NCBI RefSeq assembly: GCF_000185805.1 | Contig: NC_014926.1 | Location: forward strand, 1,420,501-1,484,500 | Length of the DNA: 64,000 nucleotides | Reading direction: 5' to 3' | Source of the DNA: Thermovibrio ammonificans HB-1 | Lineage (GTDB): Bacteria; Aquificota; Aquificia; Desulfurobacteriales; Desulfurobacteriaceae | Part shown: positions 1 through 64,000 of the stretch, piece after piece | Layout: each line of letters opens with the position of its first letter | How positions within the stretch are numbered: the stretch's first letter is position 1 | The notes under the pieces: model-generated | Databases searched by the model: none | What the model was told of the DNA's origin: nothing | The model's input: the letters and a program-made list of their open reading frames with translations, nothing else | Program-made: the position numbers and the translations under genes

Positions 1-1787
1 ATTGTGTAGTAGCTCCCGACAACGCAGTCGTTCACCCCCGCCTTTAAAAGGGCGGAAGCCACCTTATAGAGGACGGCGTAATCTTCCCTTTCAAGGGCAC
101 TTTCCATAAGTCTATCGACAGCCGCCCTCACAACCAGCTCCTTCTTGTATTTTCTTACGAGCTCTTTCTGAGCTTCCCGGAACTTCTGAAACGCTGATTC
201 AATATTACCACTTTTAGAGAGGTAGTAAATGGCAAGTGAAGTAGATTCTAAACCCTTTATGGGACACTCCTGCACGAACTTACTGGGCTCTATACCCTTC
301 ACCGGAATAAACAGGGCCAGCTTTAAAAGGAGGCGCCTGTAGTCGCAGGAGTTTTTATTTTTAACTTTCTTTAAAACTTTCAGGGCACCCCGGAAGTCCC
401 TATCCTCAAAGAGGGCCTCGGCCATCATAAGGAGGCTTGCGTCGTCGTGCCAGCGGGAAACCATGTACTTAAAAAGCTCCACCCTCAACCGGCGCATGTT
501 ACAGGCTTTAAGGTCGCTGGCAAACTTTAAAAGCACCCTTTTACCGAAGAGCTCCTGGAAAAACCGCGGGTTGGAGCGGTAGAGCTGACACCCCTTCTTG
601 TAGGGGAGCTTCAGCAGGTAAGGGGTCCAGAGATACCTTAGGAACTCCCTCTGTTCGTACTTCACCTCCTCGGGGAAAACGAGCGACACCTCCCAGGTTA
701 GCCGCTTAAAAACGGTTTCCGGTGAGCCGAGGTTAAAAACGAGGTAACCCAGGTCTGCAAGTGCGTAAATCCCCACGTAAGTTGTCCTGTAGTTAACGAG
801 AACTTGGGCAACGTACTTAACAGGGTCTTTAAAGGCGGGGTCCTTGGAGAGCATGGCCCTGTACTTAACAACCGGATTCTTCAAAAGCGGAATTATCTTC
901 AGCCTTGCAACTATCGCCTCCTGAGAGTTAGGGTAGTCGCTTATAACGGTGTAGTAGTAAACAAAGGCGAGCTTCAGATTTTTGCGGCGAAGCTCTATAT
1001 CGCCGAGCCTCAGGTAGGCCTTCCTTATGACTTCCGGGTCCCGGGTTAGGCTAACTATCCGCTGAAAGAGCTGCTCTGCAAGGTTCAAGTTGCCGAGCCT
1101 GTAGATATCCTCGGCAACAAGGAAGTAGTATTCCGGGTTGTCTATCAGATAGGACTCGTAGAGCTTGTAGAGCCTGAAGAAGTAGGGAAGCGCCTCTCTG
1201 TACTTACCCTGGGAGAAGAGAACAAGCCCCCTAACGAACTCAACTTCCCGCTCCTGCTGGGGGGTGAGCTTGGCGGTGCTTATGAGTATGTAGTACTCAT
1301 CTACGATATCGGGCCTCCGAACCCAAACGGCGGTTCTCACTATGCCTATAGTGGTCTCTATCCTCTGCTGCTCGGTTTTCGCCGCAAGGAAGGCCACCCT
1401 ATAGAGGGCAAGGGCCTGCTCGTAAAAGGAGAGGGACTCGTAGATTTGGGCCCGAAGGTAGTAGTAGTCCCAGGGGAGCTTGTGGTTACCAACGGCTATA
1501 AAGTAGAGCTCAAGGTAGTTAAGGGCCTGCCAAAGGTACTGCTTGTTCCCGAGTTTCTTCCCTATGGCGTAGTAGGTTTTCGCAAGCATAAAGAGGGCCT
1601 TCTTGTAGTACTTGCTCCCGGGCTTTAAAGCCCTTATAAAGTACTCAAGGGCCGTAGAGTAAGAGCCTATCTTAAACTGCTGAAGGCCCTTCTGAAACAG
1701 CTTAGCCTCAACGTCAACTTTTACGGTGGCATACGAGTTTACTGCTAAAAAGAGAACAACCAGCAAAGCGGCAAAGAGCTTCCTCAA
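1..1787 (-). CDS. TPR-repeat exported protein, 3' end beyond window
   Basis: The reading frame stays open from a TTG start at 1787 to the window edge, giving about 595 visible residues. It begins MRKLFAALLVVLFLAVNSYA, a clear signal peptide, so the product should be exported to the periplasm or outer membrane. The rest is a long series of helical repeats with TPR character (repeated Tyr/Leu/Ala pattern, for example ALEYFIRALKPGSKYYKKAL and EALPYFFRLYKLYESYLI). The TTG overlaps the fliK stop (TTGA), so translation is probably coupled to fliK. It is the last gene visible in the flagellar operon and may serve motility or envelope assembly, but the exact role is not recognisable. The C-terminus is not seen. 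Confidence 0.8.
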   Translation of the reverse strand, partial: MRKLFAALLVVLFLAVNSYATVKVDVEAKLFQKGLQQFKIGSYSTALEYFIRALKPGSKYYKKALFMLAKTYYAIGKKLGNKQYLWQALNYLELYFIAVGNHKLPWDYYYLRAQIYESLSFYEQALALYRVAFLAAKTEQQRIETTIGIVRTAVWVRRPDIVDEYYILISTAKLTPQQEREVEFVRGLVLFSQGKYREALPYFFRLYKLYESYLIDNPEYYFLVAEDIYRLGNLNLAEQLFQRIVSLTRDPEVIRKAYLRLGDIELRRKNLKLAFVYYYTVISDYPNSQEAIVARLKIIPLLKNPVVKYRAMLSKDPAFKDPVKYVAQVLVNYRTTYVGIYALADLGYLVFNLGSPETVFKRLTWEVSLVFPEEVKYEQREFLRYLWTPYLLKLPYKKGCQLYRSNPRFFQELFGKRVLLKFASDLKACNMRRLRVELFKYMVSRWHDDASLLMMAEALFEDRDFRGALKVLKKVKNKNSCDYRRLLLKLALFIPVKGIEPSKFVQECPIKGLESTSLAIYYLSKSGNIESAFQKFREAQKELVRKYKKELVVRAAVDRLMESALEREDYAVLYKVASALLKAGVNDCVVGSYYT

Positions 1788-3790
1788 ACCTTTAACTCCA
1801 CCGTCTCCCTTTGGGTTTTCTTAGGCGATGTTCCGTAAACCTTCCCCTTACCCCTCAGAACTATTCTCCCCGGAACGAAACCGGAGCTCTCTATAACCTC
1901 CCGAACCTCGTCAAGTATTGCGGGCGTAACTGTGAAGTGGTCTCCGAGCTGCAGGTTAAGGTTGAAAACCTTCCTAACAACCGAAACCGCCATTTTAAGG
2001 CCCGTATCGGCAAAGCTGAAAGAGAGCTGAAAGGGCGCACCGTGGGCCTGAGGCTCTCCGAACCGCTGCTCCCCCTGGTGCGACGGGGAGCCAAAAGCCT
2101 GAGAGCCGGAGTCACCTCCGGAAAAGGTAGCGGCGGTTAAAAGGGTTCCCGAGTAAAGGGGCGCACTGAAAAAGGCCCCCGAAGGGCCTAAGTGGTTTTC
2201 GTGTAGCGGTTTAACCGGCAGCTGAACCGTTTGGTCGGCAACATCGGCTTGAGCCAAGTTAACCTGGCCAAGGGGCTGAACCTCGGTAGGCCGGTGGAAA
2301 AAGGTGGAGAAGGGGGGCCGTCCGGACTTCTTAGAAACCACCGCCGGGAGCGACTTCCTCCCTTCTCCGAAGGAGGTAGGCCGTAAAGGCCCGCTAAACC
2401 GAAAGGCCTGAGGGGGCGAATGGTCGGTCAAGTTGGCTCTATCAGCATGAGGAAAAGGGGCAGAAAACTTCTGCCGGTGAAAGGCCCAAACGGGCCGCTC
2501 CGTTTGCGGCTCTAAGGGCTGCTCCGGTGCAGCGTAACCGGCGTTGTAGTGCTCAAGCTTTAAACTCTCCTGCCCGGCCTTTAAGGCCGGAAGAGAGGGG
2601 GAATCTACTCGGCCGGAAGGAGGCCGGAGGTGTTCCCGCTTCAAAACTCCGATTCTATATAAACTCTCTAAGTTTTCCCATCTCTGAGAGGGAAAAGGGT
2701 TCTGCCGGTCAGAGGGTTTCAGCTTCTCCTCTTTTAAAGAGGCCTCTGCCACAGAAGGATAACGGCCAGAGAGCTCACGGGTAGTTTGGGGCTTCCTCGG
2801 CCTAACCTCCGCTCTTACTACTGAATCATTATTCTTGACGGGGACAGGGCGAGGATGGGAAGCTCTCACCTCTTCTGGCTTTCTCACCTGAAGCTGGGGA
2901 GGCTCTATCGGAAGCTCCCGGCCAGAATCTCGTTCTTTAAGGCTTTCCCCCGAATTACGCTTAAGAGCCACCTGGCCCTCGCCTCCCCCTTGCAGAAAGG
3001 GGGCAGCTCCGTGGCCGGGAGCCTTTGCAGGCCCGTAAGAGTTGTGGGGAAGGAAGTTCCCGCGGGGGGCGGGAAGCTCTCCTTCTCCGTGGGGGGCGCA
3101 AGCGTTTCCTTTTAGAAGCTCCTTAACGTTAACTCCGGCCGCCAAAACCTCCGGGGCAAAAGCAGCAGCCGGAGCGGGAAGAAGGCTTTTATTTACAAAA
3201 CGGTTAGAAACGGCCTTCTTACCGAGCTCTGTTTCTTTAGCGTTTTTAACTCCATCCTCTACAACACCTCGGCGGGCAAGCTCACCGGTTTTGCTTCCCG
3301 ACTTAGCGGCAATAAAGGGCTGTTCGGCAGAGTTACCTCTAATAACCCCAGAAGCGGAAGGTAAACCTGAGTTGCCGTAAAGGGGCCTCTCAACAGGCCC
3401 TTTGCTTGGTTTTAAGGCTTCAGGTTCAGTCGCCTTAAAGGAGGATAGAAACGCAGTTTTTAAAAGCCCCTCCTCTCTAACAAAAGCGCCTAAAGGGATA
3501 GCAGGCTGCCTTAGGCCAGGCGCCTTTTTAACGGGAACTTTGGCAACATCGGGCCTTCTCTCAAGTTCCGGTTTAGAGGAAATTAAAGGGGTGGGAAGCT
3601 CTCCATCGAACAACCCGGCAGGCTCTCCTTTAAGGAAAAGGGGAAAGGGAGCACTCTCAAACTCCTTAAGGAGCAGTTCAAACTCCACCTTAGAGCTGCC
3701 GAGTGGGGCAGATTCCGAGCCGCCGCTCGGCCGCAAGCTACGCTGAACGCCTTTTACCCCTATCCCAAAGAGGAGGGCCAACAGGTCCAT
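1784..3790 (-). CDS. fliK: Probable flagellar hook-length control protein FliK
   Basis: This 668-residue protein is mostly low-complexity, rich in Pro, Ser, Gly, Lys and Glu (about residues 15-570), as expected for the disordered molecular-ruler part of FliK. The last 110 residues are more ordered, with alternating hydrophobic strands (LSFSFADTGLKMAVSVVRKV) and a helix, resembling the Flg_hook domain that makes FlhB switch substrate specificity. Sequence identity to FliK is weak, so the call rests on architecture, length and position after fliA in a flagellar operon. GGAGAAGGG sits immediately before the ATG, 32 nt after fliA. FliK-like is my best reading; another secreted ruler protein is possible. 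Confidence 0.6.
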   Translation of the reverse strand: MDLLALLFGIGVKGVQRSLRPSGGSESAPLGSSKVEFELLLKEFESAPFPLFLKGEPAGLFDGELPTPLISSKPELERRPDVAKVPVKKAPGLRQPAIPLGAFVREEGLLKTAFLSSFKATEPEALKPSKGPVERPLYGNSGLPSASGVIRGNSAEQPFIAAKSGSKTGELARRGVVEDGVKNAKETELGKKAVSNRFVNKSLLPAPAAAFAPEVLAAGVNVKELLKGNACAPHGEGELPAPRGNFLPHNSYGPAKAPGHGAAPFLQGGGEGQVALKRNSGESLKERDSGRELPIEPPQLQVRKPEEVRASHPRPVPVKNNDSVVRAEVRPRKPQTTRELSGRYPSVAEASLKEEKLKPSDRQNPFPSQRWENLESLYRIGVLKREHLRPPSGRVDSPSLPALKAGQESLKLEHYNAGYAAPEQPLEPQTERPVWAFHRQKFSAPFPHADRANLTDHSPPQAFRFSGPLRPTSFGEGRKSLPAVVSKKSGRPPFSTFFHRPTEVQPLGQVNLAQADVADQTVQLPVKPLHENHLGPSGAFFSAPLYSGTLLTAATFSGGDSGSQAFGSPSHQGEQRFGEPQAHGAPFQLSFSFADTGLKMAVSVVRKVFNLNLQLGDHFTVTPAILDEVREVIESSGFVPGRIVLRGKGKVYGTSPKKTQRETVELKV

Positions 3791-3822
3791 CCCTTCTCCA
3801 CGATTGATTCACTATTCAATTA

Positions 3823-4434
3823 TTATAGTGAATCCTCAAGGAATTTCCTCAACTTCTTAAGGGCACTGCTCTTTATCTGGGAGACCCGGGAGACAGAAAT
3901 TCCCAGTATCTCGCCTATAGACTTAAGGTCGAGCTCCTCTACGAAGATAAGCTGCAGAACGAGCTGCTCCTTTTCGCTCAGCTTCTTTATGGCCTCTGTA
4001 AGTTTTTCCTTGGCATCCTCAAGGAGCATACGCTCCTCGGGACCATCATCGGGGGAGGCAAGGGTGTCTTTAACGGTGAACCTGTCGGAGTCGGCAAAGA
4101 GCTTTTCCTCTATAGAGATAAATGAAGCCACTCCCTCCTTAAGGTCGTCGAGGTCGCCGTTTTTTACCTTTTCCCTAACGCTACGGGGCAGAAAGTCGAG
4201 CTTCCGCAGGTAGTCCAGTATCTCTCCCCTTATCTTTATGTAGGCGTAGGTTGAGAACTTGGCCCTGTTCTCGTCGTAACGCTCTATCGCCTTTATCAGG
4301 CCTATAACGCCGGTATTTACAAGCTCTTCAAACTCAACCGCTCCCTCCGGAATGCGCCTGTAGATACGGTTCGCAACCTTCTTAACGAGGGGAAGGTGCT
4401 CAAGAACGAGCTCTTTCCGCGTCTTTGTGTACAT
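3823..4434 (-). CDS. fliA: Flagellar sigma factor FliA (sigma-28)
   Basis: A 203-residue alternative sigma factor of the FliA/WhiG type. Region 2 is clear (LVKKVANRIYRRIPEGAVEFEELVNTGVIGLIKAIERYDENRAKFSTYAYIKIRGEI split over residues 16-72), a short region 3 follows, and region 4 with its helix-turn-helix ends the protein (LSEKEQLVLQLIFVEE, then SIGEILGISVSRVSQIKSSAL). It should direct RNA polymerase to late flagellar and chemotaxis promoters. The ATG directly follows the flhG stop (TAGATG), so the two are translationally coupled. No flgM anti-sigma gene is seen in this window. The family assignment is firm. Confidence 0.95.
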   Translation of the reverse strand: MYTKTRKELVLEHLPLVKKVANRIYRRIPEGAVEFEELVNTGVIGLIKAIERYDENRAKFSTYAYIKIRGEILDYLRKLDFLPRSVREKVKNGDLDDLKEGVASFISIEEKLFADSDRFTVKDTLASPDDGPEERMLLEDAKEKLTEAIKKLSEKEQLVLQLIFVEELDLKSIGEILGISVSRVSQIKSSALKKLRKFLEDSL

Positions 4435-5292
4435 CTACACCCCTTCAAATATGAAGTTAAGGAGCCTGCGCAGCAGTCCCTCTCTCCTTTCAGTGGGGAT
4501 TAACTCCCCCACCTCAAGCTGGGCAACTTTCCGGAGCTCCTGAGAGAACGGGTCCGAAGGGAACTCCTCAACCAAGAGCTTCCCCCTGGCAAGGCTCCTT
4601 GAAAACCGCTCAGAGTAGGGAACCACACCTGCAAACTTCAAAGGTATGCCCAAAAACTTAACGGCCGAAGCGTTGAGCCTCTCAAAGGTATCAAAGCCTT
4701 CCCTCTTACTCCTAACCATGTTCACAACAACCTTAAAGCTGGCGTAGCCGTAGAGCTTATAAACGCTCTTTATGAAAGCGTAGGCATCGGTAAGGGCCGT
4801 GGGCTCCGGAGTTGTCACAACGTAGGTTGCAGAAGCCCACCTGGAGAAACCTACCGTATACCTGTTTATCCCGGCAGAGTTGTCTATAAGAACGTAATCG
4901 TAACGGCCAAGCAGCCTCTCAAGCTGTATCAGAAGGTTCGACGCCTCGTAGGAGTCGAGTTCCTCAACAGAGTCTATCCCCGAAAAACCCAAAACCACAT
5001 CGAAACCCTTAGCCTTCTGAATCACCTGCTCTATCGGTGCCCCCTTAAGAACCGCTTTAAGGTTCTTCTCAAGAGAGAGCCCCAAAAGCAGGTGAACGTT
5101 ACCCAGGCCCACATCGGCATCGAGCAGGAGAACCCGCTTCTTAAAGTCGGTGGCGAGTATATAGGCAAGGGAGGTTGCAACGGCGGTCTTACCCACTCCC
5201 CCCTTACCGCTCACAAAGGACAGAACCTTGCAGGCCGACTCTTTCTCCCTCTGTTTAACGAGCTTTACAAGGCTTTCAGCCTGACCTTCCAT
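4435..5292 (-). CDS. flhG: Flagellar number regulator FlhG (MinD-like ATPase)
   Basis: A 285-residue ParA/MinD-type ATPase. The deviant Walker A SGKGGVGKT lies at residues 28-36, followed by the switch motif LLLDADVGLGNVHLLLG and the IDNSAG region. The N-terminus has the short helix with Gln-Ala (MEGQAESLVKLVKQRE) that in FlhG activates the FlhF GTPase. I start at the ATG at 5292, one base after the flhF stop (TAGAATG), with GGTGGG upstream; a start at 5322 would add ten residues overlapping flhF and breaking homology. It limits flagellar number together with FlhF. Its place between flhF and fliA is the classic order. Confidence 0.93.
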   Translation of the reverse strand: MEGQAESLVKLVKQREKESACKVLSFVSGKGGVGKTAVATSLAYILATDFKKRVLLLDADVGLGNVHLLLGLSLEKNLKAVLKGAPIEQVIQKAKGFDVVLGFSGIDSVEELDSYEASNLLIQLERLLGRYDYVLIDNSAGINRYTVGFSRWASATYVVTTPEPTALTDAYAFIKSVYKLYGYASFKVVVNMVRSKREGFDTFERLNASAVKFLGIPLKFAGVVPYSERFSRSLARGKLLVEEFPSDPFSQELRKVAQLEVGELIPTERREGLLRRLLNFIFEGV

Positions 5293-5293
5293 T

Positions 5294-6445
5294 CTACGAA
5301 CCCACCAGATAGTCTGTAACAACCTCGGGAGTAAGGAGCTTTATATCCTCCGGAACCCGCTGTCCGGTACTCAAGTAGGCCAAGGGGAGCTCGGTGTAGT
5401 AAGGAACGTTAACCATCACTCCCGGCCTTGAACTCTCGTCCACCTTGGTAAAGAATAGGGACGAAACCGGGAAAAACCCCCTGTAACGCTTAACAACCTC
5501 AAGGGCCTCTTTAGTATCGTAGTTACACGAAATTAAGAGCGTGTACTCTATCGGCAGAGAGGCCCCCGAGAGAATGGCCTTAATCTCGCCGAGCCGCCAG
5601 TAGTCGTAGTGGCTCCGCCCCACAGTATCTATAAGAACCACGTCAAGGTTCTCTACGCTTGCGAGAATCTCCTTAAACTTCTTCTGGTCGGTTGCCACGA
5701 AAAAGGGAACGTTGAGAATAGAAGCGTAAACCCTCGCCTGTTGAACCGCCCCTACTTTAAAAGTATCGGTTGTAATAACACCCACTTTAAGGTCCTGCTC
5801 TATCACGAACTTACTGGCAACCTTAAAGAGGTTGGTGGTCTTCCCGACGCCGGTAGGCCCCAAAAAGGCGATGAGCTTCGGCTCACCGCTCTGGGGCTCA
5901 ACTTTGAACCCTCCGGTAAAGGAGATAAGCTCCTTTACCCCGGAAAACACAGCCTCCCGAAAGGTGGCCGTATTCAAATCCATCTTCTCGGTCTCTATAT
6001 CGAGCCCGCACGACTTCTCCACTATCGCCTTGGCAACCTCCGGCTCAACCCCCTTCTCCAGGAGCTTCTTAACGAGCTCAAGGGCATCGCCCGTAAACTC
6101 AACGAGAAGCTCCTCAAAAACAACCGAACTCCCCCCATCCCCACGGGGAGGCGGCGGTGGAGGAGGAGCACTGGAAGCTGCCTTAGAAACACTCTCCTTC
6201 AAACTCTCAACCAGTCTCCTGAGCTCTTCAAGCTCTTTGGTTACCTGCTCCTGCTGAACCGAAGGCTGCCGACACTCCTCCTCCTTCGGAGTAACAAAGA
6301 GCCTGTAACGCCTCTTCCTGAAGAAGGGCAATAGCCCTCCCCTCTTCTCAACCTCGTAGTAGAGGATATCTATCTCCCCGAGCTCCTCCTTAGCCTTCTC
6401 TATAAGGCTTTCAAGGTCTTCACCTTCGTAAACCTTTACACTCAT
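5294..6445 (-). CDS. flhF: Flagellar placement GTPase FlhF
   Basis: A 383-residue SRP-family GTPase that sets the site of flagellar assembly at the cell pole. The N-terminal B domain is followed by a linker with seven consecutive prolines (residues 94-100), a helical N domain, and the G domain: G1 GPTGVGKTT at 196-204, G3 DTVGRS at 273-278 (Val replaces the usual Ala), and G4 TKVD near residue 337. The start ATG overlaps the flhA stop by 4 nt. FlhG is encoded next and should stimulate its GTPase. The presence of flhF and flhG suggests polar or otherwise restricted flagellation. Confidence 0.95.
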   Translation of the reverse strand: MSVKVYEGEDLESLIEKAKEELGEIDILYYEVEKRGGLLPFFRKRRYRLFVTPKEEECRQPSVQQEQVTKELEELRRLVESLKESVSKAASSAPPPPPPPRGDGGSSVVFEELLVEFTGDALELVKKLLEKGVEPEVAKAIVEKSCGLDIETEKMDLNTATFREAVFSGVKELISFTGGFKVEPQSGEPKLIAFLGPTGVGKTTNLFKVASKFVIEQDLKVGVITTDTFKVGAVQQARVYASILNVPFFVATDQKKFKEILASVENLDVVLIDTVGRSHYDYWRLGEIKAILSGASLPIEYTLLISCNYDTKEALEVVKRYRGFFPVSSLFFTKVDESSRPGVMVNVPYYTELPLAYLSTGQRVPEDIKLLTPEVVTDYLVGS

Positions 6446-8523
6446 TCTCCGTCCACCACTCCGATTAGGTTAACTTGAACGCCCGGCTCCACCTCGGCGT
6501 AAGAGAGAACCGCAAGGCTGGGAAGGTAAGGCTCAACCAACCTCCTCACGTAGGGCCTTACGGCAGGGGAAGTAAGTAGAACCGGCGTAAGCTGCTGAGA
6601 TACAAAGTGCCCCAGCTGAGAGCCGATTTTCTTAATCAAGTTCTGAACGAAAACCGGGTCAAGGGGCGGCAGAACCCCGCCGTTCTCCTTAACCTTACTC
6701 AGTATAAACTCCTCCGCCTTCGGCGAGAGGGATATGGCAGTCAGCACCCCGCCCCTGGCGTAGAGGTTCGTTATGAGCCTCGAGAGAGCCTGACGAACAA
6801 ACTCGGTGAGGACGTCGGGGTCCTTGGTCCTCTCAACGTTCTCAGAAAGGCTCTCTATTATCGTAAGCAGGTCTTTAACCGGGATTCCCTCCCTGAGGAG
6901 GTTCTGAATAACCTTTGTAAGAAGGCCGTAGGAGACCTGGTCGGGCACAATCTCCTTAACAATCGGGTAGAGCTTGGCGAGGTTATCAACGAGCTTCTTA
7001 ACGTCTGCCCGGCTGACAACCTCGTGGGCGTGCTTCTTAATAACCTCCGACAGGTGAGTCACAATTACAGTAGGAACGTCAACAACCGTGTAGCCCAGCA
7101 GTCTTGCCCTATCCTTCTCGCTCTCATCTATCCAGAAGGCAGGAAGGCCGAAAGCCGGCTCCTTGGTAGGCTTACCCTTAAGGGGTCCCTTAACCCCTCC
7201 GGTGTCTATAGCCAGGAACTTACCGGGCTCAACCTCTCCCCTTGCAACCTCCACATCCCGCAGGAGAATCCTGTACTCGTTCGGCTTAAGCTCAAGGTTA
7301 TCCCGCAGGTGAACCAGCGGTATGATAATCCCGAGCTCCTTGGCAAGCTGCTTCCTCAGGTTCTTAATCTTCTTAACAACCTCCCCTCCCTGACTCTCGT
7401 CAACGTAAGGGATGAGGGAGTAACCTATCTCGAGAGTTATAGGCTCGGGCTGAACAACGATTTCATCGGGAGACTCCTCCTCCTTGCTCTCCTTGAGGAG
7501 CTCCTTGGCCCTCTCCTGAGCTTCCTCAAGCTCCTTGGCCTGCTCGTACTTATAAACCATGTAGGCAACCGAAGCCACAAGGGCCGCCAACAGCCCGAAG
7601 GGCAGCGTGGGCATTCCGGGCACTATCCCGATAACCGCAAGGGCAAGTGCAGCCATAAAAAGGGGTTTATGGTATTTGGTGAGCTGTTTGAATATCTCGT
7701 GGCCCAGGTCGGTTTCGGCGGCCGCACGAGTAACCATAAGGCCAGCAGCGGTAGAGGTTATGAGGGAGGGTATCTGGGAAACGAGTCCGTCGCCAACGGT
7801 CAGAATCGTAAAAGTCTTTGCGGCATCGGAAAAGCTCATGTGGTGCTGGAAAACGCCTATCAGGAAGCCGCCGATAATGTTAATCAGCGTGATTATTATC
7901 CCGGCAACGGCGTCGCCCCTTATAAACTTTGAGGCACCGTCCATAGCCCCGTAGAAGTCCGCCTCCCTCGCTATCTCCTGACGACGCCTCTTGGCCTCCT
8001 CCTCATCTATAAGGCCGGCGTTAAGGTCGGCGTCTATACTCATCTGCTTACCGGGCATGGCGTCCAGAACGAAGCGGGCCGCAACTTCCGAAATCCTCTC
8101 GGTTCCCTTGGTTATAACGATGTAGTTGATAACAACGAGAATGGCAAAAACTATGATGCCCACTATGTAGTTACCGCCGACAACAAACTGGCCGAAAGCC
8201 TTAATAACCTCACCTGCGGCGTCGGGGCCTTCGTTGCCGTGGAGGAGAATCCGCCTTGTAGTTGCAACGTTCAGAGAGAGCCTGAAAAGGGTTGCAAGGA
8301 GCAGAAGGGACGGGAAAGAAGAGAGCTCAAGGGGTTTCTTCACGTAAACGGTTGTCATGAGAATAACCAGCGAGAAGGCGATGCTGAAGGTGAGGAGTAT
8401 GTCAAGCAGAAAAGAGGGAATGGGAAGTATCATACTGGCGAGAATCGCCAGTATGAGGGCAACGAAAACGGCGTCGGAGTACTTATAGACCTTCTCGTAG
8501 TAGAGCGCTACCCCTTCCCTCAT
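6442..8523 (-). CDS. flhA: Flagellar export gate protein FlhA
   Basis: At 693 residues this has the usual FlhA length. The N-terminal half carries about eight membrane segments (IPSFLLDILLTFSIAFSLVI; FVVGGNYIVGIIVFAILVVI) with the conserved FHIPEP-family cytoplasmic loop (FVLDAMPGKQMSIDADLNAG) carrying Asp residues needed for proton-driven export. The C-terminal half is the soluble domain that docks export chaperones and forms the nonameric ring. It transfers rod, hook and filament subunits across the inner membrane. It overlaps flhF by 4 nt and follows flgJ directly. No flhB or fliPQR is present in the window, so the export gate is split over loci. Confidence 0.97.
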   Translation of the reverse strand: MREGVALYYEKVYKYSDAVFVALILAILASMILPIPSFLLDILLTFSIAFSLVILMTTVYVKKPLELSSFPSLLLLATLFRLSLNVATTRRILLHGNEGPDAAGEVIKAFGQFVVGGNYIVGIIVFAILVVINYIVITKGTERISEVAARFVLDAMPGKQMSIDADLNAGLIDEEEAKRRRQEIAREADFYGAMDGASKFIRGDAVAGIIITLINIIGGFLIGVFQHHMSFSDAAKTFTILTVGDGLVSQIPSLITSTAAGLMVTRAAAETDLGHEIFKQLTKYHKPLFMAALALAVIGIVPGMPTLPFGLLAALVASVAYMVYKYEQAKELEEAQERAKELLKESKEEESPDEIVVQPEPITLEIGYSLIPYVDESQGGEVVKKIKNLRKQLAKELGIIIPLVHLRDNLELKPNEYRILLRDVEVARGEVEPGKFLAIDTGGVKGPLKGKPTKEPAFGLPAFWIDESEKDRARLLGYTVVDVPTVIVTHLSEVIKKHAHEVVSRADVKKLVDNLAKLYPIVKEIVPDQVSYGLLTKVIQNLLREGIPVKDLLTIIESLSENVERTKDPDVLTEFVRQALSRLITNLYARGGVLTAISLSPKAEEFILSKVKENGGVLPPLDPVFVQNLIKKIGSQLGHFVSQQLTPVLLTSPAVRPYVRRLVEPYLPSLAVLSYAEVEPGVQVNLIGVVDGE

Positions 8524-8814
8524 CTACTCCCCACCCTGTTTTGTGTAGGCCTTTACGGCTTCGGAGAAGTAGCGCTCAAGCCCTATATCTCGCTGGCTTA
8601 AAACCTCGGCTATCTCCGAAACGAAAAGGTCGGAGTAGATGCCGTAGGTGAAAGAGGTGTTAAAGAGCCCCTTCGGCATGGAGCGCTGGGCTTCCTTTAA
8701 AAACTCCCTTATAAAGTAAACCTCAAACTCCTTCACCACGTTCTTCAGCTTCCTCTCTTCCTCAAGCTGGGAGAGGTCCCAGTAAACCTTGGCAAGCTCC
8801 GCCTTCCCTACCAC
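8524..8814 (-). CDS. flgJ: Rod-binding protein FlgJ (single domain)
   Basis: A 96-residue protein corresponding only to the N-terminal rod-binding domain of FlgJ (conserved pattern FEVYFIREFLKEAQRSMPKG and a C-terminal helix DIGLERYFSEAVKAY). The peptidoglycan hydrolase domain of gammaproteobacterial FlgJ is absent, as in many other phyla, so a separate muramidase is expected elsewhere. It caps the growing rod in the periplasm. It lies between flgI and flhA with gaps of 8 and 0 nt. Confidence 0.85.
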   Translation of the reverse strand: MVGKAELAKVYWDLSQLEEERKLKNVVKEFEVYFIREFLKEAQRSMPKGLFNTSFTYGIYSDLFVSEIAEVLSQRDIGLERYFSEAVKAYTKQGGE

Positions 8815-8822
8815 CGTCCCTC

Positions 8823-9917
8823 CTACATAATCACAATCTTTGCGTGAAGCTTCCCCGCCGCCTTCATCGCCTGAAGAATCGCAATAAGGTCTCTCGGGGA
8901 AACCCCCAACTGGTTCAACGCCTTTACAAGGTCCCTCAAGGAGGGGGAGTTTATACCGAATATCCTGCCGTTTTCCTCTTTAACCGTAGTTTTCACCTGT
9001 TGCGTTACAACGGTTTTCCCGCCGGAAAGGGGCGGTGGCTGAGAGATAACCGGAGTCTTTGTAACGGAAACGTAGATGTTGCCGTGGGAAACGTAGACCG
9101 GAGGGTCTATCTTTATGTCGCCGCTCATTATAACCGTGCCGGTTTTCTCGTAGATGACTATGGTGGGCTCGGGAACCGTGTTCACCTCAAGGTTTAAAAC
9201 TTCCGAAATAAACTTCACCTTGTTCACACCTGCAGGGTAGTCAACCTTAACGGTTGCAGAATCTACAGCCCTTGCAAGGGGTTTCCCGAAATGCTCGTTT
9301 ATCACCTGGGCAATCTCCGAGGCCAGGGTAAAGTTGGGCTGGTTCAAAGTCAGAACCAGCTGCTTCATCTGGGAGAGCTCAAAGGGAAGCGGCCTTTCCA
9401 CTATTCCGCCGTTAGGGATAATACCGGCGGTCGGGAAGTTCTTCTGAACCTTACCGCCTTTATTTGACTCACTAAAACCTCCACCGGTTGAAACGGGCCC
9501 CTGCGCAAAGGCGTAAACTTTGCCGTCGGGGCCGAGCAGCGGCGTCCTGATGAGCACGCCGTTTGCGATACTCTTTGCGTCACCGAGGGAGGCCACCTCA
9601 ACGTCGAAAGTCATACCCGGCTTGGCAAAGGGAGGGAGCTTGGCCGTAACTATAACCGCAGCGGCGTTCTTGGTTTTAACGGCCTTCGGGTCTACGTATA
9701 TCCCCATCTTCCTGAGCATGTTGGCAATGCTCTGAAGGGTAAAAACGCTGGTCGTTCCGTCTCCGCTGCCGTTTAAGCCCACAACGATACCGTAACCTGT
9801 AAGGTAGTTGGGGCGCACACCCTCCACGTTTACAAGTGTAGATATCTTCACAAGGGCGCCTTGAGCGCCCGCAGAAAGGAGCAGAAAAAAGAGAACCGTA
9901 AGGAGTCTAATCAACAC
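8823..9917 (-). CDS. flgI: Flagellar P-ring protein FlgI
   Basis: A 364-residue P-ring protein. A signal peptide (LIRLLTVLFFLLLSAGAQG) precedes the highly conserved FlgI core, including VRPNYLTGYGIVVGLNGSGD, VIVTAKLPPFAKPGMTFDVE and the C-terminal SLRDLVKALNQLGVSPRDLIAILQA. It assembles in the peptidoglycan layer around the rod with help from FlgA. Start codon is GTG, ten bases after flgH. P and L ring genes imply a diderm envelope. Confidence 0.97.
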   Translation of the reverse strand: MLIRLLTVLFFLLLSAGAQGALVKISTLVNVEGVRPNYLTGYGIVVGLNGSGDGTTSVFTLQSIANMLRKMGIYVDPKAVKTKNAAAVIVTAKLPPFAKPGMTFDVEVASLGDAKSIANGVLIRTPLLGPDGKVYAFAQGPVSTGGGFSESNKGGKVQKNFPTAGIIPNGGIVERPLPFELSQMKQLVLTLNQPNFTLASEIAQVINEHFGKPLARAVDSATVKVDYPAGVNKVKFISEVLNLEVNTVPEPTIVIYEKTGTVIMSGDIKIDPPVYVSHGNIYVSVTKTPVISQPPPLSGGKTVVTQQVKTTVKEENGRIFGINSPSLRDLVKALNQLGVSPRDLIAILQAMKAAGKLHAKIVIM

Positions 9918-9926
9918 AGCACCCTC

Positions 9927-10622
9927 TTAAAACGGCCAGATTTTCGCAAGGAATCTCGCAAGCCAGCCGGGCCTGCTCTCCTGGTTGAAGTAGCCCTTTC
10001 CGTTGTACTCAACGTACATGTCGGCGATTTTCGAGGAGGGAACAGTGTTATCGGGCCCTATATCCTCCGGACGGACTATCCCCGAAATCCTCAAAACCTC
10101 CTCGTCGTCGTTTATCTTAACCACCTTCTTGCCCACTATGTAGAGGTCGCCGTTGGGGTAAACCTTAACCACACGGGCACTGATTGTTGCTATCAGCTTG
10201 GCGCTCCTTGAGGTTGAGCCCTTACCTGCAAAACTCTTGGATGGGGCAGTAGAGAACCCTACAAGGGGGTCTTTACTCCTTCCCGGGAAGGGCCTTCCGA
10301 AGAGAATCGGCTTCGAGACGCTCAAGTTGTAAGAGCTCTTCTTGGAAGTGTCGTTTTGAACCGAGCCGCTCCCCGAAAGGTTTTCGTAAACGGTGATGGT
10401 AACAACGTCTCCGACCTTGTGGGCCTTAGGGTCGGAAAAGAGGTTACTATAGCCGGTGAAGAGAGAACCGGGAGAAGGCTTGGGCTGGGGAATCTCCGGA
10501 GGCGGAGCGGCGGGAAAGGCAACAAGACTCCCCTTGTTACGGTCTGAGCCGCAGGAGCCTACTAAACTTAGAATCACTATTCCGACAAGAACTCCACCAA
10601 GCCTTCCCCAACGACCCTGCAT
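9927..10622 (-). CDS. flgH: Flagellar L-ring lipoprotein FlgH
   Basis: A 231-residue outer-membrane lipoprotein. The N-terminus has a charged stretch, a hydrophobic core and a lipobox ending at Cys24 (SLVGSC). The FlgH domain follows with hallmark segments KVGDVVTITVYENLSGSGSV, FAGKGSTSRSAKLIATISARV and GIVRPEDIGPDNTVPSSKIADM. The ATG overlaps the flgA 3' end by 46 bp; a GTG just after the flgA stop would leave too short a signal sequence, so the longer form is preferred. It forms the L ring in the outer membrane. Confidence 0.95.
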   Translation of the reverse strand: MQGRWGRLGGVLVGIVILSLVGSCGSDRNKGSLVAFPAAPPPEIPQPKPSPGSLFTGYSNLFSDPKAHKVGDVVTITVYENLSGSGSVQNDTSKKSSYNLSVSKPILFGRPFPGRSKDPLVGFSTAPSKSFAGKGSTSRSAKLIATISARVVKVYPNGDLYIVGKKVVKINDDEEVLRISGIVRPEDIGPDNTVPSSKIADMYVEYNGKGYFNQESRPGWLARFLAKIWPF

Positions 10623-11542
10623 CTTAGAACCTTTCCAGTTGAGATGTTTTTAACTCTTATTATATGCCCCTTAACGCCGTTGTCTAAAGCCACGCCCAGG
10701 AGCTCTATGTGAATGGGCCCGCTGTTGTAAACCACTTTAACCGGCATGTTCCTCTTAACGAGGAAGTTGGGCTTAAGCATCGTTGGCCTTATAATCTTGC
10801 CGCTGAGGATATCCGTTCTGGCTATGGAGCCCACAACCTCCTTAACCGAGTGGAAGGCGTTGTAAGCCTTCCTCGACGGAACGCTGGCGAGCTTCACCAT
10901 TGTGGGAGTTATTTTCGTTCCCTTGGGTATGAGAACCGCCGCAACAACAACCTTTTCCAGCCTGTCTATCCTGACCGGTATCCAGACCTTCTTTACAACC
11001 TTACCGTTAACGAGAACTTGGTATATAAAGCGGGCGTAGCCGTTGCCTATGGAAACGAGGCGAAGCTCTTGGTCGTAGTGGGAGTAGGGAACCTGAACGG
11101 TTATTCTGGGAACGTAAAGAACCGTAAAGTCGGGGTAGTTCTCCTTTATGTAGCTCCTTATGAGCTCGGAGAGGCTATCTCCCCCCACCTTAGAGCAGGG
11201 AGTTTTTACAACAACCCGATTGGGGCCCTTTACCTCGATATCGCCCACTGTAAGCCCGTTCCTCTCAAGGTAAAGGGCTATCTTAGAGGCTATCTCTCTC
11301 TTTGAGATGGTCCTCTCGGAGCAGAGGGGAAGGTGGTTTAGAATCGGTATCTGTTTAAGGAGCTTCACCTCCTCTGGCGAGCCCACAACCGTTGCAAGCT
11401 GAGAAAGGTAAAGGGGAGCCCCTCCGGCGGTTACCTCCCCCTTAAGAATAACTTCGGCTCCCCGTGAAAGAGCGGGTATCAGAAGAAAAACCAGCAGGAG
11501 CAGGCTAAGTTTTAAGGCTTGCCACAGTCCGGAGCATCTCAT
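10577..11542 (-). CDS. flgA: P-ring assembly chaperone FlgA
   Basis: A 321-residue periplasmic chaperone. It has a signal peptide (KLSLLLLVFLLIPALSRG), an N-terminal region, and a C-terminal SAF domain (KVVVAAVLIPKGTKITPTMVKLASVPSR, later IRPTMLKPNFLVKRNMPVKVVY). FlgA holds FlgI before P-ring polymerisation. It overlaps flgG by 38 bp at its start and flgH by 46 bp at its end, both in different frames. Its length is somewhat above the short enterobacterial form. Confidence 0.9.
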   Translation of the reverse strand: MRCSGLWQALKLSLLLLVFLLIPALSRGAEVILKGEVTAGGAPLYLSQLATVVGSPEEVKLLKQIPILNHLPLCSERTISKREIASKIALYLERNGLTVGDIEVKGPNRVVVKTPCSKVGGDSLSELIRSYIKENYPDFTVLYVPRITVQVPYSHYDQELRLVSIGNGYARFIYQVLVNGKVVKKVWIPVRIDRLEKVVVAAVLIPKGTKITPTMVKLASVPSRKAYNAFHSVKEVVGSIARTDILSGKIIRPTMLKPNFLVKRNMPVKVVYNSGPIHIELLGVALDNGVKGHIIRVKNISTGKVLRCRVVGEGLVEFLSE

Positions 11543-12311
11543 CGGCGGCTATTATTCCTTTAGAGTTAATCTCGTAGGCCCTCTGGGCTACTATGAGGTT
11601 TACCATCTCCTCCACAATGTTCACGTTGGAGGCCTCGAGAAAACCTTGAGTCAGCTTTCCAAAGCCGTCGGTGTTCGGGTCTCCCTCTATCGGCTCGCCG
11701 GAGGCCTCGGTCTGAACGAAGAGGTTCCCGCCTATGGCCTTTAAACCTGCAGGGTTAATGAAACGGTAGAGCTTAATGGTGCCGGCCTCTTCGGTAACCT
11801 GCTGACCGCCGGTGTTCCTAACAACGTAAACCTTTCCGTTTGGAGAGATGGAGATGTTAACAACGGTCTCGGGGGCGCTTATCTGAATGTTGGGAGAGAG
11901 CCTGTACCCTTCCGGCGTAACGATGTAGCCCTCGTTATCCAGCTGGAAGTCTCCGGCCCTGGTGTAGGCCTCACCGCCGCCGGGAAGCTCAATCTTGAAA
12001 AAGCCCGGCCCCTGAATGGCCACGTCGAGGGGCTTATCGGTCTTTATCAGAGAGCCCTGGGTGAATATCTTACTGACGTCTGAAAGCTTCACCCCCAAGC
12101 CTATCTGGATGCCGGTGGGAACCCTGTTCTCCTCGGAACTCATCACGCCCGGGTCCCTGATATCCTGGTACATCAGGTCCTCAAAGTTGGCACGGGAACG
12201 CTTAAAGCCAACGGTGTTAACGTTAGCTATGTTGTTGGAAATCACATCGAGGTTGGTCTGTTGCGCCTCCATTCCGGAAGCGGAAGTCCAAAGGGCCCTT
12301 AACATGGCCAC
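11505..12311 (-). CDS. flgG: Distal rod protein FlgG
   Basis: A 268-residue flagellar rod protein, the typical FlgG length. The N-terminal rod helix motif (ALWTSASGMEAQQTNLDVISNNIANVNTVGFKRSRANFEDLMYQ split at residues 6-49), the central PFKIELPGGGEAYTRAGDF-type segment and the C-terminal helix (NVNIVEEMVNLIVAQRAYEINSK) are all diagnostic. It forms the distal rod through the P and L rings. It follows flgF by 5 nt and is overlapped by flgA. Confidence 0.97.
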   Translation of the reverse strand: MAMLRALWTSASGMEAQQTNLDVISNNIANVNTVGFKRSRANFEDLMYQDIRDPGVMSSEENRVPTGIQIGLGVKLSDVSKIFTQGSLIKTDKPLDVAIQGPGFFKIELPGGGEAYTRAGDFQLDNEGYIVTPEGYRLSPNIQISAPETVVNISISPNGKVYVVRNTGGQQVTEEAGTIKLYRFINPAGLKAIGGNLFVQTEASGEPIEGDPNTDGFGKLTQGFLEASNVNIVEEMVNLIVAQRAYEINSKGIIAADEMLRTVASLKT

Positions 12312-12316
12312 CTCCT

Positions 12317-13033
12317 TTAAACTTTTCCTATCTCGTTGGTCCTCAGGTCCACCTGGGCCAAAGCCCTGGTCAGGTTACCGTAAATCTCAAACCGGCGCTG
12401 AGCCTCGATAAGGTTCACCATCTCCTTAACGGGGTTAACGTTTGAGCCTTCAAGAAACCCCTGAAGGACCTCGGCATCTGTGGCGGTGGGGGCGCCCACT
12501 CCTTGGTAGTAGGAGTTACCTACGGGCTTCACTTTCGCAAAATCCACGATTTTCAAAACGCCCACCTGCCTATCACCTTCGAAAACCAGACCGTCGGGGG
12601 TAACAGTGACTTTACCGTTACCCGAGAGCGCTATCTCCTTACCGGAGATATCAAGAACCGGGTTGCCGTTCGCATCTACAAGAACCCCGTTTGCGTTAAG
12701 GGTAAAGTGGCCGTTTCTCGTGTAGAGCTCACCGTTGGGAGTTTTGACCGCAAAGAAGCCCCTTCCCTTCAGGGCAAGGTCAAACGGTGAATCAGTCTTC
12801 CTCAGGGGGCCTTCAGAGAGAACAACCTGGGTAGACTTAAACCGGGGGAATATGAGCATGTTGTAGGCGTCTGAGCCGTTGGGGGGAACGTGCTGAGACA
12901 TCTCCTCTTCTATTATCCGCTTAAAGCCGGGAGTGTTCACGTTGGCAAGGTTGTTCGTGGTTGTGTCAAGCTGTTCGAGGGCCCTCTCACCTCCCGCAGC
13001 GAGCAGGTAGATGGTTTGGGTATCTACAGCCAT
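12317..13033 (-). CDS. flgF: Proximal rod protein FlgF
   Basis: A 238-residue member of the FlgF/FlgG rod family. The N-terminus has the rod motif (LDTTTNNLANVNTPGFKR), the middle has a D1-like domain (FDLALKGRGFFAVKTPNGELYTRNGHF), and the C-terminus has the family helix (NVNPVKEMVNLIEAQRRFEIYGN). Being shorter than FlgG and directly upstream of it, it is most likely FlgF. It lies 3 nt after fliN. Confidence 0.92.
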   Translation of the reverse strand: MAVDTQTIYLLAAGGERALEQLDTTTNNLANVNTPGFKRIIEEEMSQHVPPNGSDAYNMLIFPRFKSTQVVLSEGPLRKTDSPFDLALKGRGFFAVKTPNGELYTRNGHFTLNANGVLVDANGNPVLDISGKEIALSGNGKVTVTPDGLVFEGDRQVGVLKIVDFAKVKPVGNSYYQGVGAPTATDAEVLQGFLEGSNVNPVKEMVNLIEAQRRFEIYGNLTRALAQVDLRTNEIGKV

Positions 13034-13036
13034 AAC

Positions 13037-13552
13037 CTACTCCTCAAGGAGTTTAAAGCGCTCTTCGGGGGTTATTATCTGGATAATCTCTACTCCGTAA
13101 GAGTCCTTAACGGTGTAGAGCTTCCCCTTCGCAACGAGCTTCCCGTTTATCTTTATATCAACGGGCTCATCTATAAACCTGTCGAGCTCAACAACGCTGT
13201 TTGCGTGGAGCTTTATAATCTCCTCTAAGGGGAGCTTCGTAGAGCCCACCTCAACGCTGATTTCCAAGGGGATATCTTTCAGCAGCTCAAACTTCTGGTC
13301 ACACTTTTCAACTTCTGACTCACTATTCACACCGGAGGTTGACTCGCCTTCCGGCTGGGGCTCGGAGCCCCCCTGCTGAGCTTCAAGGGCAGCGGCCCAA
13401 GCAGCGGCAAGGTCCTCCTGAGACTCTCCCGAAGAGTCGGAAGCTCCCTCTTCGTCCTCAGGAGCGCTCTCTGCTGCTTCCTCCTGCTGAGCTTTGAGAG
13501 CCTCCTCCCACTCCTTGGCCAGCTCCTCCTGATTCTTCTCCTCTTCCGCCAT
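13037..13552 (-). CDS. fliN: Flagellar switch protein FliN
   Basis: A 171-residue C-ring protein. Residues from about 85 form the SpoA/FliN domain (LLKDIPLEISVEVGSTKLPLEEIIKL, then DEPVDIKINGKLVAKGKLYT). The N-terminal third is acidic and carries two copies of the motif LAxxWxxALxAQQ at residues 11-23 and 48-60; FliN proteins usually have one comparable Trp motif. The ATG lies inside fliM, giving a 95-bp overlap, with GGAGAAGGGG as ribosome binding site within fliM. FliN binds FliH and CheY and completes the rotor switch. Confidence 0.92.
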   Translation of the reverse strand: MAEEEKNQEELAKEWEEALKAQQEEAAESAPEDEEGASDSSGESQEDLAAAWAAALEAQQGGSEPQPEGESTSGVNSESEVEKCDQKFELLKDIPLEISVEVGSTKLPLEEIIKLHANSVVELDRFIDEPVDIKINGKLVAKGKLYTVKDSYGVEIIQIITPEERFKLLEE

Positions 13553-14501
13553 CCCCTTCTCCGTTGATAAAGTCGTAAACTAAAGCGGCGTATCTGTCCT
13601 TAACTTTTCCAAGTTTAGCATAAAACTTCGGGCTCTCCTCTACGTATAATTTAAGTAAGTCCCCCTTAGAGACGTCAAGCTGCAGCTTATCCCCCTCCTT
13701 CCAGCTTAAAACCTCCTTTACCGAGAACTTCTTCCTCGTAAGCTCGAGCCAAACCCTGAGGTTTGTCTTCAGCAACTTCTCACCCAGGTGCCTAATCCAC
13801 ACCGGGTCCTTCTCGGCAAAGAGGGATTCGGAGAAGATAAGGTCCTTTATCGGCATAAACATGCCGTAGGGGAAGCAGAAAAAGAAGGGAGCTTCATACC
13901 CTTCTATATCCATAGAACACTCAACAACTATAACCTTCTCGTTACCGGAAACTATGCGGGCAAGGGCCGGGTTCAGCTCGATACTCTTCATTTCAACGGT
14001 TATGGGGTAAACCTCCTTCCAAACCTGCTCAAAGTCCTCAAGGGCTATCTTGACGATATCCTGAATAATCCTCATCTCGAGCTTCGTAAACTCCCGCCCC
14101 TCAATTTTGAAGGGCTTTGCCGGCCCGCCGAACATAACGCTTATAACAACGAAAACCAGCCTGGAGTCCAAAACAAACAGGAAGTTCTCCTTAAAGGGCT
14201 TCATGGAGACTATGGTGTAGCTGGCGGGCATGGGAATCTTCGCAAGGAAGTTGTTGAACCGGGTTATGTAAACCGACTCCTTAGAGACCATCCCGACCTG
14301 CGGAACGAGCCGCCTCACGTCCTCTCGGTAAATCTTGACCCACCGTTCAATCAGGAGCTCAAGGCCGGGAACACCGCCCTTCTTTATGTGCTCTACCTGG
14401 GAGAAGTCAAAGGGGACTACTTCGGGCTTACTCTCCTCCTTCTCCTCCCCTCCTCCGAGGAGGGCGTCTATCTCTTCCTGAGAGAGGAACTCCTCAGACA
14501 C
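13458..14501 (-). CDS. fliM: Flagellar motor switch protein FliM
   Basis: A 347-residue switch protein. It starts with the CheY-P binding peptide (FLSQEEIDALLGG), followed by the FliM middle domain (LIERWVKIYREDVRRLVPQ and the FNNFLAKIPMPASY region) and a C-terminal SpoA domain (about residues 240-312). The last 35 residues are Gly/Ser/Glu-rich and are encoded over the fliN start in another frame. The CheY-binding motif implies that a chemotaxis system exists, although no che genes are in the window. It lies 19 nt after fliG. Confidence 0.95.
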   Translation of the reverse strand: MSEEFLSQEEIDALLGGGEEKEESKPEVVPFDFSQVEHIKKGGVPGLELLIERWVKIYREDVRRLVPQVGMVSKESVYITRFNNFLAKIPMPASYTIVSMKPFKENFLFVLDSRLVFVVISVMFGGPAKPFKIEGREFTKLEMRIIQDIVKIALEDFEQVWKEVYPITVEMKSIELNPALARIVSGNEKVIVVECSMDIEGYEAPFFFCFPYGMFMPIKDLIFSESLFAEKDPVWIRHLGEKLLKTNLRVWLELTRKKFSVKEVLSWKEGDKLQLDVSKGDLLKLYVEESPKFYAKLGKVKDRYAALVYDFINGEGDGGRGEESGGAGQGVGGGSQSSAGGSSRERS

Positions 14502-14520
14502 TAAGCCTCCCTTTTACCGG

Positions 14521-15555
14521 TTAGACGAGCTCTTCCGCCCCACCAAGCTCTATTTTCCCTTCTTCTGCAAGCTTTTTAATTATAGCAATGACCTTCTTGC
14601 GGGCCTTTTCAACCTCGGATTTCTTAACGGGACCAAGGGCCTCAAGGTCTTCAAGGAACATCTGAGCGGCCCTCTTAGACATGTTGGAGAGGAACTTGTC
14701 CAGTATCTCCTGAGGAGCCCCTTTGAGGGCAAGGAGGAGGTCGTTCTTGTCAACGGCCTTGAGGATTTCAATAATCGCCCTATTGTCGAGCTTGATGATG
14801 TCTTCAAACTTGAACATCCGCTCTTCAATGGCATCCGCAAGGGAGGGGTTCTCCTTGCGAATCTCCTCGAGGAGCTCGTTTGCAACCTCTTTCGGCAAGT
14901 TGTTAACAATTTCGGCAGCTATATCTATACCGCTTAGGGTCTTCTCCTTACCGGCACCTATGCTGGCAAGCTCGTCTTCCAGAGCCTCGGTAACGATTTT
15001 GAGGGTCTTCATCGAAATCTTCTCAAGCTGGGCGAGCCTCTTTATAACCTCTTCCTGAACGTTGGTAACGCCCAAACGCTTCGGGAGGTACTGGATAACT
15101 TCGGCTGCCTTCATCGGAGGGAGCTGGGAGAGGATTATGGCTATTATCTGGGGGTGCTCCTTCTCTATGAGCTTCGCTATGAACTTGGGGTCCATCTTCT
15201 GGAGCTCCTCAAAAACGACCTTGCCGGCCTCGCTCATCATCGTCTCTTCAAGAAGCTCCTGGAGCTTATCGGGGGGTAGAGCCTTTTCAAGCAGGCGGCG
15301 AAGCTCCTCGGGCGCCGTCCTTAAGGGAGCAATCTCGGCCAGCTCCTCGTAGGCCTCCTTCAAAACCAGCTTCACCATATCCTTCTTTATGGCCCCGAGG
15401 GTGAGAATCGTTTTGGCTATCTTGTTGAGCTCGTGCTCTTTTAACCGTTTTATAACCTCAACCGCAACGTCTTCCGGCAGGGTGAGGATGAGTATCGCAG
15501 CCTTCTGAGCCCCCGTTATCCGCTCGGTTTTGTGGTGCTTCTCTTCCTTTGCCAT
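14521..15555 (-). CDS. fliG: Flagellar motor switch protein FliG
   Basis: A 344-residue rotor protein with the three FliG armadillo-like domains. Recognisable parts are the N-terminal QKAAILILTLPEDVAVEVIK, the middle EHPQIIAIILSQLPPMKAAEVIQYLP (EHPQ motif), and the C-terminal domain with FEDIIKLDNRAIIEILKAVDKNDLLLALKGA, which carries the charged torque-generating helix. It couples the stator to the C ring. It begins 10 nt after a yqhA-like gene and opens the flagellar part of the run. Confidence 0.97.
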   Translation of the reverse strand: MAKEEKHHKTERITGAQKAAILILTLPEDVAVEVIKRLKEHELNKIAKTILTLGAIKKDMVKLVLKEAYEELAEIAPLRTAPEELRRLLEKALPPDKLQELLEETMMSEAGKVVFEELQKMDPKFIAKLIEKEHPQIIAIILSQLPPMKAAEVIQYLPKRLGVTNVQEEVIKRLAQLEKISMKTLKIVTEALEDELASIGAGKEKTLSGIDIAAEIVNNLPKEVANELLEEIRKENPSLADAIEERMFKFEDIIKLDNRAIIEILKAVDKNDLLLALKGAPQEILDKFLSNMSKRAAQMFLEDLEALGPVKKSEVEKARKKVIAIIKKLAEEGKIELGGAEELV

Positions 15556-15565
15556 TCAAGCCGCC

Positions 15566-16069
15566 TTAGTGTTTTTTATGGCTGAAGTAGAGGGCAAGAG
15601 CAAGCATCAACACTCCCGCAGCAAGGTAGAGGGTCTGCAGGGGCGTTTCGTACTTGATGTGAATCGCGTACTTGAAAAACGTTACGATTAGAACCATTAA
15701 AACTACTTTTGCAAGCTTCTCCTTCAGGTCGTCGAGGTTGTGAATTGCAAGAAGCTTGGAGTGCTCGTCGCTCTCGGCCTCGTCGATTTTACTGATGAAG
15801 AGCTCGTAAAGACCCAAGGAGAAGATGATGAGAACAGTGGCAATGAGGTAGAGGTCTATGGCGCCCACTATGGCGCCCACAAGCTCCTCGTGCTCGTGGG
15901 CACCCAGGTGGAACCCGCTGTGGAAGAGGTGGTAAACCGGAAGAACAATCTCGTAAGAGGCAACAATAAAAAGCCCGAAGGCGGCAAAGAGCGAGAATAT
16001 AACCGCCAGAATCACCATCCAACGGGTTCGCCAAAGGAACCCTTCGAACACCCTCTCAAGCCACTTCAC
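15566..16069 (-). CDS. YqhA/UPF0114 family membrane protein
   Basis: A 167-residue inner-membrane protein with four predicted membrane segments (WMVILAVIFSLFAAFGLFIVA; IVGAIDLYLIATVLIIFSLGLYELF; VVLMVLIVTFFKYAIHI; and a C-terminal LYLAAGVLMLALALYF). The segment SLGLYELFISKIDEAE and the pattern of charges fit the UPF0114 (YqhA) family, whose function is unknown. A His-rich loop (HSGFHLGAHEHEE, residues 51-63) is notable and could bind metal, but that is inference. It abuts the upstream antiporter gene with no gap. Confidence 0.75.
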   Translation of the reverse strand: MKWLERVFEGFLWRTRWMVILAVIFSLFAAFGLFIVASYEIVLPVYHLFHSGFHLGAHEHEELVGAIVGAIDLYLIATVLIIFSLGLYELFISKIDEAESDEHSKLLAIHNLDDLKEKLAKVVLMVLIVTFFKYAIHIKYETPLQTLYLAAGVLMLALALYFSHKKH

Positions 16070-17443
16070 TTACAGCCCCCCGAACACCGCGTGTTCTACG
16101 TAGAAGAGAAGTATAGCAGTTATAACCGTTACGGCAGCAACGGGGGTTCCGTACTTCATAAACGTAAAGAAGTTAATCTTGTAGCCGTTACGCTCGGCTA
16201 TGTCGGCGGTAACTATGTTGGCCGACGCCCCTATAAGGGTGAGGTTTCCGCCCAAACAGGCCCCCAAGGAGAGAGCCCACCAGAGGGGGTCCATAACGGA
16301 GCCCATCTGCATCTCCATACCTTTAAGGACGTAGGCCATAGACATCGTAAAGGGAATGTTATCCACGAAACCGGAGATAACTGCAGATACAAAGCCTACA
16401 AGGATTATACCCTCGTGGATGTTGTTACCGATGGCCTCTATGAGCCACTTGGCGGCAACTTCGAAAACGCCGTTAACCTCAAGGGCTCCCACAACCATGA
16501 AGAGTCCCATGAAGAAGATGAGGGTTGTCCACTCCACCTTCTCCAGTATCCAGGCCGGAGAGAGGCCGCTGATGAGGGCAAGCACCGTTGCCATGAAAAG
16601 GGCAACAACTCCGGGCTCAAGCCCTATCTGGTGACCGACTATGAAGAGGAGTATGGTAACGAGGAAGACCCCTACGGACTTTTTCATGAGCTTCCTGTCG
16701 AGGAGGGACTCATCCACCTTACCCGAGAGTATCTCCTCAAGCTCTTCAGCCGTTGCCTGAGCCTTGAGGAACCCTCCCTTCGCCATCATAAGGTGCATAA
16801 CTATAAGGCCGAGGATAAAGGCGAGTATCGCGTAAGGTGCAACCTCTTTCAGGAAGTCGTTGAAGGTTTTGCCGGCTATACTGCCGATGATGATGTTGGG
16901 TGGGTCACCGATAAGGGTTGCGGTTCCTCCGGTGTTGGAGGCAAGGACTATGGCTATCAGGTAGGGTATAGGGTTGAGCTTCAGCTTCTCGGCTATGTTA
17001 ATCATAACCGGAGCCATGAAGAGAACCGTTGTAACGTTATCGAGGAAAGCGGAAAAGAGGGCGGTAAGCAGCGAGAAGACCCAGAGCACCCTCGTAGGTG
17101 AGCCTTTTGTTATCTGAACTGCCTTTGCGGCAACCAAGTTGAAGAAGCCACTTTTACCCATAACGGTAACTATGTTCATCATTCCAAAGAGCAGGAGTAT
17201 GGTGTTCTGGTCTATCGCCTCCCAGGCCTTCTCCGGCGTAATAACGCCGATTACTAAAACGAGGGAGGCTCCGATTAGGGCCGCTATGGTCCTGTGAAAG
17301 AACTTTTCAAGGAGAATCATCGCGTAGGTGAGGATAAAGAGCAGAACCGAGAGCTCTGCAAGCTCGGCCTTTGAAAGGTGCAGGTGAAACGCCTCTATGA
17401 GGCCGCCTACGGTTGACTCTGCGGAGTGTCCACCGTGTCCCAT
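16070..17443 (-). CDS. NhaD/ArsB-type ion transporter (SLC13 superfamily)
   Basis: A 457-residue protein with about eleven membrane segments. The re-entrant motif SNTGGTATLIGDPPNIIIGS and the matching LGGNLTLIGASANIV near the C-terminus are the two pseudo-symmetric signature loops of the IT superfamily. Within it, NhaD sodium/proton antiporters are the nearest match by motif and length; arsenite or organic-anion transport cannot be excluded. The N-terminus has His residues (MGHGGH). It overlaps recN by 37 bp at its start and abuts the yqhA-like gene. Confidence 0.8.
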   Translation of the reverse strand: MGHGGHSAESTVGGLIEAFHLHLSKAELAELSVLLFILTYAMILLEKFFHRTIAALIGASLVLVIGVITPEKAWEAIDQNTILLLFGMMNIVTVMGKSGFFNLVAAKAVQITKGSPTRVLWVFSLLTALFSAFLDNVTTVLFMAPVMINIAEKLKLNPIPYLIAIVLASNTGGTATLIGDPPNIIIGSIAGKTFNDFLKEVAPYAILAFILGLIVMHLMMAKGGFLKAQATAEELEEILSGKVDESLLDRKLMKKSVGVFLVTILLFIVGHQIGLEPGVVALFMATVLALISGLSPAWILEKVEWTTLIFFMGLFMVVGALEVNGVFEVAAKWLIEAIGNNIHEGIILVGFVSAVISGFVDNIPFTMSMAYVLKGMEMQMGSVMDPLWWALSLGACLGGNLTLIGASANIVTADIAERNGYKINFFTFMKYGTPVAAVTVITAILLFYVEHAVFGGL

Positions 17444-19005
17444 CTCTCCTCCCAGTGTTTTATAAGGTCTCTTGCCGCCTGAAGTGCTCCGGAAGTCAGC
17501 TTACCGGATATCATAACGGCAAGCTCTTCCTCTATTTCCCGACCCGTCAGCTCACGAACCGAAACCCGGCCGCCCTTGAGCTTTTCCAGCTTGAAAACTC
17601 TGTCGGCCGCGGCCACAACCTGCGGCGAGTGACTGACGGCAACAACCTGCTGTTTCGAGGCTATCTCTTTTAACTTTTCGGCAACTTTCCTCAGGATTTT
17701 ACCCGACATACCGGCATCTATCTCGTCGAAGACAACGGTGGCACCCGGCAGAGAAGTGATGGAGAGGAGTATAAGCAGGAGTCGGGAGAGCTCCCCGCCG
17801 GAAATGGAGACCGAAAGGGGGGCGGGCGGAAGCTTCGGGTTACCGGAGAAGAGGAAGGTAACCTTTTCCCTCCCGTAGGGTTGGAACTCTTCCTCCGGAG
17901 TAAGCTCCACCGAGAAGGTTGCCTCCTCAAGGCCGAGCTCCTTGAAGGCCTTTAGAACTTTTCTCTCAAGCTCCCGGGCCCCCTTCTTCCTCGCCTCGGA
18001 GAGCTTTAAGGCAGCCTCCTTAAGCTCCCCCTTAACCGCCTCGAGGCTGCTCTGGAGCTCCTCGATTTCGAAGTCGAGGTTCTCAAGGCGGGCAAGTCTC
18101 TCTTTGGCAGTTTCCAAAAAGCTCTTTATATCCTGCAAGGTGTTGCCGTACTTCCTCTTCAGCCGCTCTATCTGGTAGAGCCGCTCCTCTATTTCATCGA
18201 GGGTGAAGTCTGTGTCGGGGGGTTCAAGCTCCCTCTCTATCTGGGAGATAACAGACTCAAGCTCGTAGTAGATATTAGAGAGCCTCTCTGCAATCTCGGG
18301 GAAGAGACCTATAGATTCGAACTTTGAGAGAACGGAGCCTATCTGTTCAAAGGCCGAGTTCTCGGCCGTATAGAGGCGGTATAGGGCCTCTTCTCTGAGC
18401 TCCTTGAGCTCCTGGGCCTTTGAGACGGAGATTTTAAGGTTAAGGAGCTCCTCCTCCTGCTCAAGGAGGGGCAGGGCCTCTTCGAGCTCCTGAACTTGGA
18501 ACTTGAGGAGGTCGAGCTCCCTCTCCCTGGCCTGAAGCTCCTTTTGGGCCGCCTCGAGTCGGGAGAGCTTCTCCCGGTAATCCCTGTAGAGCCTCTGGTA
18601 CTCCTCGAGGAGGGCGAGGGAATCCGAAACCGTATCGAGGACTTTAAGCTGGTAGGAGGGTTTCAAGAGCTCAACCGCGAGCCGCTGAGACTGAAAAACG
18701 ACCTTAGGCTCAAGGAACTCCTTAACTTTAGAGGCCGGAACCCGCATTCCGTTGAAGAAGTAGCGGGAACGGCCCCTCTTTACCTCCCTTCGGAGGGTGG
18801 TCTCTTCCTCAGAGTCGGTAAACACGGCTTCTACGAAGCTCCCCTCCGAAACAACCCCTACCTTCTCGCCCTTCAAGAAGAGTATAGAGCTGAGGAGGAG
18901 GGACTTTCCCGTTCCCGTTTCGCCTACAAGAACGTTAAAACCGGGGTGAAAGTCGAGCTCACCGGTTATAGAGCCGAACTCTGAGAGGCGAAGCTCTGCA
19001 AGCAT
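17407..19005 (-). CDS. recN: DNA repair ATPase RecN
   Basis: A 532-residue SMC-like protein. Walker A GETGTGKS is at residues 28-35, a long coiled coil runs roughly 140-360, and the C-terminal part has the ABC signature (VSISGGELSRLLLILLSI) and Walker B (GATVVFDEIDAGMSG). RecN acts at double-strand breaks in recombinational repair. It sits 1 nt after engB; its 3' end overlaps the antiporter gene by 37 bp. Confidence 0.95.
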   Translation of the reverse strand: MLAELRLSEFGSITGELDFHPGFNVLVGETGTGKSLLLSSILFLKGEKVGVVSEGSFVEAVFTDSEEETTLRREVKRGRSRYFFNGMRVPASKVKEFLEPKVVFQSQRLAVELLKPSYQLKVLDTVSDSLALLEEYQRLYRDYREKLSRLEAAQKELQARERELDLLKFQVQELEEALPLLEQEEELLNLKISVSKAQELKELREEALYRLYTAENSAFEQIGSVLSKFESIGLFPEIAERLSNIYYELESVISQIERELEPPDTDFTLDEIEERLYQIERLKRKYGNTLQDIKSFLETAKERLARLENLDFEIEELQSSLEAVKGELKEAALKLSEARKKGARELERKVLKAFKELGLEEATFSVELTPEEEFQPYGREKVTFLFSGNPKLPPAPLSVSISGGELSRLLLILLSITSLPGATVVFDEIDAGMSGKILRKVAEKLKEIASKQQVVAVSHSPQVVAAADRVFKLEKLKGGRVSVRELTGREIEEELAVMISGKLTSGALQAARDLIKHWEERWDTVDTPQSQP

Positions 19006-19006
19006 C

Positions 19007-19591
19007 TTAAGACTCTATGTAGTTGAAAATCTCTCTGAGGAGGACCTCCCTTCCCTCTCTGGTTTTTGCAGAGAAGGGAATGACCTTGAAATCACCGCCT
19101 CCGAGGGCCTTCTTTATCCGCTCTTCAAGGTTCCTCCTCTGGGAGGCCTTGAGCCTGTCCACTTTCGTGGCAACAACCGTATAGGGTATGCCGAAAAAGT
19201 CGAGCCACTCCTTCATCTGAAGGTCCTTCTCGGTGGGCCCGACTTTGGAATCCACCAGGAGGAAAACCCCCTTGAGCCTATCGCGCCCTTTAAGGTAACT
19301 CTCTATGAGCTCCCTCCAGCGCTGCTGCTCCTTCAGGGGAACCTTTGCAAAGCCGTAGCCGGGCAGGTCAACGAGGAAGAACCTATCGTTAACAAGGTAG
19401 AAGTTGATGGAACGGGTCTTCCCCGGCTGAGAGCTCACCTTGGCCAGCTTGAAGTTGTTGGCCACCGCGTTCAGCAGGGAGGACTTCCCCACGTTCGAGC
19501 GGCCCACAAAGGCCACTTCGTTGTAGGGAGTTTGGGGAAGCTCGTCTGGGGTGTAAACCGTTTTGTAAAGCTGAACCTTTTTAACCTTCAT
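19007..19591 (-). CDS. engB: Ribosome-biogenesis GTPase EngB/YsxC
   Basis: A 194-residue TRAFAC GTPase. G1 is GRSNVGKSSL (residues 30-39), the switch region has KTRSINFYLVNDRFFLVDLPGYG (with G3 DLPG), and G4 is TKVD. Length and order match EngB, which helps assemble the 50S subunit. It overlaps the upstream thioredoxin-like gene by 11 bp and lies 1 nt before recN. Confidence 0.95.
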   Translation of the reverse strand: MKVKKVQLYKTVYTPDELPQTPYNEVAFVGRSNVGKSSLLNAVANNFKLAKVSSQPGKTRSINFYLVNDRFFLVDLPGYGFAKVPLKEQQRWRELIESYLKGRDRLKGVFLLVDSKVGPTEKDLQMKEWLDFFGIPYTVVATKVDRLKASQRRNLEERIKKALGGGDFKVIPFSAKTREGREVLLREIFNYIES

Positions 19592-20177
19592 GGCCCGACT
19601 GGTTGCCGTCGTCCTCTTTCAGCAGTTTCTCAACCGCCTTCTGGAAGAGCTCCTCGTAAGAGGGAGCGAAGCCGACTTCGTAGTAAACTATCTCTCCCTT
19701 CTTGTTTATGAAGTAGGTTTGGGGGATAGAATCAAGGCCCGTAATCTTTCCGGCGTAATTAACCCAAGCCTTCTCGGGCGCCGGTCCCACAAGGTAAGAG
19801 AGCTTCATCTTCTCAACAAAAGGCTTAAGTTCCTGAGGGGGCCTTCCGGAGTAGTCAACAGACAGGCCTATAACCACAACCTTTCCGTTGTATTCTTTGT
19901 AAATCTTGTTAAGAACGGGCATCTCCATCCTGCAGGGAGGGCAGTAAGTCCCGAAGAACTGAACTATGACAACCTTCCCCTTAAAGTCGGAAAGGTGATG
20001 CTTGTGGCCGTTCACGTCGGTAAAGGTGAAGTTGTAGGCTTTCGGGTACTCGGCAGCAGAGCTTTGGGTGGGCTTTGTCTCCTCCTTTACCGTAGAGTGA
20101 CTGCTGGGAGCCTCCTTTTGGCACCCTGCAAGGAAGAGGGAAGTGAGAACTGCGGCGGTTAGAAGCTTTCTCATCAT
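19581..20177 (-). CDS. TlpA/ResA-like thioredoxin lipoprotein
   Basis: A 198-residue exported thioredoxin-fold protein. The signal sequence ends in a lipobox at Cys19 (FLAGC), a Ser/Thr/Lys linker follows, and the AhpC-TSA/Redoxin domain has the active site CPPC at residues 79-82 and a cis-Pro region (DSIPQTYFINKKGEIVY). It is expected to be membrane-anchored in the periplasm and to reduce disulfides, perhaps for cytochrome maturation. It overlaps trxB by 1 bp, so its electrons could tie to the thioredoxin system, though a transmembrane carrier such as CcdA would be needed and is not in view. Confidence 0.88.
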   Translation of the reverse strand: MMRKLLTAAVLTSLFLAGCQKEAPSSHSTVKEETKPTQSSAAEYPKAYNFTFTDVNGHKHHLSDFKGKVVIVQFFGTYCPPCRMEMPVLNKIYKEYNGKVVVIGLSVDYSGRPPQELKPFVEKMKLSYLVGPAPEKAWVNYAGKITGLDSIPQTYFINKKGEIVYYEVGFAPSYEELFQKAVEKLLKEDDGNQSGHEG

Positions 20178-21103
20178 TATCCTTCCTTCTCCTCAAGGTA
20201 TTTTGTTGCAGACATGGCGGCAACGGCTCCGTCTGCTGTAGCCGTGACCACCTGCTTCAAAGGTTTGTGCCTAACATCTCCCGCGGCAAAAAGGCCGGGG
20301 GTTTTAGTCTTCATCTCCTCATCGGTGATTATAAAACCCTGCTCGGTGGTTTCAACAAGGTGGGCAACGGGAGCAACGTTGGGTTCGTTGCCGATAAAGA
20401 TGAACACGCCGTCGACGGGAAGCTCGCTCTCCTGACCAGTAACGGTATCCCTCAGGGTCAGGGATTCAACGAAGTCCTTCCCGTTAATCGAAACAACAAC
20501 CTTATTCATAATAGGCTCAATCTTATCGTTCTTTGCAACCCTGTCCTGGATAATCTTAACGGCCCTGAACTTATCCCTACGGTGGATAAGGTAAACCTTG
20601 TTGGCAAACTTCGTAAGGTAAAGGGCCTCCTCAAGGGCAGAGTCGCCGCCGCCTACAACGGCTACGGTTCTGTCTTTAAAAAAAGCTCCGTCACAAACGG
20701 CACAGTAGGAAACGCCCCTTCCGAGGAACTCAACCTCTCCCGGAACACCCAGCTTACGGGGAGTAGAGCCAGCTGCCCAGATAAGGGTTTTCCCCTTAAA
20801 CTCACCTGCATCGCTCTTAACGGTAAAGAGCTCCCCGTCGAAATCGACAGAAGTAACCGGAGCGCCGCTTTGAATTTTCGCCCCGAACTTCTCTGCATGC
20901 TGTCTCATCTTCTCGGAAAGCTCAAAACCTGTAATCCCTTCGTAGAAACCGGGATAGTTCTCTATCTGTTCCGTTATGAGCAGCTGGCCGCCCGGCATCA
21001 TCTGGTCGAGAATGAGGGTATTCAGCTGGGAACGGCCGGCGTAAATGCCGGCAGCAAGGCCAGCAGGCCCGGCTCCGGCTATAAGAACGTCGTAGATTTC
21101 CAT
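20177..21103 (-). CDS. trxB: Thioredoxin reductase TrxB
   Basis: A 308-residue low-molecular-weight thioredoxin reductase. FAD motif GAGPAGLAAGIYAGR starts the protein, the redox-active pair CAVC is at 134-137, the nucleotide motif is GGGDSALEEALYL, and HRRDKFRA indicates NADPH preference. The C-terminal FAD motif is FAAGDVRHKPLKQVVTATADG. It reduces the TrxA encoded 2 nt upstream. The arsR-trxA-trxB set suggests redox or thiol control. Confidence 0.97.
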   Translation of the reverse strand: MEIYDVLIAGAGPAGLAAGIYAGRSQLNTLILDQMMPGGQLLITEQIENYPGFYEGITGFELSEKMRQHAEKFGAKIQSGAPVTSVDFDGELFTVKSDAGEFKGKTLIWAAGSTPRKLGVPGEVEFLGRGVSYCAVCDGAFFKDRTVAVVGGGDSALEEALYLTKFANKVYLIHRRDKFRAVKIIQDRVAKNDKIEPIMNKVVVSINGKDFVESLTLRDTVTGQESELPVDGVFIFIGNEPNVAPVAHLVETTEQGFIITDEEMKTKTPGLFAAGDVRHKPLKQVVTATADGAVAAMSATKYLEEKEG

Positions 21104-21105
21104 AC

Positions 21106-21432
21106 TTACTCCCCGAGAACCCTTTCAATCATGTTCTCGAAAACTGCCTTAGGCTGAAGGCCCACCTTAACGTCGGCAACCTCTCCGTTTACAAAGAGGA
21201 TAACAGTGGGAATACCCCTAATGCCGTACTGCATTGCAACCATGGGGAGCTCGTCGGTGTTCACCTTAACAACTTTAACCTTGCCGGCGTACTCCTGGGC
21301 AAGTTCATCGATTGTAGGAGCAAGCATCCTACACGGACCGCACCACGGAGCCCAGAAGTCTACGAGAACCGGAATATCGGACTGAAGAACTTCCCTTTCA
21401 AACTCCTCAACGGTTTTAATCTCCTGCGCCAT
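21106..21432 (-). CDS. trxA: Thioredoxin TrxA
   Basis: A 108-residue classical thioredoxin. The active site [10 protein letters not shown] has Cys31 and Cys34, and the cis-Pro loop is [10 protein letters not shown]. It is cytoplasmic (no signal sequence). Its start overlaps the arsR 3' end by 17 bp and trxB follows 2 nt after its stop, so the three are almost certainly one transcript. Confidence 0.97.
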
Positions 21433-21700
21433 TACCTACCTCCTTCTCCAGTAGTTTAAGTATTTCTATAACTACGGGCATCTCTACCCGGTAACAGGTT
21501 TTCACGCCGTCCTTCCTGAAGGATATAATCCCGGCATTCTTCAGTATGTTTATATGCTGAGACACCGTAGGTTGCGGAACTCCAATCTCCTGCCATATAT
21601 CCTTAACGCACTTCTCTCCGTCTGCAAGGTACTCAACAATCTTCACCCGTGTAGGGTGGCCCAAGGCCTTAAAAATCTCCGCTAAACGCTCCTCCCTCAC
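21416..21700 (-). CDS. ArsR-family transcriptional regulator
   Basis: A 94-residue winged-helix regulator ([21 protein letters not shown], then the [23 protein letters not shown]). The canonical metal motif ELCVCD is reduced to a single Cys31 in GEKCVKD, and one more Cys lies at 69 in the wing (KTCYRV). A two-Cys arrangement of this kind could sense thiol, persulfide or a metal; this is inference. It starts with GTG, with AGGGG seven bases upstream. It heads a run of genes beginning with trxA-trxB, and an inverted repeat overlaps its likely promoter, suggesting autoregulation. Confidence 0.88.
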
Positions 21701-21731
21701 TTAAAGACCCCTGGCTGAGAATTTTCAGCTA

Positions 21732-21755
21732 ATTCTATCATAGTCAATATATGAT
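21732..21755 (-). promoter_or_regulatory. arsR promoter with overlapping inverted repeat
   Basis: On the minus strand an extended -10, TG-A-TAGAAT, has its hexamer at 21732-21737, about 32 nt before the arsR GTG. An inverted repeat ATCATA-N7-TATGAT spans 21737-21755 and overlaps the -10 edge and the spacer. This is a typical place for an ArsR autorepressor site. The repeat also covers the last codon and stop of the Memo-family gene. The motifs are seen; their function is inferred. Confidence 0.45.
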
Positions 21756-22550
21756 TATTCCGGCGTAGCCTACCACCTGGTCGTAGTCGCCGGTAACGTC
21801 ACCGGAAGTTCTGTAGTCTACAAGCTCCGCCCCTTGAGCGCCGAGGAGCTTTGCAGCAACGAGCCCAACAGTAGCCGGAATAACGCCGCACATGGTTATG
21901 TTGTAAGCGTGAACCCTCCTGTAGAGCTCCTCGGGGTTGAGGTCGAGGATAGCATCTATGGCAAGGGAGTCGAGCCTCTTGGCCTCCTCTTGAGAGACGT
22001 AGTGGGAGAAGTCGGTGCTTATAACCATAAGGGCGTCTTCTCTGTCTGCCAATACCTGGGCGAGGGCCTCTCCGGCCGCAACACAGTCTCTGTAGGGGAG
22101 GTGCTGGAACACAACGGGAACTATGGAAAGTTCCTCGTTAAACCCCGAACAGAACTGGAGAAACGGCACCTGAACCTCAAGGGAGTGTTCGTATATATGG
22201 GCGGAAGGGTCCGCCTCGTAAGGGTAGCGAGAAGTAAGCTCGGAGGCTATTTCTCCGTTTACGGGAACCTCTCCGAGGGGGGTTACCCAAACACCTTCCG
22301 GGTAAACGGAAGCAGGCCTTCCCAAACCTGTGTGGTTCGGACCCATAATCACGTTAACCTCGGGGATAACAACCCTGCTGTAGGTTGCTCCCGCAACGGC
22401 ACCGGAGTAGATATAGCCTGCGTGGGGAACTATAACGGCCTTCGCCTTGATTTTGGGAACGTCGCGCCTACAGAAAGAGCTCAGGTAGAGCTTCAATTCC
22501 TGAGCCGTCCCCGGGTAGAACTGTCCTGCAACTGCCGGGTATCTAACCAT
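21744..22550 (-). CDS. Memo family protein (AmmeMemoRadiSam protein B)
   Basis: A 268-residue protein of the MEMO1 family, related to extradiol dioxygenases. Likely metal-site residues lie in [10 protein letters not shown] (His43), MGPNHTGLG and STDFSHYVS. In bacteria and archaea it often occurs with AMMECR1 and a radical SAM protein as the AmmeMemoRadiSam set; neither partner is in this window, and biochemical function is not settled. It is divergent from panD and ends 43 nt before arsR. Confidence 0.9.
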
Positions 22551-22570
22551 CTCTCCCTCCGTTTCACTGT

Positions 22571-22598
22571 TTGTTAGCTCTCAAATGAAAACTATATT
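22571..22598 (+). promoter_or_regulatory. panD promoter
   Basis: TTGTTA at 22571-22576 and TATATT at 22593-22598 with a 16-nt spacer form a good sigma-70 type promoter. Transcription would begin near 22605. This is downstream of the in-frame ATG at 22585 and supports the panD start at 22630. Confidence 0.5.
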
Positions 22599-22629
22599 TA
22601 ACCGTGGAAAAATCCAGCGGGGTCAGAAG

Positions 22630-23010
22630 ATGAAGAGGATAATGTTTAAATCCAAAATCCACAGGGCAACCGTAACCGGCGCCGACCTTAACTACGAAGG
22701 CTCCATAACCATAGACTCCGAACTCCTCAAGCTGGCAGACATACTCCCCTACGAGAAGGTGGACATCTACAACGTTACAAACGGTGAGCGCTTTTCCACG
22801 TACGTAATTCCCGGAGAGCCCGGAAGCGGCGAAGTGTGCCTGAACGGAGCCGCGGCGAGGAAAGTTCAAAAGGGAGACATAGTAATAATAGTGAGCTACT
22901 GTGAGCTCTCAGACGAAGAGGCGAGGAAGTTCCAACCCACCGTGGTTCTCGTAGACGAAGAGAACAGGCCGGTTAAAGTTACAAGAAGCTCCGGCGGAAT
23001 CTTAGTTTAA
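22630..23010 (+). CDS. panD: Aspartate 1-decarboxylase PanD
   Basis: A 126-residue proenzyme that makes beta-alanine from L-aspartate for pantothenate and CoA. The ATG at 22630 is chosen because it places the self-cleavage pair at Gly24-Ser25 (NYEGSITID), as in known PanD, where Ser25 becomes the pyruvoyl group; a start at 22585 would add 15 residues with no homology. The motif [17 protein letters not shown], Tyr58-region segment [10 protein letters not shown] and [17 protein letters not shown] are conserved. It stands alone on the plus strand. Confidence 0.96.
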
Positions 23011-23013
23011 GTG

Positions 23014-23038
23014 AAACGGGGAGAGGGTCTCCCCGTTT
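23014..23038. terminator. Bidirectional hairpin between panD and ino1
   Basis: A perfect 11-bp inverted repeat (AAACGGGGAGA and its complement) with a GGG loop lies between the stops of convergent panD and ino1. No real T-run follows on either strand beyond the TTT in the stem. Probably a shared terminator. Confidence 0.6.
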
Positions 23039-23040
23039 AT

Positions 23041-24138
23041 CTACCTTTCAACCTCACCGGCGATAAACTTCTCAACAAGCTCCTTGGCCTTCCAGTCGGG
23101 GTACTGAACCGGCGGGTGCTTCATGGTGTAAGCGGAAATGGAGTAGAGAGGTCCGGCTATACCCCTGTCCATGGCCAGTTTGGCACACCTTATGGCGTCT
23201 ATGGCCGAACCCGCACTGTTGGGGGAGTCTTCAACCGAGAGCTTCAGCTCTATGTACATGGGAACATCGCCGAAAAGCCTACCCTCAAGCCTTATGTAGG
23301 CAATCTTGTTATCCTTCAGCCACGGAACGTAGTCGCTGGGCCCGATGTGGATGTTATCGTCGGGGATGGGGTGGGGAATTAGTGAGCGAACGGCCTCGGT
23401 TTTGGAAACCTTCTTGGTTTTAAGCCTCTTCCTCTCAAGCATATTGAGGAAGTCGGTATTACCCCCGAAGTTGAGCTGATAGGTCCTGTCTATGGGCACA
23501 CCCCTATCGGCCATCAGCGTTGCAAGAACCCTGTGGGTTATTGTTGCCCCCACCTGAGACTTTATGTCGTCTCCTACTATGGGAAGGCCTGCGCTTTTAA
23601 ACTTCTCCGCCCACTCGGAGTCGGAAGCTATAAACACGGGGATGCAGTTCACAAAAGCGCAGCCCGCCTCAAGGGCACACTGGGCGTAAAAGCGGGTAGC
23701 CTCCTCAGAGCCTACCGGAAGGTAGTTAACGACAACCTCCGCTCCGCTCTCCTTTAAAACCTTAACAACGTCTACGGGTTCCTTATCGGCGGGAACGAAA
23801 CGCTGGTCTTCCGGGTAGTCGAGCATATGCTCGGCAAAGCCGTCCATCACCGGCCCCATCTGAACTTCAACGCCCATCTCGGGAACGTCGGGGCAGAAAA
23901 CGGTGGTACAGTTGGGCTTCTCAAAAATGGCCTTACTGACGTCCTTTCCCACCTTCCTTGCGTCGATGTCGAAAGCGGCAACCACCTCTATATCCCAGGG
24001 CTTGTAGCCGCCTATATCAAAGTGCATAAGGCCGTCTATCTCCTCCTGGCTCTTACCCTGGTAGTAGTAGATACCCTGAACCAAGGAGCTGGCGCAGTTC
24101 CCGACACCGACTATTGCAAGTTTCACTTTCCTTGACAT
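23041..24138 (-). CDS. ino1: myo-inositol-1-phosphate synthase
   Basis: A 365-residue NAD-dependent enzyme that turns glucose 6-phosphate into 1L-myo-inositol 1-phosphate. The dinucleotide motif VGVGNCASSLVQG opens the protein, and family segments GDDIKSQVGATITHRVLATL, YQLNFGGNTDFLNM and LIPHPIPDDNIHIGPSDYVPWL are clear. It is the short prokaryotic form found in archaea, actinobacteria and some thermophiles. In hyperthermophiles it feeds di-myo-inositol phosphate, a heat-stress solute; the next enzymes of that route are not in the window. It is last in a nine-gene operon. Confidence 0.95.
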   Translation of the reverse strand: MSRKVKLAIVGVGNCASSLVQGIYYYQGKSQEEIDGLMHFDIGGYKPWDIEVVAAFDIDARKVGKDVSKAIFEKPNCTTVFCPDVPEMGVEVQMGPVMDGFAEHMLDYPEDQRFVPADKEPVDVVKVLKESGAEVVVNYLPVGSEEATRFYAQCALEAGCAFVNCIPVFIASDSEWAEKFKSAGLPIVGDDIKSQVGATITHRVLATLMADRGVPIDRTYQLNFGGNTDFLNMLERKRLKTKKVSKTEAVRSLIPHPIPDDNIHIGPSDYVPWLKDNKIAYIRLEGRLFGDVPMYIELKLSVEDSPNSAGSAIDAIRCAKLAMDRGIAGPLYSISAYTMKHPPVQYPDWKAKELVEKFIAGEVER

Positions 24139-24540
24139 CTACTCTCCTCCCGCTTCTGTATCTGGGGTCTTACCGTACTTGCTCGCATAAGCTTTAAACT
24201 CTTTTAACTTATTTTCCAGGTCGTCTACCAGCTTTTCAAGCTCTTTAACCACTTCGGGAAACTTCGACGCAAGTGATTCTACTACATCGGAGATAATCCT
24301 CTCCCTCTCCTCTTCGGAGAGGTACCTCTTGTTCCGGAGGGCATCCTCTATAATGGCCATCTCAAGAAGCCCGAGAATGAGTAGAAGCGGGTTCAGATTC
24401 TCCGTATGGAACCGCTGTTTCAAAACTTCGATAACGGTTTGGTAGTTGCTGTCGGGCCTGCACTTGGTCGCCTCAAGGTTTATCCAGAGCTCAAGAGCCC
24501 TGCAGGCCAATCCTTTAATCGCCTTCTCATCTATCTCCAT
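24139..24540 (-). CDS. Uncharacterised helical protein
   Basis: A 133-residue protein I do not recognise. It is predicted largely helical, with an N-terminal part rich in Leu and Ile (LALLILGLLEMAIIEDAL-like) and a C-terminal half of charged heptads (VVKELEKLVDDLENKLKEFKAY) likely to form a coiled coil. One Cys at residue 12 and one at 27 are present. There is no signal peptide. It abuts the YbgF-like gene and ino1 with no intergenic bases, so it is translated from the same mRNA. No function can be assigned. Confidence 0.7.
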   Translation of the reverse strand: MEIDEKAIKGLACRALELWINLEATKCRPDSNYQTVIEVLKQRFHTENLNPLLLILGLLEMAIIEDALRNKRYLSEEERERIISDVVESLASKFPEVVKELEKLVDDLENKLKEFKAYASKYGKTPDTEAGGE

Positions 24541-25242
24541 CTACTGCTCCAGTTCCATTAATTTTACTTTAGCTATGCTCGCCTCGGGAGTTCCGGGATA
24601 CTTATCTATAACCTCCTTCAGAATCTCCTTAGCCTTCTGGGTATTACCCATTCCCCTGTAACAGAGGGCGAGCTTCAGCATGGCAGCCGGCACCTTGTTG
24701 CCGTTGGGGTACTTGTCTATAACCTGCTGGAAGTAGTTGGCAGCGGTCTGGTAGTCGTTGTGGGAGTAGTAGATTTCCCCAATCCAGTAGAGAGCGTTAT
24801 CGGCAAGGTCGCTGTCGGGGTACTGCTGAACGAGCTGCTCAAAGAGCTGCTGGGCCTTATCGAAGTTACCGGCCTCCATTGCGTCGAAGGCCTGTCTGTA
24901 AAGGTCTTTGGCGCCGAACTGAACAACAGTCTGTTTGGAAGAGGAGCCTCCCACCGGAGCAGAGGGGGCCGAGGAGACAGATATCTGAGACAAGGTCTGC
25001 TTTACGTTCTCACACTCCTTCTTGAGGTCGAATATCTGCTGTTCGTTCGAAGCGGTTTTATCCTCGAGCTTCGAAACCCTCTCCTCTACAGAGGAGAGCC
25101 TCCTCTGGTTTCCTTCAACCTGAGCCTTAAGGGCCTGTATCTGAGCCTCAAGCTGGTTGAAGTCGGTCTTTGCTCCCTGCTGAGGAGCACACCCGGCTAA
25201 CACTGCAGCTGTAAAAAGGGCAGCAAAAACGGCCTTTTTCAT
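24541..25242 (-). CDS. YbgF/CpoB-like lipoprotein with TPRs
   Basis: A 233-residue exported protein. The signal ends in a lipobox at Cys18 (AVLAGC). Residues 30-90 form a trimeric-type coiled coil (LEAQIQALKAQVEGNQRRLSSVEERVSKLEDK), followed by three TPRs (DLYRQAFDAMEAGNFDKAQQ; NALYWIGEIYYSHNDYQTAA; KLALCYRGMGNTQKAKEIL). This is the architecture of YbgF/CpoB, which coordinates peptidoglycan synthesis with Tol-Pal constriction of the outer membrane. No tol or pal gene is nearby. Most CpoB are not lipoproteins, so the Cys is a small oddity. Confidence 0.85.
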   Translation of the reverse strand: MKKAVFAALFTAAVLAGCAPQQGAKTDFNQLEAQIQALKAQVEGNQRRLSSVEERVSKLEDKTASNEQQIFDLKKECENVKQTLSQISVSSAPSAPVGGSSSKQTVVQFGAKDLYRQAFDAMEAGNFDKAQQLFEQLVQQYPDSDLADNALYWIGEIYYSHNDYQTAANYFQQVIDKYPNGNKVPAAMLKLALCYRGMGNTQKAKEILKEVIDKYPGTPEASIAKVKLMELEQ

Positions 25243-26315
25243 TATTCCTCCCCGAAGTTTAGGTTCCGCCTTTCAAGCTCTCTCTCACACTCGGTAACGA
25301 GCTCCTCTATGAGCTCCTCAACCGAGTACATTCTGTTTACCCTACCTACGTTACTGCCGGAGAAAACCAGTCCTTCTTCAACGTTCCCGGAGACCGATTT
25401 CAGGAGAACATCGGCTATACAGTATATAGAATCCTCTCCGGAACAGGTTTTCAGACAGTTAAAGGGACACTTGTGGGGAATCTTCCCCTCCCTCTCGAGC
25501 CGCTCTGTAAACGGGTTTCTCACGGCGTGAGCCGGCATACCCACCGGGCTCTTTATGTATATGGAATCCTCGGGCTTTGCCTGTATTATGTAGTCTTTAA
25601 AGTTCTGGTGGGCATCGCACTCGTAGGTGGCTATGAAGCGGGTGGCTATCTGAACCCCTTTGGCCCCCATCTTAAAGGCCCTTGCCATGTCCTTACCGTC
25701 GAAGATGCCTCCTGCGGCTATAACGGGAATGTCAACCGCCTCAACTATCGAGGGGAGGATATCCCACAGGCTATCGAGGGTGCCCAGATGCCCACCGGCC
25801 TCTCCGCTCTCTACGATAACGGCAGCAGCACCGAGCCTCTGAGAGAGCTTGGCCCCCTTCGGTGTGGCGACTATTTCTACAAGGGGAACGTCGAAGGTGT
25901 TACAGATTTTAAACACGTCCTTACCGAAACCCGCCCCCTGAATGATGAGGTCGGCGCCTGCGTCTATAGCCGTCATCAGCAGTTCGTAGAAGTGGGTAAG
26001 GGCGTACATGATGTTAACGCCTATTATACCGTTGGGAGCAAGCTCCTTGGCCTTCTTGATTTCGCGGGCAAGTTCGTGAGCGTAGTGGTAGGGCTTCAGG
26101 CCAACGCTCTCAACGTCTATACCCTTACAGGTGGTTTTCATGGGCTTCGAGCGGTCTTTCTCGTGGAGCAGAACGGCAGAGATAACGCCGATACCGCCGG
26201 CGTTGGCAACGGCAGCGGCGAGTTTGTGGAGGGAGACCTTTGCTCCCATACCTCCCTGAATTATGGGGTACTTGGGCTCAAGGTTTTTAATTCTCAGTTT
26301 CGGCAGTCTGCTCAT
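25242..26315 (-). CDS. Nitronate monooxygenase-like flavin oxidoreductase
   Basis: A 357-residue FMN-dependent TIM-barrel enzyme of the 2-nitropropane dioxygenase/FabK family. Motifs include PIIQGGMGAKVS at the N-terminus, AAVIVESGEAGGHLG, and PVIAAGGIFDGKDMARAFKMGAKGVQIATRF near the phosphate-binding loops. FabK-type enoyl reductases and nitronate monooxygenases cannot be separated with confidence here; the Cys-containing segment KCPFNCLKTCSGEDSIYC (residues 282-299) is unusual for FabK. Overlaps both neighbours by 1-4 nt. Confidence 0.85.
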   Translation of the reverse strand: MSRLPKLRIKNLEPKYPIIQGGMGAKVSLHKLAAAVANAGGIGVISAVLLHEKDRSKPMKTTCKGIDVESVGLKPYHYAHELAREIKKAKELAPNGIIGVNIMYALTHFYELLMTAIDAGADLIIQGAGFGKDVFKICNTFDVPLVEIVATPKGAKLSQRLGAAAVIVESGEAGGHLGTLDSLWDILPSIVEAVDIPVIAAGGIFDGKDMARAFKMGAKGVQIATRFIATYECDAHQNFKDYIIQAKPEDSIYIKSPVGMPAHAVRNPFTERLEREGKIPHKCPFNCLKTCSGEDSIYCIADVLLKSVSGNVEEGLVFSGSNVGRVNRMYSVEELIEELVTECERELERRNLNFGEE

Positions 26316-26803
26316 TGAAGCTCCTTTATCAGTTTTTCTATCTCTTCGGTCTCTTCTGAGGATAGAATTTTAAATCCTTTTGAGGAAAGGAGGGCCGCCG
26401 TTACCCCCATTCCCTCTCTGAGAGTATCGTCATCAAAGTTGTAAATTTTCCTCACTCCGCAGGAGGGGCTCTTCTCCTTCAGAATACAAGCCGCAACCCC
26501 GGAGCCCAGCAGCTCTGCGGCGTAAAGGGTCTGGTAGGCTCCCCTCAGGAAGTTGTCGGTCACGTCTTTGAAACGGCCGTCAACCGTGATGACTCTGGCC
26601 TTGCCGGCCAGAACGTCGGAGCCGCAACCTCCCCATATCTTTGCAGGAGGGCGGGGAGTGGGAAGTCCTCCGAGCTGTTCCGGGCACACCGGGACAACAA
26701 GGCCCCTTTTAAAGGCCTCAACAACAGCTTCGAGCCTGTTGTTCCCCCCGTTGTACTTGCAGTCGAAGCCCACGAGGCACGCACTAACAATCAACCTCTT
26801 CAC
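26312..26803 (-). CDS. DUF523 family protein
   Basis: A 163-residue protein of the DUF523 family, of unknown function. Conserved Cys segments are visible: SACLVGFDCKYNGG at the start, VCPEQLGGLPTPRPPAKI in the middle, and CILKEKSPSCG. The spacing of Cys suggests metal or iron-sulfur binding, though this is inference. It overlaps both neighbours by 4 nt. Confidence 0.88.
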   Translation of the reverse strand: MKRLIVSACLVGFDCKYNGGNNRLEAVVEAFKRGLVVPVCPEQLGGLPTPRPPAKIWGGCGSDVLAGKARVITVDGRFKDVTDNFLRGAYQTLYAAELLGSGVAACILKEKSPSCGVRKIYNFDDDTLREGMGVTAALLSSKGFKILSSEETEEIEKLIKELQ

Positions 26804-27999
26804 CTTTCCCTCACCGTTACCTGGTGGTATGGGGAGGTTGAAAGGGTATAAGCAGCCTCCCGGAGCTGTTGAAGGGTAACAGATTTAACAAGGTCAAGGA
26901 ACTTTTCATCGTAGTCGGCGCCGAGTCCGAGAGCCTCCCAAAAACCCAAATACCAAGCCCTGCGGGAGCGGCTCTCGTGGTCGAGGAGGTAGGTTCCCTC
27001 AAAGTAGCGCACGGCCCTCTCAAGGTGCTCTTCGGTTATGAGGTCGGGCAGGCTCCTCAGCAGGTTACCCAGGTCCCTTTCAAGCTTCCCCTCCTTCTCG
27101 GGGGAAGTTCCCACGTAGAGGAGAAGCCGGGCAGTTGAGAGCCTGCTCGGGTAGAGGGAGCCCGTAGAGTAGGCATAGCCCCTCTTCTCCCTGAGTTCCT
27201 GAAAGAGCAGGGAGCCTATCCCCTCACCTATTACGGTGTTGAGGAGCTTGTAAACCGGGTAGAGGGGATGGTTAACAGGCGGAGCTTCAAACGCAATCAT
27301 GACAAAGGTTTGAGCGGAACCGGCCCGGTTAACAACTTCTACAACGGGCTCTTTTATGGGAGCCTCAAAAACCGGCCTGGAAACCGACGCCGAGGGGAGC
27401 TGCTCAAGCAGGGCGGCGACCCTGTCGAGCTCTTTAGCCTTACCCGAAAGGGCAAGGACGCTACCCTCGGGGAAGAAGGTAGAGAAGTAGTAGTCGCGGG
27501 CTCCGTCGGCCGTTACCGAGGATACACTCTCTACCGTTCCGTAGGGCATACGGCCGTAAGGGGTCTCCCTGTAGGTGAGCCTCATAAGCTCCTCGTACGC
27601 AAGCGTAAAGGAGCTCTCGCTTTTTGAGCGTATTGAGGCGATTAGGGCTTCCTTCTCAACGGCGAAGCTCTCTTGCTCAAAACAAGGGTTCAAAGCAGTC
27701 TCAACGAAGAGCTCGAAGTAGGGCAGGGTGTACTCTGAAACCAGCTGAAACCGAAGTGCAGAGTAGTCTAAGGAGACTTCGGGAACGAAGGCACTCCCCA
27801 TAGGGTCCTGTAAGGTAGCAAACTCAACGAGAGAGCGCTTCGAGCTCCTTTTAAAGGCCGAGCGAAGGGCAAGCAGGGTGATTCCCTCTACCGGCTCAAC
27901 AGAAGCTCCGGCAGGTGTAAAGAGGGCAGCTGCAAGTAGCTCTACCGTTGGGTCTTCGTGGAAGAGAAGCTTGAGTCTGCCGGCCTGCAGAAGCTCCAT
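26800..27999 (-). CDS. M16-family peptidase homologue lacking the HxxEH site
   Basis: A 399-residue protein with the two-domain M16 (mitochondrial processing peptidase-like) fold. At the place of the zinc site, where active members have HxxEH and a downstream Glu, this protein reads VEPVEGITLLALRSAFKRSS, with no His or paired Glu. The C-terminal half keeps the Arg/Tyr motif of the family (LLFQELREKRGYAYSTGSLY). It therefore looks like the non-catalytic partner of a two-subunit M16 enzyme. No catalytic M16 gene is in the window. Overlaps purN by 1 bp and the DUF523 gene by 4. Confidence 0.85.
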   Translation of the reverse strand: MELLQAGRLKLLFHEDPTVELLAAALFTPAGASVEPVEGITLLALRSAFKRSSKRSLVEFATLQDPMGSAFVPEVSLDYSALRFQLVSEYTLPYFELFVETALNPCFEQESFAVEKEALIASIRSKSESSFTLAYEELMRLTYRETPYGRMPYGTVESVSSVTADGARDYYFSTFFPEGSVLALSGKAKELDRVAALLEQLPSASVSRPVFEAPIKEPVVEVVNRAGSAQTFVMIAFEAPPVNHPLYPVYKLLNTVIGEGIGSLLFQELREKRGYAYSTGSLYPSRLSTARLLLYVGTSPEKEGKLERDLGNLLRSLPDLITEEHLERAVRYFEGTYLLDHESRSRRAWYLGFWEALGLGADYDEKFLDLVKSVTLQQLREAAYTLSTSPYHQVTVRER

Positions 28000-28646
28000 C
28001 AGAAATCCTCCAGTGCCGGAACGGCCGGAAGGGAGTTGTAGTCTGCCCCCTCAACAACCACCTTCCTCCCCTCTCTCTTCACCCTGCCGTCGGCAAACCA
28101 CTTAACAACCTGAGGGTAAAGCCTGTGCTCCCAAGGCAACACCTTATCCGCCAGCGATTCAGGCGTATCCTCGGGCGACACGGGAACGGCACACTGAGCC
28201 ACTACGGGGCCGGTATCTACCCCCTTATCGACAAGGTGAACGGTAACCCCCGAAATTTTCACCCCGTAAGTTACCGCCTGCCAGTGGGGCTTCAGCCCCG
28301 GGAAGGAGGGGAGGAGGGAAGGGTGAATGTTGAGAACTCTGTCGGGGAAGGCGTCTACGAAAAGGCCCGAAACAAGTAGGTTGTAACCTGCAAGGCAGAT
28401 AAGGTCTGCCCCTACTCTCTTTAGAATTTCCACAAGGCGTCTGTCGTAGTCTTCCCGGCTGGGGAAGGAGAAGGGGTCAACGTAAATCCAGTTAACGCCG
28501 AGCTTCTCGGCTCTTTGAACCGCCTCGGCAGTTCGCCTGTTCACAATGAGAAGGGCAAACTCGGCGTTAATCTTCCCTTCAAGAATGGCCCGGGCAATGG
28601 CCTCAAAGTTTGAGCCCCTTCCGGAGGCTAAAACGGCAACCCTCAT
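27999..28646 (-). CDS. purN: Phosphoribosylglycinamide formyltransferase PurN
   Basis: A 215-residue folate-dependent GAR transformylase for the third step of purine synthesis. [10 protein letters not shown] binds the phosphoribosyl group near the N-terminus, [12 protein letters not shown] carries the catalytic Asn and His, and [13 protein letters not shown] carries the catalytic Asp. It overlaps purM by 4 nt, the usual pairing. Confidence 0.96.
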
Positions 28647-29680
28647 TTCAAAACCACTCGCCCCCTTCCCTCTACAATCTCTCCTATCCTGAAGACCTTC
28701 TCGCCCATTTCCGAAAGTAGCTGCCGTGCCCTGTCGGCGTGCTGGGGAGAGACGATAACAACGTAACCTATCCCCATGTTGAAGGTTTTAAACATTTCCT
28801 CTTCCGGAACGTTACCTTTTTCTTGGATAAACTTAAAGATAGGTAGAAAGGGCCAACTCCCCTTCTCGATTACGGCATCTACCCCCTCAGGGAGAACCCT
28901 GACAAGGTTACCCGGAATACCCCCTCCGGTTATGTGGGCCATCCCCTTAACGGGAACCTCTTCAAGGAGCTTCAAAACGGACTTAACGTAAATCCTGGTA
29001 GGCTCTAAAAGGGCTTCGTAAACTTTGGAGTGAAGCTCCTCAACGTAGTCATCAACCTTCAAACCGAGAACCTCAAAAAAGAGCTTCCTCACCAGAGAGT
29101 AGCCGTTACTGTGGATTCCCGAAGAGGCAAGGCCCAAAACCACATCGCCGGGAGATATACTCTCTCCGGTAACGTAATCCTCCCTCTCAACAACTCCCAC
29201 CACAAAGCCGGCAAGGTCGTACTCCCCTTCGGGGTAAAAGTCGGGCATTTCGGCCGTTTCCCCGCCTATAAGGGCACAGCCGGCAATCTCACACCCCTTT
29301 GCAATCCCTTTAACAACGTCTGCTGCAACATCTACAGAGAGCTTCCCGGTGGCAAAGTAATCGAGGAAGAAAAGGGGTTTGGCCCCCACTGTGAGGATAT
29401 CGTTAACGCACATGGCAACGAGGTCTATTCCCACCGTATCGTGAACGTTGGCCATCTGAGCAACTTTTAACTTGGTTCCCACACCGTCGGTTCCCGAGAC
29501 CAAAACGGGCTCCCTGTAGCCCTTAGGCATCAAGTATCCGGCTCCAAAGCCACCTATACCGGCAAGAACGTTGGAGTCAAAAGTCCTCTTGGCAAAGGGC
29601 TTTATCCTCTCAACCAGAGTCTCTCCGGCCTCTATATCAACACCGGCATCCTTATAAGTCAGCTGTCTCTTCTCCATCAC
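28643..29680 (-). CDS. purM: AIR synthase PurM
   Basis: A 345-residue phosphoribosylformylglycinamidine cyclo-ligase (AIR synthetase). The segment [20 protein letters not shown], the [13 protein letters not shown] motif, [12 protein letters not shown] and [18 protein letters not shown] are characteristic. It makes aminoimidazole ribonucleotide in purine synthesis. It abuts the yhaM-like gene and overlaps purN by 4 nt. Confidence 0.97.
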
Positions 29681-30655
29681 CTACTCCCCGTAGTTAAATT
29701 CTCCGTCAAAATATATTGGAACCTCAAAGGCAAAGTGTCTGCGGGTCCACCCCTTACCGGCTCCCAGCTCCCTCTCTATAAACTCCTCAAACCCCTTAAC
29801 CCTTGAATCGAGGGCATCTGCATAGGCAAGAGCTACGGCCTCAAGAGTTTTAGGCATCTTCGGAGAGCCGTGCTCGTACTTACCGTGGTGGGAGAGAATA
29901 CAGTGGAGGAGCTTCACCTTCAGCTCCCGGGGGAAACCCTCCACCTGGGCAATCTTCTCGGCAACCATCTCACAGCTCATGTAGAGGTGTCCCAAGAGCA
30001 TCCCTTCGGTGGTAATCTCTATGGAAGTTCCCACCCTGTACTCGTGAACCTTACCGATGTCGTGGAGGATTGCGGCCGCTATGAGAAGGTCCCTATCGAT
30101 GCTCTTGAACCTCCTGGCAACGGTCTCACATATCTCACAGACGGACAAGGTATGCTCAAGGAGGCCGCCGATGCAGGCGTGGTGAATCGTTTTACCCGCC
30201 GGCGTCTTTAAGAAGAGCTCCACAAAATCGTCGTCGTAGAAGAACAGCTCAAGGAGCTTCTTCAGGTAAGGGTTCTTCACGCTCTCTATAAGCTCAAGGA
30301 GCTCTGTAAACTGCTCATCTATGGAGTAACGGCTGACAGAAACAAACTTATCGGAGCTGTACTCACCGGGCTCAGCCTTACGAATCTCCTTCAGCTTGGG
30401 CTGCAAGCTCCCCTGGAAGTACTCCACATGGCCCGAAACGTAAACAACGTCTCCCTTCTGAAACTGGGTGAGGTCGGCGTCCTTTGGAGGCTTCCACCAA
30501 AGGGCGGTAAAGGTGCCCGTTCTATCGGAGAGAATGAGCCTTAAAAAGGGTTCGCCGGTCCTGTGCTTCCTGATTTCAACGTTTTCAACGAAGAAATAAC
30601 CGGAGAACTCGGCCCCTATGGGCAGAGAGTAGAGGTCCCTTACAAACGAATCCAA
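29681..30655 (-). CDS. YhaM-like 3'-5' exoribonuclease (OB + HD)
   Basis: A 324-residue protein with an N-terminal OB-fold (residues about 15-95, FLRLILSDRTGTFTALWW) and a C-terminal HD domain with HHACIGGLLEHTLSV, AILHDIGKVHEY and ILSHHGKYEHGSP. This matches YhaM/CBF1 exoribonucleases. The start is TTG at 30655, with AGGGGAG five bases upstream; an ATG five bases earlier is out of frame. It is first in a nine-gene operon and has a consensus -10 about 36 nt upstream. Confidence 0.9.
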   Translation of the reverse strand: MDSFVRDLYSLPIGAEFSGYFFVENVEIRKHRTGEPFLRLILSDRTGTFTALWWKPPKDADLTQFQKGDVVYVSGHVEYFQGSLQPKLKEIRKAEPGEYSSDKFVSVSRYSIDEQFTELLELIESVKNPYLKKLLELFFYDDDFVELFLKTPAGKTIHHACIGGLLEHTLSVCEICETVARRFKSIDRDLLIAAAILHDIGKVHEYRVGTSIEITTEGMLLGHLYMSCEMVAEKIAQVEGFPRELKVKLLHCILSHHGKYEHGSPKMPKTLEAVALAYADALDSRVKGFEEFIERELGAGKGWTRRHFAFEVPIYFDGEFNYGE

Positions 30656-30690
30656 AACATCTCCCCTGATTAATTTGTGGGTGTGAGGGA

Positions 30691-30696
30691 ATTATA
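30691..30696 (-). promoter_or_regulatory. -10 element upstream of yhaM-like gene
   Basis: A perfect TATAAT on the minus strand, 36 nt before the TTG start. No good -35 is visible at 16-18 nt, since that region is the nuo terminator stem. Likely the operon promoter, dependent on an activator or on other contacts. Confidence 0.4.
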
Positions 30697-30725
30697 AAGA
30701 AAAGGGAAGGGAGAACCCCTCCCTT
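30695..30725 (-). terminator. nuo operon terminator
   Basis: On the minus strand a 7-bp stem (AAGGGAG / CTCCCTT) with a 5-nt loop begins in the nuoN stop codon and is followed by CCCTTTTCTTT. It fits an intrinsic terminator. The T-rich tail runs into the -10 of the next operon. Confidence 0.6.
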
Positions 30726-32139
30726 AGAAGCCGACCTTAGCGGCGTAAACGGCAGAAGCGTTGAGAACCGGCGTAAGCCAAATACCGAGAACGATGAGAA
30801 GAACGGCCATTACCGCAAGGGGAATCAGAACGAAGTTCTTCTTCGGAGAGTCGTTTATAGGCTTATCTAACGTAGGCTCCTCAAGGTACATCTGCTTGGC
30901 TATCCAGATGTAGTAAGCCACAGAGAAGGCACTGTTCAGCAGACCGATAAGGGCAAGCCAGGTCATTCCGGCATCAACGGCGGCAGTGAAAACGAAAACC
31001 TTACTGATAAAACCGGCCATCGGAGGAACACCGGCCAAAGAGAGCAGGAATATGAGGAACAGGGCCGCAAGGAGGGGTTCCCTCCTACCGAGCCCCTTGT
31101 AGTCGTCCATAGTCCTTGCTCCCCAGATAAAGAGGAAAACGGCGAAACAGAGGAACGCGGCAGTTTTCATAAACACGTAGGCAACAGAGTGGTAGAGGAT
31201 ACCGGTAACGCTAACGGGAACAGAAAGGGCTGCAAAGGCAACAAGGGTGTAACCGGCGTGGGCAACCGAAGAGAAGGCCAGAATCCTCGAAACCCTCTTC
31301 TGGGCAAGCGCAAGGAGGTTACCAACGGTCATGGTAACCGCGGCGATAACCGCAAGGATAAGGGTAAACTCCTTGGAGATAACGGGAATGGCCTCGTATA
31401 TAACCCTCATAAGCCCGATAAAGGCCGCACTCTTAGAGATACCCGTCAACAGGGCTGCAACGCCCGGGCAGGTGCCGTCGTAAACGTCCGGACCCCAGAA
31501 GTGGAACGGAAATGCGGTGAGCTTAAAGCCGAAACCGGCAAATATGAACACGGCGGCAAGGGCAACAAGGGGGTCCTTAAAGAGGTTCTTGGCAAGGGCA
31601 GCAAACTCAAAGCTCCCGGTCATTCCGTAGAGGAGGGATATACCGAACAGCATAAACCCGACGGCAAGGGCGCCGTTGAAGAAGTACTTAACACCCGCCT
31701 CTAAGGAGGTGTCGTCGAAGGCAAACAGAACCATAAGGTAAGTGGGCATAGTCATAAGTTCCATCGCAATAATAAGGGAGACGAAGTTCTCGGCCGAGAT
31801 GAGCAAGAGGGCTCCGGCCGTGGAAATCATAAGGGCGCCTATCAGCTCGTTGACGAACTTGTCCTTTTCGGTAATCCAGTAGATGACCAGCATGGTCATC
31901 CAAGAGGCAACCAGAACCATTCCTCCTATCAGGCGGGAAACGTCGTCGGTTACGAAGAAGCTGTTGAGAATGGACCTACCCTGGTCCGAGATGATGACAA
32001 GGAAAAGGGATACCACGTAACCTATACTGGAGATAATGGCTCCGAGGATTCCGGATATCCTGAAGACCCTGTTGATAACCGGAAGGAACGCTCCGGTTAG
32101 AGCCAGAATCATTACTGCTGCTAAGAAGTTAATGTTCAC
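30724..32139 (-). CDS. nuoN: Complex I subunit NuoN
   Basis: A 471-residue antiporter-like membrane subunit of complex I with about fourteen membrane helices. ELMTMPTYLMVLFAFD carries the key Glu of helix 5, and YFFNGALAVGFMLFGISLLYG and PFHFWGPDVYDGTCPGVAALLTGISKSAAF carry the conserved Lys and His of the proton channel. It is the last gene of the operon, 10 nt after nuoM, and its stop lies in the terminator stem. Confidence 0.97.
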   Translation of the reverse strand: MNINFLAAVMILALTGAFLPVINRVFRISGILGAIISSIGYVVSLFLVIISDQGRSILNSFFVTDDVSRLIGGMVLVASWMTMLVIYWITEKDKFVNELIGALMISTAGALLLISAENFVSLIIAMELMTMPTYLMVLFAFDDTSLEAGVKYFFNGALAVGFMLFGISLLYGMTGSFEFAALAKNLFKDPLVALAAVFIFAGFGFKLTAFPFHFWGPDVYDGTCPGVAALLTGISKSAAFIGLMRVIYEAIPVISKEFTLILAVIAAVTMTVGNLLALAQKRVSRILAFSSVAHAGYTLVAFAALSVPVSVTGILYHSVAYVFMKTAAFLCFAVFLFIWGARTMDDYKGLGRREPLLAALFLIFLLSLAGVPPMAGFISKVFVFTAAVDAGMTWLALIGLLNSAFSVAYYIWIAKQMYLEEPTLDKPINDSPKKNFVLIPLAVMAVLLIVLGIWLTPVLNASAVYAAKVGF

Positions 32140-32149
32140 CGGCTACCCC

Positions 32150-33601
32150 CTACTTAAAGAGTTGTGCAAACGTGTTAACTACAGGGTTATAGAGGTTAAA
32201 TACAACCGCCGGAATAACACCGACCAGTATGAAAGCTGCAATGTACATGGCAAGCGGGACGTTTTCTACGAGGGGAAGCTCCTTAAGACTCTTAAGGTTC
32301 TCAAACCCTTCCCTCAGCGGACCGAACACTGCCCTCTGGAGCATCCACATAAAGAACCCTGCACCGAGGGCACTCGCAAGGGGAACAATAATCATAATCC
32401 AGCCGTAGTAGTCAAAGGCGGCGAGCATTACGGTCAGCTCACCGACGAAACCGGCCGTTCCGGGAAGACCGACAGCTGCGAGAACCCCTATAACGAACAT
32501 CGTCATAAGGCCCGGTATCTTCTTCATAAGGCCGCCGAGCTCGGAGATGTACCAGGTGTGGGTTTTATGGTGAATGTAGCCTGCAATCATAAAGAGCAGA
32601 GAGATTATCAGGGCGTGTCCCACCATCTCGTAAATCGCTGCCGAAATCCCAGCGGCAGTTAAAGAGGCAAGCCCCAGAAGAACAAAGCCCATGTGGTTAA
32701 TTGAGGAATAGGCAACCATCCTCTTTATGTGGTCTTCGGCCAAAGCCCTGAAACCGGCGTAGAAGATGGTGAGAACGGCTATAAAGGCCATCAGCGGCGC
32801 AAAGAACTTACTGGTTTGAGGGAAGAGGAAGAGCTCCCACCTTAAAAGTCCGTAGGCACCCATTTTAAGGAGCAATCCTGCAAGGAATACGGAGATAGGA
32901 GAGGGTGCCTGAACGTGGGCATCGGGAAGCCAGGTGTGGAACGGAACAACAGGCATCTTTACAGCAAAGCCTATAAACATCAGAATCCAAACGAGCTTCG
33001 CAATCTCCGGCGAGAGGTGAACACCTACCAGTTTCTCAAACTCGAAAGTTCCGGTGGAAAGGTAGAGAACGATAATGCCCAGTAGGAGGAAAACGCTGGC
33101 CAAGTGGGTGTAGATAAAGAACTTCATTGCGGCGTAGATTCTGTTTTCGGCACCCCAAATACCGATGTGGAAGAACATCGGCACCAGGGTAAACTCCCAG
33201 AAGATAAAGAACCAGAGCAGGTTGAGAGAGGCGAAAACGCCCACCATCGGCCCAAGGAAGATGAGAACCAGGAAGAAGAAGGCGCCCGGCCTCTCTACGT
33301 GCCACGAAGAGAGGGTGACCGTAATGGCCAGGAAGGCCGTAATGGCGATTAAAACGAGAGAGATGCCGTCTACGGCCAAGTGCAGGTTAAAGTCAAACGG
33401 AGGGTATATCCTGTAGAACTCGTGGAAAGCGAAACCGTTACCGTTACCGGGATACTTAACAAGCAGGTAAGCCGTACAGAGTGCCAGAAAAGCTCCCACG
33501 GCAAGGGAGAGGTACTTGGGTAAATCCTTATGAAGCCGCTCTCCCAACCAGGCGAAAGGCGCCACCAGAACCGGGAGCAGTATCATACTCAGCAGAACCA
33601 T
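32150..33601 (-). CDS. nuoM: Complex I subunit NuoM
   Basis: A 483-residue antiporter-like subunit. FIFWEFTLVPMFFHIGIWG contains the helix-5 Glu, and KMPVVPFHTWLPDAHVQAPSPISVFLAGLLLKMGAYG is the classic NuoM proton-channel segment with Lys and His. It pumps protons as part of the membrane arm. It lies 11 nt after nuoL. Confidence 0.98.
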   Translation of the reverse strand: MVLLSMILLPVLVAPFAWLGERLHKDLPKYLSLAVGAFLALCTAYLLVKYPGNGNGFAFHEFYRIYPPFDFNLHLAVDGISLVLIAITAFLAITVTLSSWHVERPGAFFFLVLIFLGPMVGVFASLNLLWFFIFWEFTLVPMFFHIGIWGAENRIYAAMKFFIYTHLASVFLLLGIIVLYLSTGTFEFEKLVGVHLSPEIAKLVWILMFIGFAVKMPVVPFHTWLPDAHVQAPSPISVFLAGLLLKMGAYGLLRWELFLFPQTSKFFAPLMAFIAVLTIFYAGFRALAEDHIKRMVAYSSINHMGFVLLGLASLTAAGISAAIYEMVGHALIISLLFMIAGYIHHKTHTWYISELGGLMKKIPGLMTMFVIGVLAAVGLPGTAGFVGELTVMLAAFDYYGWIMIIVPLASALGAGFFMWMLQRAVFGPLREGFENLKSLKELPLVENVPLAMYIAAFILVGVIPAVVFNLYNPVVNTFAQLFK

Positions 33602-33612
33602 CTACTCCTCCT

Positions 33613-35442
33613 CTACACAAAGAGAATGATAAGAACTATGGCTATAACACCTGCAACGAAGTAGGTAAGGTAGTCTATAACGTCGCCGGTTTGTATCTTC
33701 CTGCACCTATCCCAGCAGGCAAGGGAGAGTTTCGCCGTTCCGTTAACGGCACCGTCTACAACGTGGATGTCTACCCACTCTACGGCCTTGGCTATAGAGC
33801 CGTAGAAGACGCTCCTGCAAATCCACTTAATTGCGGCATCTACGTACCAGCCGTTGTAGAGGAATTCGTTTATCCCCTTACCGAGGGGGTGGGCAAGGAA
33901 CTTGGCCGTAGAGATAACCCGCTTGTAGTAGATGAGGAAGACGATTCCGAAGAGCACAAACATCACCGTGAGAGTGGCAACGAGCAGGTCGAGGTAGAAA
34001 GGCTCGTGAACCTCACCGAAGAGCCAGTGGATAATCTTCTCCTTGAAGAAGGGTATCGCTATCGTCATGAAGGCGAGAACGTAGAGGGGAACCAGCATTA
34101 CAGGGTAGGCTTCACGGGCGTGCTTAGAGTACTCGGAGGGCTCTCCGGTAAACACAACGAACCAGAGCCTAAAGCCGTAAGCTATACAGAGAACCGCCGC
34201 CACAAAGGTGAGTCCGAATATAACGGGGTTACCGTAGGCGTAGGTGGCGGCAAGTATCCAGTCCTTACTAAAGAAGCCGTTAAAGGGCGGAACACCCGCA
34301 AGGGCCAGGATACCTACCAGGAAGAGGAATGCCGTTTGGGGCATGTACTTCATAAGGCCACCAAGCTTAAAGGCGTCTTTCTGGTGGTGAGTCATATGGA
34401 TAACGGCACCTGCAGCAAGGAAGAGCAGTGCCTTGAAGATGGCGTGGTTCATAAGGTGGAAGATTCCCGCCGCGGCAGAGCCTACACCGAGGGCTACAAA
34501 CATGAGGGCAAGGTGTTCCATAGTGGAGAAGGCAAGTATTTTCTTAATCTCGGTGTGTGCAAGGGCACCGGTTGCGGCTATGAAGGCAGATATGGCACCG
34601 ATAAAGGCAACAACTATGAGGGCGTGGGAGTAGTCGAAGAAGGGGAACATCCTTGCCACAAGGTATACACCGGCGTTAACCATTGTAGCGGCGTGGATAA
34701 GGGCGGAAACCGTTGTAGGACCTTCCATGGCGTCGAGAAGCCACGGGAAGAGCGGAAACTGTGCAGACTTACCAACGGCTCCTATGAATATGAGTATGGA
34801 GATTAGGAGTCCGAGCTTCACGCTAAATGCCCCGGCAAGGGCAAGAGCGTTTAACTCCTGGAAGTTAATCGTTCCGAGCAGAACCCAGGCAACTATTATA
34901 CCGGCGAGCATGAAAACGTCGCCGAACCTGGTCATAACAAAGGCCTTAAGTGCAGCCTCGGCAGCGCTCTTCTTCCAGTACCAGTAGCCGATGAGGAGGT
35001 AGGAACAGAGTCCAACGCCTTCCCAGAAGATGTAAAGCCCCACAAGGTTACTAACGAAGACAAGCCCCACCATAGAGCCTATGAAGAAGAGCTTCTCAAA
35101 GTAGTACCTGTGGGGCGACTCATCCTCTTCCATGTAACCTTTGGAGAAGACGATATCCAGGAAGCCGATACCCGTAGCTATAAGGGCCATAATTATCGAG
35201 AGGTGGTCTACGAAAATCCCGAAGGGAACCTTAAACGAGCCGAACTGGAACCAGGTGAAGCGGTGAACTATGGGCTCCTCTCCCATGTTCAGCGCAATGT
35301 AGCAGGAGAGGATAAAGCCGAGCAGTCCGGTTGCCGCGGCAACCCAGAAGGAGTTCCAGCGCTCAGTAAACTTACCTACCAGAAAGGCCAGAATACTCCC
35401 GAGGAAGAAGATTCCTATGGTTAGGTATACAACCTTCTCCAT
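33613..35442 (-). CDS. nuoL: Complex I subunit NuoL
   Basis: A 609-residue distal antiporter-like subunit. YIFWEGVGLCSYLLIGYW has the conserved Glu, and GKSAQFPLFPWLLDAMEGPTTVSALIHAATMVNAG is a NuoL hallmark. The C-terminal extension supplies the lateral helix that braces the membrane arm. It begins 1 nt after nuoK ends and precedes nuoM. Confidence 0.98.
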   Translation of the reverse strand: MEKVVYLTIGIFFLGSILAFLVGKFTERWNSFWVAAATGLLGFILSCYIALNMGEEPIVHRFTWFQFGSFKVPFGIFVDHLSIIMALIATGIGFLDIVFSKGYMEEDESPHRYYFEKLFFIGSMVGLVFVSNLVGLYIFWEGVGLCSYLLIGYWYWKKSAAEAALKAFVMTRFGDVFMLAGIIVAWVLLGTINFQELNALALAGAFSVKLGLLISILIFIGAVGKSAQFPLFPWLLDAMEGPTTVSALIHAATMVNAGVYLVARMFPFFDYSHALIVVAFIGAISAFIAATGALAHTEIKKILAFSTMEHLALMFVALGVGSAAAGIFHLMNHAIFKALLFLAAGAVIHMTHHQKDAFKLGGLMKYMPQTAFLFLVGILALAGVPPFNGFFSKDWILAATYAYGNPVIFGLTFVAAVLCIAYGFRLWFVVFTGEPSEYSKHAREAYPVMLVPLYVLAFMTIAIPFFKEKIIHWLFGEVHEPFYLDLLVATLTVMFVLFGIVFLIYYKRVISTAKFLAHPLGKGINEFLYNGWYVDAAIKWICRSVFYGSIAKAVEWVDIHVVDGAVNGTAKLSLACWDRCRKIQTGDVIDYLTYFVAGVIAIVLIILFV

Positions 35443-35443
35443 C

Positions 35444-35752
35444 CTACCACCTCAGGTTCTTGATTTTTGATGGTATAACCTCGCCGAAGCGCTTGTAGAA
35501 AACGATAACTATGGCAAGACCGACAGCCGCTTCAAGTGCAGCAAGACCTATGGTGAAGAAGGTAAAAACCTCTCCGTCCAGGTTCCGCTGAGCGGAGAAA
35601 ATTACAAAGTTCAAGTTGGCGGCGTTGATAATCATCTCAACCGCAAAGAGCATCCTTATAACGGACTTCCTTGAGAGCAATCCGTAGACGCCTACGGCAA
35701 GGAGCGAGAAAGACAGAAACAGGTATGCGTGAACGTCGGCCTCCAAAAGCAT
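35444..35752 (-). CDS. nuoK: Complex I subunit NuoK
   Basis: A 102-residue protein with three membrane helices. The MLFAVEMIINAANLNFV and GLAALEAAVGLAIVIVFYKR segments carry the two conserved Glu residues that lie in the central proton pathway. It overlaps nuoJ by 1 bp. Confidence 0.96.
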   Translation of the reverse strand: MLLEADVHAYLFLSFSLLAVGVYGLLSRKSVIRMLFAVEMIINAANLNFVIFSAQRNLDGEVFTFFTIGLAALEAAVGLAIVIVFYKRFGEVIPSKIKNLRW

Positions 35753-36234
35753 TACTCAGCCTCCCTCTTCTTGGTGATAATGGCGTTGGCCATGTAGAGG
35801 ATTGCGGCAACTATGAAGCCCAGAACAATGGTAAAGAAGGAGTACTTCTCAACAAATACGGTTCCGAGAGCTTCCGTAGAGTAAACCTTAAACGGAAAGG
35901 TATCTATGGCACTCCAGAAGGAGAAGACAATCCCGATTATAAGAAGTATAAGGCTCAAAACTATCGCCTTTACGGCCTTTCCCGGAGGCTTCTTGTAGCT
36001 CTCTCCAATCATCATAATCGCAAAGAGGACCAAAATGGTTACACCGCCGGCGTAAACCGCCAGCTGGACGCCGCCGAGAACTGGCATGTTCAAACCGAAG
36101 TAGACCAAGGCTATTTCCGAAAGCAGAACAACGAAGGAAACGGCAGCCCAAAGAAGCGAGGAGGCCTCAAGGGCTATAATGGCCGAGAAGACTATAACCG
36201 CGTACACTATCCAGAAATAAACGTTCCCGCTCAT
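35752..36234 (-). CDS. nuoJ: Complex I subunit NuoJ
   Basis: A 160-residue protein with five membrane helices. SEIALVYFGLNMPVLGGVQLAVYAGGVTILVLFAIMMIGE includes the conserved helix-3 region (YAGGVTILVLFAIM) linking quinone chemistry to pumping. It overlaps nuoI by 4 nt and nuoK by 1. Confidence 0.96.
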   Translation of the reverse strand: MSGNVYFWIVYAVIVFSAIIALEASSLLWAAVSFVVLLSEIALVYFGLNMPVLGGVQLAVYAGGVTILVLFAIMMIGESYKKPPGKAVKAIVLSLILLIIGIVFSFWSAIDTFPFKVYSTEALGTVFVEKYSFFTIVLGFIVAAILYMANAIITKKREAE

Positions 36235-36809
36235 TTCTCTTCTCCCTCCTTCTCTTGCTTAGAGGGCTTGGCCTCGGGTTTGGCAGGAGGTTGAGGCTTT
36301 GCCTGAGCTTGAGCCTGCTGCTGCTTTTTCTTCAGGGCCTCCTGCTTCTTCTTCTCGAGAAGCTCCTCCATTTTCTTGGCCTTCTCTATGGCCTTCTCAA
36401 GGTCTTGAGCCTCAAAGGTGTATTTCGTCAAGTTGTCCCAAGTGCCCGGCTCTACAAACATACGGTACTCGTCTGTAAGCTTAATGGCCTTTTCGGGCTT
36501 CGTGGGGCACGCGTCCTCACAGAGGCCGCAGAACATACACTCGTTTGCGCGAACCCTCGGCACGGCCCTGGGCTTTTTAACACCCGTAGGAACCATATCT
36601 ATGCAGTTAACGGGGCAGGCCCTCGAACAGAGGGAGCAGCCGATACACAGCTCGGCCCTTATGATGTGCTTTCCGCGGTAGTGGAGCTCCCTCCTCACCC
36701 CCTTGTCCCACCATATCTCGGTGGCCTTGGGGGCGAAAACGGCCTTGGTAACCCTAATCACCTTCTTCGTAGCTTCAACCGGTAAGAGCAAAGCCTCCTT
36801 CAGCTCCAT
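36231..36809 (-). CDS. nuoI: Complex I iron-sulfur subunit NuoI
   Basis: A 192-residue ferredoxin-like subunit. Two [4Fe-4S] motifs are present: CIGCSLCSRACPVNCI and CMFCGLCEDACP, which hold clusters N6a and N6b and pass electrons to NuoB. The C-terminus has an unusual Lys/Gln/Pro-rich tail (about residues 146-192). Without NuoEFG encoded nearby, this subunit may accept electrons from a different donor. It sits 11 nt after nuoH. Confidence 0.97.
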   Translation of the reverse strand: MELKEALLLPVEATKKVIRVTKAVFAPKATEIWWDKGVRRELHYRGKHIIRAELCIGCSLCSRACPVNCIDMVPTGVKKPRAVPRVRANECMFCGLCEDACPTKPEKAIKLTDEYRMFVEPGTWDNLTKYTFEAQDLEKAIEKAKKMEELLEKKKQEALKKKQQQAQAQAKPQPPAKPEAKPSKQEKEGEEK

Positions 36810-36820
36810 TTTCCTCTCCT

Positions 36821-37765
36821 TTAAGCGATGAACATCTTAATGAGAATTACAAACGCAAGGTTCAGAAGGGCAAGAGGCGTAAGCACCTTCCAGCAGAACC
36901 TGAGAAGCTGGTCCATCCTTATACGGGGAGTAGAGGCCCTTACCACAAAGGTGAAGAAGTAAAGGGCTGCAACCTTTATGAAGAACCAGACAACTCCAGG
37001 CAGAATCGGCCCTTTAAAGCCGCCGAGGAAGAGAACCACGGCAACGGAGTAAAGGGCAAAAAGCTCCACCAGCTTGGAGAGAACCAAAATGGCGTAGTTA
37101 AAGCCGCCGAACTCTGTGAGGAATCCGTAAACGATTTCCTGTTCGGCCTCGGGTATATCAAAGGGAGGCCTATCGGTAACTATAAGGGTGGCGGTTATGA
37201 AGATGAGGAAAGCAGGCAGAAGAACGAAGAAGCTGACTATAGAGCTCTTCTGGATAATCTCCAGGTGATTGAGAGTTCCGTAGAAAACAGCAGCGGCAAG
37301 GGCAGAGAGCCAGAGGGGAATCTCCCCGGAAATCATTTGGTTTACAACCCTCAAGCCGCCGATAAAGGAGTACTTACTCTTTGAAGCCCAACCTGCGTAG
37401 AAGAAGACAGGAGGCATACCGGTAACGAGTGCAAGAATTAAGAGGAGGTCGAAGCTGGTGCTCACTATGTAGCTGTGGGCCGAGAAGGGAATAAAGGCGA
37501 TGAGAATCGCAACCATAAGGAAGGCCACAAAGGGGATGAGCGAAAAGAGGAGCTTATTGGCCCTCTTCTGGATTATGAACTCCTTCTGAAGGAGTTTGAA
37601 AACGTCGGCAGTTGTCTGAAGCAGTCCCCACTTACCTACATAGTAGGGGCCCGTTCTCAGGTGAACATCTGCCAGAATCTTACGCTCCAGGTAGAATATC
37701 ATCAGAAACACAACCAGCAGGAAGACAAATCCCGGAAAGAATATCGCTCTCAGCCAGGCTTCCAT
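36821..37765 (-). CDS. nuoH: Complex I subunit NuoH
   Basis: A 314-residue membrane subunit linking the quinone site to the membrane arm. YLERKILADVHLRTGPYYVGKWGLLQTTADVFKLLQKE has the conserved Arg and Glu cluster at the quinone channel mouth, and DRPPFDIPEAEQEIVYGFLTEFGG is the characteristic acidic loop. It lies 9 nt after nuoD. Confidence 0.97.
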   Translation of the reverse strand: MEAWLRAIFFPGFVFLLVVFLMIFYLERKILADVHLRTGPYYVGKWGLLQTTADVFKLLQKEFIIQKRANKLLFSLIPFVAFLMVAILIAFIPFSAHSYIVSTSFDLLLILALVTGMPPVFFYAGWASKSKYSFIGGLRVVNQMISGEIPLWLSALAAAVFYGTLNHLEIIQKSSIVSFFVLLPAFLIFITATLIVTDRPPFDIPEAEQEIVYGFLTEFGGFNYAILVLSKLVELFALYSVAVVLFLGGFKGPILPGVVWFFIKVAALYFFTFVVRASTPRIRMDQLLRFCWKVLTPLALLNLAFVILIKMFIA

Positions 37766-37774
37766 ACTCTCCTC

Positions 37775-38944
37775 CTACCTGTCTATGTCGCCGTGACATA
37801 TGTAGAGTGAGGCAAATATGACGGGAACGTCGGCGAGCTTCACGTTCTTCATCATCTCCGGCATTGCCCACAGGTTTGCAAAAGAAGGAGCCCTCATCTT
37901 GAGCCTGTAAGGCCCGGTTCCTCCATCGCTTATAAGGTGGAAGCCGAAGCACCCGCGGGCCCACTCAACGTTAACGTAGGCCTCTCCTGCGGGCACCTTA
38001 ACGGGGAACTTCGTTCTATACTCACCTTCGGGAAAACCTTCTATGGCCTGCCTGATTATCTTGGCAGACTCTATAAGCTCTTCCCAGATAACCAGGTAGC
38101 GGGCGTAACAGTCACCCTCCTCCTTTGTTACCACTTTAAAGTCGAGCTCGCCGTAAGCGGCGTAGGGGTAGTCCTTCCGTATGTCGGACGGAATGCCCGA
38201 AGCCCTGAGGGCCGGACCGGCAAGGCCGAGCTCAACTGCCTTTTCACGGGGAACAACCCCTACCCCCTGGGAGCGGATTTTCAGGGTCGGGTTGTCTATG
38301 AAGACCTCGCCGAAGCGAGGGATAAACTCCTTCTCGAGGAAATCAACGGCGGTAATCATCTTCTCTATAAACTTGCCGGTAGGCTCGTACCTAACCCCTC
38401 CGGGAACAATCGAGGAGGTGGCTATCCTCTGACCGGCGTAAACCTCGAAGGCGTCGAGGAACTTCTCACGGGCTATAAGGGCCCACTGCATAGGGGTGTG
38501 AACGCCGAGCACCCCTATAAAGCTGCCCAAGCCTATAAGGTGGCTCACTATCCTTCCGCCTTCACACAGTATCGTCCTTACGTAGTCGGCCTTCTTTGGA
38601 ACCTCTACGCCGGCAATTTTCTCGGCGGCTATCGAGTAGCCGGTCATGGTGCCGAAGTTGTCTATAAAACAGGCCCTCTCTACGTTAACGATGGCGTTTA
38701 TCCAGGTTCTATACTCAACGAGCTTCTCAAGGAGCCTCAGAACGTAACCGATATCCGGGTCAACCTTTACAACCTCGTCTCCGTCGACCCAAACCTTTAA
38801 ACGCATGGGGCCCGAAGCCGGGTGCTGAACACCCCAGTTAAGCTGAAGCAGTTTCTCCTGCAAAAGCCCCAGGTCTTCCCCGGAAACTTCCACCTGCTCT
38901 TCTACAACGAAGGTGTAACCTGCCTGGGTGATGCTGTTTCCCAT
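37775..38944 (-). CDS. nuoD: Complex I 49-kDa-type subunit NuoD, atypical quinone site
   Basis: A 389-residue subunit that with NuoB forms the quinone-binding cavity. Most of the family is conserved (ARGVGVVP-type segment, LRASGIPSDIRKDYPY, YVNVEWARG, ISDGGTGPYRLKMRAPSF). However, the loop that usually reads QHP-x-x-HG-x-x-R reads QHPASGPMR (residues 40-48) with no second His, and the usual Tyr of RTYLQ is Trp81 (RTWIN). The C-terminal segment is SLYICHGDIDR rather than SLDPVMGDVDR. These changes suggest altered acceptor chemistry. It abuts nuoC by 1 bp. Confidence 0.95.
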   Translation of the reverse strand: MGNSITQAGYTFVVEEQVEVSGEDLGLLQEKLLQLNWGVQHPASGPMRLKVWVDGDEVVKVDPDIGYVLRLLEKLVEYRTWINAIVNVERACFIDNFGTMTGYSIAAEKIAGVEVPKKADYVRTILCEGGRIVSHLIGLGSFIGVLGVHTPMQWALIAREKFLDAFEVYAGQRIATSSIVPGGVRYEPTGKFIEKMITAVDFLEKEFIPRFGEVFIDNPTLKIRSQGVGVVPREKAVELGLAGPALRASGIPSDIRKDYPYAAYGELDFKVVTKEEGDCYARYLVIWEELIESAKIIRQAIEGFPEGEYRTKFPVKVPAGEAYVNVEWARGCFGFHLISDGGTGPYRLKMRAPSFANLWAMPEMMKNVKLADVPVIFASLYICHGDIDR

Positions 38945-39411
38945 TACTTCTTCCCCTTAGTTGGCTTTCTGTGCTTTTTGAAGTCGTAAGACTTCCTGAG
39001 AGGGAACCACCCTTCCGCCCACTCGGGCAACAGCATAACCTCGAGTCTGGGATTGCCTATGAAGTCAACGCCGAACATCTCCCAAGCCTCACGCTCGTGA
39101 GGCTGCAGGGGCGGGAATATGTCGCAAACGCTGGGAACGGAGAGGTCGTCTGCCGGAAGCTCCACTCTGACCATAACGAACTTCTTCTTTACAAGGTCCT
39201 CAAGGATGTAGTTAACCTGGTACCCCTGCCCTTTAGGGGTGTAGTCAACAACGGATACGGTATGGGGGTAGTTAAAGCCTTCCTTCTTCAGGAACTTCAT
39301 CAGGTCTCTGAGCTTGTCCCTGTCGGCCTTAACCAGCAGAAAGTTTGTATCGTAGGGCTCACACTCAAAGCCGAACTGCTGTTCAAGCTTGGCCTTTACC
39401 TCTTCCAGCAT
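38944..39411 (-). CDS. nuoC: Complex I 30-kDa-type subunit NuoC
   Basis: A 155-residue soluble subunit. The C-terminal signature is complete (PSVCDIFPPLQPHEREAWEMFGVDFIGNPRL and LRKSYDFKKH), and the N-terminal half is the short form. NuoC braces NuoD and NuoI. It is separate from NuoD, unlike the NuoCD fusion of enteric bacteria. It ends overlapping nuoD by 1 bp. Confidence 0.96.
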   Translation of the reverse strand: MLEEVKAKLEQQFGFECEPYDTNFLLVKADRDKLRDLMKFLKKEGFNYPHTVSVVDYTPKGQGYQVNYILEDLVKKKFVMVRVELPADDLSVPSVCDIFPPLQPHEREAWEMFGVDFIGNPRLEVMLLPEWAEGWFPLRKSYDFKKHRKPTKGKK

Positions 39412-39423
39412 CTCTCTCTCCAG

Positions 39424-39894
39424 TTAGTAGGGTATCTCTTCCATCCTGTTGGGATACTTCTTGGCGGCGTTCTCCCTATCCCTGAGGATTATCTCCTTGA
39501 GCCTCAGGAACCCTTCAAGGGTGGCTTCCGGGTTTGGCGGACAGCCTGCAACGAAAACGTCAAAGGGTATGTACTGGGAGACGTCTACCGCCACGAAGTC
39601 GGAATCCCAGTAGGGTCCGCCGCCAGCGGCACAAGCCCCCATACCGAAAACGTAACGGGGTTCGGGCATCTGCTGGTAAACTCTGAGGAGAACCGGCAGA
39701 ACCTTACGGGAAACGAGGCCCGTAACTATGATGAAGTCTGCCTGCCTCGGGCTCGGAGTCATCATGAAGCCGTAACGCTCCCAGTCGAACCTGGGCCCCA
39801 TAAGGGCAAGCACCTCGAGGGAGCAGCAGCCGCTACAGAAGTGAACTCCCCAGGGTGAGTTTGCCCTGCTCCAGTCGAAGAACTTGAGAATCAT
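39424..39894 (-). CDS. nuoB: Complex I subunit NuoB (N2 cluster)
   Basis: A 156-residue subunit holding the terminal [4Fe-4S] cluster N2. Ligands are in FCSGCCSLEVLAL (the Cys pair), FGMGACAAGGGPY and FVAGCPPNPE. It passes electrons to the quinone at the NuoB/NuoD interface. It overlaps nuoA by 4 nt. Confidence 0.96.
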   Translation of the reverse strand: MILKFFDWSRANSPWGVHFCSGCCSLEVLALMGPRFDWERYGFMMTPSPRQADFIIVTGLVSRKVLPVLLRVYQQMPEPRYVFGMGACAAGGGPYWDSDFVAVDVSQYIPFDVFVAGCPPNPEATLEGFLRLKEIILRDRENAAKKYPNRMEEIPY

Positions 39895-40226
39895 CTTCTG
39901 TTTCCTCCAACCATTATGTAGGAGAGGGGAATCATGAGGAGTAGCGAGAAGAGGATGAATATCCAGCCGAACTTAGGGTCGCCCTTACCTATGGAGTAGA
40001 GAACGAAGAAGACACCGGCTATATCCATGGCTATGAAGATGATGGCGTAGAAGTAGTACTGGAAGTTAACGCTGGCGATAATGGGCTCAGGTGCCGGCAG
40101 ACCACACTCGTAGGTGTCTTCCTTAACAGGGTGGGGGTCTCTCGGAGCAACGGCTACAGACAGGAGCCAGAGCGAAAGTCCCGCAAGGAACATAACTACT
40201 ACAAAAACGACGAAGTTGTAGAGCAT
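39891..40226 (-). CDS. nuoA: Complex I subunit NuoA
   Basis: A 111-residue membrane subunit with three helices. EDTYECGLPA is the hallmark loop with the conserved Cys near the quinone site, and FYAIIFIAMDIAGVFFVLYSIG includes the conserved Asp. First gene of the nuo operon, with GGAGAGGAGAG just upstream. Confidence 0.96.
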   Translation of the reverse strand: MLYNFVVFVVVMFLAGLSLWLLSVAVAPRDPHPVKEDTYECGLPAPEPIIASVNFQYYFYAIIFIAMDIAGVFFVLYSIGKGDPKFGWIFILFSLLLMIPLSYIMVGGNRR

Positions 40227-40274
40227 CTCTCCTCTCCCTCGGTTTGGTAACGGCTAAGTCCGATTTTACTAAAC

Positions 40275-40302
40275 TGTAAAAATTTTGTAAACAACCTGTA
40301 AA
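40275..40302 (-). repeat. Triple TGTAAA direct repeat, Pho-box-like
   Basis: Three exact TGTAAA hexamers on the plus strand (TTTACA on the minus) start at 40275, 40286 and 40297, an 11-bp period. Each is preceded by T or C plus T (7-mers CTGTAAA, TTGTAAA, CTGTAAA counted from the base before). This matches Pho-box geometry. It lies 49-76 nt before nuoA, downstream of the likely nuo start site. Confidence 0.55.
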
Positions 40303-40317
40303 CGTCTGGATAAAGGA

Positions 40318-40347
40318 ATCTTAAGATAAAGCCATCAGGATTGTCAA
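40318..40347 (-). promoter_or_regulatory. nuo operon promoter
   Basis: On the minus strand TTGACA (40342-40347) is followed after 18 nt by TAAGAT (40318-40323), a near-consensus sigma-70 promoter. Transcription would start near 40311, leaving a leader of about 85 nt that contains the triple repeat. Confidence 0.5.
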
Positions 40348-40399
40348 GAATTATAAAGATTTAATTTGTTGGGAGGCTAAAGAATAAGGAGAGGAAGGC

Positions 40400-41179
40400 C
40401 TAACCGAACCTTCCGGTGATGTAGTCCTCTGTAAGCTTCTCTTTGGGCTTAATGAAGATGTCTTCGGTCTTGTTAAACTCTATGAGTTCTCCCAAGTACA
40501 TGAAGGCGGTATAGTCCGACACCCTGGCAGCCTGCTGCATGTTGTGGGTGACGATGATTATGGTGAGCCTGTCGCGGAAGCTGACAACGAGTTCCTCTAT
40601 TTTTGCAGTTGAAATAGGGTCGAGAGCAGAAGTGGGCTCGTCAAAGAGCAGAACCTCCGGCTCAACGGCAATTGCCCTGGCTATACAGAGCCTCTGCTGC
40701 TGACCTCCGGAAAGGCCCGAGGCAGGGGCGTTAAGGCGGTCTTTCACCTCTTCCCACAGGGCGGCGTCTTTAAGGGCCTTCTCTACGCGGTCTTGAAGTT
40801 CGGTTTTGTTCTTTATCCCTTTGAGTTTAAGGCCGTAGGCCACGTTATCGAATATGGACATGGGGAAGGCGGTAGGTTTTTGAAAGACCATTCCGACGCG
40901 GCTGCGAAGCTTTATGAGGTCGTAGCCCGGGTCGAGGATGTTCTCCCCGTCGAGGAGGATTCTACCCTCGTAGCGGTTACCGGGGTAGAGGTCGTGCATA
41001 CGGTTGAAACACCTTAAGAGGGTAGTCTTTCCGCATCCGGAGGGGCCTATGAGGGCCGTTATCTTCTTCTCGGGGACTTTGAAGGAGATGTTCTTTAAGG
41101 CGTGTTTGTCGCCGTAGTAGAAGTTGAGGTTGTCTACCACTATCTTTGCAGGCTCAGAAGGCTCTATTATGAAGGCCAT
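40400..41179 (-). CDS. pstB: Phosphate ABC transporter ATPase PstB
   Basis: A 259-residue ABC ATPase. Walker [11 protein letters not shown]-loop [23 protein letters not shown], signature [16 protein letters not shown] and Walker [14 protein letters not shown] are all present, with the PstB pattern [18 protein letters not shown]. It energises phosphate import. It is last in pstCAB; no phoU follows, and nuo begins 173 nt downstream. Confidence 0.97.
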
Positions 41180-41189
41180 ATCTCCTCCG

Positions 41190-42032
41190 CTACTTTTTAA
41201 ACTTGTAGTGGGCTATTATACGGCCCAGTATGTTGGCCCCCAGAACCCCGAACGTTAGGATTATAGCCGCCGCCCAGGCAAGCTGCTGCCAGTACTTGTA
41301 GGGGCTCATAGCGTAGTCGTACATGGTGACCGTAAGGGAGGCCATAGGTTGGAATATGTTTAGGGTGAAGAAGTTGTTGTTGAAGGAGGTAAAGAGCAGG
41401 GGAGCGGTCTCTCCGCCTATCCGGGCCACGGCGAGTATAACTCCGGTTAAAATGCCGGTAATGGCAGCTCTGTAAACAACGTCTTTTATCACCTGGAACT
41501 TCGTGGCTCCGAGGGCGTAGGCGGCCTCCCTGAGCTCCGGAGGTACCATTCTCAGCATATCGTCGGTGGTCCTGAGGATTATGGGAATCATCATTATTGC
41601 GAGGGCAACAGAGCCGGCAATTCCCATGAAGTGGCCCACAGGCTTTACAAGAACCGCGTAGATAAAGGTGCCTATGACTATAGAGGGAACACTCATCATT
41701 ATGTCGGAGAGGTCTCTGACCCAGTTGGCCAGTTTACTCCCCTTGCCGTATTCGGAGAGGTAGGTTCCAGCAAGTATCCCTATCGGAATACCTATGACGG
41801 TTGCAAGCAGAACTATAAGGGTCTGCCCGACTATGGCGTGTTTGAGACCTCCCGTGTTGTCTCCGGGAGCCGGCGGGTTGCCGATGAAGACTTCCAAGGA
41901 GAGGGATGAGAGCCCCTTGTAAAGTAGGGTTCCAAGTATCCAGAAGAGCCACATAAGCCCGAAGAGGGCCGCAAGGGTAGAGAGGACGAGAACCAGTTTG
42001 TTTATCAGTTTTCTCTTCTGAAAGGCGTCCAC
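41190..42032 (-). CDS. pstA: Phosphate ABC transporter permease PstA
   Basis: A 280-residue permease with six membrane segments. The EAA-type loop that contacts PstB is seen in [30 protein letters not shown]. It pairs with PstC to form the phosphate channel. Gaps to neighbours are 2 and 10 nt. Confidence 0.95.
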
Positions 42033-42034
42033 GG

Positions 42035-42961
42035 CTACCTCTCTACTTTTTTGAGGAAGAAGAACTTACCTATGCTGATTACGAGGAAGCTCATTACGAA
42101 GAGTATGAGGGCAAGGTAGAAGAGGCTCGAGAGGTAGAGGTCGGTGTCGGCCTCGGTAAACTCGTTTGCGAGGGTAACGGTAATGGATGTGGCGGGCTCT
42201 AAGAGGGAGTGGGGTATAACCGGTTGGTTACCCATAACGAACGTTACGGCCATGGTTTCGCCCAGTGCCCTACCCAGAGACAGGATAACTCCGCCCACCA
42301 CGCCGAGCTTGGCGTAGGGGATAACAACGTCTTTCATAACGTCCCACTTTGTAGCCCCGAGGGCGTAGGCAGACTCTTTTAGGATGTCCGGAACCATGTT
42401 AAAGGAGTCCCTGGCTATTGCGGCTGTAAAGGGGAGAATCATTATCGAGAGGACTATAGAGGCGGTAAGGAGCCCTATGCCGGGCGTGTAGCCGGAGAAC
42501 CACTGGCCGATGAGCGGTAGCTTCCCTAAAGTTGCGTGTATAACGGGCTGAAGGTAGTCGCGCATAAAGGGGGCGAAGAAGAAGAGGCCCCACATTCCGT
42601 AGATGATTGAGGGAATGGCGGCAAGAAGCTCTATGGCTACCCCTACCGGAGTTCTCAAGGGGTGGGGGGCAATCTCGGTAAGGAAAATGGCAATTCCTAT
42701 GGCAACGGGAACCGCTATGAGTATTGAAATAATCGTGCTCACAACGGTTCCAAATATGGCGGGAGCGCCGCCGAACTTCTCCATAGGGGGGTTCCAGACC
42801 TTAGAGGTTATGAAGTGCCATACCCCAAAGGTGTGTATGGAGAGCGAAGACTCTTTATAAAGAACCACGAAGAGGGCAAAGAGGATAATCACCACAAGGA
42901 GGGTGGCCGCAAGGGCAAATTTGCTAAAGAGCAGGTTTAAGAAGCGGCTCTGCCTGTTCAT
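42035..42961 (-). CDS. pstC: Phosphate ABC transporter permease PstC
   Basis: A 308-residue permease with six membrane segments and the EAA loop [32 protein letters not shown] start at the ATG at 42961 (MNRQSRF), which has AGGGG seven nt upstream; a start at 43012 would add 17 residues that do not look like the family and would run into the promoter region. No pstS lies upstream, where the operon instead faces divergent dnaE. Confidence 0.92.
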   Translation of the reverse strand: MNRQSRFLNLLFSKFALAATLLVVIILFALFVVLYKESSLSIHTFGVWHFITSKVWNPPMEKFGGAPAIFGTVVSTIISILIAVPVAIGIAIFLTEIAPHPLRTPVGVAIELLAAIPSIIYGMWGLFFFAPFMRDYLQPVIHATLGKLPLIGQWFSGYTPGIGLLTASIVLSIMILPFTAAIARDSFNMVPDILKESAYALGATKWDVMKDVVIPYAKLGVVGGVILSLGRALGETMAVTFVMGNQPVIPHSLLEPATSITVTLANEFTEADTDLYLSSLFYLALILFVMSFLVISIGKFFFLKKVER

Positions 42962-43027
42962 ATTCGCCCCTGATGTGGTCTGGCAAATTTTAACAAAGGA
43001 GAAAGTTATCAACGGTGGGCCGGTAGT

Positions 43028-43045
43028 TTGTTAAGAATTTGTTAA
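43028..43045 (-). repeat. Tandem TTAACA repeat upstream of pstC, Pho-box-like
   Basis: On the minus strand TTAACA occurs twice with a 5-nt spacer (11-bp period); on the plus strand these are TTGTTAA at 43028-43034 and 43039-43045. TTAACA in tandem at this spacing is the Bacillus PhoP box. It lies 67-84 nt before pstC; a weak -10 GATAAC is at 43005-43010. Its right copy could also act as -35 for dnaE. Confidence 0.5.
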
Positions 43046-43065
43046 GAGCTTCGGCCGTGTAGAAT
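43039..43065 (+). promoter_or_regulatory. Possible dnaE promoter
   Basis: TTGTTA (43039-43044) and TAGAAT (43060-43065) are separated by 15 nt, slightly short. They lie 34 nt before the dnaE ATG and overlap the pst repeat, so PhoP-type binding could affect both directions. Confidence 0.35.
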
Positions 43066-43098
43066 TAACTTTCCACATAAAGGCGTTCAGGAGAGGCC

Positions 43099-46000
43099 AT
43101 GGTAAGGAAAGGAGACTTCGTCCACCTACACCTTCACTCCCAGTACTCGATTCTCGACGGAGCCATAAAGGTTAAAGACCTTGTGAAGAAGGCAAAGGAG
43201 CTCGGGATGCCGGCCGTGGCGATAACCGACCACGGAAACATGTTTGCATCCTATGAGCTCTACAAGGCCTGCAAGGAGGAGGGTATAAAGCCCATAATCG
43301 GCCAGGAGTTTTACATAGCTAAAGGTTCCAGGTTCGACCGGAAGAAAGGGGGAGAGGGTGAGAAGGGAAGTTACCACCTGATACTGCTGGCCAAGAACGA
43401 CAAAGGCCTTAAAAATTTGATGAAGCTCAGCACAATCGGATTCACCGAGGGTTTCTACTACAAACCCAGAATAGATAAGGAAGTCCTTGAGAAGTACAGC
43501 GAGGGACTGATAGCCCTATCGGCCTGTATCCAGGGCGAGGTGCCGCTCCTTTATCTGATGGGAAAGGAGGAAGAGGCGAGGAGGGCCGCCCAGTGGTATA
43601 AGGAGCTCTTCGGGGAGGACTTTTACCTTGAGCTTCAGTACCACGGAATACCCGAACAGAAAAAGGCCAACGAGTTCCTGATAAAACTGGCGAAAGAGCT
43701 GGACATTGAGCTGGTTGCAACCAACGACGCCCACTACTTGAACAAGGAAGACTGGGAGGCCCACGACGTCCTGCTCTGCCTGCAGACCGGGAAGAAGCTC
43801 AGCGACGAGAAGAGAATGCGCTTTCCCAGCAGGGAGTTCTACGTAAAAGACGCCCAGGAGATGCTGGAAGTTTTTAAAGAGGTTCCCCAAGCGGTATTTA
43901 ACACTTTAAAGATTGCCGAAAAGGTGGAAGAGAGGCTGGAAACCTTTGAAAACAAAGGTTACCTGCTTCCAAAGTACGAAGTGCCGGAGGGTCACACTTA
44001 CGACTCTTTCCTGCGGAAACTGGCAGAGGAAGGGCTCGAGAGGAGGTTTAAAGAGCAGGGGATTACAGACGGCGAGAAAAAGCAGGTCTACTACGAGCGC
44101 CTAAACCACGAGCTGAAAATCATCAACGATATGGGCTTCCCGGGCTACTTCCTAATCGTTTGGGACTTCATAAACTGGGCCAAGAGGAACGGCATCCCCG
44201 TAGGGCCGGGAAGGGGTTCCGCCGCAGGCTCCCTCGTGGCCTATGCCATAGGAATTACCGACATAGACCCCATAAGGTTCAACCTGCTGTTTGAGAGGTT
44301 CCTAAACCCGGAAAGGGTAACGATGCCAGATATAGACGTTGATATCTGCCAAGACGGCCGAGACAGGGTTATCCAGTACGTTCGGGAGAAGTACGGCGAA
44401 GATAAGGTCTGCCAGATTATCACCTTCGGAACCATGAAGACAAAGATGGTTATCAGGGATGTGGGCAGGGTTCTGGGCATCCCGCCGAAGGAGGTAGATA
44501 AGTTAGCCAAGCTCATACCCGACGACGCAAAGAGCGTTGAGGACGCAGTTGAGAGGGCCCCGGAAATCAGGGAGCTTGCCGAAAAAGACGAGACTATAGC
44601 GAGGCTGATAAAGATAGCCAAAAGGCTTCAGGGGCTTGCAAGGCAAACGGGAGTTCACGCAGCCGGAGTGGTTATAGCCCCCGAAACCCTCACCGACTAC
44701 ATCCCCCTTGCAAAGAGCAAAGACGGCGACATAACAACCCAGTACGACATGGGGCAGGTTGAGGCCCTGGGCCTGCTGAAGATGGACTTCCTGGGCCTTA
44801 AAACCCTGACAATCATAGACAGAACCATAAAGCTCATCAAGGAGAGGCACGGGGTAGAGATAGTCCCGACGAAGCTGCCCCTTGACGACCCCGAAACGTT
44901 TAAGCTGCTGCAGTCGGGGAACACCGTAGGGGTGTTCCAGCTTGAATCCCGCGGAATGAGAAACTTGATGAAGAGGCTAAAGCCCAGCGTTTTCGAAGAT
45001 ATCATAGCCCTCGTGGCCCTTTACCGCCCCGGACCGCTTAACTCCGGAATGGCCGAGAGCTACATAAGGAGGAAGCACGGCCAGGAGGAGGTGGATTACA
45101 TCTTCCCCGAGCTCGAGCCCGTTCTGAAAGAGACCTACGGCCTCTTCATCTATCAAGAGCAGATTATGCAGATAGCAAACATCCTTGCAGGTTACTCTTT
45201 GGGTGAGGCCGACCTTTTAAGGCGGGCAATGGGTAAGAAGAAGAAGGAGATTATGGAGGAGCAAAGAAGCATATTCGTAAGCAGGGCCGTTGAGAGGGGC
45301 TACCCGAGGGAGAAGATAGAGAAGCTCTTTGACGACATAGCGAAGTTTGCAGAGTACGGTTTTAACAAGTCCCACTCGGCCGCTTACGGCTTCCTTGCCT
45401 ACGTAACCGCCTACCTGAAAGCCCACTACCCGAAAGAGCTGTTTGCAACTATGATGTCGATAGACTTTGACAAGACCGACGAAATCGTAAAGTTCATCAA
45501 GGACTGTAAGGAGAACGGAATAAACGTCCTTCCGCCCGACATCAACAGAAGCGGCGCATACTTTGAGATAGAGGGCGAGGCGATTAGGTTCGGCCTTGCA
45601 GGTATTAAAGGGGTTGGAGAGAAGGCCGCCCTCCACATAGAGGAAGTGCGAAAGGAGGGGGGTGAGTTTAAAGACCTGTTTGATTTCTGCAGGAGGGTAG
45701 ACCTTAAAGTGGTTAACAGGAAGGTTATAGAGGCCCTGATAAAGGCCGGAGCTTTTGACTCAACGGGCATAAACAGAGCTTCCAACCTTGCGGCCCTCGA
45801 CAGGGCCATGAACGCCGCCCAGAGCATTCAGAAATCCCAGAGCAAAGGGCTCCTCAGCCTCTTCGGAGAGGCCGAGAGCATAGTCCAGGTTGAGTTTCCG
45901 GAAGTTGAAGAGTGGCCGGAGAGGGTCAAACTGGAGTATGAGCGCCAGGCCATAGGCTTTTACCTTTCGGGCCACCCGCTACTTGAGTTCAAAGAGATAG

Positions 46001-46551
46001 TTACGCTTGCCTTTGACTCAACTGCCGAGAAGGAAGAGTGGAAAGACGGCCAAGAGCTCACTCTGGCCGGAGCGATAACGGACGTGAAGCTCCGAAGGAC
46101 CCAAAGGGGCGACCTTTGGGCAACGGTGGAGCTTACCGACTTAGACGGCAGCACGTCGGTCCTTGTTTTCCCGAGCGTTTTCAAGGAGGCCGGAGAGCAC
46201 CTTACAGAGGGGAACATAGTGGTGGTTAAGGGAAGCGTTAGGGAGGAGGAAGAGAGCAAGAGCGTAATAGCCAAGGAGATAGTTCCTCTGAACAGGGAGA
46301 TAGTGGATAAAATAACGGAAGTTTCCATTAAGCTCAAAGGAGAGGAGATAACCGAGGAGCTCCTCAAAGAGCTTCACACCTTCATCCAGAACCACTCCTC
46401 TCCCGACGGTAAGCCGGTTGTAGTTGAGGCGGAGCTGCCCGACTGCTTTGTAAAATTGCAAATAGACCCGAGCCTCCGACTACCCGTTGAACCACAAGTT
46501 CTAAGGGAGCTCGGCAAGCTGATACCTAAGGAGAGAATAAAGGTCCACTGA
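43099..46551 (+). CDS. dnaE: DNA polymerase III alpha subunit DnaE
   Basis: An 1150-residue replicative polymerase. The PHP domain opens it (HLHLHSQYSILDGAIKVKDLV, AITDHGNMFASYELY), followed by the palm with the catalytic region GPGRGSAAGSLVAYAIGITDIDPIRFNLLFERFLNPERVTMPDIDVDI (Asp residues in PDIDVDI), the fingers (GVHAAGVVIAPE), a helix-hairpin-helix (LAGIKGVGEKAALHI), and a C-terminal OB-fold (LTLAGAITDVKLRRTQRGDLWATVELTDLDG). It synthesises the chromosome. accA follows after 10 nt. Confidence 0.98.
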   Translation: MVRKGDFVHLHLHSQYSILDGAIKVKDLVKKAKELGMPAVAITDHGNMFASYELYKACKEEGIKPIIGQEFYIAKGSRFDRKKGGEGEKGSYHLILLAKNDKGLKNLMKLSTIGFTEGFYYKPRIDKEVLEKYSEGLIALSACIQGEVPLLYLMGKEEEARRAAQWYKELFGEDFYLELQYHGIPEQKKANEFLIKLAKELDIELVATNDAHYLNKEDWEAHDVLLCLQTGKKLSDEKRMRFPSREFYVKDAQEMLEVFKEVPQAVFNTLKIAEKVEERLETFENKGYLLPKYEVPEGHTYDSFLRKLAEEGLERRFKEQGITDGEKKQVYYERLNHELKIINDMGFPGYFLIVWDFINWAKRNGIPVGPGRGSAAGSLVAYAIGITDIDPIRFNLLFERFLNPERVTMPDIDVDICQDGRDRVIQYVREKYGEDKVCQIITFGTMKTKMVIRDVGRVLGIPPKEVDKLAKLIPDDAKSVEDAVERAPEIRELAEKDETIARLIKIAKRLQGLARQTGVHAAGVVIAPETLTDYIPLAKSKDGDITTQYDMGQVEALGLLKMDFLGLKTLTIIDRTIKLIKERHGVEIVPTKLPLDDPETFKLLQSGNTVGVFQLESRGMRNLMKRLKPSVFEDIIALVALYRPGPLNSGMAESYIRRKHGQEEVDYIFPELEPVLKETYGLFIYQEQIMQIANILAGYSLGEADLLRRAMGKKKKEIMEEQRSIFVSRAVERGYPREKIEKLFDDIAKFAEYGFNKSHSAAYGFLAYVTAYLKAHYPKELFATMMSIDFDKTDEIVKFIKDCKENGINVLPPDINRSGAYFEIEGEAIRFGLAGIKGVGEKAALHIEEVRKEGGEFKDLFDFCRRVDLKVVNRKVIEALIKAGAFDSTGINRASNLAALDRAMNAAQSIQKSQSKGLLSLFGEAESIVQVEFPEVEEWPERVKLEYERQAIGFYLSGHPLLEFKEIVTLAFDSTAEKEEWKDGQELTLAGAITDVKLRRTQRGDLWATVELTDLDGSTSVLVFPSVFKEAGEHLTEGNIVVVKGSVREEEESKSVIAKEIVPLNREIVDKITEVSIKLKGEEITEELLKELHTFIQNHSSPDGKPVVVEAELPDCFVKLQIDPSLRLPVEPQVLRELGKLIPKERIKVH

Positions 46552-46561
46552 GGTTGCAAAG

Positions 46562-47506
46562 ATGGGAGGAGTTTACGAGTTTGAAAACAAGGTTGAGAAA
46601 CTGCGCAAAAAAATAGAGGAACTGAAAAAGTTGGGAAAGCACGACCCTACCGTAATAGAGGAGATAGAGAAGAAGTTCCTCAAGAAGATTGAGGAGTTCT
46701 ACAGCTCGCTGTCGGCGTGGGATAGGGTGCAGATTGCCCGCCACCCGAACCGCCCCCACGCAATCGACTACATAAAGAGCGTTTTCAGCGACTTCGTAGA
46801 GCTCCACGGCGACCGCCACTGCGGAGACGGCAAAGCGATAATAGCCGGATTCGCCAAGTTTAAAGGGGAGCCCGTCTGCGTAATCGGCCAGGAGAAGGGC
46901 CGGGACACCAAGGAGAAAATAGAGCGGAACTTCGGAATGCCCCTTCCGGAGGACTACAGAAAGGCCCTCAGAGTGATGAAACTGGCCGACAAGTTTAAAA
47001 GACCGATAATCACACTGGTAGATACCCCCGGGGCGTTTCCCGGAATAGAGGCCGAAGAGCACGGCCAGTCGGAGGCGATAGCCCGCAATCTCCTCGAGAT
47101 GGCCAAACTCAAAGTTCCCGTAATCAGCGTTGTTATAGGAGAGGGCGGCAGCGGGGGAGCGCTTGCAATAAGCGTTGCCAACAGGCTGCTGATGTTCGAA
47201 AACTCAATCTACTCGGTAATCTCCCCCGAAGGGTGTGCCGCAATCCTTTGGCAGTCTCAGGAGAAGGTAAAAGAGGCGGCAGAGGCCCTGAAACTGACCG
47301 CCGAGGAGCTTTTAAAACTCGGCATAGTAGATGAGGTCATACCGGAACCCCTCGAAGGGGCCCACAGGGATTGGGAGACAACCTTTAAAAACTTTGAAGA
47401 GGCCGTTGAGCGCCACCTGAAAGAGCTACAGAGGATGTCGCCGGAAGAGCTCGTGGAAGACAGGTACAGGAAGTTCAGAAGGATTGGAGCTCCTCAGACG
47501 ATATAG
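46562..47506 (+). CDS. accA: Acetyl-CoA carboxylase carboxyltransferase alpha, AccA
   Basis: A 314-residue subunit for transfer of the carboxyl group to acetyl-CoA at the start of fatty acid synthesis. Landmarks are ARHPNRPHAIDYIKSVFSDFVELHGDRHCGDG, GQEKGRDTKEKIERNFGMP, DTPGAFPGIEAEEHGQSEAIARNL and GEGGSGGALAISVANRLLMFEN. accD is not in the window. Its 3' end overlaps the convergent HD gene by 32 bp. Confidence 0.97.
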   Translation: MGGVYEFENKVEKLRKKIEELKKLGKHDPTVIEEIEKKFLKKIEEFYSSLSAWDRVQIARHPNRPHAIDYIKSVFSDFVELHGDRHCGDGKAIIAGFAKFKGEPVCVIGQEKGRDTKEKIERNFGMPLPEDYRKALRVMKLADKFKRPIITLVDTPGAFPGIEAEEHGQSEAIARNLLEMAKLKVPVISVVIGEGGSGGALAISVANRLLMFENSIYSVISPEGCAAILWQSQEKVKEAAEALKLTAEELLKLGIVDEVIPEPLEGAHRDWETTFKNFEEAVERHLKELQRMSPEELVEDRYRKFRRIGAPQTI

Positions 47507-48794
47507 ACTTCAGCTTGTTGTAAAGCTCCCTGGCCCGCTGCTGGGCCGTGCTCCTCTGCTTCTCTATCATCTCGTAGTTCTTCCTAAGAACCCTGTAAAC
47601 CCTCACATCTATCTTCCTCTGGGAGCTCAGCTGCTCGAGAATCTCAAAGGCCGTCTGAACGGGTAACCCCTTCTTATAGGGCCTGTCCTCCATAAGGGCG
47701 GTAAAGATATCCGCAACGGCCATTATCCGGGAGCCGAGTGAGAGGTCTTTGGCGGCCAGCTTGAAAGGATAACCGTTGCCGTCGAGGGTCTCGTGGTGGT
47801 AGGAAGCCCACTCGAGGACGTTCCTGCAGGCGTCCAGCTCCTCGAGGATTTTAAAAGTATAGAAAACGTGGGACTTCATAATGGAGAACTCCTCTTCGGT
47901 GAGCCTACCGGGCTTTTCGAGAATCTCCCGGGGAATGGCAACCTTTCCTACGTCGTGAAGGAGGCCCGCAACCCGCATCTTCCTGAGGTCGGGGGAGGTG
48001 AAGTTAAAGAAGGAGGCAAGCGAAACCGCCGTTTGGGCAACCCCTGAGGAGTGGGTGGCGGTAAAGGGGCTCTTAAAATCTATCAGGTAGGCAAAGAGCT
48101 GGGAGAGCTGGTAGAAGAACTCAACGGGCATCCGGGAGGAAAAGGAGACGAGAAGCCTCTCAAGGTCCCGCTTTAGCGCCTCCTGACTCAACAGGTGGTA
48201 CCAGAAGGCCTCCTTCGGCGCCACCTTACCCAGGAATATGTCCACAAGGGCAGGGTCAAGGAGCGTTCCCCTTTGTTTTAGCAGGTACTCTTCAAGGGGG
48301 GAGAGAAGGTGTGGGATGGACGAGAACGGAGATTCTCTGTTCACACGGGCGCTGACGAAAACGTCTATCCTGTCGGCAAGGTGGATAATGAGGGAGGCAA
48401 ACGGGATGAACTTGTCCTGCTGCTCAACGAAATCCCTGTAGGGGATGTGGTGGTAGCGGACCGCTATGGCCTCGGCCTTGAGAATTGGAAACTCTTTAAG
48501 CAGCCTGTAGCCAACCTCGGCGTGGGCGTGAATCTTGACTCCGAGCTCCGGGTCTTCAAGGTCTTTAACGAGCTTGGCGTCTTCATAAGAGGTTAGAAGC
48601 AGGCCTATGTCGTGCAGCAGCCCGGAAACTAAAACGTTGTGAATGAAGGAGGGGGAGTAGGTAACCTCCCTTGCGACGGTGTAGGCTATGAAAGCCACCC
48701 TGTAGTTGTGGTCGTTTAAAACGGGGTCGGCCAAACTGTTTATGGAGGATACCGCCAGCAGAAACTTCGAGAGGTTTACCGTCTCCCCATTCAC
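47475..48794 (-). CDS. Protein with two HD domains, second HD-GYP
   Basis: A 439-residue soluble protein. An N-terminal HD domain has NHNYRVAFIAYTVAREV-like sequence with SGLLHDIGLLL and YHHIPY; the second half is an HD-GYP domain (FTATHSSGVAQTAVSLASF, AGLLHDVGKVAIP, SYHHETLDGNGYPF). Active HD-GYP proteins hydrolyse cyclic di-GMP; the second domain keeps the HD metal residues and GYP, so activity is plausible. It has no receiver or membrane segment. Its 3' end overlaps accA on the opposite strand; the helicase gene ends 2 nt upstream of its start. Confidence 0.88.
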   Translation of the reverse strand: MNGETVNLSKFLLAVSSINSLADPVLNDHNYRVAFIAYTVAREVTYSPSFIHNVLVSGLLHDIGLLLTSYEDAKLVKDLEDPELGVKIHAHAEVGYRLLKEFPILKAEAIAVRYHHIPYRDFVEQQDKFIPFASLIIHLADRIDVFVSARVNRESPFSSIPHLLSPLEEYLLKQRGTLLDPALVDIFLGKVAPKEAFWYHLLSQEALKRDLERLLVSFSSRMPVEFFYQLSQLFAYLIDFKSPFTATHSSGVAQTAVSLASFFNFTSPDLRKMRVAGLLHDVGKVAIPREILEKPGRLTEEEFSIMKSHVFYTFKILEELDACRNVLEWASYHHETLDGNGYPFKLAAKDLSLGSRIMAVADIFTALMEDRPYKKGLPVQTAFEILEQLSSQRKIDVRVYRVLRKNYEMIEKQRSTAQQRARELYNKLKSISSEELQSF

Positions 48795-48796
48795 AG

Positions 48797-50050
48797 CTAC
48801 CTGCTCAGCAGTTTAGATAGTAAAACGGCAACGAGCTCCTCTGGAGAGCGCTCGCTCAGAAGCTCCGATGCCAAACGCTTAACGTAAGGGGGAAGGGAGT
48901 TTGCATCGGCCTCAAGGAGCTCTTTCTTCAGCTCCTTTACCGTGTTAACCCTGAAACGTTCGGGCCTTACTCCTTTAAGACCCTTTATCCTGTAAAGGCG
49001 CCTCTTTTCGGGCTCGGCAACAAGGCTGATGGCAAGCCCTTCCCTTCCGGCCCTTCCGGTTCTGCCTATACGGTGGACGTAGCTCTCGGGGTTCTCGGGA
49101 AGCTCGTAGTTTATAACGAGCCCAACGTCTTTTATGTCTATACCCCGGGCGGCAACGTCGGTGGCAACCAAAACCTTCACCTTCCCCTCCCTAAAGGCGC
49201 GCATAACGAACTCTCTCTGCCTCTGAGAGAGGTCACCGTGAATGGCCCTGGCGTTAATTCCGCGGCGTTGAAGCTCCTTTTCAATATCGGCAGCATCCCT
49301 CTTGGTTTTAACAAAGACTATTGTAGATACGCCCTCGTGCTCTTTCAGGAGCTTCTCAAGGGCCTTTATCTTATCCTCACTCCTTACAAGGATTATCCTC
49401 TGCTTAACTTTCGGCGTTATGAGCTGCTTGCCAACTTTCACGTTCTTGTAGTCGGGTTTTAGGTACCTGCCGATAAGGCGCCTTATCTCGTAGGGCATGG
49501 TAGCGGAGAAGAGAAGGGTCTGTTTCTCCTTGGGAGTTTTAGAGAGTATCTCCTCGATATCTTCTATGAAGCCCATGTCGAGCATCTGGTCTGCCTCGTC
49601 CAACACGGCGTAACGGACCCTGTCGAGGCGGAGAACTCCCCTGTTTATAAGGTCTTTCACCCTGCCCGGAGTGCCCACGATTATCTGGTGGCGCCCCCTC
49701 TTAAGCGCGTTTATCTGCCTCTCTATGGAAACGCCCCCGTAGATGGGAAAGGCCGAAACTCCCTTGTTCTTCCCTATAAGGGAGAGCTCGTGGGCCACCT
49801 GAATTGCAAGCTCCCTGGTAGGAGTGAGAACTATTGCCTTAACGCCGCGCTCCCGGGGACTTATACCGGAAACCAGAGGGATACCGAAGGCCGCAGTTTT
49901 GCCGGTTCCGGTTTGGGCCTGCCCTACAAGGTCGTGACCCTCAAGGGCAAGGGGAATAGCCTCTTTCTGGATAGGCGTGGGCTCAACAAATCCCATCTCC
50001 TCAAGCGATTTCTGAATACGCTCGTCAAGCTGTGAGAAAGAAAACTCCAT
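48797..50050 (-). CDS. DEAD-box RNA helicase
   Basis: A 417-residue DEAD-box helicase. The motifs are in order: Q motif (FVEPTPIQKEAIPLAL), I (AQTGTGKTAAFG), II (VLDEADQMLDMGF), III (SATM), V (ATDVAARGIDI) and VI (YVHRIGRTGRAGREG). The short C-terminus after the core resembles CshA/DeaD minimal forms. I start at the ATG at 50050, six nt after AGGAG; the TTG two codons upstream directly abuts that site. It lies downstream of csp, separated by an intrinsic terminator; the two are a natural cold-response pair. Confidence 0.95.
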   Translation of the reverse strand: MEFSFSQLDERIQKSLEEMGFVEPTPIQKEAIPLALEGHDLVGQAQTGTGKTAAFGIPLVSGISPRERGVKAIVLTPTRELAIQVAHELSLIGKNKGVSAFPIYGGVSIERQINALKRGRHQIIVGTPGRVKDLINRGVLRLDRVRYAVLDEADQMLDMGFIEDIEEILSKTPKEKQTLLFSATMPYEIRRLIGRYLKPDYKNVKVGKQLITPKVKQRIILVRSEDKIKALEKLLKEHEGVSTIVFVKTKRDAADIEKELQRRGINARAIHGDLSQRQREFVMRAFREGKVKVLVATDVAARGIDIKDVGLVINYELPENPESYVHRIGRTGRAGREGLAISLVAEPEKRRLYRIKGLKGVRPERFRVNTVKELKKELLEADANSLPPYVKRLASELLSERSPEELVAVLLSKLLSR

Positions 50051-50080
50051 GTGCAACTCCTGTTGTGTTTGGTAGTCTGG

Positions 50081-50132
50081 AAATAAAAATTGCCACGGCC
50101 CCCGCCGCCGTTTCAGACGGAAACCGTGGCAA
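50081..50132 (-). terminator. Intrinsic terminator after csp
   Basis: On the minus strand TTGCCACGG (50124-50132) pairs with CCGTGGCAA (50090-50098), with a GC-rich loop, followed by TTTTTATTT. It terminates csp transcripts; some read-through would feed the helicase gene, which has no clear promoter of its own. Confidence 0.8.
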
Positions 50133-50159
50133 CCTATTTTATGCGATGTTCTTCTCTTG

Positions 50160-50366
50160 TTAAAGCCTGTCTACGTCTACGGCCTTAAGACCTTTATCGC
50201 TCTCCATAACGTTGAAGGAGACCCTCTCTCCCTCTTCAAGGGTTCTGAAACCCTCGCCGTTGATGCCGGTGTAGTGGACGAAAACGTCCTGGCCGTTGTC
50301 GGCCGTAATAAAGCCGTAGCCCTTCTTAGAGTCGAACCACTTTACTGTTCCTGTGAGCTTCTCCAT
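50160..50366 (-). CDS. Cold-shock domain protein
   Basis: A 68-residue cold-shock protein with RNP1 (KKGYGFIT) and RNP2 (DVFVHYT). I start at [11 protein letters not shown] (50366), seven nt after AGAGGT; a start at 50387 would add seven residues and lose this site. Such proteins bind single-stranded RNA and can melt hairpins. An intrinsic terminator lies in its leader (50399-50441), so its own synthesis may be controlled by antitermination. Confidence 0.95.
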
Positions 50367-50398
50367 GCGTCTTACCTCTCTAAACAAAATTTGTGAAA

Positions 50399-50441
50399 TA
50401 AAAAAGCCCCAGAAGGCAGAAACGGCATGCCTTCTGGGGCT
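50399..50441 (-). terminator. Intrinsic terminator in the csp leader
   Basis: On the minus strand AGCCCCAGAAGGCA (50428-50441) pairs perfectly with its complement (50405-50418) around a 9-nt loop, and is followed by TTTTTT then ATTT. It lies 33 nt upstream of the csp start, between that start and the only good promoter, so it should act as an attenuator. No other minus-strand gene lies upstream. Confidence 0.75.
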
Positions 50442-50455
50442 CTATCTTGCTCGTG

Positions 50456-50463
50456 CTGCCTTC
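50456..50463 (-). promoter_or_regulatory. Possible antiterminator segment in csp leader
   Basis: On the minus strand this reads GAAGGCAG. It is complementary over all 8 nt to CTGCCTTC in the 3' arm of the downstream terminator, so it could compete for that arm. The same GAAGGCA is repeated in the terminator's 5' arm. Confidence 0.4.
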
Positions 50464-50475
50464 CTACTCAAGAAT

Positions 50476-50502
50476 CTTATAGGAGCGGTGCCCACAAGTC
50501 AA
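50476..50502 (-). promoter_or_regulatory. Promoter for the csp leader
   Basis: TTGACT (50497-50502) and TATAAG (50476-50481) on the minus strand each match consensus at five of six bases, with a 15-nt spacer. Transcription would begin near 50469, giving a leader of about 103 nt to the csp ATG. Confidence 0.5.
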
Positions 50503-50553
50503 CCCCATGAAGGTTAAAAAATCTTTCAGAAAAGTCTGCATCAGGGGCGTAAA

Positions 50554-50985
50554 ATGGAAAAAAACCATGGGGGTAAAGGGATGAAACCGGTAGAGTCAAT
50601 CGAAGGAATCGGCCCCAAGTACGGGGAAAAGCTGCGAAACGCAGGGATTAAAACGGTTGAGGAGCTTCTAAAGAAAGGCTCCACACCCCAGGGAAGGAGG
50701 GAGCTTGCTCAGAAAACCGGCCTGGACGAGAGGCTAATCCTGGACTGGGTAAACAGGGCAGACCTTGAGCGGGTTAAGGGGATAGGCCCACAGTACGCCG
50801 AGCTCCTCCAGAGGGCCGGAGTTAACACTGTTGTGGAGCTCTCGAAGAGGAACCCCGAAAACCTCCTGAAGAAGTTAGAGGAGGTTAACAGGGAGAAGAA
50901 GTTGGTGAGGAAGCTCCCCACCCTGAAACAGGTAAAAGACTGGGTAGAGCAGGCAAAAGCGCTGCCGAGAGTGGTAACCTACTGA
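50554..50985 (+). CDS. Helix-hairpin-helix protein (DUF4332-like)
   Basis: A 143-residue protein containing two HhH-type units (VESIEGIGPKYGEKLRNAGIKTVEELL and LERVKGIGPQYAELLQRAGVNTVVELS), as in DUF4332 proteins. Such motifs usually contact DNA, but the function of this family is not known to me. ATG at 50554 has AGGGG six nt upstream; ATG at 50581 (MKPVES) with GGGGG upstream is also possible and fits the domain start better. It stands alone, divergent from csp. Confidence 0.8.
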   Translation: MEKNHGGKGMKPVESIEGIGPKYGEKLRNAGIKTVEELLKKGSTPQGRRELAQKTGLDERLILDWVNRADLERVKGIGPQYAELLQRAGVNTVVELSKRNPENLLKKLEEVNREKKLVRKLPTLKQVKDWVEQAKALPRVVTY

Positions 50986-50994
50986 GCCGACCAC

Positions 50995-51021
50995 AGGTGT
51001 AGCCCGCAGTGGGCTACACCT
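50995..51021. terminator. Bidirectional hairpin at a convergent gene pair
   Basis: A perfect 11-bp inverted repeat (AGGTGTAGCCC and complement) with a GCAGT loop. It begins 10 nt after the HhH gene stop and includes the stop of the convergent small gene. No T-run follows on either strand. Confidence 0.5.
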
Positions 51022-51238
51022 CAAGCTCCTCTATGAAGGTGTAGGAGCTCTGAGGGATTATCAGGGTTCTCTTCTTCACCCCCTCCTCTTTGAGCCTGAA
51101 GTACTCAGAAACGTCTTCTTTAAAGGCGAAGTAACCCGTAACTTTAACGTGGGCATCGTTTACAAACTCCAAGCTCTCTGCAAACATGTAGGTCCCCTCG
51201 GCGTAGTTGGGGGCAAAGACCACAAGGTATAGTTTCAT
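51014..51238 (-). CDS. Small uncharacterised protein
   Basis: A 74-residue protein I do not recognise. It starts MKLYLVVFAPNYAEG and has an alternating strand and helix pattern, ending IPQSSYTFIEELEV. There are no Cys, signal or membrane segment. I use the ATG at 51238, preceded by GGAGGT; the GTG six codons upstream has no binding site. It is divergent from truD and its stop lies inside a hairpin shared with the convergent HhH gene. Confidence 0.65.
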   Translation of the reverse strand: MKLYLVVFAPNYAEGTYMFAESLEFVNDAHVKVTGYFAFKEDVSEYFRLKEEGVKKRTLIIPQSSYTFIEELEV

Positions 51239-51292
51239 ACCACCTCCGTTTTTCACTTTATTAGGTAAAGATTATACAGCCGGAGAGGGAAG

Positions 51293-52348
51293 TTGAGAGT
51301 TAAATCATCGCCCGAAGCGTTTAAAGTGGAAGAGGTGCTCAAAGAGCCCCCCGGAAAGAGCGGCCCGTTCAGGCTCTACAGGCTCACAAAGAGGGGGGTT
51401 GAGGGCCTTGAAGCCTTGAAAACCGTAGCTAAAAGGAGCGGCGTTCCCCTCAGCGTAATCTCCTACGGGGGGATAAAGGATAAAAACGCCCTTACGGTTC
51501 AGTTCCTAACGGTTCCGAAGCGTTTTAGGCTAAAAACGTTCAAAACCGAAGGGCTGAGCCTGCAGGAGGCGGGGTTTGCGCGGTTGCCGGCCAAACAGCT
51601 ACACGCCGGTAACAGGTTCCAGATAGCGGTAGAAGGGGTGAAAGAGCCCCAAGAGTGGCGACTGGAGCTCCTGAAGAAGTGGGGGATTCCCAACTACTAC
51701 GGAGAGCAGCGCTTTAACTCCGTAAGGGGCGGGAAGTGTCTGCTCCACTACAGGCCGGGAACCAAAGAGGCTCTTCTGCACCTTTTTAAGGGTGCGGGCT
51801 TTGAGAGTTCGAGGGAGAGGAAGGGGAAAAGGGCCTTTGAGAGGGGGGACTTTAAAACGGCAGCTGAGCTCCTTAGGGGCTGGAGGCGAGAGGTTGCCAA
51901 AGCCCTGCTGAAGGGGGCAACCTTTGAAGAGGCGTGGAGGCTGATTCCCCGGGAAGAGCTTGAGTTCCAGGCGAACCTGCTCCAGAGCTGGCTGTTTAAC
52001 GAGAAGCTCTCCGGCGAGGTAAAGAGAAGGTGTGAACAACCCCTTAAGCTCAAGTACAGGGGAGGGACCCTGCTGTACCCTAAAGAGATGATAGAGCTTC
52101 CCCGAACCTTAGAGGCCTTTACCCTCCAGTCGGCTGAGCTCTACAGCAGGGAGCTGGAGAAGCTCAGGATAGACCCAGAGAACCTCAAAGGCTACGAGGG
52201 GCTGTTCCACAGCTTCCGAAGGGAGAGCGTTGTAAAGCCGAAGGAGTTTAAGCTTGAACGGTTCGAAAACGGGTTTGAGCTGTCGTTCCTCCTCCCGCCC
52301 GGCGCTTACGCAACCAACGTTTTAAGGTTCCTCTTCTCTGCGGTTTAA
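51293..52348 (+). CDS. truD: tRNA pseudouridine(13) synthase TruD
   Basis: A 351-residue TruD-family enzyme. Early residues SSPEAFKVEEVL and the catalytic motif SYGGIKDKNALTVQFLTV (Asp in KDKNA) are diagnostic, and GIPNYYGEQRFNSVRGG and LPPGAYATNVLRFLF are the other conserved blocks. It makes pseudouridine 13 in tRNA-Glu. The start is TTG, after GGAGAGGG; no ATG fits. Confidence 0.93.
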   Translation: MRVKSSPEAFKVEEVLKEPPGKSGPFRLYRLTKRGVEGLEALKTVAKRSGVPLSVISYGGIKDKNALTVQFLTVPKRFRLKTFKTEGLSLQEAGFARLPAKQLHAGNRFQIAVEGVKEPQEWRLELLKKWGIPNYYGEQRFNSVRGGKCLLHYRPGTKEALLHLFKGAGFESSRERKGKRAFERGDFKTAAELLRGWRREVAKALLKGATFEEAWRLIPREELEFQANLLQSWLFNEKLSGEVKRRCEQPLKLKYRGGTLLYPKEMIELPRTLEAFTLQSAELYSRELEKLRIDPENLKGYEGLFHSFRRESVVKPKEFKLERFENGFELSFLLPPGAYATNVLRFLFSAV

Positions 52349-52358
52349 GGCGATTGAA

Positions 52359-52364
52359 TATAAT
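52359..52364 (+). promoter_or_regulatory. -10 element for serA
   Basis: A perfect TATAAT 29 nt before the serA ATG, in the 45-nt gap after truD. No convincing -35 is seen, since the region is the truD 3' end. A start near 52371 would leave a short leader containing GGGAGG. Confidence 0.4.
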
Positions 52365-52393
52365 CTCCATTCACCAGCAGTAGGGAGGAACCG

Positions 52394-53995
52394 ATGGGTA
52401 AGTTTAAAGTCCTTGTTACAGAACACATAGCAGACGCCGGCATAGAGCTTCTGAAGAGCCAGCCCGACGTTGAGCTCACCTACGACCCCGAGCTCTTCAG
52501 GAACTTCGACAGGATTCTTCAGATAATCCCCGAGTACGACGCCCTCATAACGAGAAGCGGAACTCCCGTAACCGAAGAGCTCCTGGAGAGGGCAAAGAGA
52601 CTAAAAGTTGTAGGCCGTGCAGGAGTAGGCGTAGATAACATAGACCTTGAAGCGGCATCCCGTAGGGGAATACTCGTTGTGAACGCCCCCACCGGAAACA
52701 CCCTGGCGGCAACAGAGCACACAATGGGAATGATGATAGCGGCCGCCAGGCTCATCCCCTACGCCCACAAGTCCTTAAAAGAGGAGCGTAAGTGGGAGAG
52801 GAAGAAGTTTATGGGGGTTGAGCTCGCAGGTAAAACTCTGGGAATCATAGGGTTCGGCAGAATAGGCTCGAGGGTCGGCATAAGGGCAAAGGCCTTCGAC
52901 ATGAAGGTGATAGCCTACGACCCCTACATAAAGAGGGAGAAGGCCGAGAGACTCGGGGTTGAGCTCGTAGACGACCTGGACGAGCTCCTAAAGCGCTCGG
53001 ACATAATCACGGTCCACACCCCTCTTACAGATGAGACCCGCAACATGATAACCAAGCGGGAAATCGAGAAGATGAAAGACGGAGTAATCCTCCTGAACAT
53101 AGCCAGAGGGGGGATTATCAACGAGAAGGACCTTTACGAGGCCCTCGTAAGCGGAAAAGTAAGGGCCGCGGCCGTAGACGTTTTCAGTAAAGAGCCCGCA
53201 ACCGACAACATACTCCTCGACGCCCCCAACATAGTTGTAACTCCCCACATAGGGGCAAACACCTTTGAGTCCCAGACCAACGTTGCAGTGATAATCGCCA
53301 ACCAGGTACTCGCCGCTTTAAGGGGCGAGGAGGTGGAGTTTGCCGTAAACGCCCCCTTTGAGGACACAACGGCCGCCAAGAACCTTAAACCTTACATGGA
53401 GCTGGCCGAGAAGCTCGGGCTCTTTGCGGTCCAGGTTGCCTGCTCAAGGAGCAAGGAGATAGTCCTTGAGTTCCGAGGTGAGCTGGGAGAGGAGGTAAAG
53501 CCCATAACAACGGCCTTCTTGAAGGGTTACCTCCAGAAAGTTGTGGACATACCGGTTAACCTTATAAACGCGCCGTTTTTGGCCAAGGAGAAAGGGATAT
53601 CGGTTGTAGAGGTTAGAAGGCCCGAGGGAGTGAACTTCAAGAAGCTCGTAAGGGTTATCTGCAGGGGCGAAAACGGCGAGGAGTTCTCGATAGCCGGAAC
53701 CGTAATGGACGAGAAGTTCCCGAAGATTGTAGAGATAAACGGCTTCCTCTTCGACCTCACTCCCGAAGGGAAGCTGCTGCTCATCAAGAACTACGACGTT
53801 CCCGGCGTTATCGGGAAGCTCGGCTCGATTCTGGGCAAGCACAGGGTAAACATAGCCGGGTTCCAGCTGGGAAGAAAGGAGAAGGGAAAGGAGGCCAAAG
53901 GGGTAATCCTGATAGACGACGACGTTCCCCAGCAGGCCATAGAGGAGATAAAGGAGATTCCCGAAATCCTGGAAGTGAAGCAGGTAAACCTTTAG
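52394..53995 (+). CDS. serA: D-3-phosphoglycerate dehydrogenase SerA
   Basis: A 533-residue long-form enzyme for the first step of serine synthesis. The NAD motif is LGIIGFGRIGSRVG, the catalytic Arg, Glu and His lie in NIARGGIINEKDL, the middle segment and VVTPHIGANTFESQ. A substrate-binding (ASB) domain follows at about 320-450, then a C-terminal ACT domain (LLLIKNYDVPGVIGKLGSILGKHRVNIAGFQLGR), suggesting serine feedback. Converges on ruvB. Confidence 0.97.
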   Translation: MGKFKVLVTEHIADAGIELLKSQPDVELTYDPELFRNFDRILQIIPEYDALITRSGTPVTEELLERAKRLKVVGRAGVGVDNIDLEAASRRGILVVNAPTGNTLAATEHTMGMMIAAARLIPYAHKSLKEERKWERKKFMGVELAGKTLGIIGFGRIGSRVGIRAKAFDMKVIAYDPYIKREKAERLGVELVDDLDELLKRSDIITVHTPLTDETRNMITKREIEKMKDGVILLNIARGGIINEKDLYEALVSGKVRAAAVDVFSKEPATDNILLDAPNIVVTPHIGANTFESQTNVAVIIANQVLAALRGEEVEFAVNAPFEDTTAAKNLKPYMELAEKLGLFAVQVACSRSKEIVLEFRGELGEEVKPITTAFLKGYLQKVVDIPVNLINAPFLAKEKGISVVEVRRPEGVNFKKLVRVICRGENGEEFSIAGTVMDEKFPKIVEINGFLFDLTPEGKLLLIKNYDVPGVIGKLGSILGKHRVNIAGFQLGRKEKGKEAKGVILIDDDVPQQAIEEIKEIPEILEVKQVNL

Positions 53996-53999
53996 AACT

Positions 54000-54962
54000 T
54001 CAAGGCCTTTCGCTCTCAAAGAGCGGGAGGCCTTCTCCCTTCAAACCCAAAGCCTTCCAGCCCTTTTCGGTAAGTTTCCTGCCCCTGGGCGTTTTAACCA
54101 GGTAACCCATCTCTATGAGGAAGGGCTCGTGAACCGACTCAACGGTGTCGGGGTCTTCTTTAAGGACGGTTGAGAGGGTAGAGAGCCCCACAGGTCCGCC
54201 CTTGAATGTAGTGGCGATGGTCTCGAGAATCTTCCTGTCGAGGCGGTCAAGGCCGTAGCGGTCTATACCGAGGTCCTCAAGAACGGCCTCAACTTCCCGA
54301 GCGTCTATAACTTCCCAGCCGTGAACGGTGGCGTAGTCCCTGACCCGCTTGAGTATCTGGTTCAGTATCCTGGGCGTGCCACGGCTACAGCCGGCAAGGA
54401 GCTCAAGGGCCCCTTCGGTCAGGTTCAGCTTGAGCTTCTCTGCTCCCCTGCGGGCAACCTCTTTCAGCTCCCGGGGGGAGTAGAGCTCAAGCCGGCACAC
54501 TATACCGAACCGGCTCCTCAAAGGAGGCGTGATTAGGTTGAGCCTGGTTGTGGCGCCAACGAGGGTGAAAGGGGGAAGCTCAAATGAGACGGCCCGCTTA
54601 CCGCCGACTATAACATCTACCCTGAAGTCCTCCATGGCGGTGTAGAGCATCTCCTCTATGGAGCGGGGAAGGCGGTGGATTTCGTCTATGAAGAGGATAT
54701 CTCCCTCGTTCAGGGTTGTGAGAACGCCCAGCAGGTCGCCTTTACGCTCCACTGTGGGAGCCGAAAGGAGCTTCAACCCCACCCGAAGCTCAGAGGCGAG
54801 TATGGTGGCGAGGGTCGTTTTTCCGGTGCCGGGCGGGCCGTAGAGGAGTATGTGGTCGAGGGGTTCACCCCGCCTCTTGGCAGACTCAACGGCAACTTTT
54901 AGAACCCTCTTTACGGGCTCCTGACCTATAAACTCTGCAAAGCTACTCGGTCTCTCTATCAC
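54000..54962 (-). CDS. ruvB: Holliday junction helicase RuvB
   Basis: A 320-residue AAA+ motor. Walker A YGPPGTGKTTLA, Walker B ILFIDEIHRLPRSIEEMLY, sensor 1 GATTRLNLITPPLRSRFG and the C-terminal winged helix with GGPVGLSTLSTVL are present. It drives branch migration with RuvA, whose gene overlaps it by 20 bp. The last codons are also the stem of a plus-strand hairpin. Confidence 0.98.
   Translation of the reverse strand: MIERPSSFAEFIGQEPVKRVLKVAVESAKRRGEPLDHILLYGPPGTGKTTLATILASELRVGLKLLSAPTVERKGDLLGVLTTLNEGDILFIDEIHRLPRSIEEMLYTAMEDFRVDVIVGGKRAVSFELPPFTLVGATTRLNLITPPLRSRFGIVCRLELYSPRELKEVARRGAEKLKLNLTEGALELLAGCSRGTPRILNQILKRVRDYATVHGWEVIDAREVEAVLEDLGIDRYGLDRLDRKILETIATTFKGGPVGLSTLSTVLKEDPDTVESVHEPFLIEMGYLVKTPRGRKLTEKGWKALGLKGEGLPLFESERP
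54002..54034 (+). terminator. Probable serA terminator inside ruvB 3' end
   Basis: AAGGCCTTTCGCTCT pairs with AGAGCGGGAGGCCTT over 15 bp (two G-U pairs) around a CAA loop, 7 nt after the serA stop. CTCCCTTC follows rather than a true T-run. The stem encodes the C-terminus of ruvB on the other strand. Confidence 0.5.
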
Positions 54963-55518
54963 CTAAACTCCCCGAAAGGCGTTTAAGGGCCTCTTTAACG
55001 GCCTCTTCAACTCCTACACCGGTTAAATTTAGGCCTTTCAGGGCTTCGTTTATCTCGGCCGTTGTGTAGCCGAGCCTCCTCAGAACCTCCTTAACCTCCC
55101 GGGGCACCTCGCCGCTTACAAGCTTTCCCTTCAGCTCCGTGATGAGCCTACGGGAGAGCTTCCGCCCCAACCCGGGCACCTTAGAGAGGGCTTCAACATC
55201 TTCCCCCTCGAGCACCTTCACAAACTCCTCCGGAGAGAAAACGGAGAGAACCGCAAGGGCAAGGCGGCTTCCCACTTTGGGAACCTTCATAAGCTGCCTG
55301 AAGAGCTCCCTCTCCTCCCGGGTTTTAAAGCCGAACAGCTGAGGAGCCCCCTCCTGGGGGAAGAGCAGCTCTGTGTAAAGGGTCACATGGGTTCCCTCGT
55401 GAAGCTCGGGAAGGAGCCTTTCGGGGACAAGCAGCCTTAAAGTAAAACAGCCGCAGCTGAGGAAAACAGCGCCGTCTCCCTTGCCGGAAACGGTCCCGCT
55501 GACCGCCTCAACCATCAC
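54943..55518 (-). CDS. ruvA: Holliday junction protein RuvA
   Basis: A 191-residue DNA-binding subunit. OB-fold at the N-terminus (SGTVSGKGDGAVFLSCGCFTLRLLVP), tandem HhH (FRQLMKVPKVGSRLALAVLS and LSKVPGLGRKLSRRLITELKGK), and domain III (VLRRLGYTTAEINEALKGL). It targets RuvB to four-way junctions. It overlaps gspN by 4 nt, an odd operon partner. Confidence 0.96.
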   Translation of the reverse strand: MMVEAVSGTVSGKGDGAVFLSCGCFTLRLLVPERLLPELHEGTHVTLYTELLFPQEGAPQLFGFKTREERELFRQLMKVPKVGSRLALAVLSVFSPEEFVKVLEGEDVEALSKVPGLGRKLSRRLITELKGKLVSGEVPREVKEVLRRLGYTTAEINEALKGLNLTGVGVEEAVKEALKRLSGSLGDRETE

Positions 55519-56237
55519 AGCACCTCAAGGTCTTTTAGAGTGCCCCTCAGGGTGAAGGTGAAGCTCTTACCCTTAAGGTCGCCGCTCTCGGCGGTAACGT
55601 GAACCTTGGCGTTGAGGTAAGAAGAGGCGGGATTCACCGGGTTAACGTTCAGGTAGCCGCTGGCCCGTAAAAGGGCATCGGGCCCGCTGCCCGTTACGGT
55701 TAGCTTAACCCTGTTGACCCCCTCAACCCGATACTTAACCGTAACCCTGCCAAGCCTTAGGGTCTCAAAGGAGAAGAGGCCGAACTTCAAGTTCGAAACC
55801 TCAAGGTTGCTGAACAGAAGCTCCCCGCTACCCCCTACGAGCTTACCCCCTTTCAACTCAAGAGAGCCCTCACCCGAGAGCTTCCCCTTCAAATCGCCGC
55901 CGCAGCGCCCCAGTTTAAGGCCGAAGGCCTTAAACTCAACCTTCCCAACCGGGTAGGTAAGCTCACCTCCTACGCTACCGCCGCAAGCCTCAGCGTAGAA
56001 CCGGAACCGGTGGGTCCCCCGGGGTCCAACAGACAGCCTCTCAAAACAGACCGGAAGCGAGCCGAAACAAACAGACCTGAAAACAACCTCCGGAGGAAGC
56101 CTTTTTACCTCAACCGAAGAGAAAGAGAGCCCCCTCTTACAGGCCTCGTAACCCACAAGCCTGTCAAAGGGAAAGGTGAAGTAGAGGGCAACTGCCGTTA
56201 AAACGAGGAAGAGAACGAGGTAACCGAGCTTCCTCAT
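55515..56237 (-). CDS. gspN: GspN-like type II secretion protein
   Basis: A 240-residue protein with one N-terminal membrane segment (GYLVLFLVLTAVALYFTFPF) and a periplasmic beta-rich domain in repeating strands, as in GspN. Sequence conservation is low, so I rely on topology and on being downstream of gspK-L-M. It overlaps gspM and ruvA by 4 nt each. Confidence 0.7.
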   Translation of the reverse strand: MRKLGYLVLFLVLTAVALYFTFPFDRLVGYEACKRGLSFSSVEVKRLPPEVVFRSVCFGSLPVCFERLSVGPRGTHRFRFYAEACGGSVGGELTYPVGKVEFKAFGLKLGRCGGDLKGKLSGEGSLELKGGKLVGGSGELLFSNLEVSNLKFGLFSFETLRLGRVTVKYRVEGVNRVKLTVTGSGPDALLRASGYLNVNPVNPASSYLNAKVHVTAESGDLKGKSFTFTLRGTLKDLEVL

Positions 56238-56788
56238 TGTGCTCTCCTGAAGAAGTAGAGGGTGAGCTTCCCCGAAACGAGGCCGTTCTCGTCGTAGTCG
56301 GAGAGGGAAACGGAAACCACCCTAAAGGCGTAGCTCCCCCTCTCGAGCCTGTTTATAAACCTTGCAAGCCTGTTAAGCTCAACCTGCGAGAAGGAAACGG
56401 ATAGCCTGTCACGCTCTATGCCGTTTGAAGTTTCCCCTGCAAGCACCTTAACAGAGTCTATCTGAAGGCCCACCATACGGGCAACGCTCTTAACGTAGGA
56501 TGAGGGGTCAAGGCCTATCCCCCTGTCAACCTTAACAAGGAGCGGGTTAAGGCGGGAGCGTAAAGCCGCAAGCTCCTCAAGCTGAACCTTGAGGGAGTTA
56601 ACTTTTTTCAGCAGAAGCTCCCGACGCTCCCTGTACCGGTCAACAGAGCTCTTCAAGGGGAGGAAAACCAACCCCAGGTACAAAACAAACAGCAGAACCG
56701 GCACGAAAACGAGAAGGAGCCTCTTCTCCCTATCGCTTAAAGAAGAGAGCCTCTCTTCCAGAACTTCCCTCAACTCCTTAACGTCCAA
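56234..56788 (-). CDS. gspM: GspM-like type II secretion protein
   Basis: A 184-residue protein. A short cytosolic part, a membrane helix (LLLVFVPVLLFVLYLGLVFLP), a coiled coil (RYRERRELLLKKVNSLKVQLEELAALRSRL), then a ferredoxin-like periplasmic domain, the PilO/GspM plan. It binds GspL in the assembly platform. It overlaps gspL by 11 bp. Confidence 0.78.
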   Translation of the reverse strand: MDVKELREVLEERLSSLSDREKRLLLVFVPVLLFVLYLGLVFLPLKSSVDRYRERRELLLKKVNSLKVQLEELAALRSRLNPLLVKVDRGIGLDPSSYVKSVARMVGLQIDSVKVLAGETSNGIERDRLSVSFSQVELNRLARFINRLERGSYAFRVVSVSLSDYDENGLVSGKLTLYFFRRAQ

Positions 56789-58016
56789 GCTTCACCCCTG
56801 AAACCGTAACTGTGAACTTCACTCCCCCTTTCACCTGGGAGGTGGAGGAGACGGAAACCTTTCTAAAGCGGGCTCTCAGGTTGGCTACGAAAGCGTCCAC
56901 CAGGTTACTCCCCTGAGCCAGGCCGGTAACGGTGAAACGGCCGCTCTTGATATCCCCCTCAATCTCCAAAACCTTTAACCCCTTAACCACCGAGCGGGAA
57001 ATGGCATCAAGGTAAAGCAGCAGCGGAGGCCTGTCTGCAAGAAGGAATCGGGCCTCCTCTTTTAAAGACTCAATCTCCTGGGGAATCTGAATCTCGGGAG
57101 CCACAACCTTTTCCCCTAAAAGCTCGGAGAGCTTCGAGTAGAGCTCCCCCTTTAAGGCCGTGTAGTCCCTCTTTGCGGCAACAAGCTGAACAACCTGAGC
57201 GGCCGTAAAGAAAAAGAGAGAAACGGCAATGCCCCCTGCCAACTTAACAAGCAGCAGCCTGTTCTTCTGGAGGAAGTCCAGGTTAAAAAGGGAGCGCTGG
57301 AAGAAGAAGGCCCTGCACCTGAACCTGCGCAGGTGCCTAAGACCGTAAGCGTTGAAAAAGAGGGGCGTTTCCCTGCCGAAGGGGTGAATTTCCGGAACCT
57401 CAAAGGAAACAAGCTTTCCGAGCTCCCCCTTAAACTCCTCCGACAGGGCTCCCCCGCCCACCAGCAAAAGCTTGCCTTTAAACAGCCCCTTCAGCCGCTC
57501 AACGGCGGCAGAGAGCCGCGGAAGGTGGTACGAAAAGCCGCCACGGAGGAGCTCAAAACCCGTTATAAGACCGCCTTCCACCCGGTAACAGCTGAGCTTA
57601 GAGGCCCCGGCATCGAGGACGGTAAAAGGAGACTCTCCGAAGAGCAGGTAGCCTGCAGTGGCACCTCCAACGGCGTCAACGGTGAGGAACGAGAGCTCCT
57701 TAAACTTCTCCCTCAGGGAGTTGAGAACCTGCACCTTCTCAACGAAAGTTAAAAACCTACACCCCTTCTCCAGCCTCTCAACGGGGCAGTAGGCAACGGC
57801 AACTTCAGAAGGGGAGACCGAAAGCTCCGCGGCAACGTCGCTGACAATCAGCCTCTTTAAGTTGGTCCCCTTACAGACGGGGTAGTCTGAAAACTTAACG
57901 AGAGCCGTTGCCGAAGAGACGCCGACAACCAATGGAGCTGCCGGCAGCTCTCCCAAACCGAAGGCCTTGCCGTCGAACCACTTAACGGCGGAGCTTCCAG
58001 CATCAACCCCTATCAT
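56778..58016 (-). CDS. gspL: GspL-like type II secretion protein
   Basis: A 412-residue protein. The cytosolic half is an actin-like PilM-type fold (IGVDAGSSAVKWFDG, VTAVGG-type VDAVGGATAGYLLFG, VLDAGASKLSCY), followed by a membrane helix (LLVKLAGGIAVSLFFFTAAQVV) and a PilN-like periplasmic domain. GspL links the GspE ATPase to the platform. It overlaps gspK by 4 nt. Confidence 0.82.
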   Translation of the reverse strand: MIGVDAGSSAVKWFDGKAFGLGELPAAPLVVGVSSATALVKFSDYPVCKGTNLKRLIVSDVAAELSVSPSEVAVAYCPVERLEKGCRFLTFVEKVQVLNSLREKFKELSFLTVDAVGGATAGYLLFGESPFTVLDAGASKLSCYRVEGGLITGFELLRGGFSYHLPRLSAAVERLKGLFKGKLLLVGGGALSEEFKGELGKLVSFEVPEIHPFGRETPLFFNAYGLRHLRRFRCRAFFFQRSLFNLDFLQKNRLLLVKLAGGIAVSLFFFTAAQVVQLVAAKRDYTALKGELYSKLSELLGEKVVAPEIQIPQEIESLKEEARFLLADRPPLLLYLDAISRSVVKGLKVLEIEGDIKSGRFTVTGLAQGSNLVDAFVANLRARFRKVSVSSTSQVKGGVKFTVTVSGVKLGR

Positions 58017-58885
58017 TCAACGACCTTCCACTCAAGAATCCTGCGCCTCGTGGTGAGGGCCACAACAGACGCAGTGGCATCTCCGTAGGAAGCGGTAACC
58101 TCTACCCGAAAGTAGTTGCACCTGTTTGTTATTATCGGCCTTATCTCAAAGTAGAGCTCTCTGGTGAAACCGGGAATGTCTAAGAGGTCCTGCAACTTCC
58201 TTATCGGCCGCGCCTCAATTATACTATCAGCAAGGGTGGGAGTTATCCGGTCGGAGAGGGCCATCAGGAGCTTCTTCCCGGCCGAGTTGACGTTCACCTT
58301 CCCGGAGCCGTAAACGGTAAAGTAGGGTTTAACCTTTTTCACAACCTTGTAGGTGAACCCCTTAACGTAGTAAAGCTCCCCCAGGCTCTTCATCGGCGAG
58401 TTGGAGGGTTTGTAGCCGAAGGCCTCGTAGTAGTCCGCCTCTGCACCGTCGCCGGTTACCCGGCTGTCCTTGTCTATCCAGTCCTTCAGGGCGTCCAGGA
58501 GGTCGGGGTTGAGGTTGAGCTCCTCAAAGAGCCGCTTCCCCACCTTAAAGTAGACCGGGTTCGTAAGCTTGTTAACGTTCAGCTTGCCGCACAGGTCCTC
58601 TATTCTTATAGAGAGGGCAACGCCGCTGTAGTTGTAGTGTATCGGCTTTGCCCAGTCGTCGCCTGTGCCGTCGAAGCTGTTGTCGTCTTCCTTTAAATAC
58701 TTAAGGGCTATCTTAACGGCCGAAACGGCGGCGTGGTAGGCAACGGTGTAGTCCTTAACGGCCTCGGACCTCTTAACCCCCTGAGAGGAAAGGAAGAGGA
58801 CAGAAAAGAGGAAAGCGGCCAGAACGGCCACCACAACGAGAACGATAAACAGAACGAAGCCTCTCCTACTGGGAGAAGAACTCAA
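58013..58885 (-). CDS. gspK: GspK minor pseudopilin
   Basis: A 290-residue prepilin-like protein. The short leader ends in RRG, followed by a hydrophobic helix (FVLFIVLVVVAVLAAFLFSVLFL) with no Glu at position 5, which is typical of GspK. The large alpha domain carries LNVNKLTNP and the segment SGKVNVNSAGKKLLMALS. It caps the pseudopilus. Start is TTG with GGAGAAGG upstream, 20 bp inside mtnA. Confidence 0.88.
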   Translation of the reverse strand: MSSSPSRRGFVLFIVLVVVAVLAAFLFSVLFLSSQGVKRSEAVKDYTVAYHAAVSAVKIALKYLKEDDNSFDGTGDDWAKPIHYNYSGVALSIRIEDLCGKLNVNKLTNPVYFKVGKRLFEELNLNPDLLDALKDWIDKDSRVTGDGAEADYYEAFGYKPSNSPMKSLGELYYVKGFTYKVVKKVKPYFTVYGSGKVNVNSAGKKLLMALSDRITPTLADSIIEARPIRKLQDLLDIPGFTRELYFEIRPIITNRCNYFRVEVTASYGDATASVVALTTRRRILEWKVVE

Positions 58886-59924
58886 GAACCTTCTCCTCGT
58901 TGGGAGCGTTGATTACACCCTTTTCGGTGATTATCCCCGTAATGTTCTCGTGGGGCGTAACGTCGAAGGCGGGGTTTTTAACCTTTGCCCCGTAGGGAGC
59001 TATGCGGCAGTTCTTACAGTGGCAGTAGAGCACCTCGTCTTCGGAACGCTCCTCTATGGGGATGTCGGCACCGCTCTTTATGGAGAGGTCGAATGTAGAG
59101 GTGGGAGCGGCTATGTAAAAGGGTATGCCGTGTTCCTTCGCAAGAACCGAGAGGGTGTAGGTGCCGATTTTGTTGGCCGTATCGCCGTTCCTGGCTATCC
59201 TGTCTGCCCCAACGATTATGCAGGTAATCTCTCCGAGGCTCATGAACCAGCCGGCCATGTTGTCGGTTATGAGGTAGTAGGGAATGCCCTCCTGCTGAAG
59301 CTCCCAGGCGGTAAGCCTTGCCCCCTGCAGGTAGGGGCGGGTTTCATCTACGAAGACCGTAATATCCTTACCCATCTCAACGGCAGCCCTGACCACCCCC
59401 AGGGCCGTTCCGTAGCCTGCAGTTGCAAGGGCTCCGGTGTTACAGTGGGTAAGGATTACCTCCCGGGAGGAGAGGAGCTCGGCACCGTAGTAGCCTATCT
59501 TCCTGTTGGTTTCAACGTCCTGCCTCTCTATGTTTATGGCTTCGGTCTCAAGGGCAACAACTATCTCCTCTATATCAGTCCCGGCCTCTACAATCCTGCG
59601 CATACGCTTCAGGGCCCAGAAGAGGTTAACGGCAGTGGGCCTGGTTGCCGCCAGCCGGTTAATTATGAGCTCAACCTTCGCCTTAAAGTCAAGGTAGCCT
59701 TTGGTCTTCTCGGCCATCTCCTTGGCGCCGAGAACAACCCCGTAGGCGGCAACAACGCCTATGGCCGGGGCGCCCCTTACAACCATCTGTTCTATGGCCC
59801 TTGCAACGCACTCGTAGTCTTTACACTCAACCCACTCCTCCTTTAAGGGGAGCTTCCTCTGGTCGAGGAGAAGCAGGGCCTCTCCCGTCCACTTTAAAGG
59901 CCTGATGTCCTTTATCCTTCCCAT
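58866..59924 (-). CDS. mtnA: Methylthioribose-1-phosphate isomerase MtnA
   Basis: A 352-residue eIF2B-like isomerase of the methionine salvage pathway. Landmarks are MVVRGAPAIGVVAAYG, LTHCNTGALATAGYGTALGV (catalytic Cys), VDETRPYLQGARLTAWEL, and IIVGADRIARNGDTANKIGTYTLSVLAKEHGIPFYIAAPTSTFD (catalytic Asp). It abuts the Usp gene and overlaps gspK. Confidence 0.96.
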   Translation of the reverse strand: MGRIKDIRPLKWTGEALLLLDQRKLPLKEEWVECKDYECVARAIEQMVVRGAPAIGVVAAYGVVLGAKEMAEKTKGYLDFKAKVELIINRLAATRPTAVNLFWALKRMRRIVEAGTDIEEIVVALETEAINIERQDVETNRKIGYYGAELLSSREVILTHCNTGALATAGYGTALGVVRAAVEMGKDITVFVDETRPYLQGARLTAWELQQEGIPYYLITDNMAGWFMSLGEITCIIVGADRIARNGDTANKIGTYTLSVLAKEHGIPFYIAAPTSTFDLSIKSGADIPIEERSEDEVLYCHCKNCRIAPYGAKVKNPAFDVTPHENITGIITEKGVINAPNEEKVLEFFSQ

Positions 59925-60401
59925 CTACCCCTCCTTCTTCACAACGAGAACCGGACAGTGTGCCTTCTCTATAACGGCTCTGGTGGTGCTTCCCATCTCG
60001 AGAATACGCTCAAGGAGCCCTTTGCCGTGGTAGCCCATAACGATAACCTTCACCTGCTCCTGCTTAGCAACGTTCACTATCTCGTCGGCGGGCTCACCTA
60101 CGGTCATAACGGTTTTTACTTTAAAGCCGAGGCCTTTGAGCTCCTCTTCTATCTTCTTAAGCGCCTCCTCGTGGCTTTCGAGAATCGCCTTCTCTATCTC
60201 GGGAATGTGGGCGTATATGGTGGCAACGTCGAGGGCAAAGGGGTCATCGAACTGGGGAAGGGAGAACTCCAAGGGGTGAATAACGTGAAGAACAACAACC
60301 TCTTGAGCCCCTGCCTCTTTGAGCTTTTTAACGTAGTCGAGAGCAACCTCTGCAAGGTCGGAAAAGTCTGTAGGGTAGAGAACCTTCTTAAAAAGCGGCA
60401 T
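59925..60401 (-). CDS. Universal stress protein (UspA family)
   Basis: A 158-residue single-domain Usp. The ATP-binding pattern G-x2-G-x9-G-S is intact in GYHGKGLLERILEMGSTTRAV, so it should bind ATP, and ILYPTDFSDLAEVALDYV starts the fold. Role in stress adaptation is by family only. mtnA follows immediately. Confidence 0.93.
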   Translation of the reverse strand: MPLFKKVLYPTDFSDLAEVALDYVKKLKEAGAQEVVVLHVIHPLEFSLPQFDDPFALDVATIYAHIPEIEKAILESHEEALKKIEEELKGLGFKVKTVMTVGEPADEIVNVAKQEQVKVIVMGYHGKGLLERILEMGSTTRAVIEKAHCPVLVVKKEG

Positions 60402-60434
60402 TTCTCCTCCGGTTTCGGTTTTGCCAAAATCTTA

Positions 60435-61220
60435 TCACTTGAGCTCCCGCTTTGCCTGCTCCCACAAACGCTCCATCTGCTCAAGGGAGAGCTCCTTCAG
60501 CTCTTTCCCCTCCTTACGGGCGACCTCCTCCATGTAGCGGAAACGTCTTTCAAACTTGTCGTTCGCCTCCCTAAGGGCAACTTCCGGGTGAATCCCCAAG
60601 AAACGGGCGAGGTTAACGGCCATGAAGAGAAGGTCGCCTACCTCTTCCCGGAGCTTATCCCTGTTGCCGGTGTGAAGCTCCTGCTCTATCTCCTGAAGCT
60701 CTTCAACCATCTTCTCCTTAATCCCCCTAAAGTCGCTCCAGTCAAAGCCGACCTTAGCCGCCCGCTTCTGGAGCTTGTAAGCCCTCTCAAGGGCCGGCAT
60801 AGACTCCGGAACCCCGTCCATCAGACTCTCTCTGCGCTTCCCCTCCTTCTCTTTAAGCTTCTCCCACTCCCGATTAACGTCTTCGGCGGTCTCTATCCCC
60901 TCCTTACCGGAGAAAACGTGGGGGTGGCGGTAGATGAGCTTCCTCGCTATCGAGTCAACAACATCCTCAACGGTAAAGGCCCCCCGCTCCTTTGCAATCT
61001 GGGAGTGGAAAACCACCTGAAGGAGCAGGTCTCCCAGCTCCTCCTTAAGCTCGGCATCGTCTCCTTTACGAACGGCGTCTACAACCTCGTAGGCCTCCTC
61101 TATCAGGTAGGGAAGGAGCGACTCGTGGGTCTGCTTCCTGTCCCACGGACACCCTTCCGGAGAGCGTAGCGTCTCCATTATCTTAACCAGGTCTTCAAAA
61201 GTGTAACGCTCCTTTCTCAC
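60435..61220 (-). CDS. mazG: Nucleoside triphosphate pyrophosphohydrolase MazG
   Basis: A 261-residue two-domain MazG. The N-terminal domain has GCPWDRKQTHESLLPYLIEEAYEVVDAV and ELGDLLLQVVFHSQIA (EExxE and ExxD metal motifs), repeated in the C-terminal half (KMVEELQEIEQEL, EEVGDLLFMAVNLARFL). It removes aberrant dNTPs or lowers ppGpp. GTG start after GGGAGGT. First gene of the run to ruvB. Confidence 0.96.
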   Translation of the reverse strand: MRKERYTFEDLVKIMETLRSPEGCPWDRKQTHESLLPYLIEEAYEVVDAVRKGDDAELKEELGDLLLQVVFHSQIAKERGAFTVEDVVDSIARKLIYRHPHVFSGKEGIETAEDVNREWEKLKEKEGKRRESLMDGVPESMPALERAYKLQKRAAKVGFDWSDFRGIKEKMVEELQEIEQELHTGNRDKLREEVGDLLFMAVNLARFLGIHPEVALREANDKFERRFRYMEEVARKEGKELKELSLEQMERLWEQAKRELK

Positions 61221-61242
61221 GCTTACCTCCCGAGCTTATAAT
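61214..61242 (+). promoter_or_regulatory. cysS promoter
   Basis: TTCTCA (61214-61219, four of six) and a perfect TATAAT (61237-61242) are separated by 17 nt. The -35 overlaps the mazG start codon on the other strand. Confidence 0.5.
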
Positions 61243-61282
61243 TACTTTCAGCCTCAACCGAGAAAATATAGAGGGAGAGCGG

Positions 61283-62701
61283 ATGATAAAAGTCACCAAC
61301 ACCCTTACAGAGCGCAAAGAGGAGTTCAAGCCCCTGGAGGGAAAAACCGTCAAGATGTACGTCTGCGGCCCCACGGTTTACGACCACGCCCATATAGGAC
61401 ACGCAAGGAGCGCCGTTGTGTTCGACGTTATAAGGCGGTGGCTCGAGTACAGAGGCTATAGAGTTATCTTCGTAAGGAACTACACCGACGTAGACGACAA
61501 AATAATAAAACGCTCAAAAGAAGAGGGGATACCCTGGTACGAAGTCTCAAAGAAGTACATAGCCTCCTACGAAGAGGATATGGAGGCCCTAAACGTTAAG
61601 GAGCCGACCTACAAGCCCAAGGTCACCGAGCACATACGGGAGATAATAGAGATGATAGACGGCCTCATCCAGAAAGGCCACGCCTACGAGGCCGACGGAG
61701 ACGTCTACTTCTCGGTAGAGAGCTTCCCCGAGTACGGCAAACTCTCAAAGCGGAAAACGGAAGAGCTTCTGGCGGGAGCCCGAGTTGAGCCGGGCGAGAA
61801 AAAGAAAAACCCCTTAGACTTCGCCCTCTGGAAGAAGAGCAAAGAGGGAGAGCCCGGCTGGGAGTCCCCCTGGGGAGTGGGAAGGCCCGGCTGGCACATA
61901 GAGTGCTCGGCAATGAGCATGAAGTACCTGGGCGAAACGATAGACATACACGGAGGCGGCTTCGACCTCATCTTCCCCCACCACGAAAACGAAATAGCCC
62001 AGTCGGAGAGCTACACCGGCAAAACCTTCGCCCGCTACTGGATTCACAACGGCTTCGTAATGGTAAACAGGGAGAAGATGAGCAAAAGCCTCGGCAACTT
62101 CTTCACCATCAAAGAGATTCTAAAGCAGTTCTCGCCCGACACCTTAAGGCTCTTCCTGCTCTCAACCCACTACAGGAGCCCCATAGACTTCACAGTCGAA
62201 AGGCTTAAAGAGGCCGAAAGGGCCCTAAAGAGGCTGACAACCTTCATAGAGAGCGTAAAGGCGGTAGAAAAGCTCCCCGAAGAAGGGGAAAAAGGCGAGC
62301 CAATAGACGTTGAAAGCGCCAGAAGGGAGTTTGAAGCGGCAATGGACGACGACTTCAACACCGCAAAGGCCCTGGGAGCGCTCTACGAGCTTGTAAAAAG
62401 GGCAAACACCTTAAAAGACAAAGCCCTCAAACGGCAGAAGATAACCCCCAGCGAGAGGGAGAGCCTCGTTGATGCGGCCCGGTTCACCGAAAACGCCCTG
62501 AAAACTTTAGGCTTTAAGCTCGAAAGGGAGCAGAGCGAGGGCGGACTGGAGGAGGCCCTCATAGAGCTTCTCATCCAGGTAAGGGGAGAGCTCAGGAAGA
62601 AAAAGGAGTTCCAGCTTGCAGACCTCATAAGGGACAGGCTGAAAGAGCTCGGAATAACCTTAGAGGACCTTCCGACCGGAACGGTCTACAGGAGAGAGTA
62701 G
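61283..62701 (+). CDS. cysS: Cysteinyl-tRNA synthetase CysS
   Basis: A 472-residue class I synthetase. HIGH is at 37-40 ([19 protein letters not shown]), the zinc and cysteine site residues are in [20 protein letters not shown] and [18 protein letters not shown], and [11 protein letters not shown] is the second signature. It charges tRNA-Cys. A tiny membrane-protein gene overlaps its stop (TAGTG). Confidence 0.98.
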
Positions 62702-62853
62702 TGGGACTTTACGACAGAGACTACTACAAAGAGCGTAAACAGGGTGGAAGAAACTGGAGCAGACTCGTTTTCAAGGCCGCATGGTGGCTCGTTGTCTTCC
62801 TGTTCGTTGTGGCTTTCGTAGTTTACGTTTTAGCCATCTTCAGCGAGAAGTAA
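62701..62853 (+). CDS. Small single-span membrane protein
   Basis: A 50-residue protein, below usual gene-calling length. It starts with GTG overlapping the cysS stop (TAGTG) and reads MGLYDRDYYKERKQGG, then a basic stretch, one membrane helix (WWLVVFLFVVAFVVYVLAIF), and SEK. Translational coupling to cysS and a coherent topology support it as real. The N-terminal GLYDRDYY motif is seen on other membrane proteins, but I cannot name a function. Its 3' end overlaps cbiO by 24 bp. Confidence 0.6.
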   Translation: MGLYDRDYYKERKQGGRNWSRLVFKAAWWLVVFLFVVAFVVYVLAIFSEK

Positions 62854-63486
62854 CCGCCCCTCTTTCAGCTCAAGCCGCCTCCACCGGAGGCGGTCTATGA
62901 GCTCCCTCTCGTGGGTAACAACCAGAACGCCGCAGTCGGTCTCCCTAAGGAACTCCTCGAGCCTGGCGAGCCTGAAGCGGTCGAGGCCAACGGTGGGCTC
63001 GTCAAGGATAAGGAGCTCGGGCTCCATCGCCAAAACGGCGGCAATGGAGACTATCCTCTTCTCCCCTCCGGAGAGCTTGTGGGTGGGCCTGAGCCTGAGG
63101 TGCTCTATCTTAAAGAGGGAAAGGAGCGACGAGACAATCTCTTCGACCTCCCGGCGGCTCTTTCCGGCAACAAGGGGTGCGAAGGCTATCTCCTCTTCAA
63201 CGGTGGGGCAGAAGAGCTGGTCGTCGGGATTCTGAAACACGTAGCCTACGGTGAGGCGGAGTTTACGCCAGTCGCCTTCGGATTCAACCGGGGAGCCGTT
63301 TAAGAAAATCTGCCCCCTCAAAGGCTTCACAAACCCCATCAGGGTCTCTATGAAGGTGGTCTTGCCGGCTCCGTTATCGCCGGTTAAAAAGAGCTTCTCC
63401 CCCTTTGAGAGGGAGAAATCGACTCCCCTGAGAACCTCTATACCTCCGATTTCAACCCAGAGGTCGGTGGCCTTCAGAACTTCCAC
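62830..63486 (-). CDS. cbiO: CbiO-type energy-coupling ATPase
   Basis: A 218-residue ABC ATPase of the ECF/cobalt type. Walker A GDNGAGKTT is at 36-44, the Q-loop reads GYVFQNPDDQLFCPTVEEEIAFAP, which is characteristic of ECF ATPases, then LSGGEKRIVSIAAVLAMEP and LLILDEPTVGLD. With the CbiQ-like permease encoded upstream it should import cobalt, nickel or a vitamin. It overlaps that gene by 13 bp. Confidence 0.9.
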   Translation of the reverse strand: MEVLKATDLWVEIGGIEVLRGVDFSLSKGEKLFLTGDNGAGKTTFIETLMGFVKPLRGQIFLNGSPVESEGDWRKLRLTVGYVFQNPDDQLFCPTVEEEIAFAPLVAGKSRREVEEIVSSLLSLFKIEHLRLRPTHKLSGGEKRIVSIAAVLAMEPELLILDEPTVGLDRFRLARLEEFLRETDCGVLVVTHERELIDRLRWRRLELKEGRLLLAEDG

Positions 63487-64000
63487 AACACGAACACCCC
63501 GTAAAGAGTGGTAAAGACAAGGAAAAGATAGTCCTTAACCGAGGCCTTGAAATGACGGAAAACGGGAAAGTAACCGTTAAACCCCCTGCAGAGCATAGCC
63601 CTGTAAACCCTGTCGGCCTTGTAGTGGCTGTGAACCAAGAGGTTTGCCACAAGGTTGGCGTAAGTCCTGTAGGTGAAGAGGGAGGTTTTAGGCTCAAAGC
63701 CGCGGCAGTAGGCCGATTTAAGGGTAAGGTCGAACCGCTCCTTAACCTCGTAGAGGTACCGGTAGGTTAGGTAGGCCACCTGAAGTAGGGAGTTAGGAAC
63801 TTTAAGGTGGTGAAGGGCGTGAAGTATCTCAAAGAGGGTGCTTGTTGTGAGCAGGGATATAGACAGGAGCAGAATCTCGTTTGAACGCAGGAAAACCTTA
63901 AGGGCCACCTCCGGAGAGCCTAAAAACAGTTGAGTTGCAAGAACGAGAATGAGAAAGGAGTCGGCAAAAAGCAGGAGCTTCCAGAACCTCTTAAAGTGGG
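63474..64000 (-). CDS. cbiQ: CbiQ/EcfT-like permease, 5' end beyond window
   Basis: The frame is open to the right edge (175 codons visible), so the start is not seen; the GTG at 63908 is internal. Membrane helices (FADSFLILVLATQLFLG; EILLLSISLLTTSTLFEILHAL; LFLVFTTLYGVFVLW) and the coupling motif RAMLCRGFNGYFP match the T component of cobalt/nickel ECF transporters. The substrate-binding component would lie outside the window. Confidence 0.85.
   Translation of the reverse strand, partial: HFKRFWKLLLFADSFLILVLATQLFLGSPEVALKVFLRSNEILLLSISLLTTSTLFEILHALHHLKVPNSLLQVAYLTYRYLYEVKERFDLTLKSAYCRGFEPKTSLFTYRTYANLVANLLVHSHYKADRVYRAMLCRGFNGYFPVFRHFKASVKDYLFLVFTTLYGVFVLWKF

Follow-up and report, generated by a model that had tools for sequence, protein, structure and literature searches.

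A complex I-like operon of Thermovibrio ammonificans whose catalytic subunit lacks the quinone-binding residues and resembles MBS at its active site

The window, the whole stretch of DNA analysed here, comprises 64,000 nt of the genome of Thermovibrio ammonificans HB-1. It contains an operon that runs from position 40226 down to 30724 and consists of the genes nuoA, nuoB, nuoC, nuoD, nuoH, nuoI, nuoJ, nuoK, nuoL, nuoM and nuoN, which encode all 11 core subunits of complex I (Table 1). The genes nuoE, nuoF and nuoG, encoding the NADH module, are missing from the operon. Judged by gene content, it is Theam_1488-1498, the second cluster of T. ammonificans, which has been termed a duplicated NADH dehydrogenase without nuoEFG (PMC5441870).

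Table 1. Genes of the operon and active-site features of NuoB and NuoD, with their positions in the window.
Feature	Position	Strand	Description
NuoA-like	39891..40226	-	111 aa
NuoB-like	39424..39894	-	156 aa; C20-S-G-C23-C24, C88, C118
NuoB CSGCC codons	39823..39837	-	MBS-type CxxC and complex-I-type CC
NuoC-like	38944..39411	-	155 aa
NuoD-like catalytic subunit	37775..38944	-	389 aa
NuoD beta1-beta2 loop	38801..38827	-	Shortened, QHPAS-GPMR (Q40-R48 = QHPASGPMR)
NuoD W81 codon	38702-38704	-
NuoD C92-F-I-D95	38660..38671	-	N-terminal hydrogenase CxxC; first Cys retained, second is Asp
NuoD Y381-I-C383-H-G-D386	37787..37804	-	C-terminal hydrogenase CxxC; first Cys retained, second is Asp
NuoH-like	36821..37765	-	314 aa; coupling loop PFDIPEAEQEIVYGFLTE
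NuoI-like	36231..36809	-	192 aa; two [4Fe-4S] motifs, probable entry point of ferredoxin
NuoJ-like	35752..36234	-	160 aa
NuoK-like	35444..35752	-	102 aa
NuoL-like antiporter subunit	33613..35442	-	609 aa; E141, K225, K393 retained
NuoM-like antiporter subunit	32150..33601	-	483 aa; above the curated NuoM cut-off
NuoN-like antiporter subunit	30724..32139	-	471 aa; K206, K236, K380 retained

The product of nuoD was compared with Nqo4 of T. thermophilus by alignment. The loop between beta1 and beta2 is one residue shorter in the window protein, and the column of His38 is a gap. W81 occupies the position of Tyr87, V145 that of Asp139, and the C-terminal SLD is replaced by SLY381. The whole triad of Nqo4 (His38, Tyr87, Asp139) is thus without equivalents. 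An earlier note on this DNA had pointed to the loop without a second histidine, to the tryptophan in place of the quinone tyrosine and to a C-terminal SLYICHGDIDR instead of the SLDP-type segment; all three were found as described, and its view that the quinone head-group residues are absent is supported. The loss of Asp139 was overlooked there, as were the cysteines C92 and C383 and the CxxCC motif of NuoB. At the four NiFe-ligand positions the window protein has Cys, Asp, Cys and Asp (C92, D95, C383 and D386). Since the second cysteine of both pairs is an aspartate, no NiFe site is expected in this subunit.

Residues were counted over 98 homologues, among them 54 NuoD proteins of complex I type and 23 distinct sequences from the Aquificota members of the window clade. 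His38, an acidic residue (D/E) at position 139 and the aspartate of SLD are present in 54 of 54 complex-I-type proteins. The window clade has a gap at His38, and its Aquificota members have V, A or I at position 139 and Tyr in SLD. CxxD is found at both hydrogenase CxxC sites in 23/23 Aquificota sequences of the clade; no cysteine occurs at NiFe positions 1 or 3 in any of the 54 complex-I-type proteins. The same states in 23 distinct sequences exclude a sequencing error. Position 87 was dropped as a diagnostic mark, as tryptophan is also present in four of the 54 complex-I-type proteins and the Campylobacterota members of the clade have Phe. No conserved replacement nearby for His38 or Tyr87 was detected in the clade apart from position 381, which is invariably Tyr or His. 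An AlphaFold2 model of NuoD built from close homologues only reached a pLDDT of 48 and was set aside for geometry and fold search.

The NuoB-like protein has MbsJ of the P. furiosus MBS as its top PDB match, ahead of all complex I proteins. Its cluster loop reads FCSGCCSLE. In the alignment of NuoB homologues, complex I proteins have the tandem CC without the first cysteine, the sampled Mbx proteins have CxxCG (one of them without the first cysteine), and the hydrogenase loop is three residues longer. CxxCC, as CSGCC or CTGCC, was present in every NuoB examined from the window clade and in no other aligned sequence. MbsJ has CTGCG, a loop in which one iron of the cluster has no Cys ligand, so that the clade differs from MBS by an additional cysteine at the MBS glycine, and its loop is not of the MBS type. 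The terminal cluster of NuoB may be fully ligated by cysteines, with C24 restoring the tandem CC, in contrast to the open-iron cluster of MBS.

Among the other subunits, NuoL and NuoM score above the curated cut-offs of their subfamilies and NuoN slightly under (328.9 vs 332.6). NuoA, NuoC, NuoI and NuoJ are well under theirs, which is expected from deep divergence. The conserved Lys and Glu residues are intact in the antiporter subunits checked. The chamber-forming loop of NuoH is near that of complex I, but has QEI as in several hydrogenases. The DxE motif of NuoA is altered in comparison with complex I.

The complex shares features with three known systems. Like the window NuoD, MbsL of P. 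furiosus has no His38, Trp at position 87, no Asp139 and cysteines at hydrogenase positions 1 and 3; C85 and C385 of MbsL correspond to C92 and C383. MBS/Mbx (P. furiosus, PDB 6u8y) also has a short CxxC loop in the NuoB homologue and no NADH module. The paper on the MBS structure notes the absence of the His38 and Tyr87 equivalents and the remaining C85 and C385, states that MBS reduces polysulfide, assigns catalysis to an open-iron cluster and finds C85 and C385 dispensable (PMC7684303). In contrast to MBS/Mbx, the window operon has the order nuoABCDHIJKLMN and encodes a membrane arm of complex I type (NuoA, J, K, L, M and N), not an Mbx-type or Mrp-like one. The residue three positions after the first NuoD cysteine is Asp in the window clade and Glu in the sampled Mbx proteins, from which the window NuoD is also set apart by a clade of its own. 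With complex I and the 11-subunit NuoABCDHIJKLMN complexes the operon shares the 11 core subunits, their order, the antiporter Lys and Glu residues and the tandem cysteines of NuoB; it differs from complex I in lacking the quinone triad, in possessing two hydrogenase cysteines and in the changed NuoA DxE and NuoH loop. Group 4 [NiFe] hydrogenases (Mbh, Ech, Hyc) have homologous B, D and H subunits and the first cysteine of each CxxC, whereas in the window NuoD the second cysteine of each pair is Asp and the protein falls into a separate clade.

Phylogenetic trees were calculated from a sample with 51 rows of complex I NuoD and without archaeal Fpo and Nuo. In the NuoD tree, complex I forms one clade that excludes the window group (support 100/99), and this clade still has a support of 97 after removal of the active-site columns. 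The NuoB and NuoH trees likewise place the window group outside the complex I clade, and the concatenated B, D and H alignment including the Campylobacterota rows gives that clade a support of 100. The sister group differs between data sets: the window clade joins Mbx in the NuoD tree (98/83) and complex I in the concatenated tree (97), and AU tests rejected neither. It is well supported, and in our view highly probable, that the window clade stands apart as a lineage of its own, whose active site is a hybrid of MBS and complex I. The missing quinone residues reported in the earlier note stand, but not as those of an altered NuoD in an ordinary complex I: the lineage is separate, and the genome has a canonical complex I at another locus.

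This canonical complex is encoded by a nuoABCDEFG-HIJKLMN operon (locus L016), has 14 subunits and possesses QHPSTHG, the Tyr and SLDP. A third member of the superfamily in T. ammonificans is a group 4, Ech-type hydrogenase (L017). A gene for a CRP-like cyclic-nucleotide-binding protein lies inside the canonical nuo operon (L016 14308-14784), and a similar gene adjoins the hydrogenase operon (L017 14212-14700).

The window-type NuoD was found in 17 of the 22 Desulfurobacteriaceae genomes searched, with 83-95% identity in those other than T. ammonificans. One genus of this family (g4) is without the complex; in one of its genomes (G126, L084), the nuo operon contains an additional NuoM-like gene (order ...K M L M N) and possibly encodes a '2M' complex I. 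In a second Aquificota family (f5), six of seven genomes encode the protein with 57-59% identity and the seventh has a fragment. In the two f5 loci that extend far enough, the window-type operon comes directly after the Ech operon. In 298 Campylobacterota genomes, the search yielded 11 strong matches, which belong to two families (f210 and f211) and have NuoC fused to NuoD; the assignment to this phylum came from a family model specific for it. Their NuoD sequences share 42-46% identity with the window type. HPAS-GP, RxCFMD, xxCQGDLDR, the NuoB CxxCC and Phe at position 87 are present in 10 of 10 Campylobacterota loci examined, and these Campylobacterota members have the gap at His38 and lack Asp139. 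Top scores in 255 genomes from other phyla were much lower; the matches that were checked turned out to be complex I, Mbx or hydrogenase. A genome-wide scan with the peptide patterns returned close relatives only. The motifs are invariant over two phyla, which agrees with the view of the earlier note that the gene is not decayed.

Some observations concern individual loci. In Desulfurobacterium thermolithotrophum, two near-identical frames of 435 aa (L083 7524-8831 and 1094-2401), one of which separates nuoB from nuoC in the window-type operon, look like a repeated insertion element. In one Campylobacterota genome (G652, L174 14572-15942), a flavoprotein gene resembling that of CoA-disulfide reductase starts 37 bases beyond the window-type operon, in the same orientation; the top PDB match of its product is coenzyme A disulfide reductase (5l1n). 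No such gene lies beside the operon in the loci L172, L177 and L178. One Campylobacterota locus is too few to count, and gene neighbours were rejected as evidence for sulfur metabolism.

The distribution of the NADH module bears on the electron donor. NuoF was found neither in any of the seven f5 genomes nor in one Desulfurobacteriaceae genome that carries the window-type complex (G121), and the C-terminal domain of NuoF was not found in seven f211 genomes. The type strain of D. thermolithotrophum (G123) has the window-type complex and Ech; canonical NuoD and NuoH were not found there. Its nuoE/F/G-like genes are located in a CO dehydrogenase operon (G123:C1:410000-422000, L183 4223-9466) together with CooS, a CooC-like protein and a 646-aa NuoF with an extra N-terminal domain. 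Owing to this location, they probably do not encode a complex I NADH module. Canonical nuoEFG genes lie beside a fumarase gene in two other genomes, G128 (C5:1-8000, L182) and G129 (C220, L184), in which canonical NuoD and NuoH are absent and the nuoABCD genes, found at that spot in T. ammonificans, are gone. In D. thermolithotrophum HR11, a nuoGFE operon and nuoABCDHIJKLMN have been merged into one menaquinol-oxidising NADH dehydrogenase, and no mbs is listed (PMC12724263). This assignment is doubtful at both ends if HR11 resembles the type strain. From the NuoEFG findings and the two [4Fe-4S] motifs of NuoI, we infer that reduced ferredoxin is the donor of the window complex.

We propose that the 11 subunits form an ion-pumping oxidoreductase that is fed by ferredoxin, represents a third lineage next to MBS/Mbx and complex I and reduces an acceptor other than a quinone; we assign this reading a probability of about 0.5. 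Reduced ferredoxin, supplied by Ech or by soluble hydrogenases in these H2-oxidising sulfur reducers, would feed the clusters of NuoI. The electrons would pass to the terminal cluster of NuoB (C23/C24/C88/C118), with C20 as an additional nearby thiol. The acceptor would be reduced in the chamber where NuoB, NuoD and NuoH meet and would not be a quinone; the most likely candidates are sulfane sulfur/polysulfide and a disulfide. Motions of the NuoD and NuoH loops would power the three pumps in the manner of complex I.

The least probable of the alternatives is a recent duplication of the canonical nuo cluster, after which the copy lost nuoEFG and drifted. This is the published reading of Theam_1488-1498 (PMC5441870). 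However, forcing the window proteins to join the canonical NuoB, NuoD and NuoH of the same genome was 77 log-units worse and was rejected under the model used (p-AU 2.7e-175), and motifs invariant over two phyla exclude drift. We regard this origin as very unlikely. It is improbable, to a lesser degree, that the 11 subunits belong to an ordinary NADH dehydrogenase linked to menaquinone, with NuoEFG borrowed from genes at another locus; this has been suggested for strain HR11 (PMC12724263). The two genomes that keep canonical nuoEFG without canonical NuoD and NuoH would fit such an arrangement. It is contradicted by the type strain, with its nuoE/F/G-like genes in the CO dehydrogenase operon and its extended NuoF, by the lack of NuoF in f5 and G121 and of its C-terminal domain in f211, all of which carry the window-type complex, and by an active site that is not of quinone type.

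A stronger competitor is a ferredoxin:menaquinone oxidoreductase that has another way of holding the head group of the quinone, perhaps with Tyr/His381 and the shortened loop, and that works forward or is reversed to produce reduced ferredoxin for CO2 fixation. The 11-subunit composition matches known NuoEFG-less complexes, the tandem cysteines of NuoB and the chamber loop of NuoH are close to complex I, and position 381 is invariably Tyr or His. A VitK2-biosynthesis domain was detected in 30 of the 33 genomes searched, so that the bacteria of the clade probably make menaquinone, and the argument from an absence of quinone was dropped. Against this reading, the triad is lost in every member of the clade, in contrast to the complex-I-type NuoD proteins, 54/54 of which have His38 and an acidic residue at position 139; two hydrogenase/MBS cysteines are retained, and the same genome retains a canonical quinone complex. 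The altered quinone type considered in the earlier note is rated less likely because the canonical complex, with its normal site, would meet the same quinone pool. The different acceptor, which the note also considered, gains from the MBS-like states of the NuoD active site. We thus consider the menaquinone-linked enzyme a possibility to be taken seriously and, as a working hypothesis drawn from the sequences, favour a non-quinone acceptor.

For the preferred non-quinone reading, sulfane sulfur or a disulfide is suggested by the physiology of the organisms. The named relatives are vent bacteria that oxidise hydrogen and reduce sulfur (PMC5441870, PMC12724263), and the acceptors of D. thermolithotrophum include S0, thiosulfate, sulfite and polysulfides, but not nitrate. 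Together with the MBS-like site and the Ech-adjacent operon of f5, this favours a sulfur or disulfide acceptor. Such an acceptor is made less certain by the tandem cysteines of NuoB, the dispensability of C85 and C385 in MBS, the probable presence of menaquinone, the genus g4 without the complex, and Tyr/His381, which might take over as proton donor to a quinone. Nautilia species, moreover, encode PsrABC for polysulfide. The generalisation that sulfur-only respirers have only the window-type complex fits Desulfurobacterium; it was not used as proof, since Nautilia also uses nitrate.

MBH, MBS and complex I are regarded as evolutionary steps of respiration, connected by the loss of four NiFe cysteines. 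The window clade could be a surviving link from sulfur reduction of the MBS type to complex I, in which a ferredoxin-fed, complete complex I pump with three antiporters, reducing sulfane sulfur or a disulfide, predates quinone binding; we put this forward as a speculative scenario. If it is true, the CxxCC of NuoB would be a record of the step from the MBS CxxC to the CC of complex I. None of the papers found describes a complex that combines the architecture of complex I with a catalytic site like that of MBS and a hybrid cluster motif. The energy schemes for Thermovibrio, Desulfurobacterium and Nautilia, in which the operon is treated as a complete or partial quinone-linked NADH dehydrogenase, are affected, and assignments as menaquinone-linked NADH dehydrogenase merit re-examination. 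The window-type complex is a candidate for the unexplained sulfur-reduction step in Desulfurobacterium. T. ammonificans unites a group 4 hydrogenase, the window complex and a canonical complex I in one cultured genome, in which the change of acceptor can be tested.
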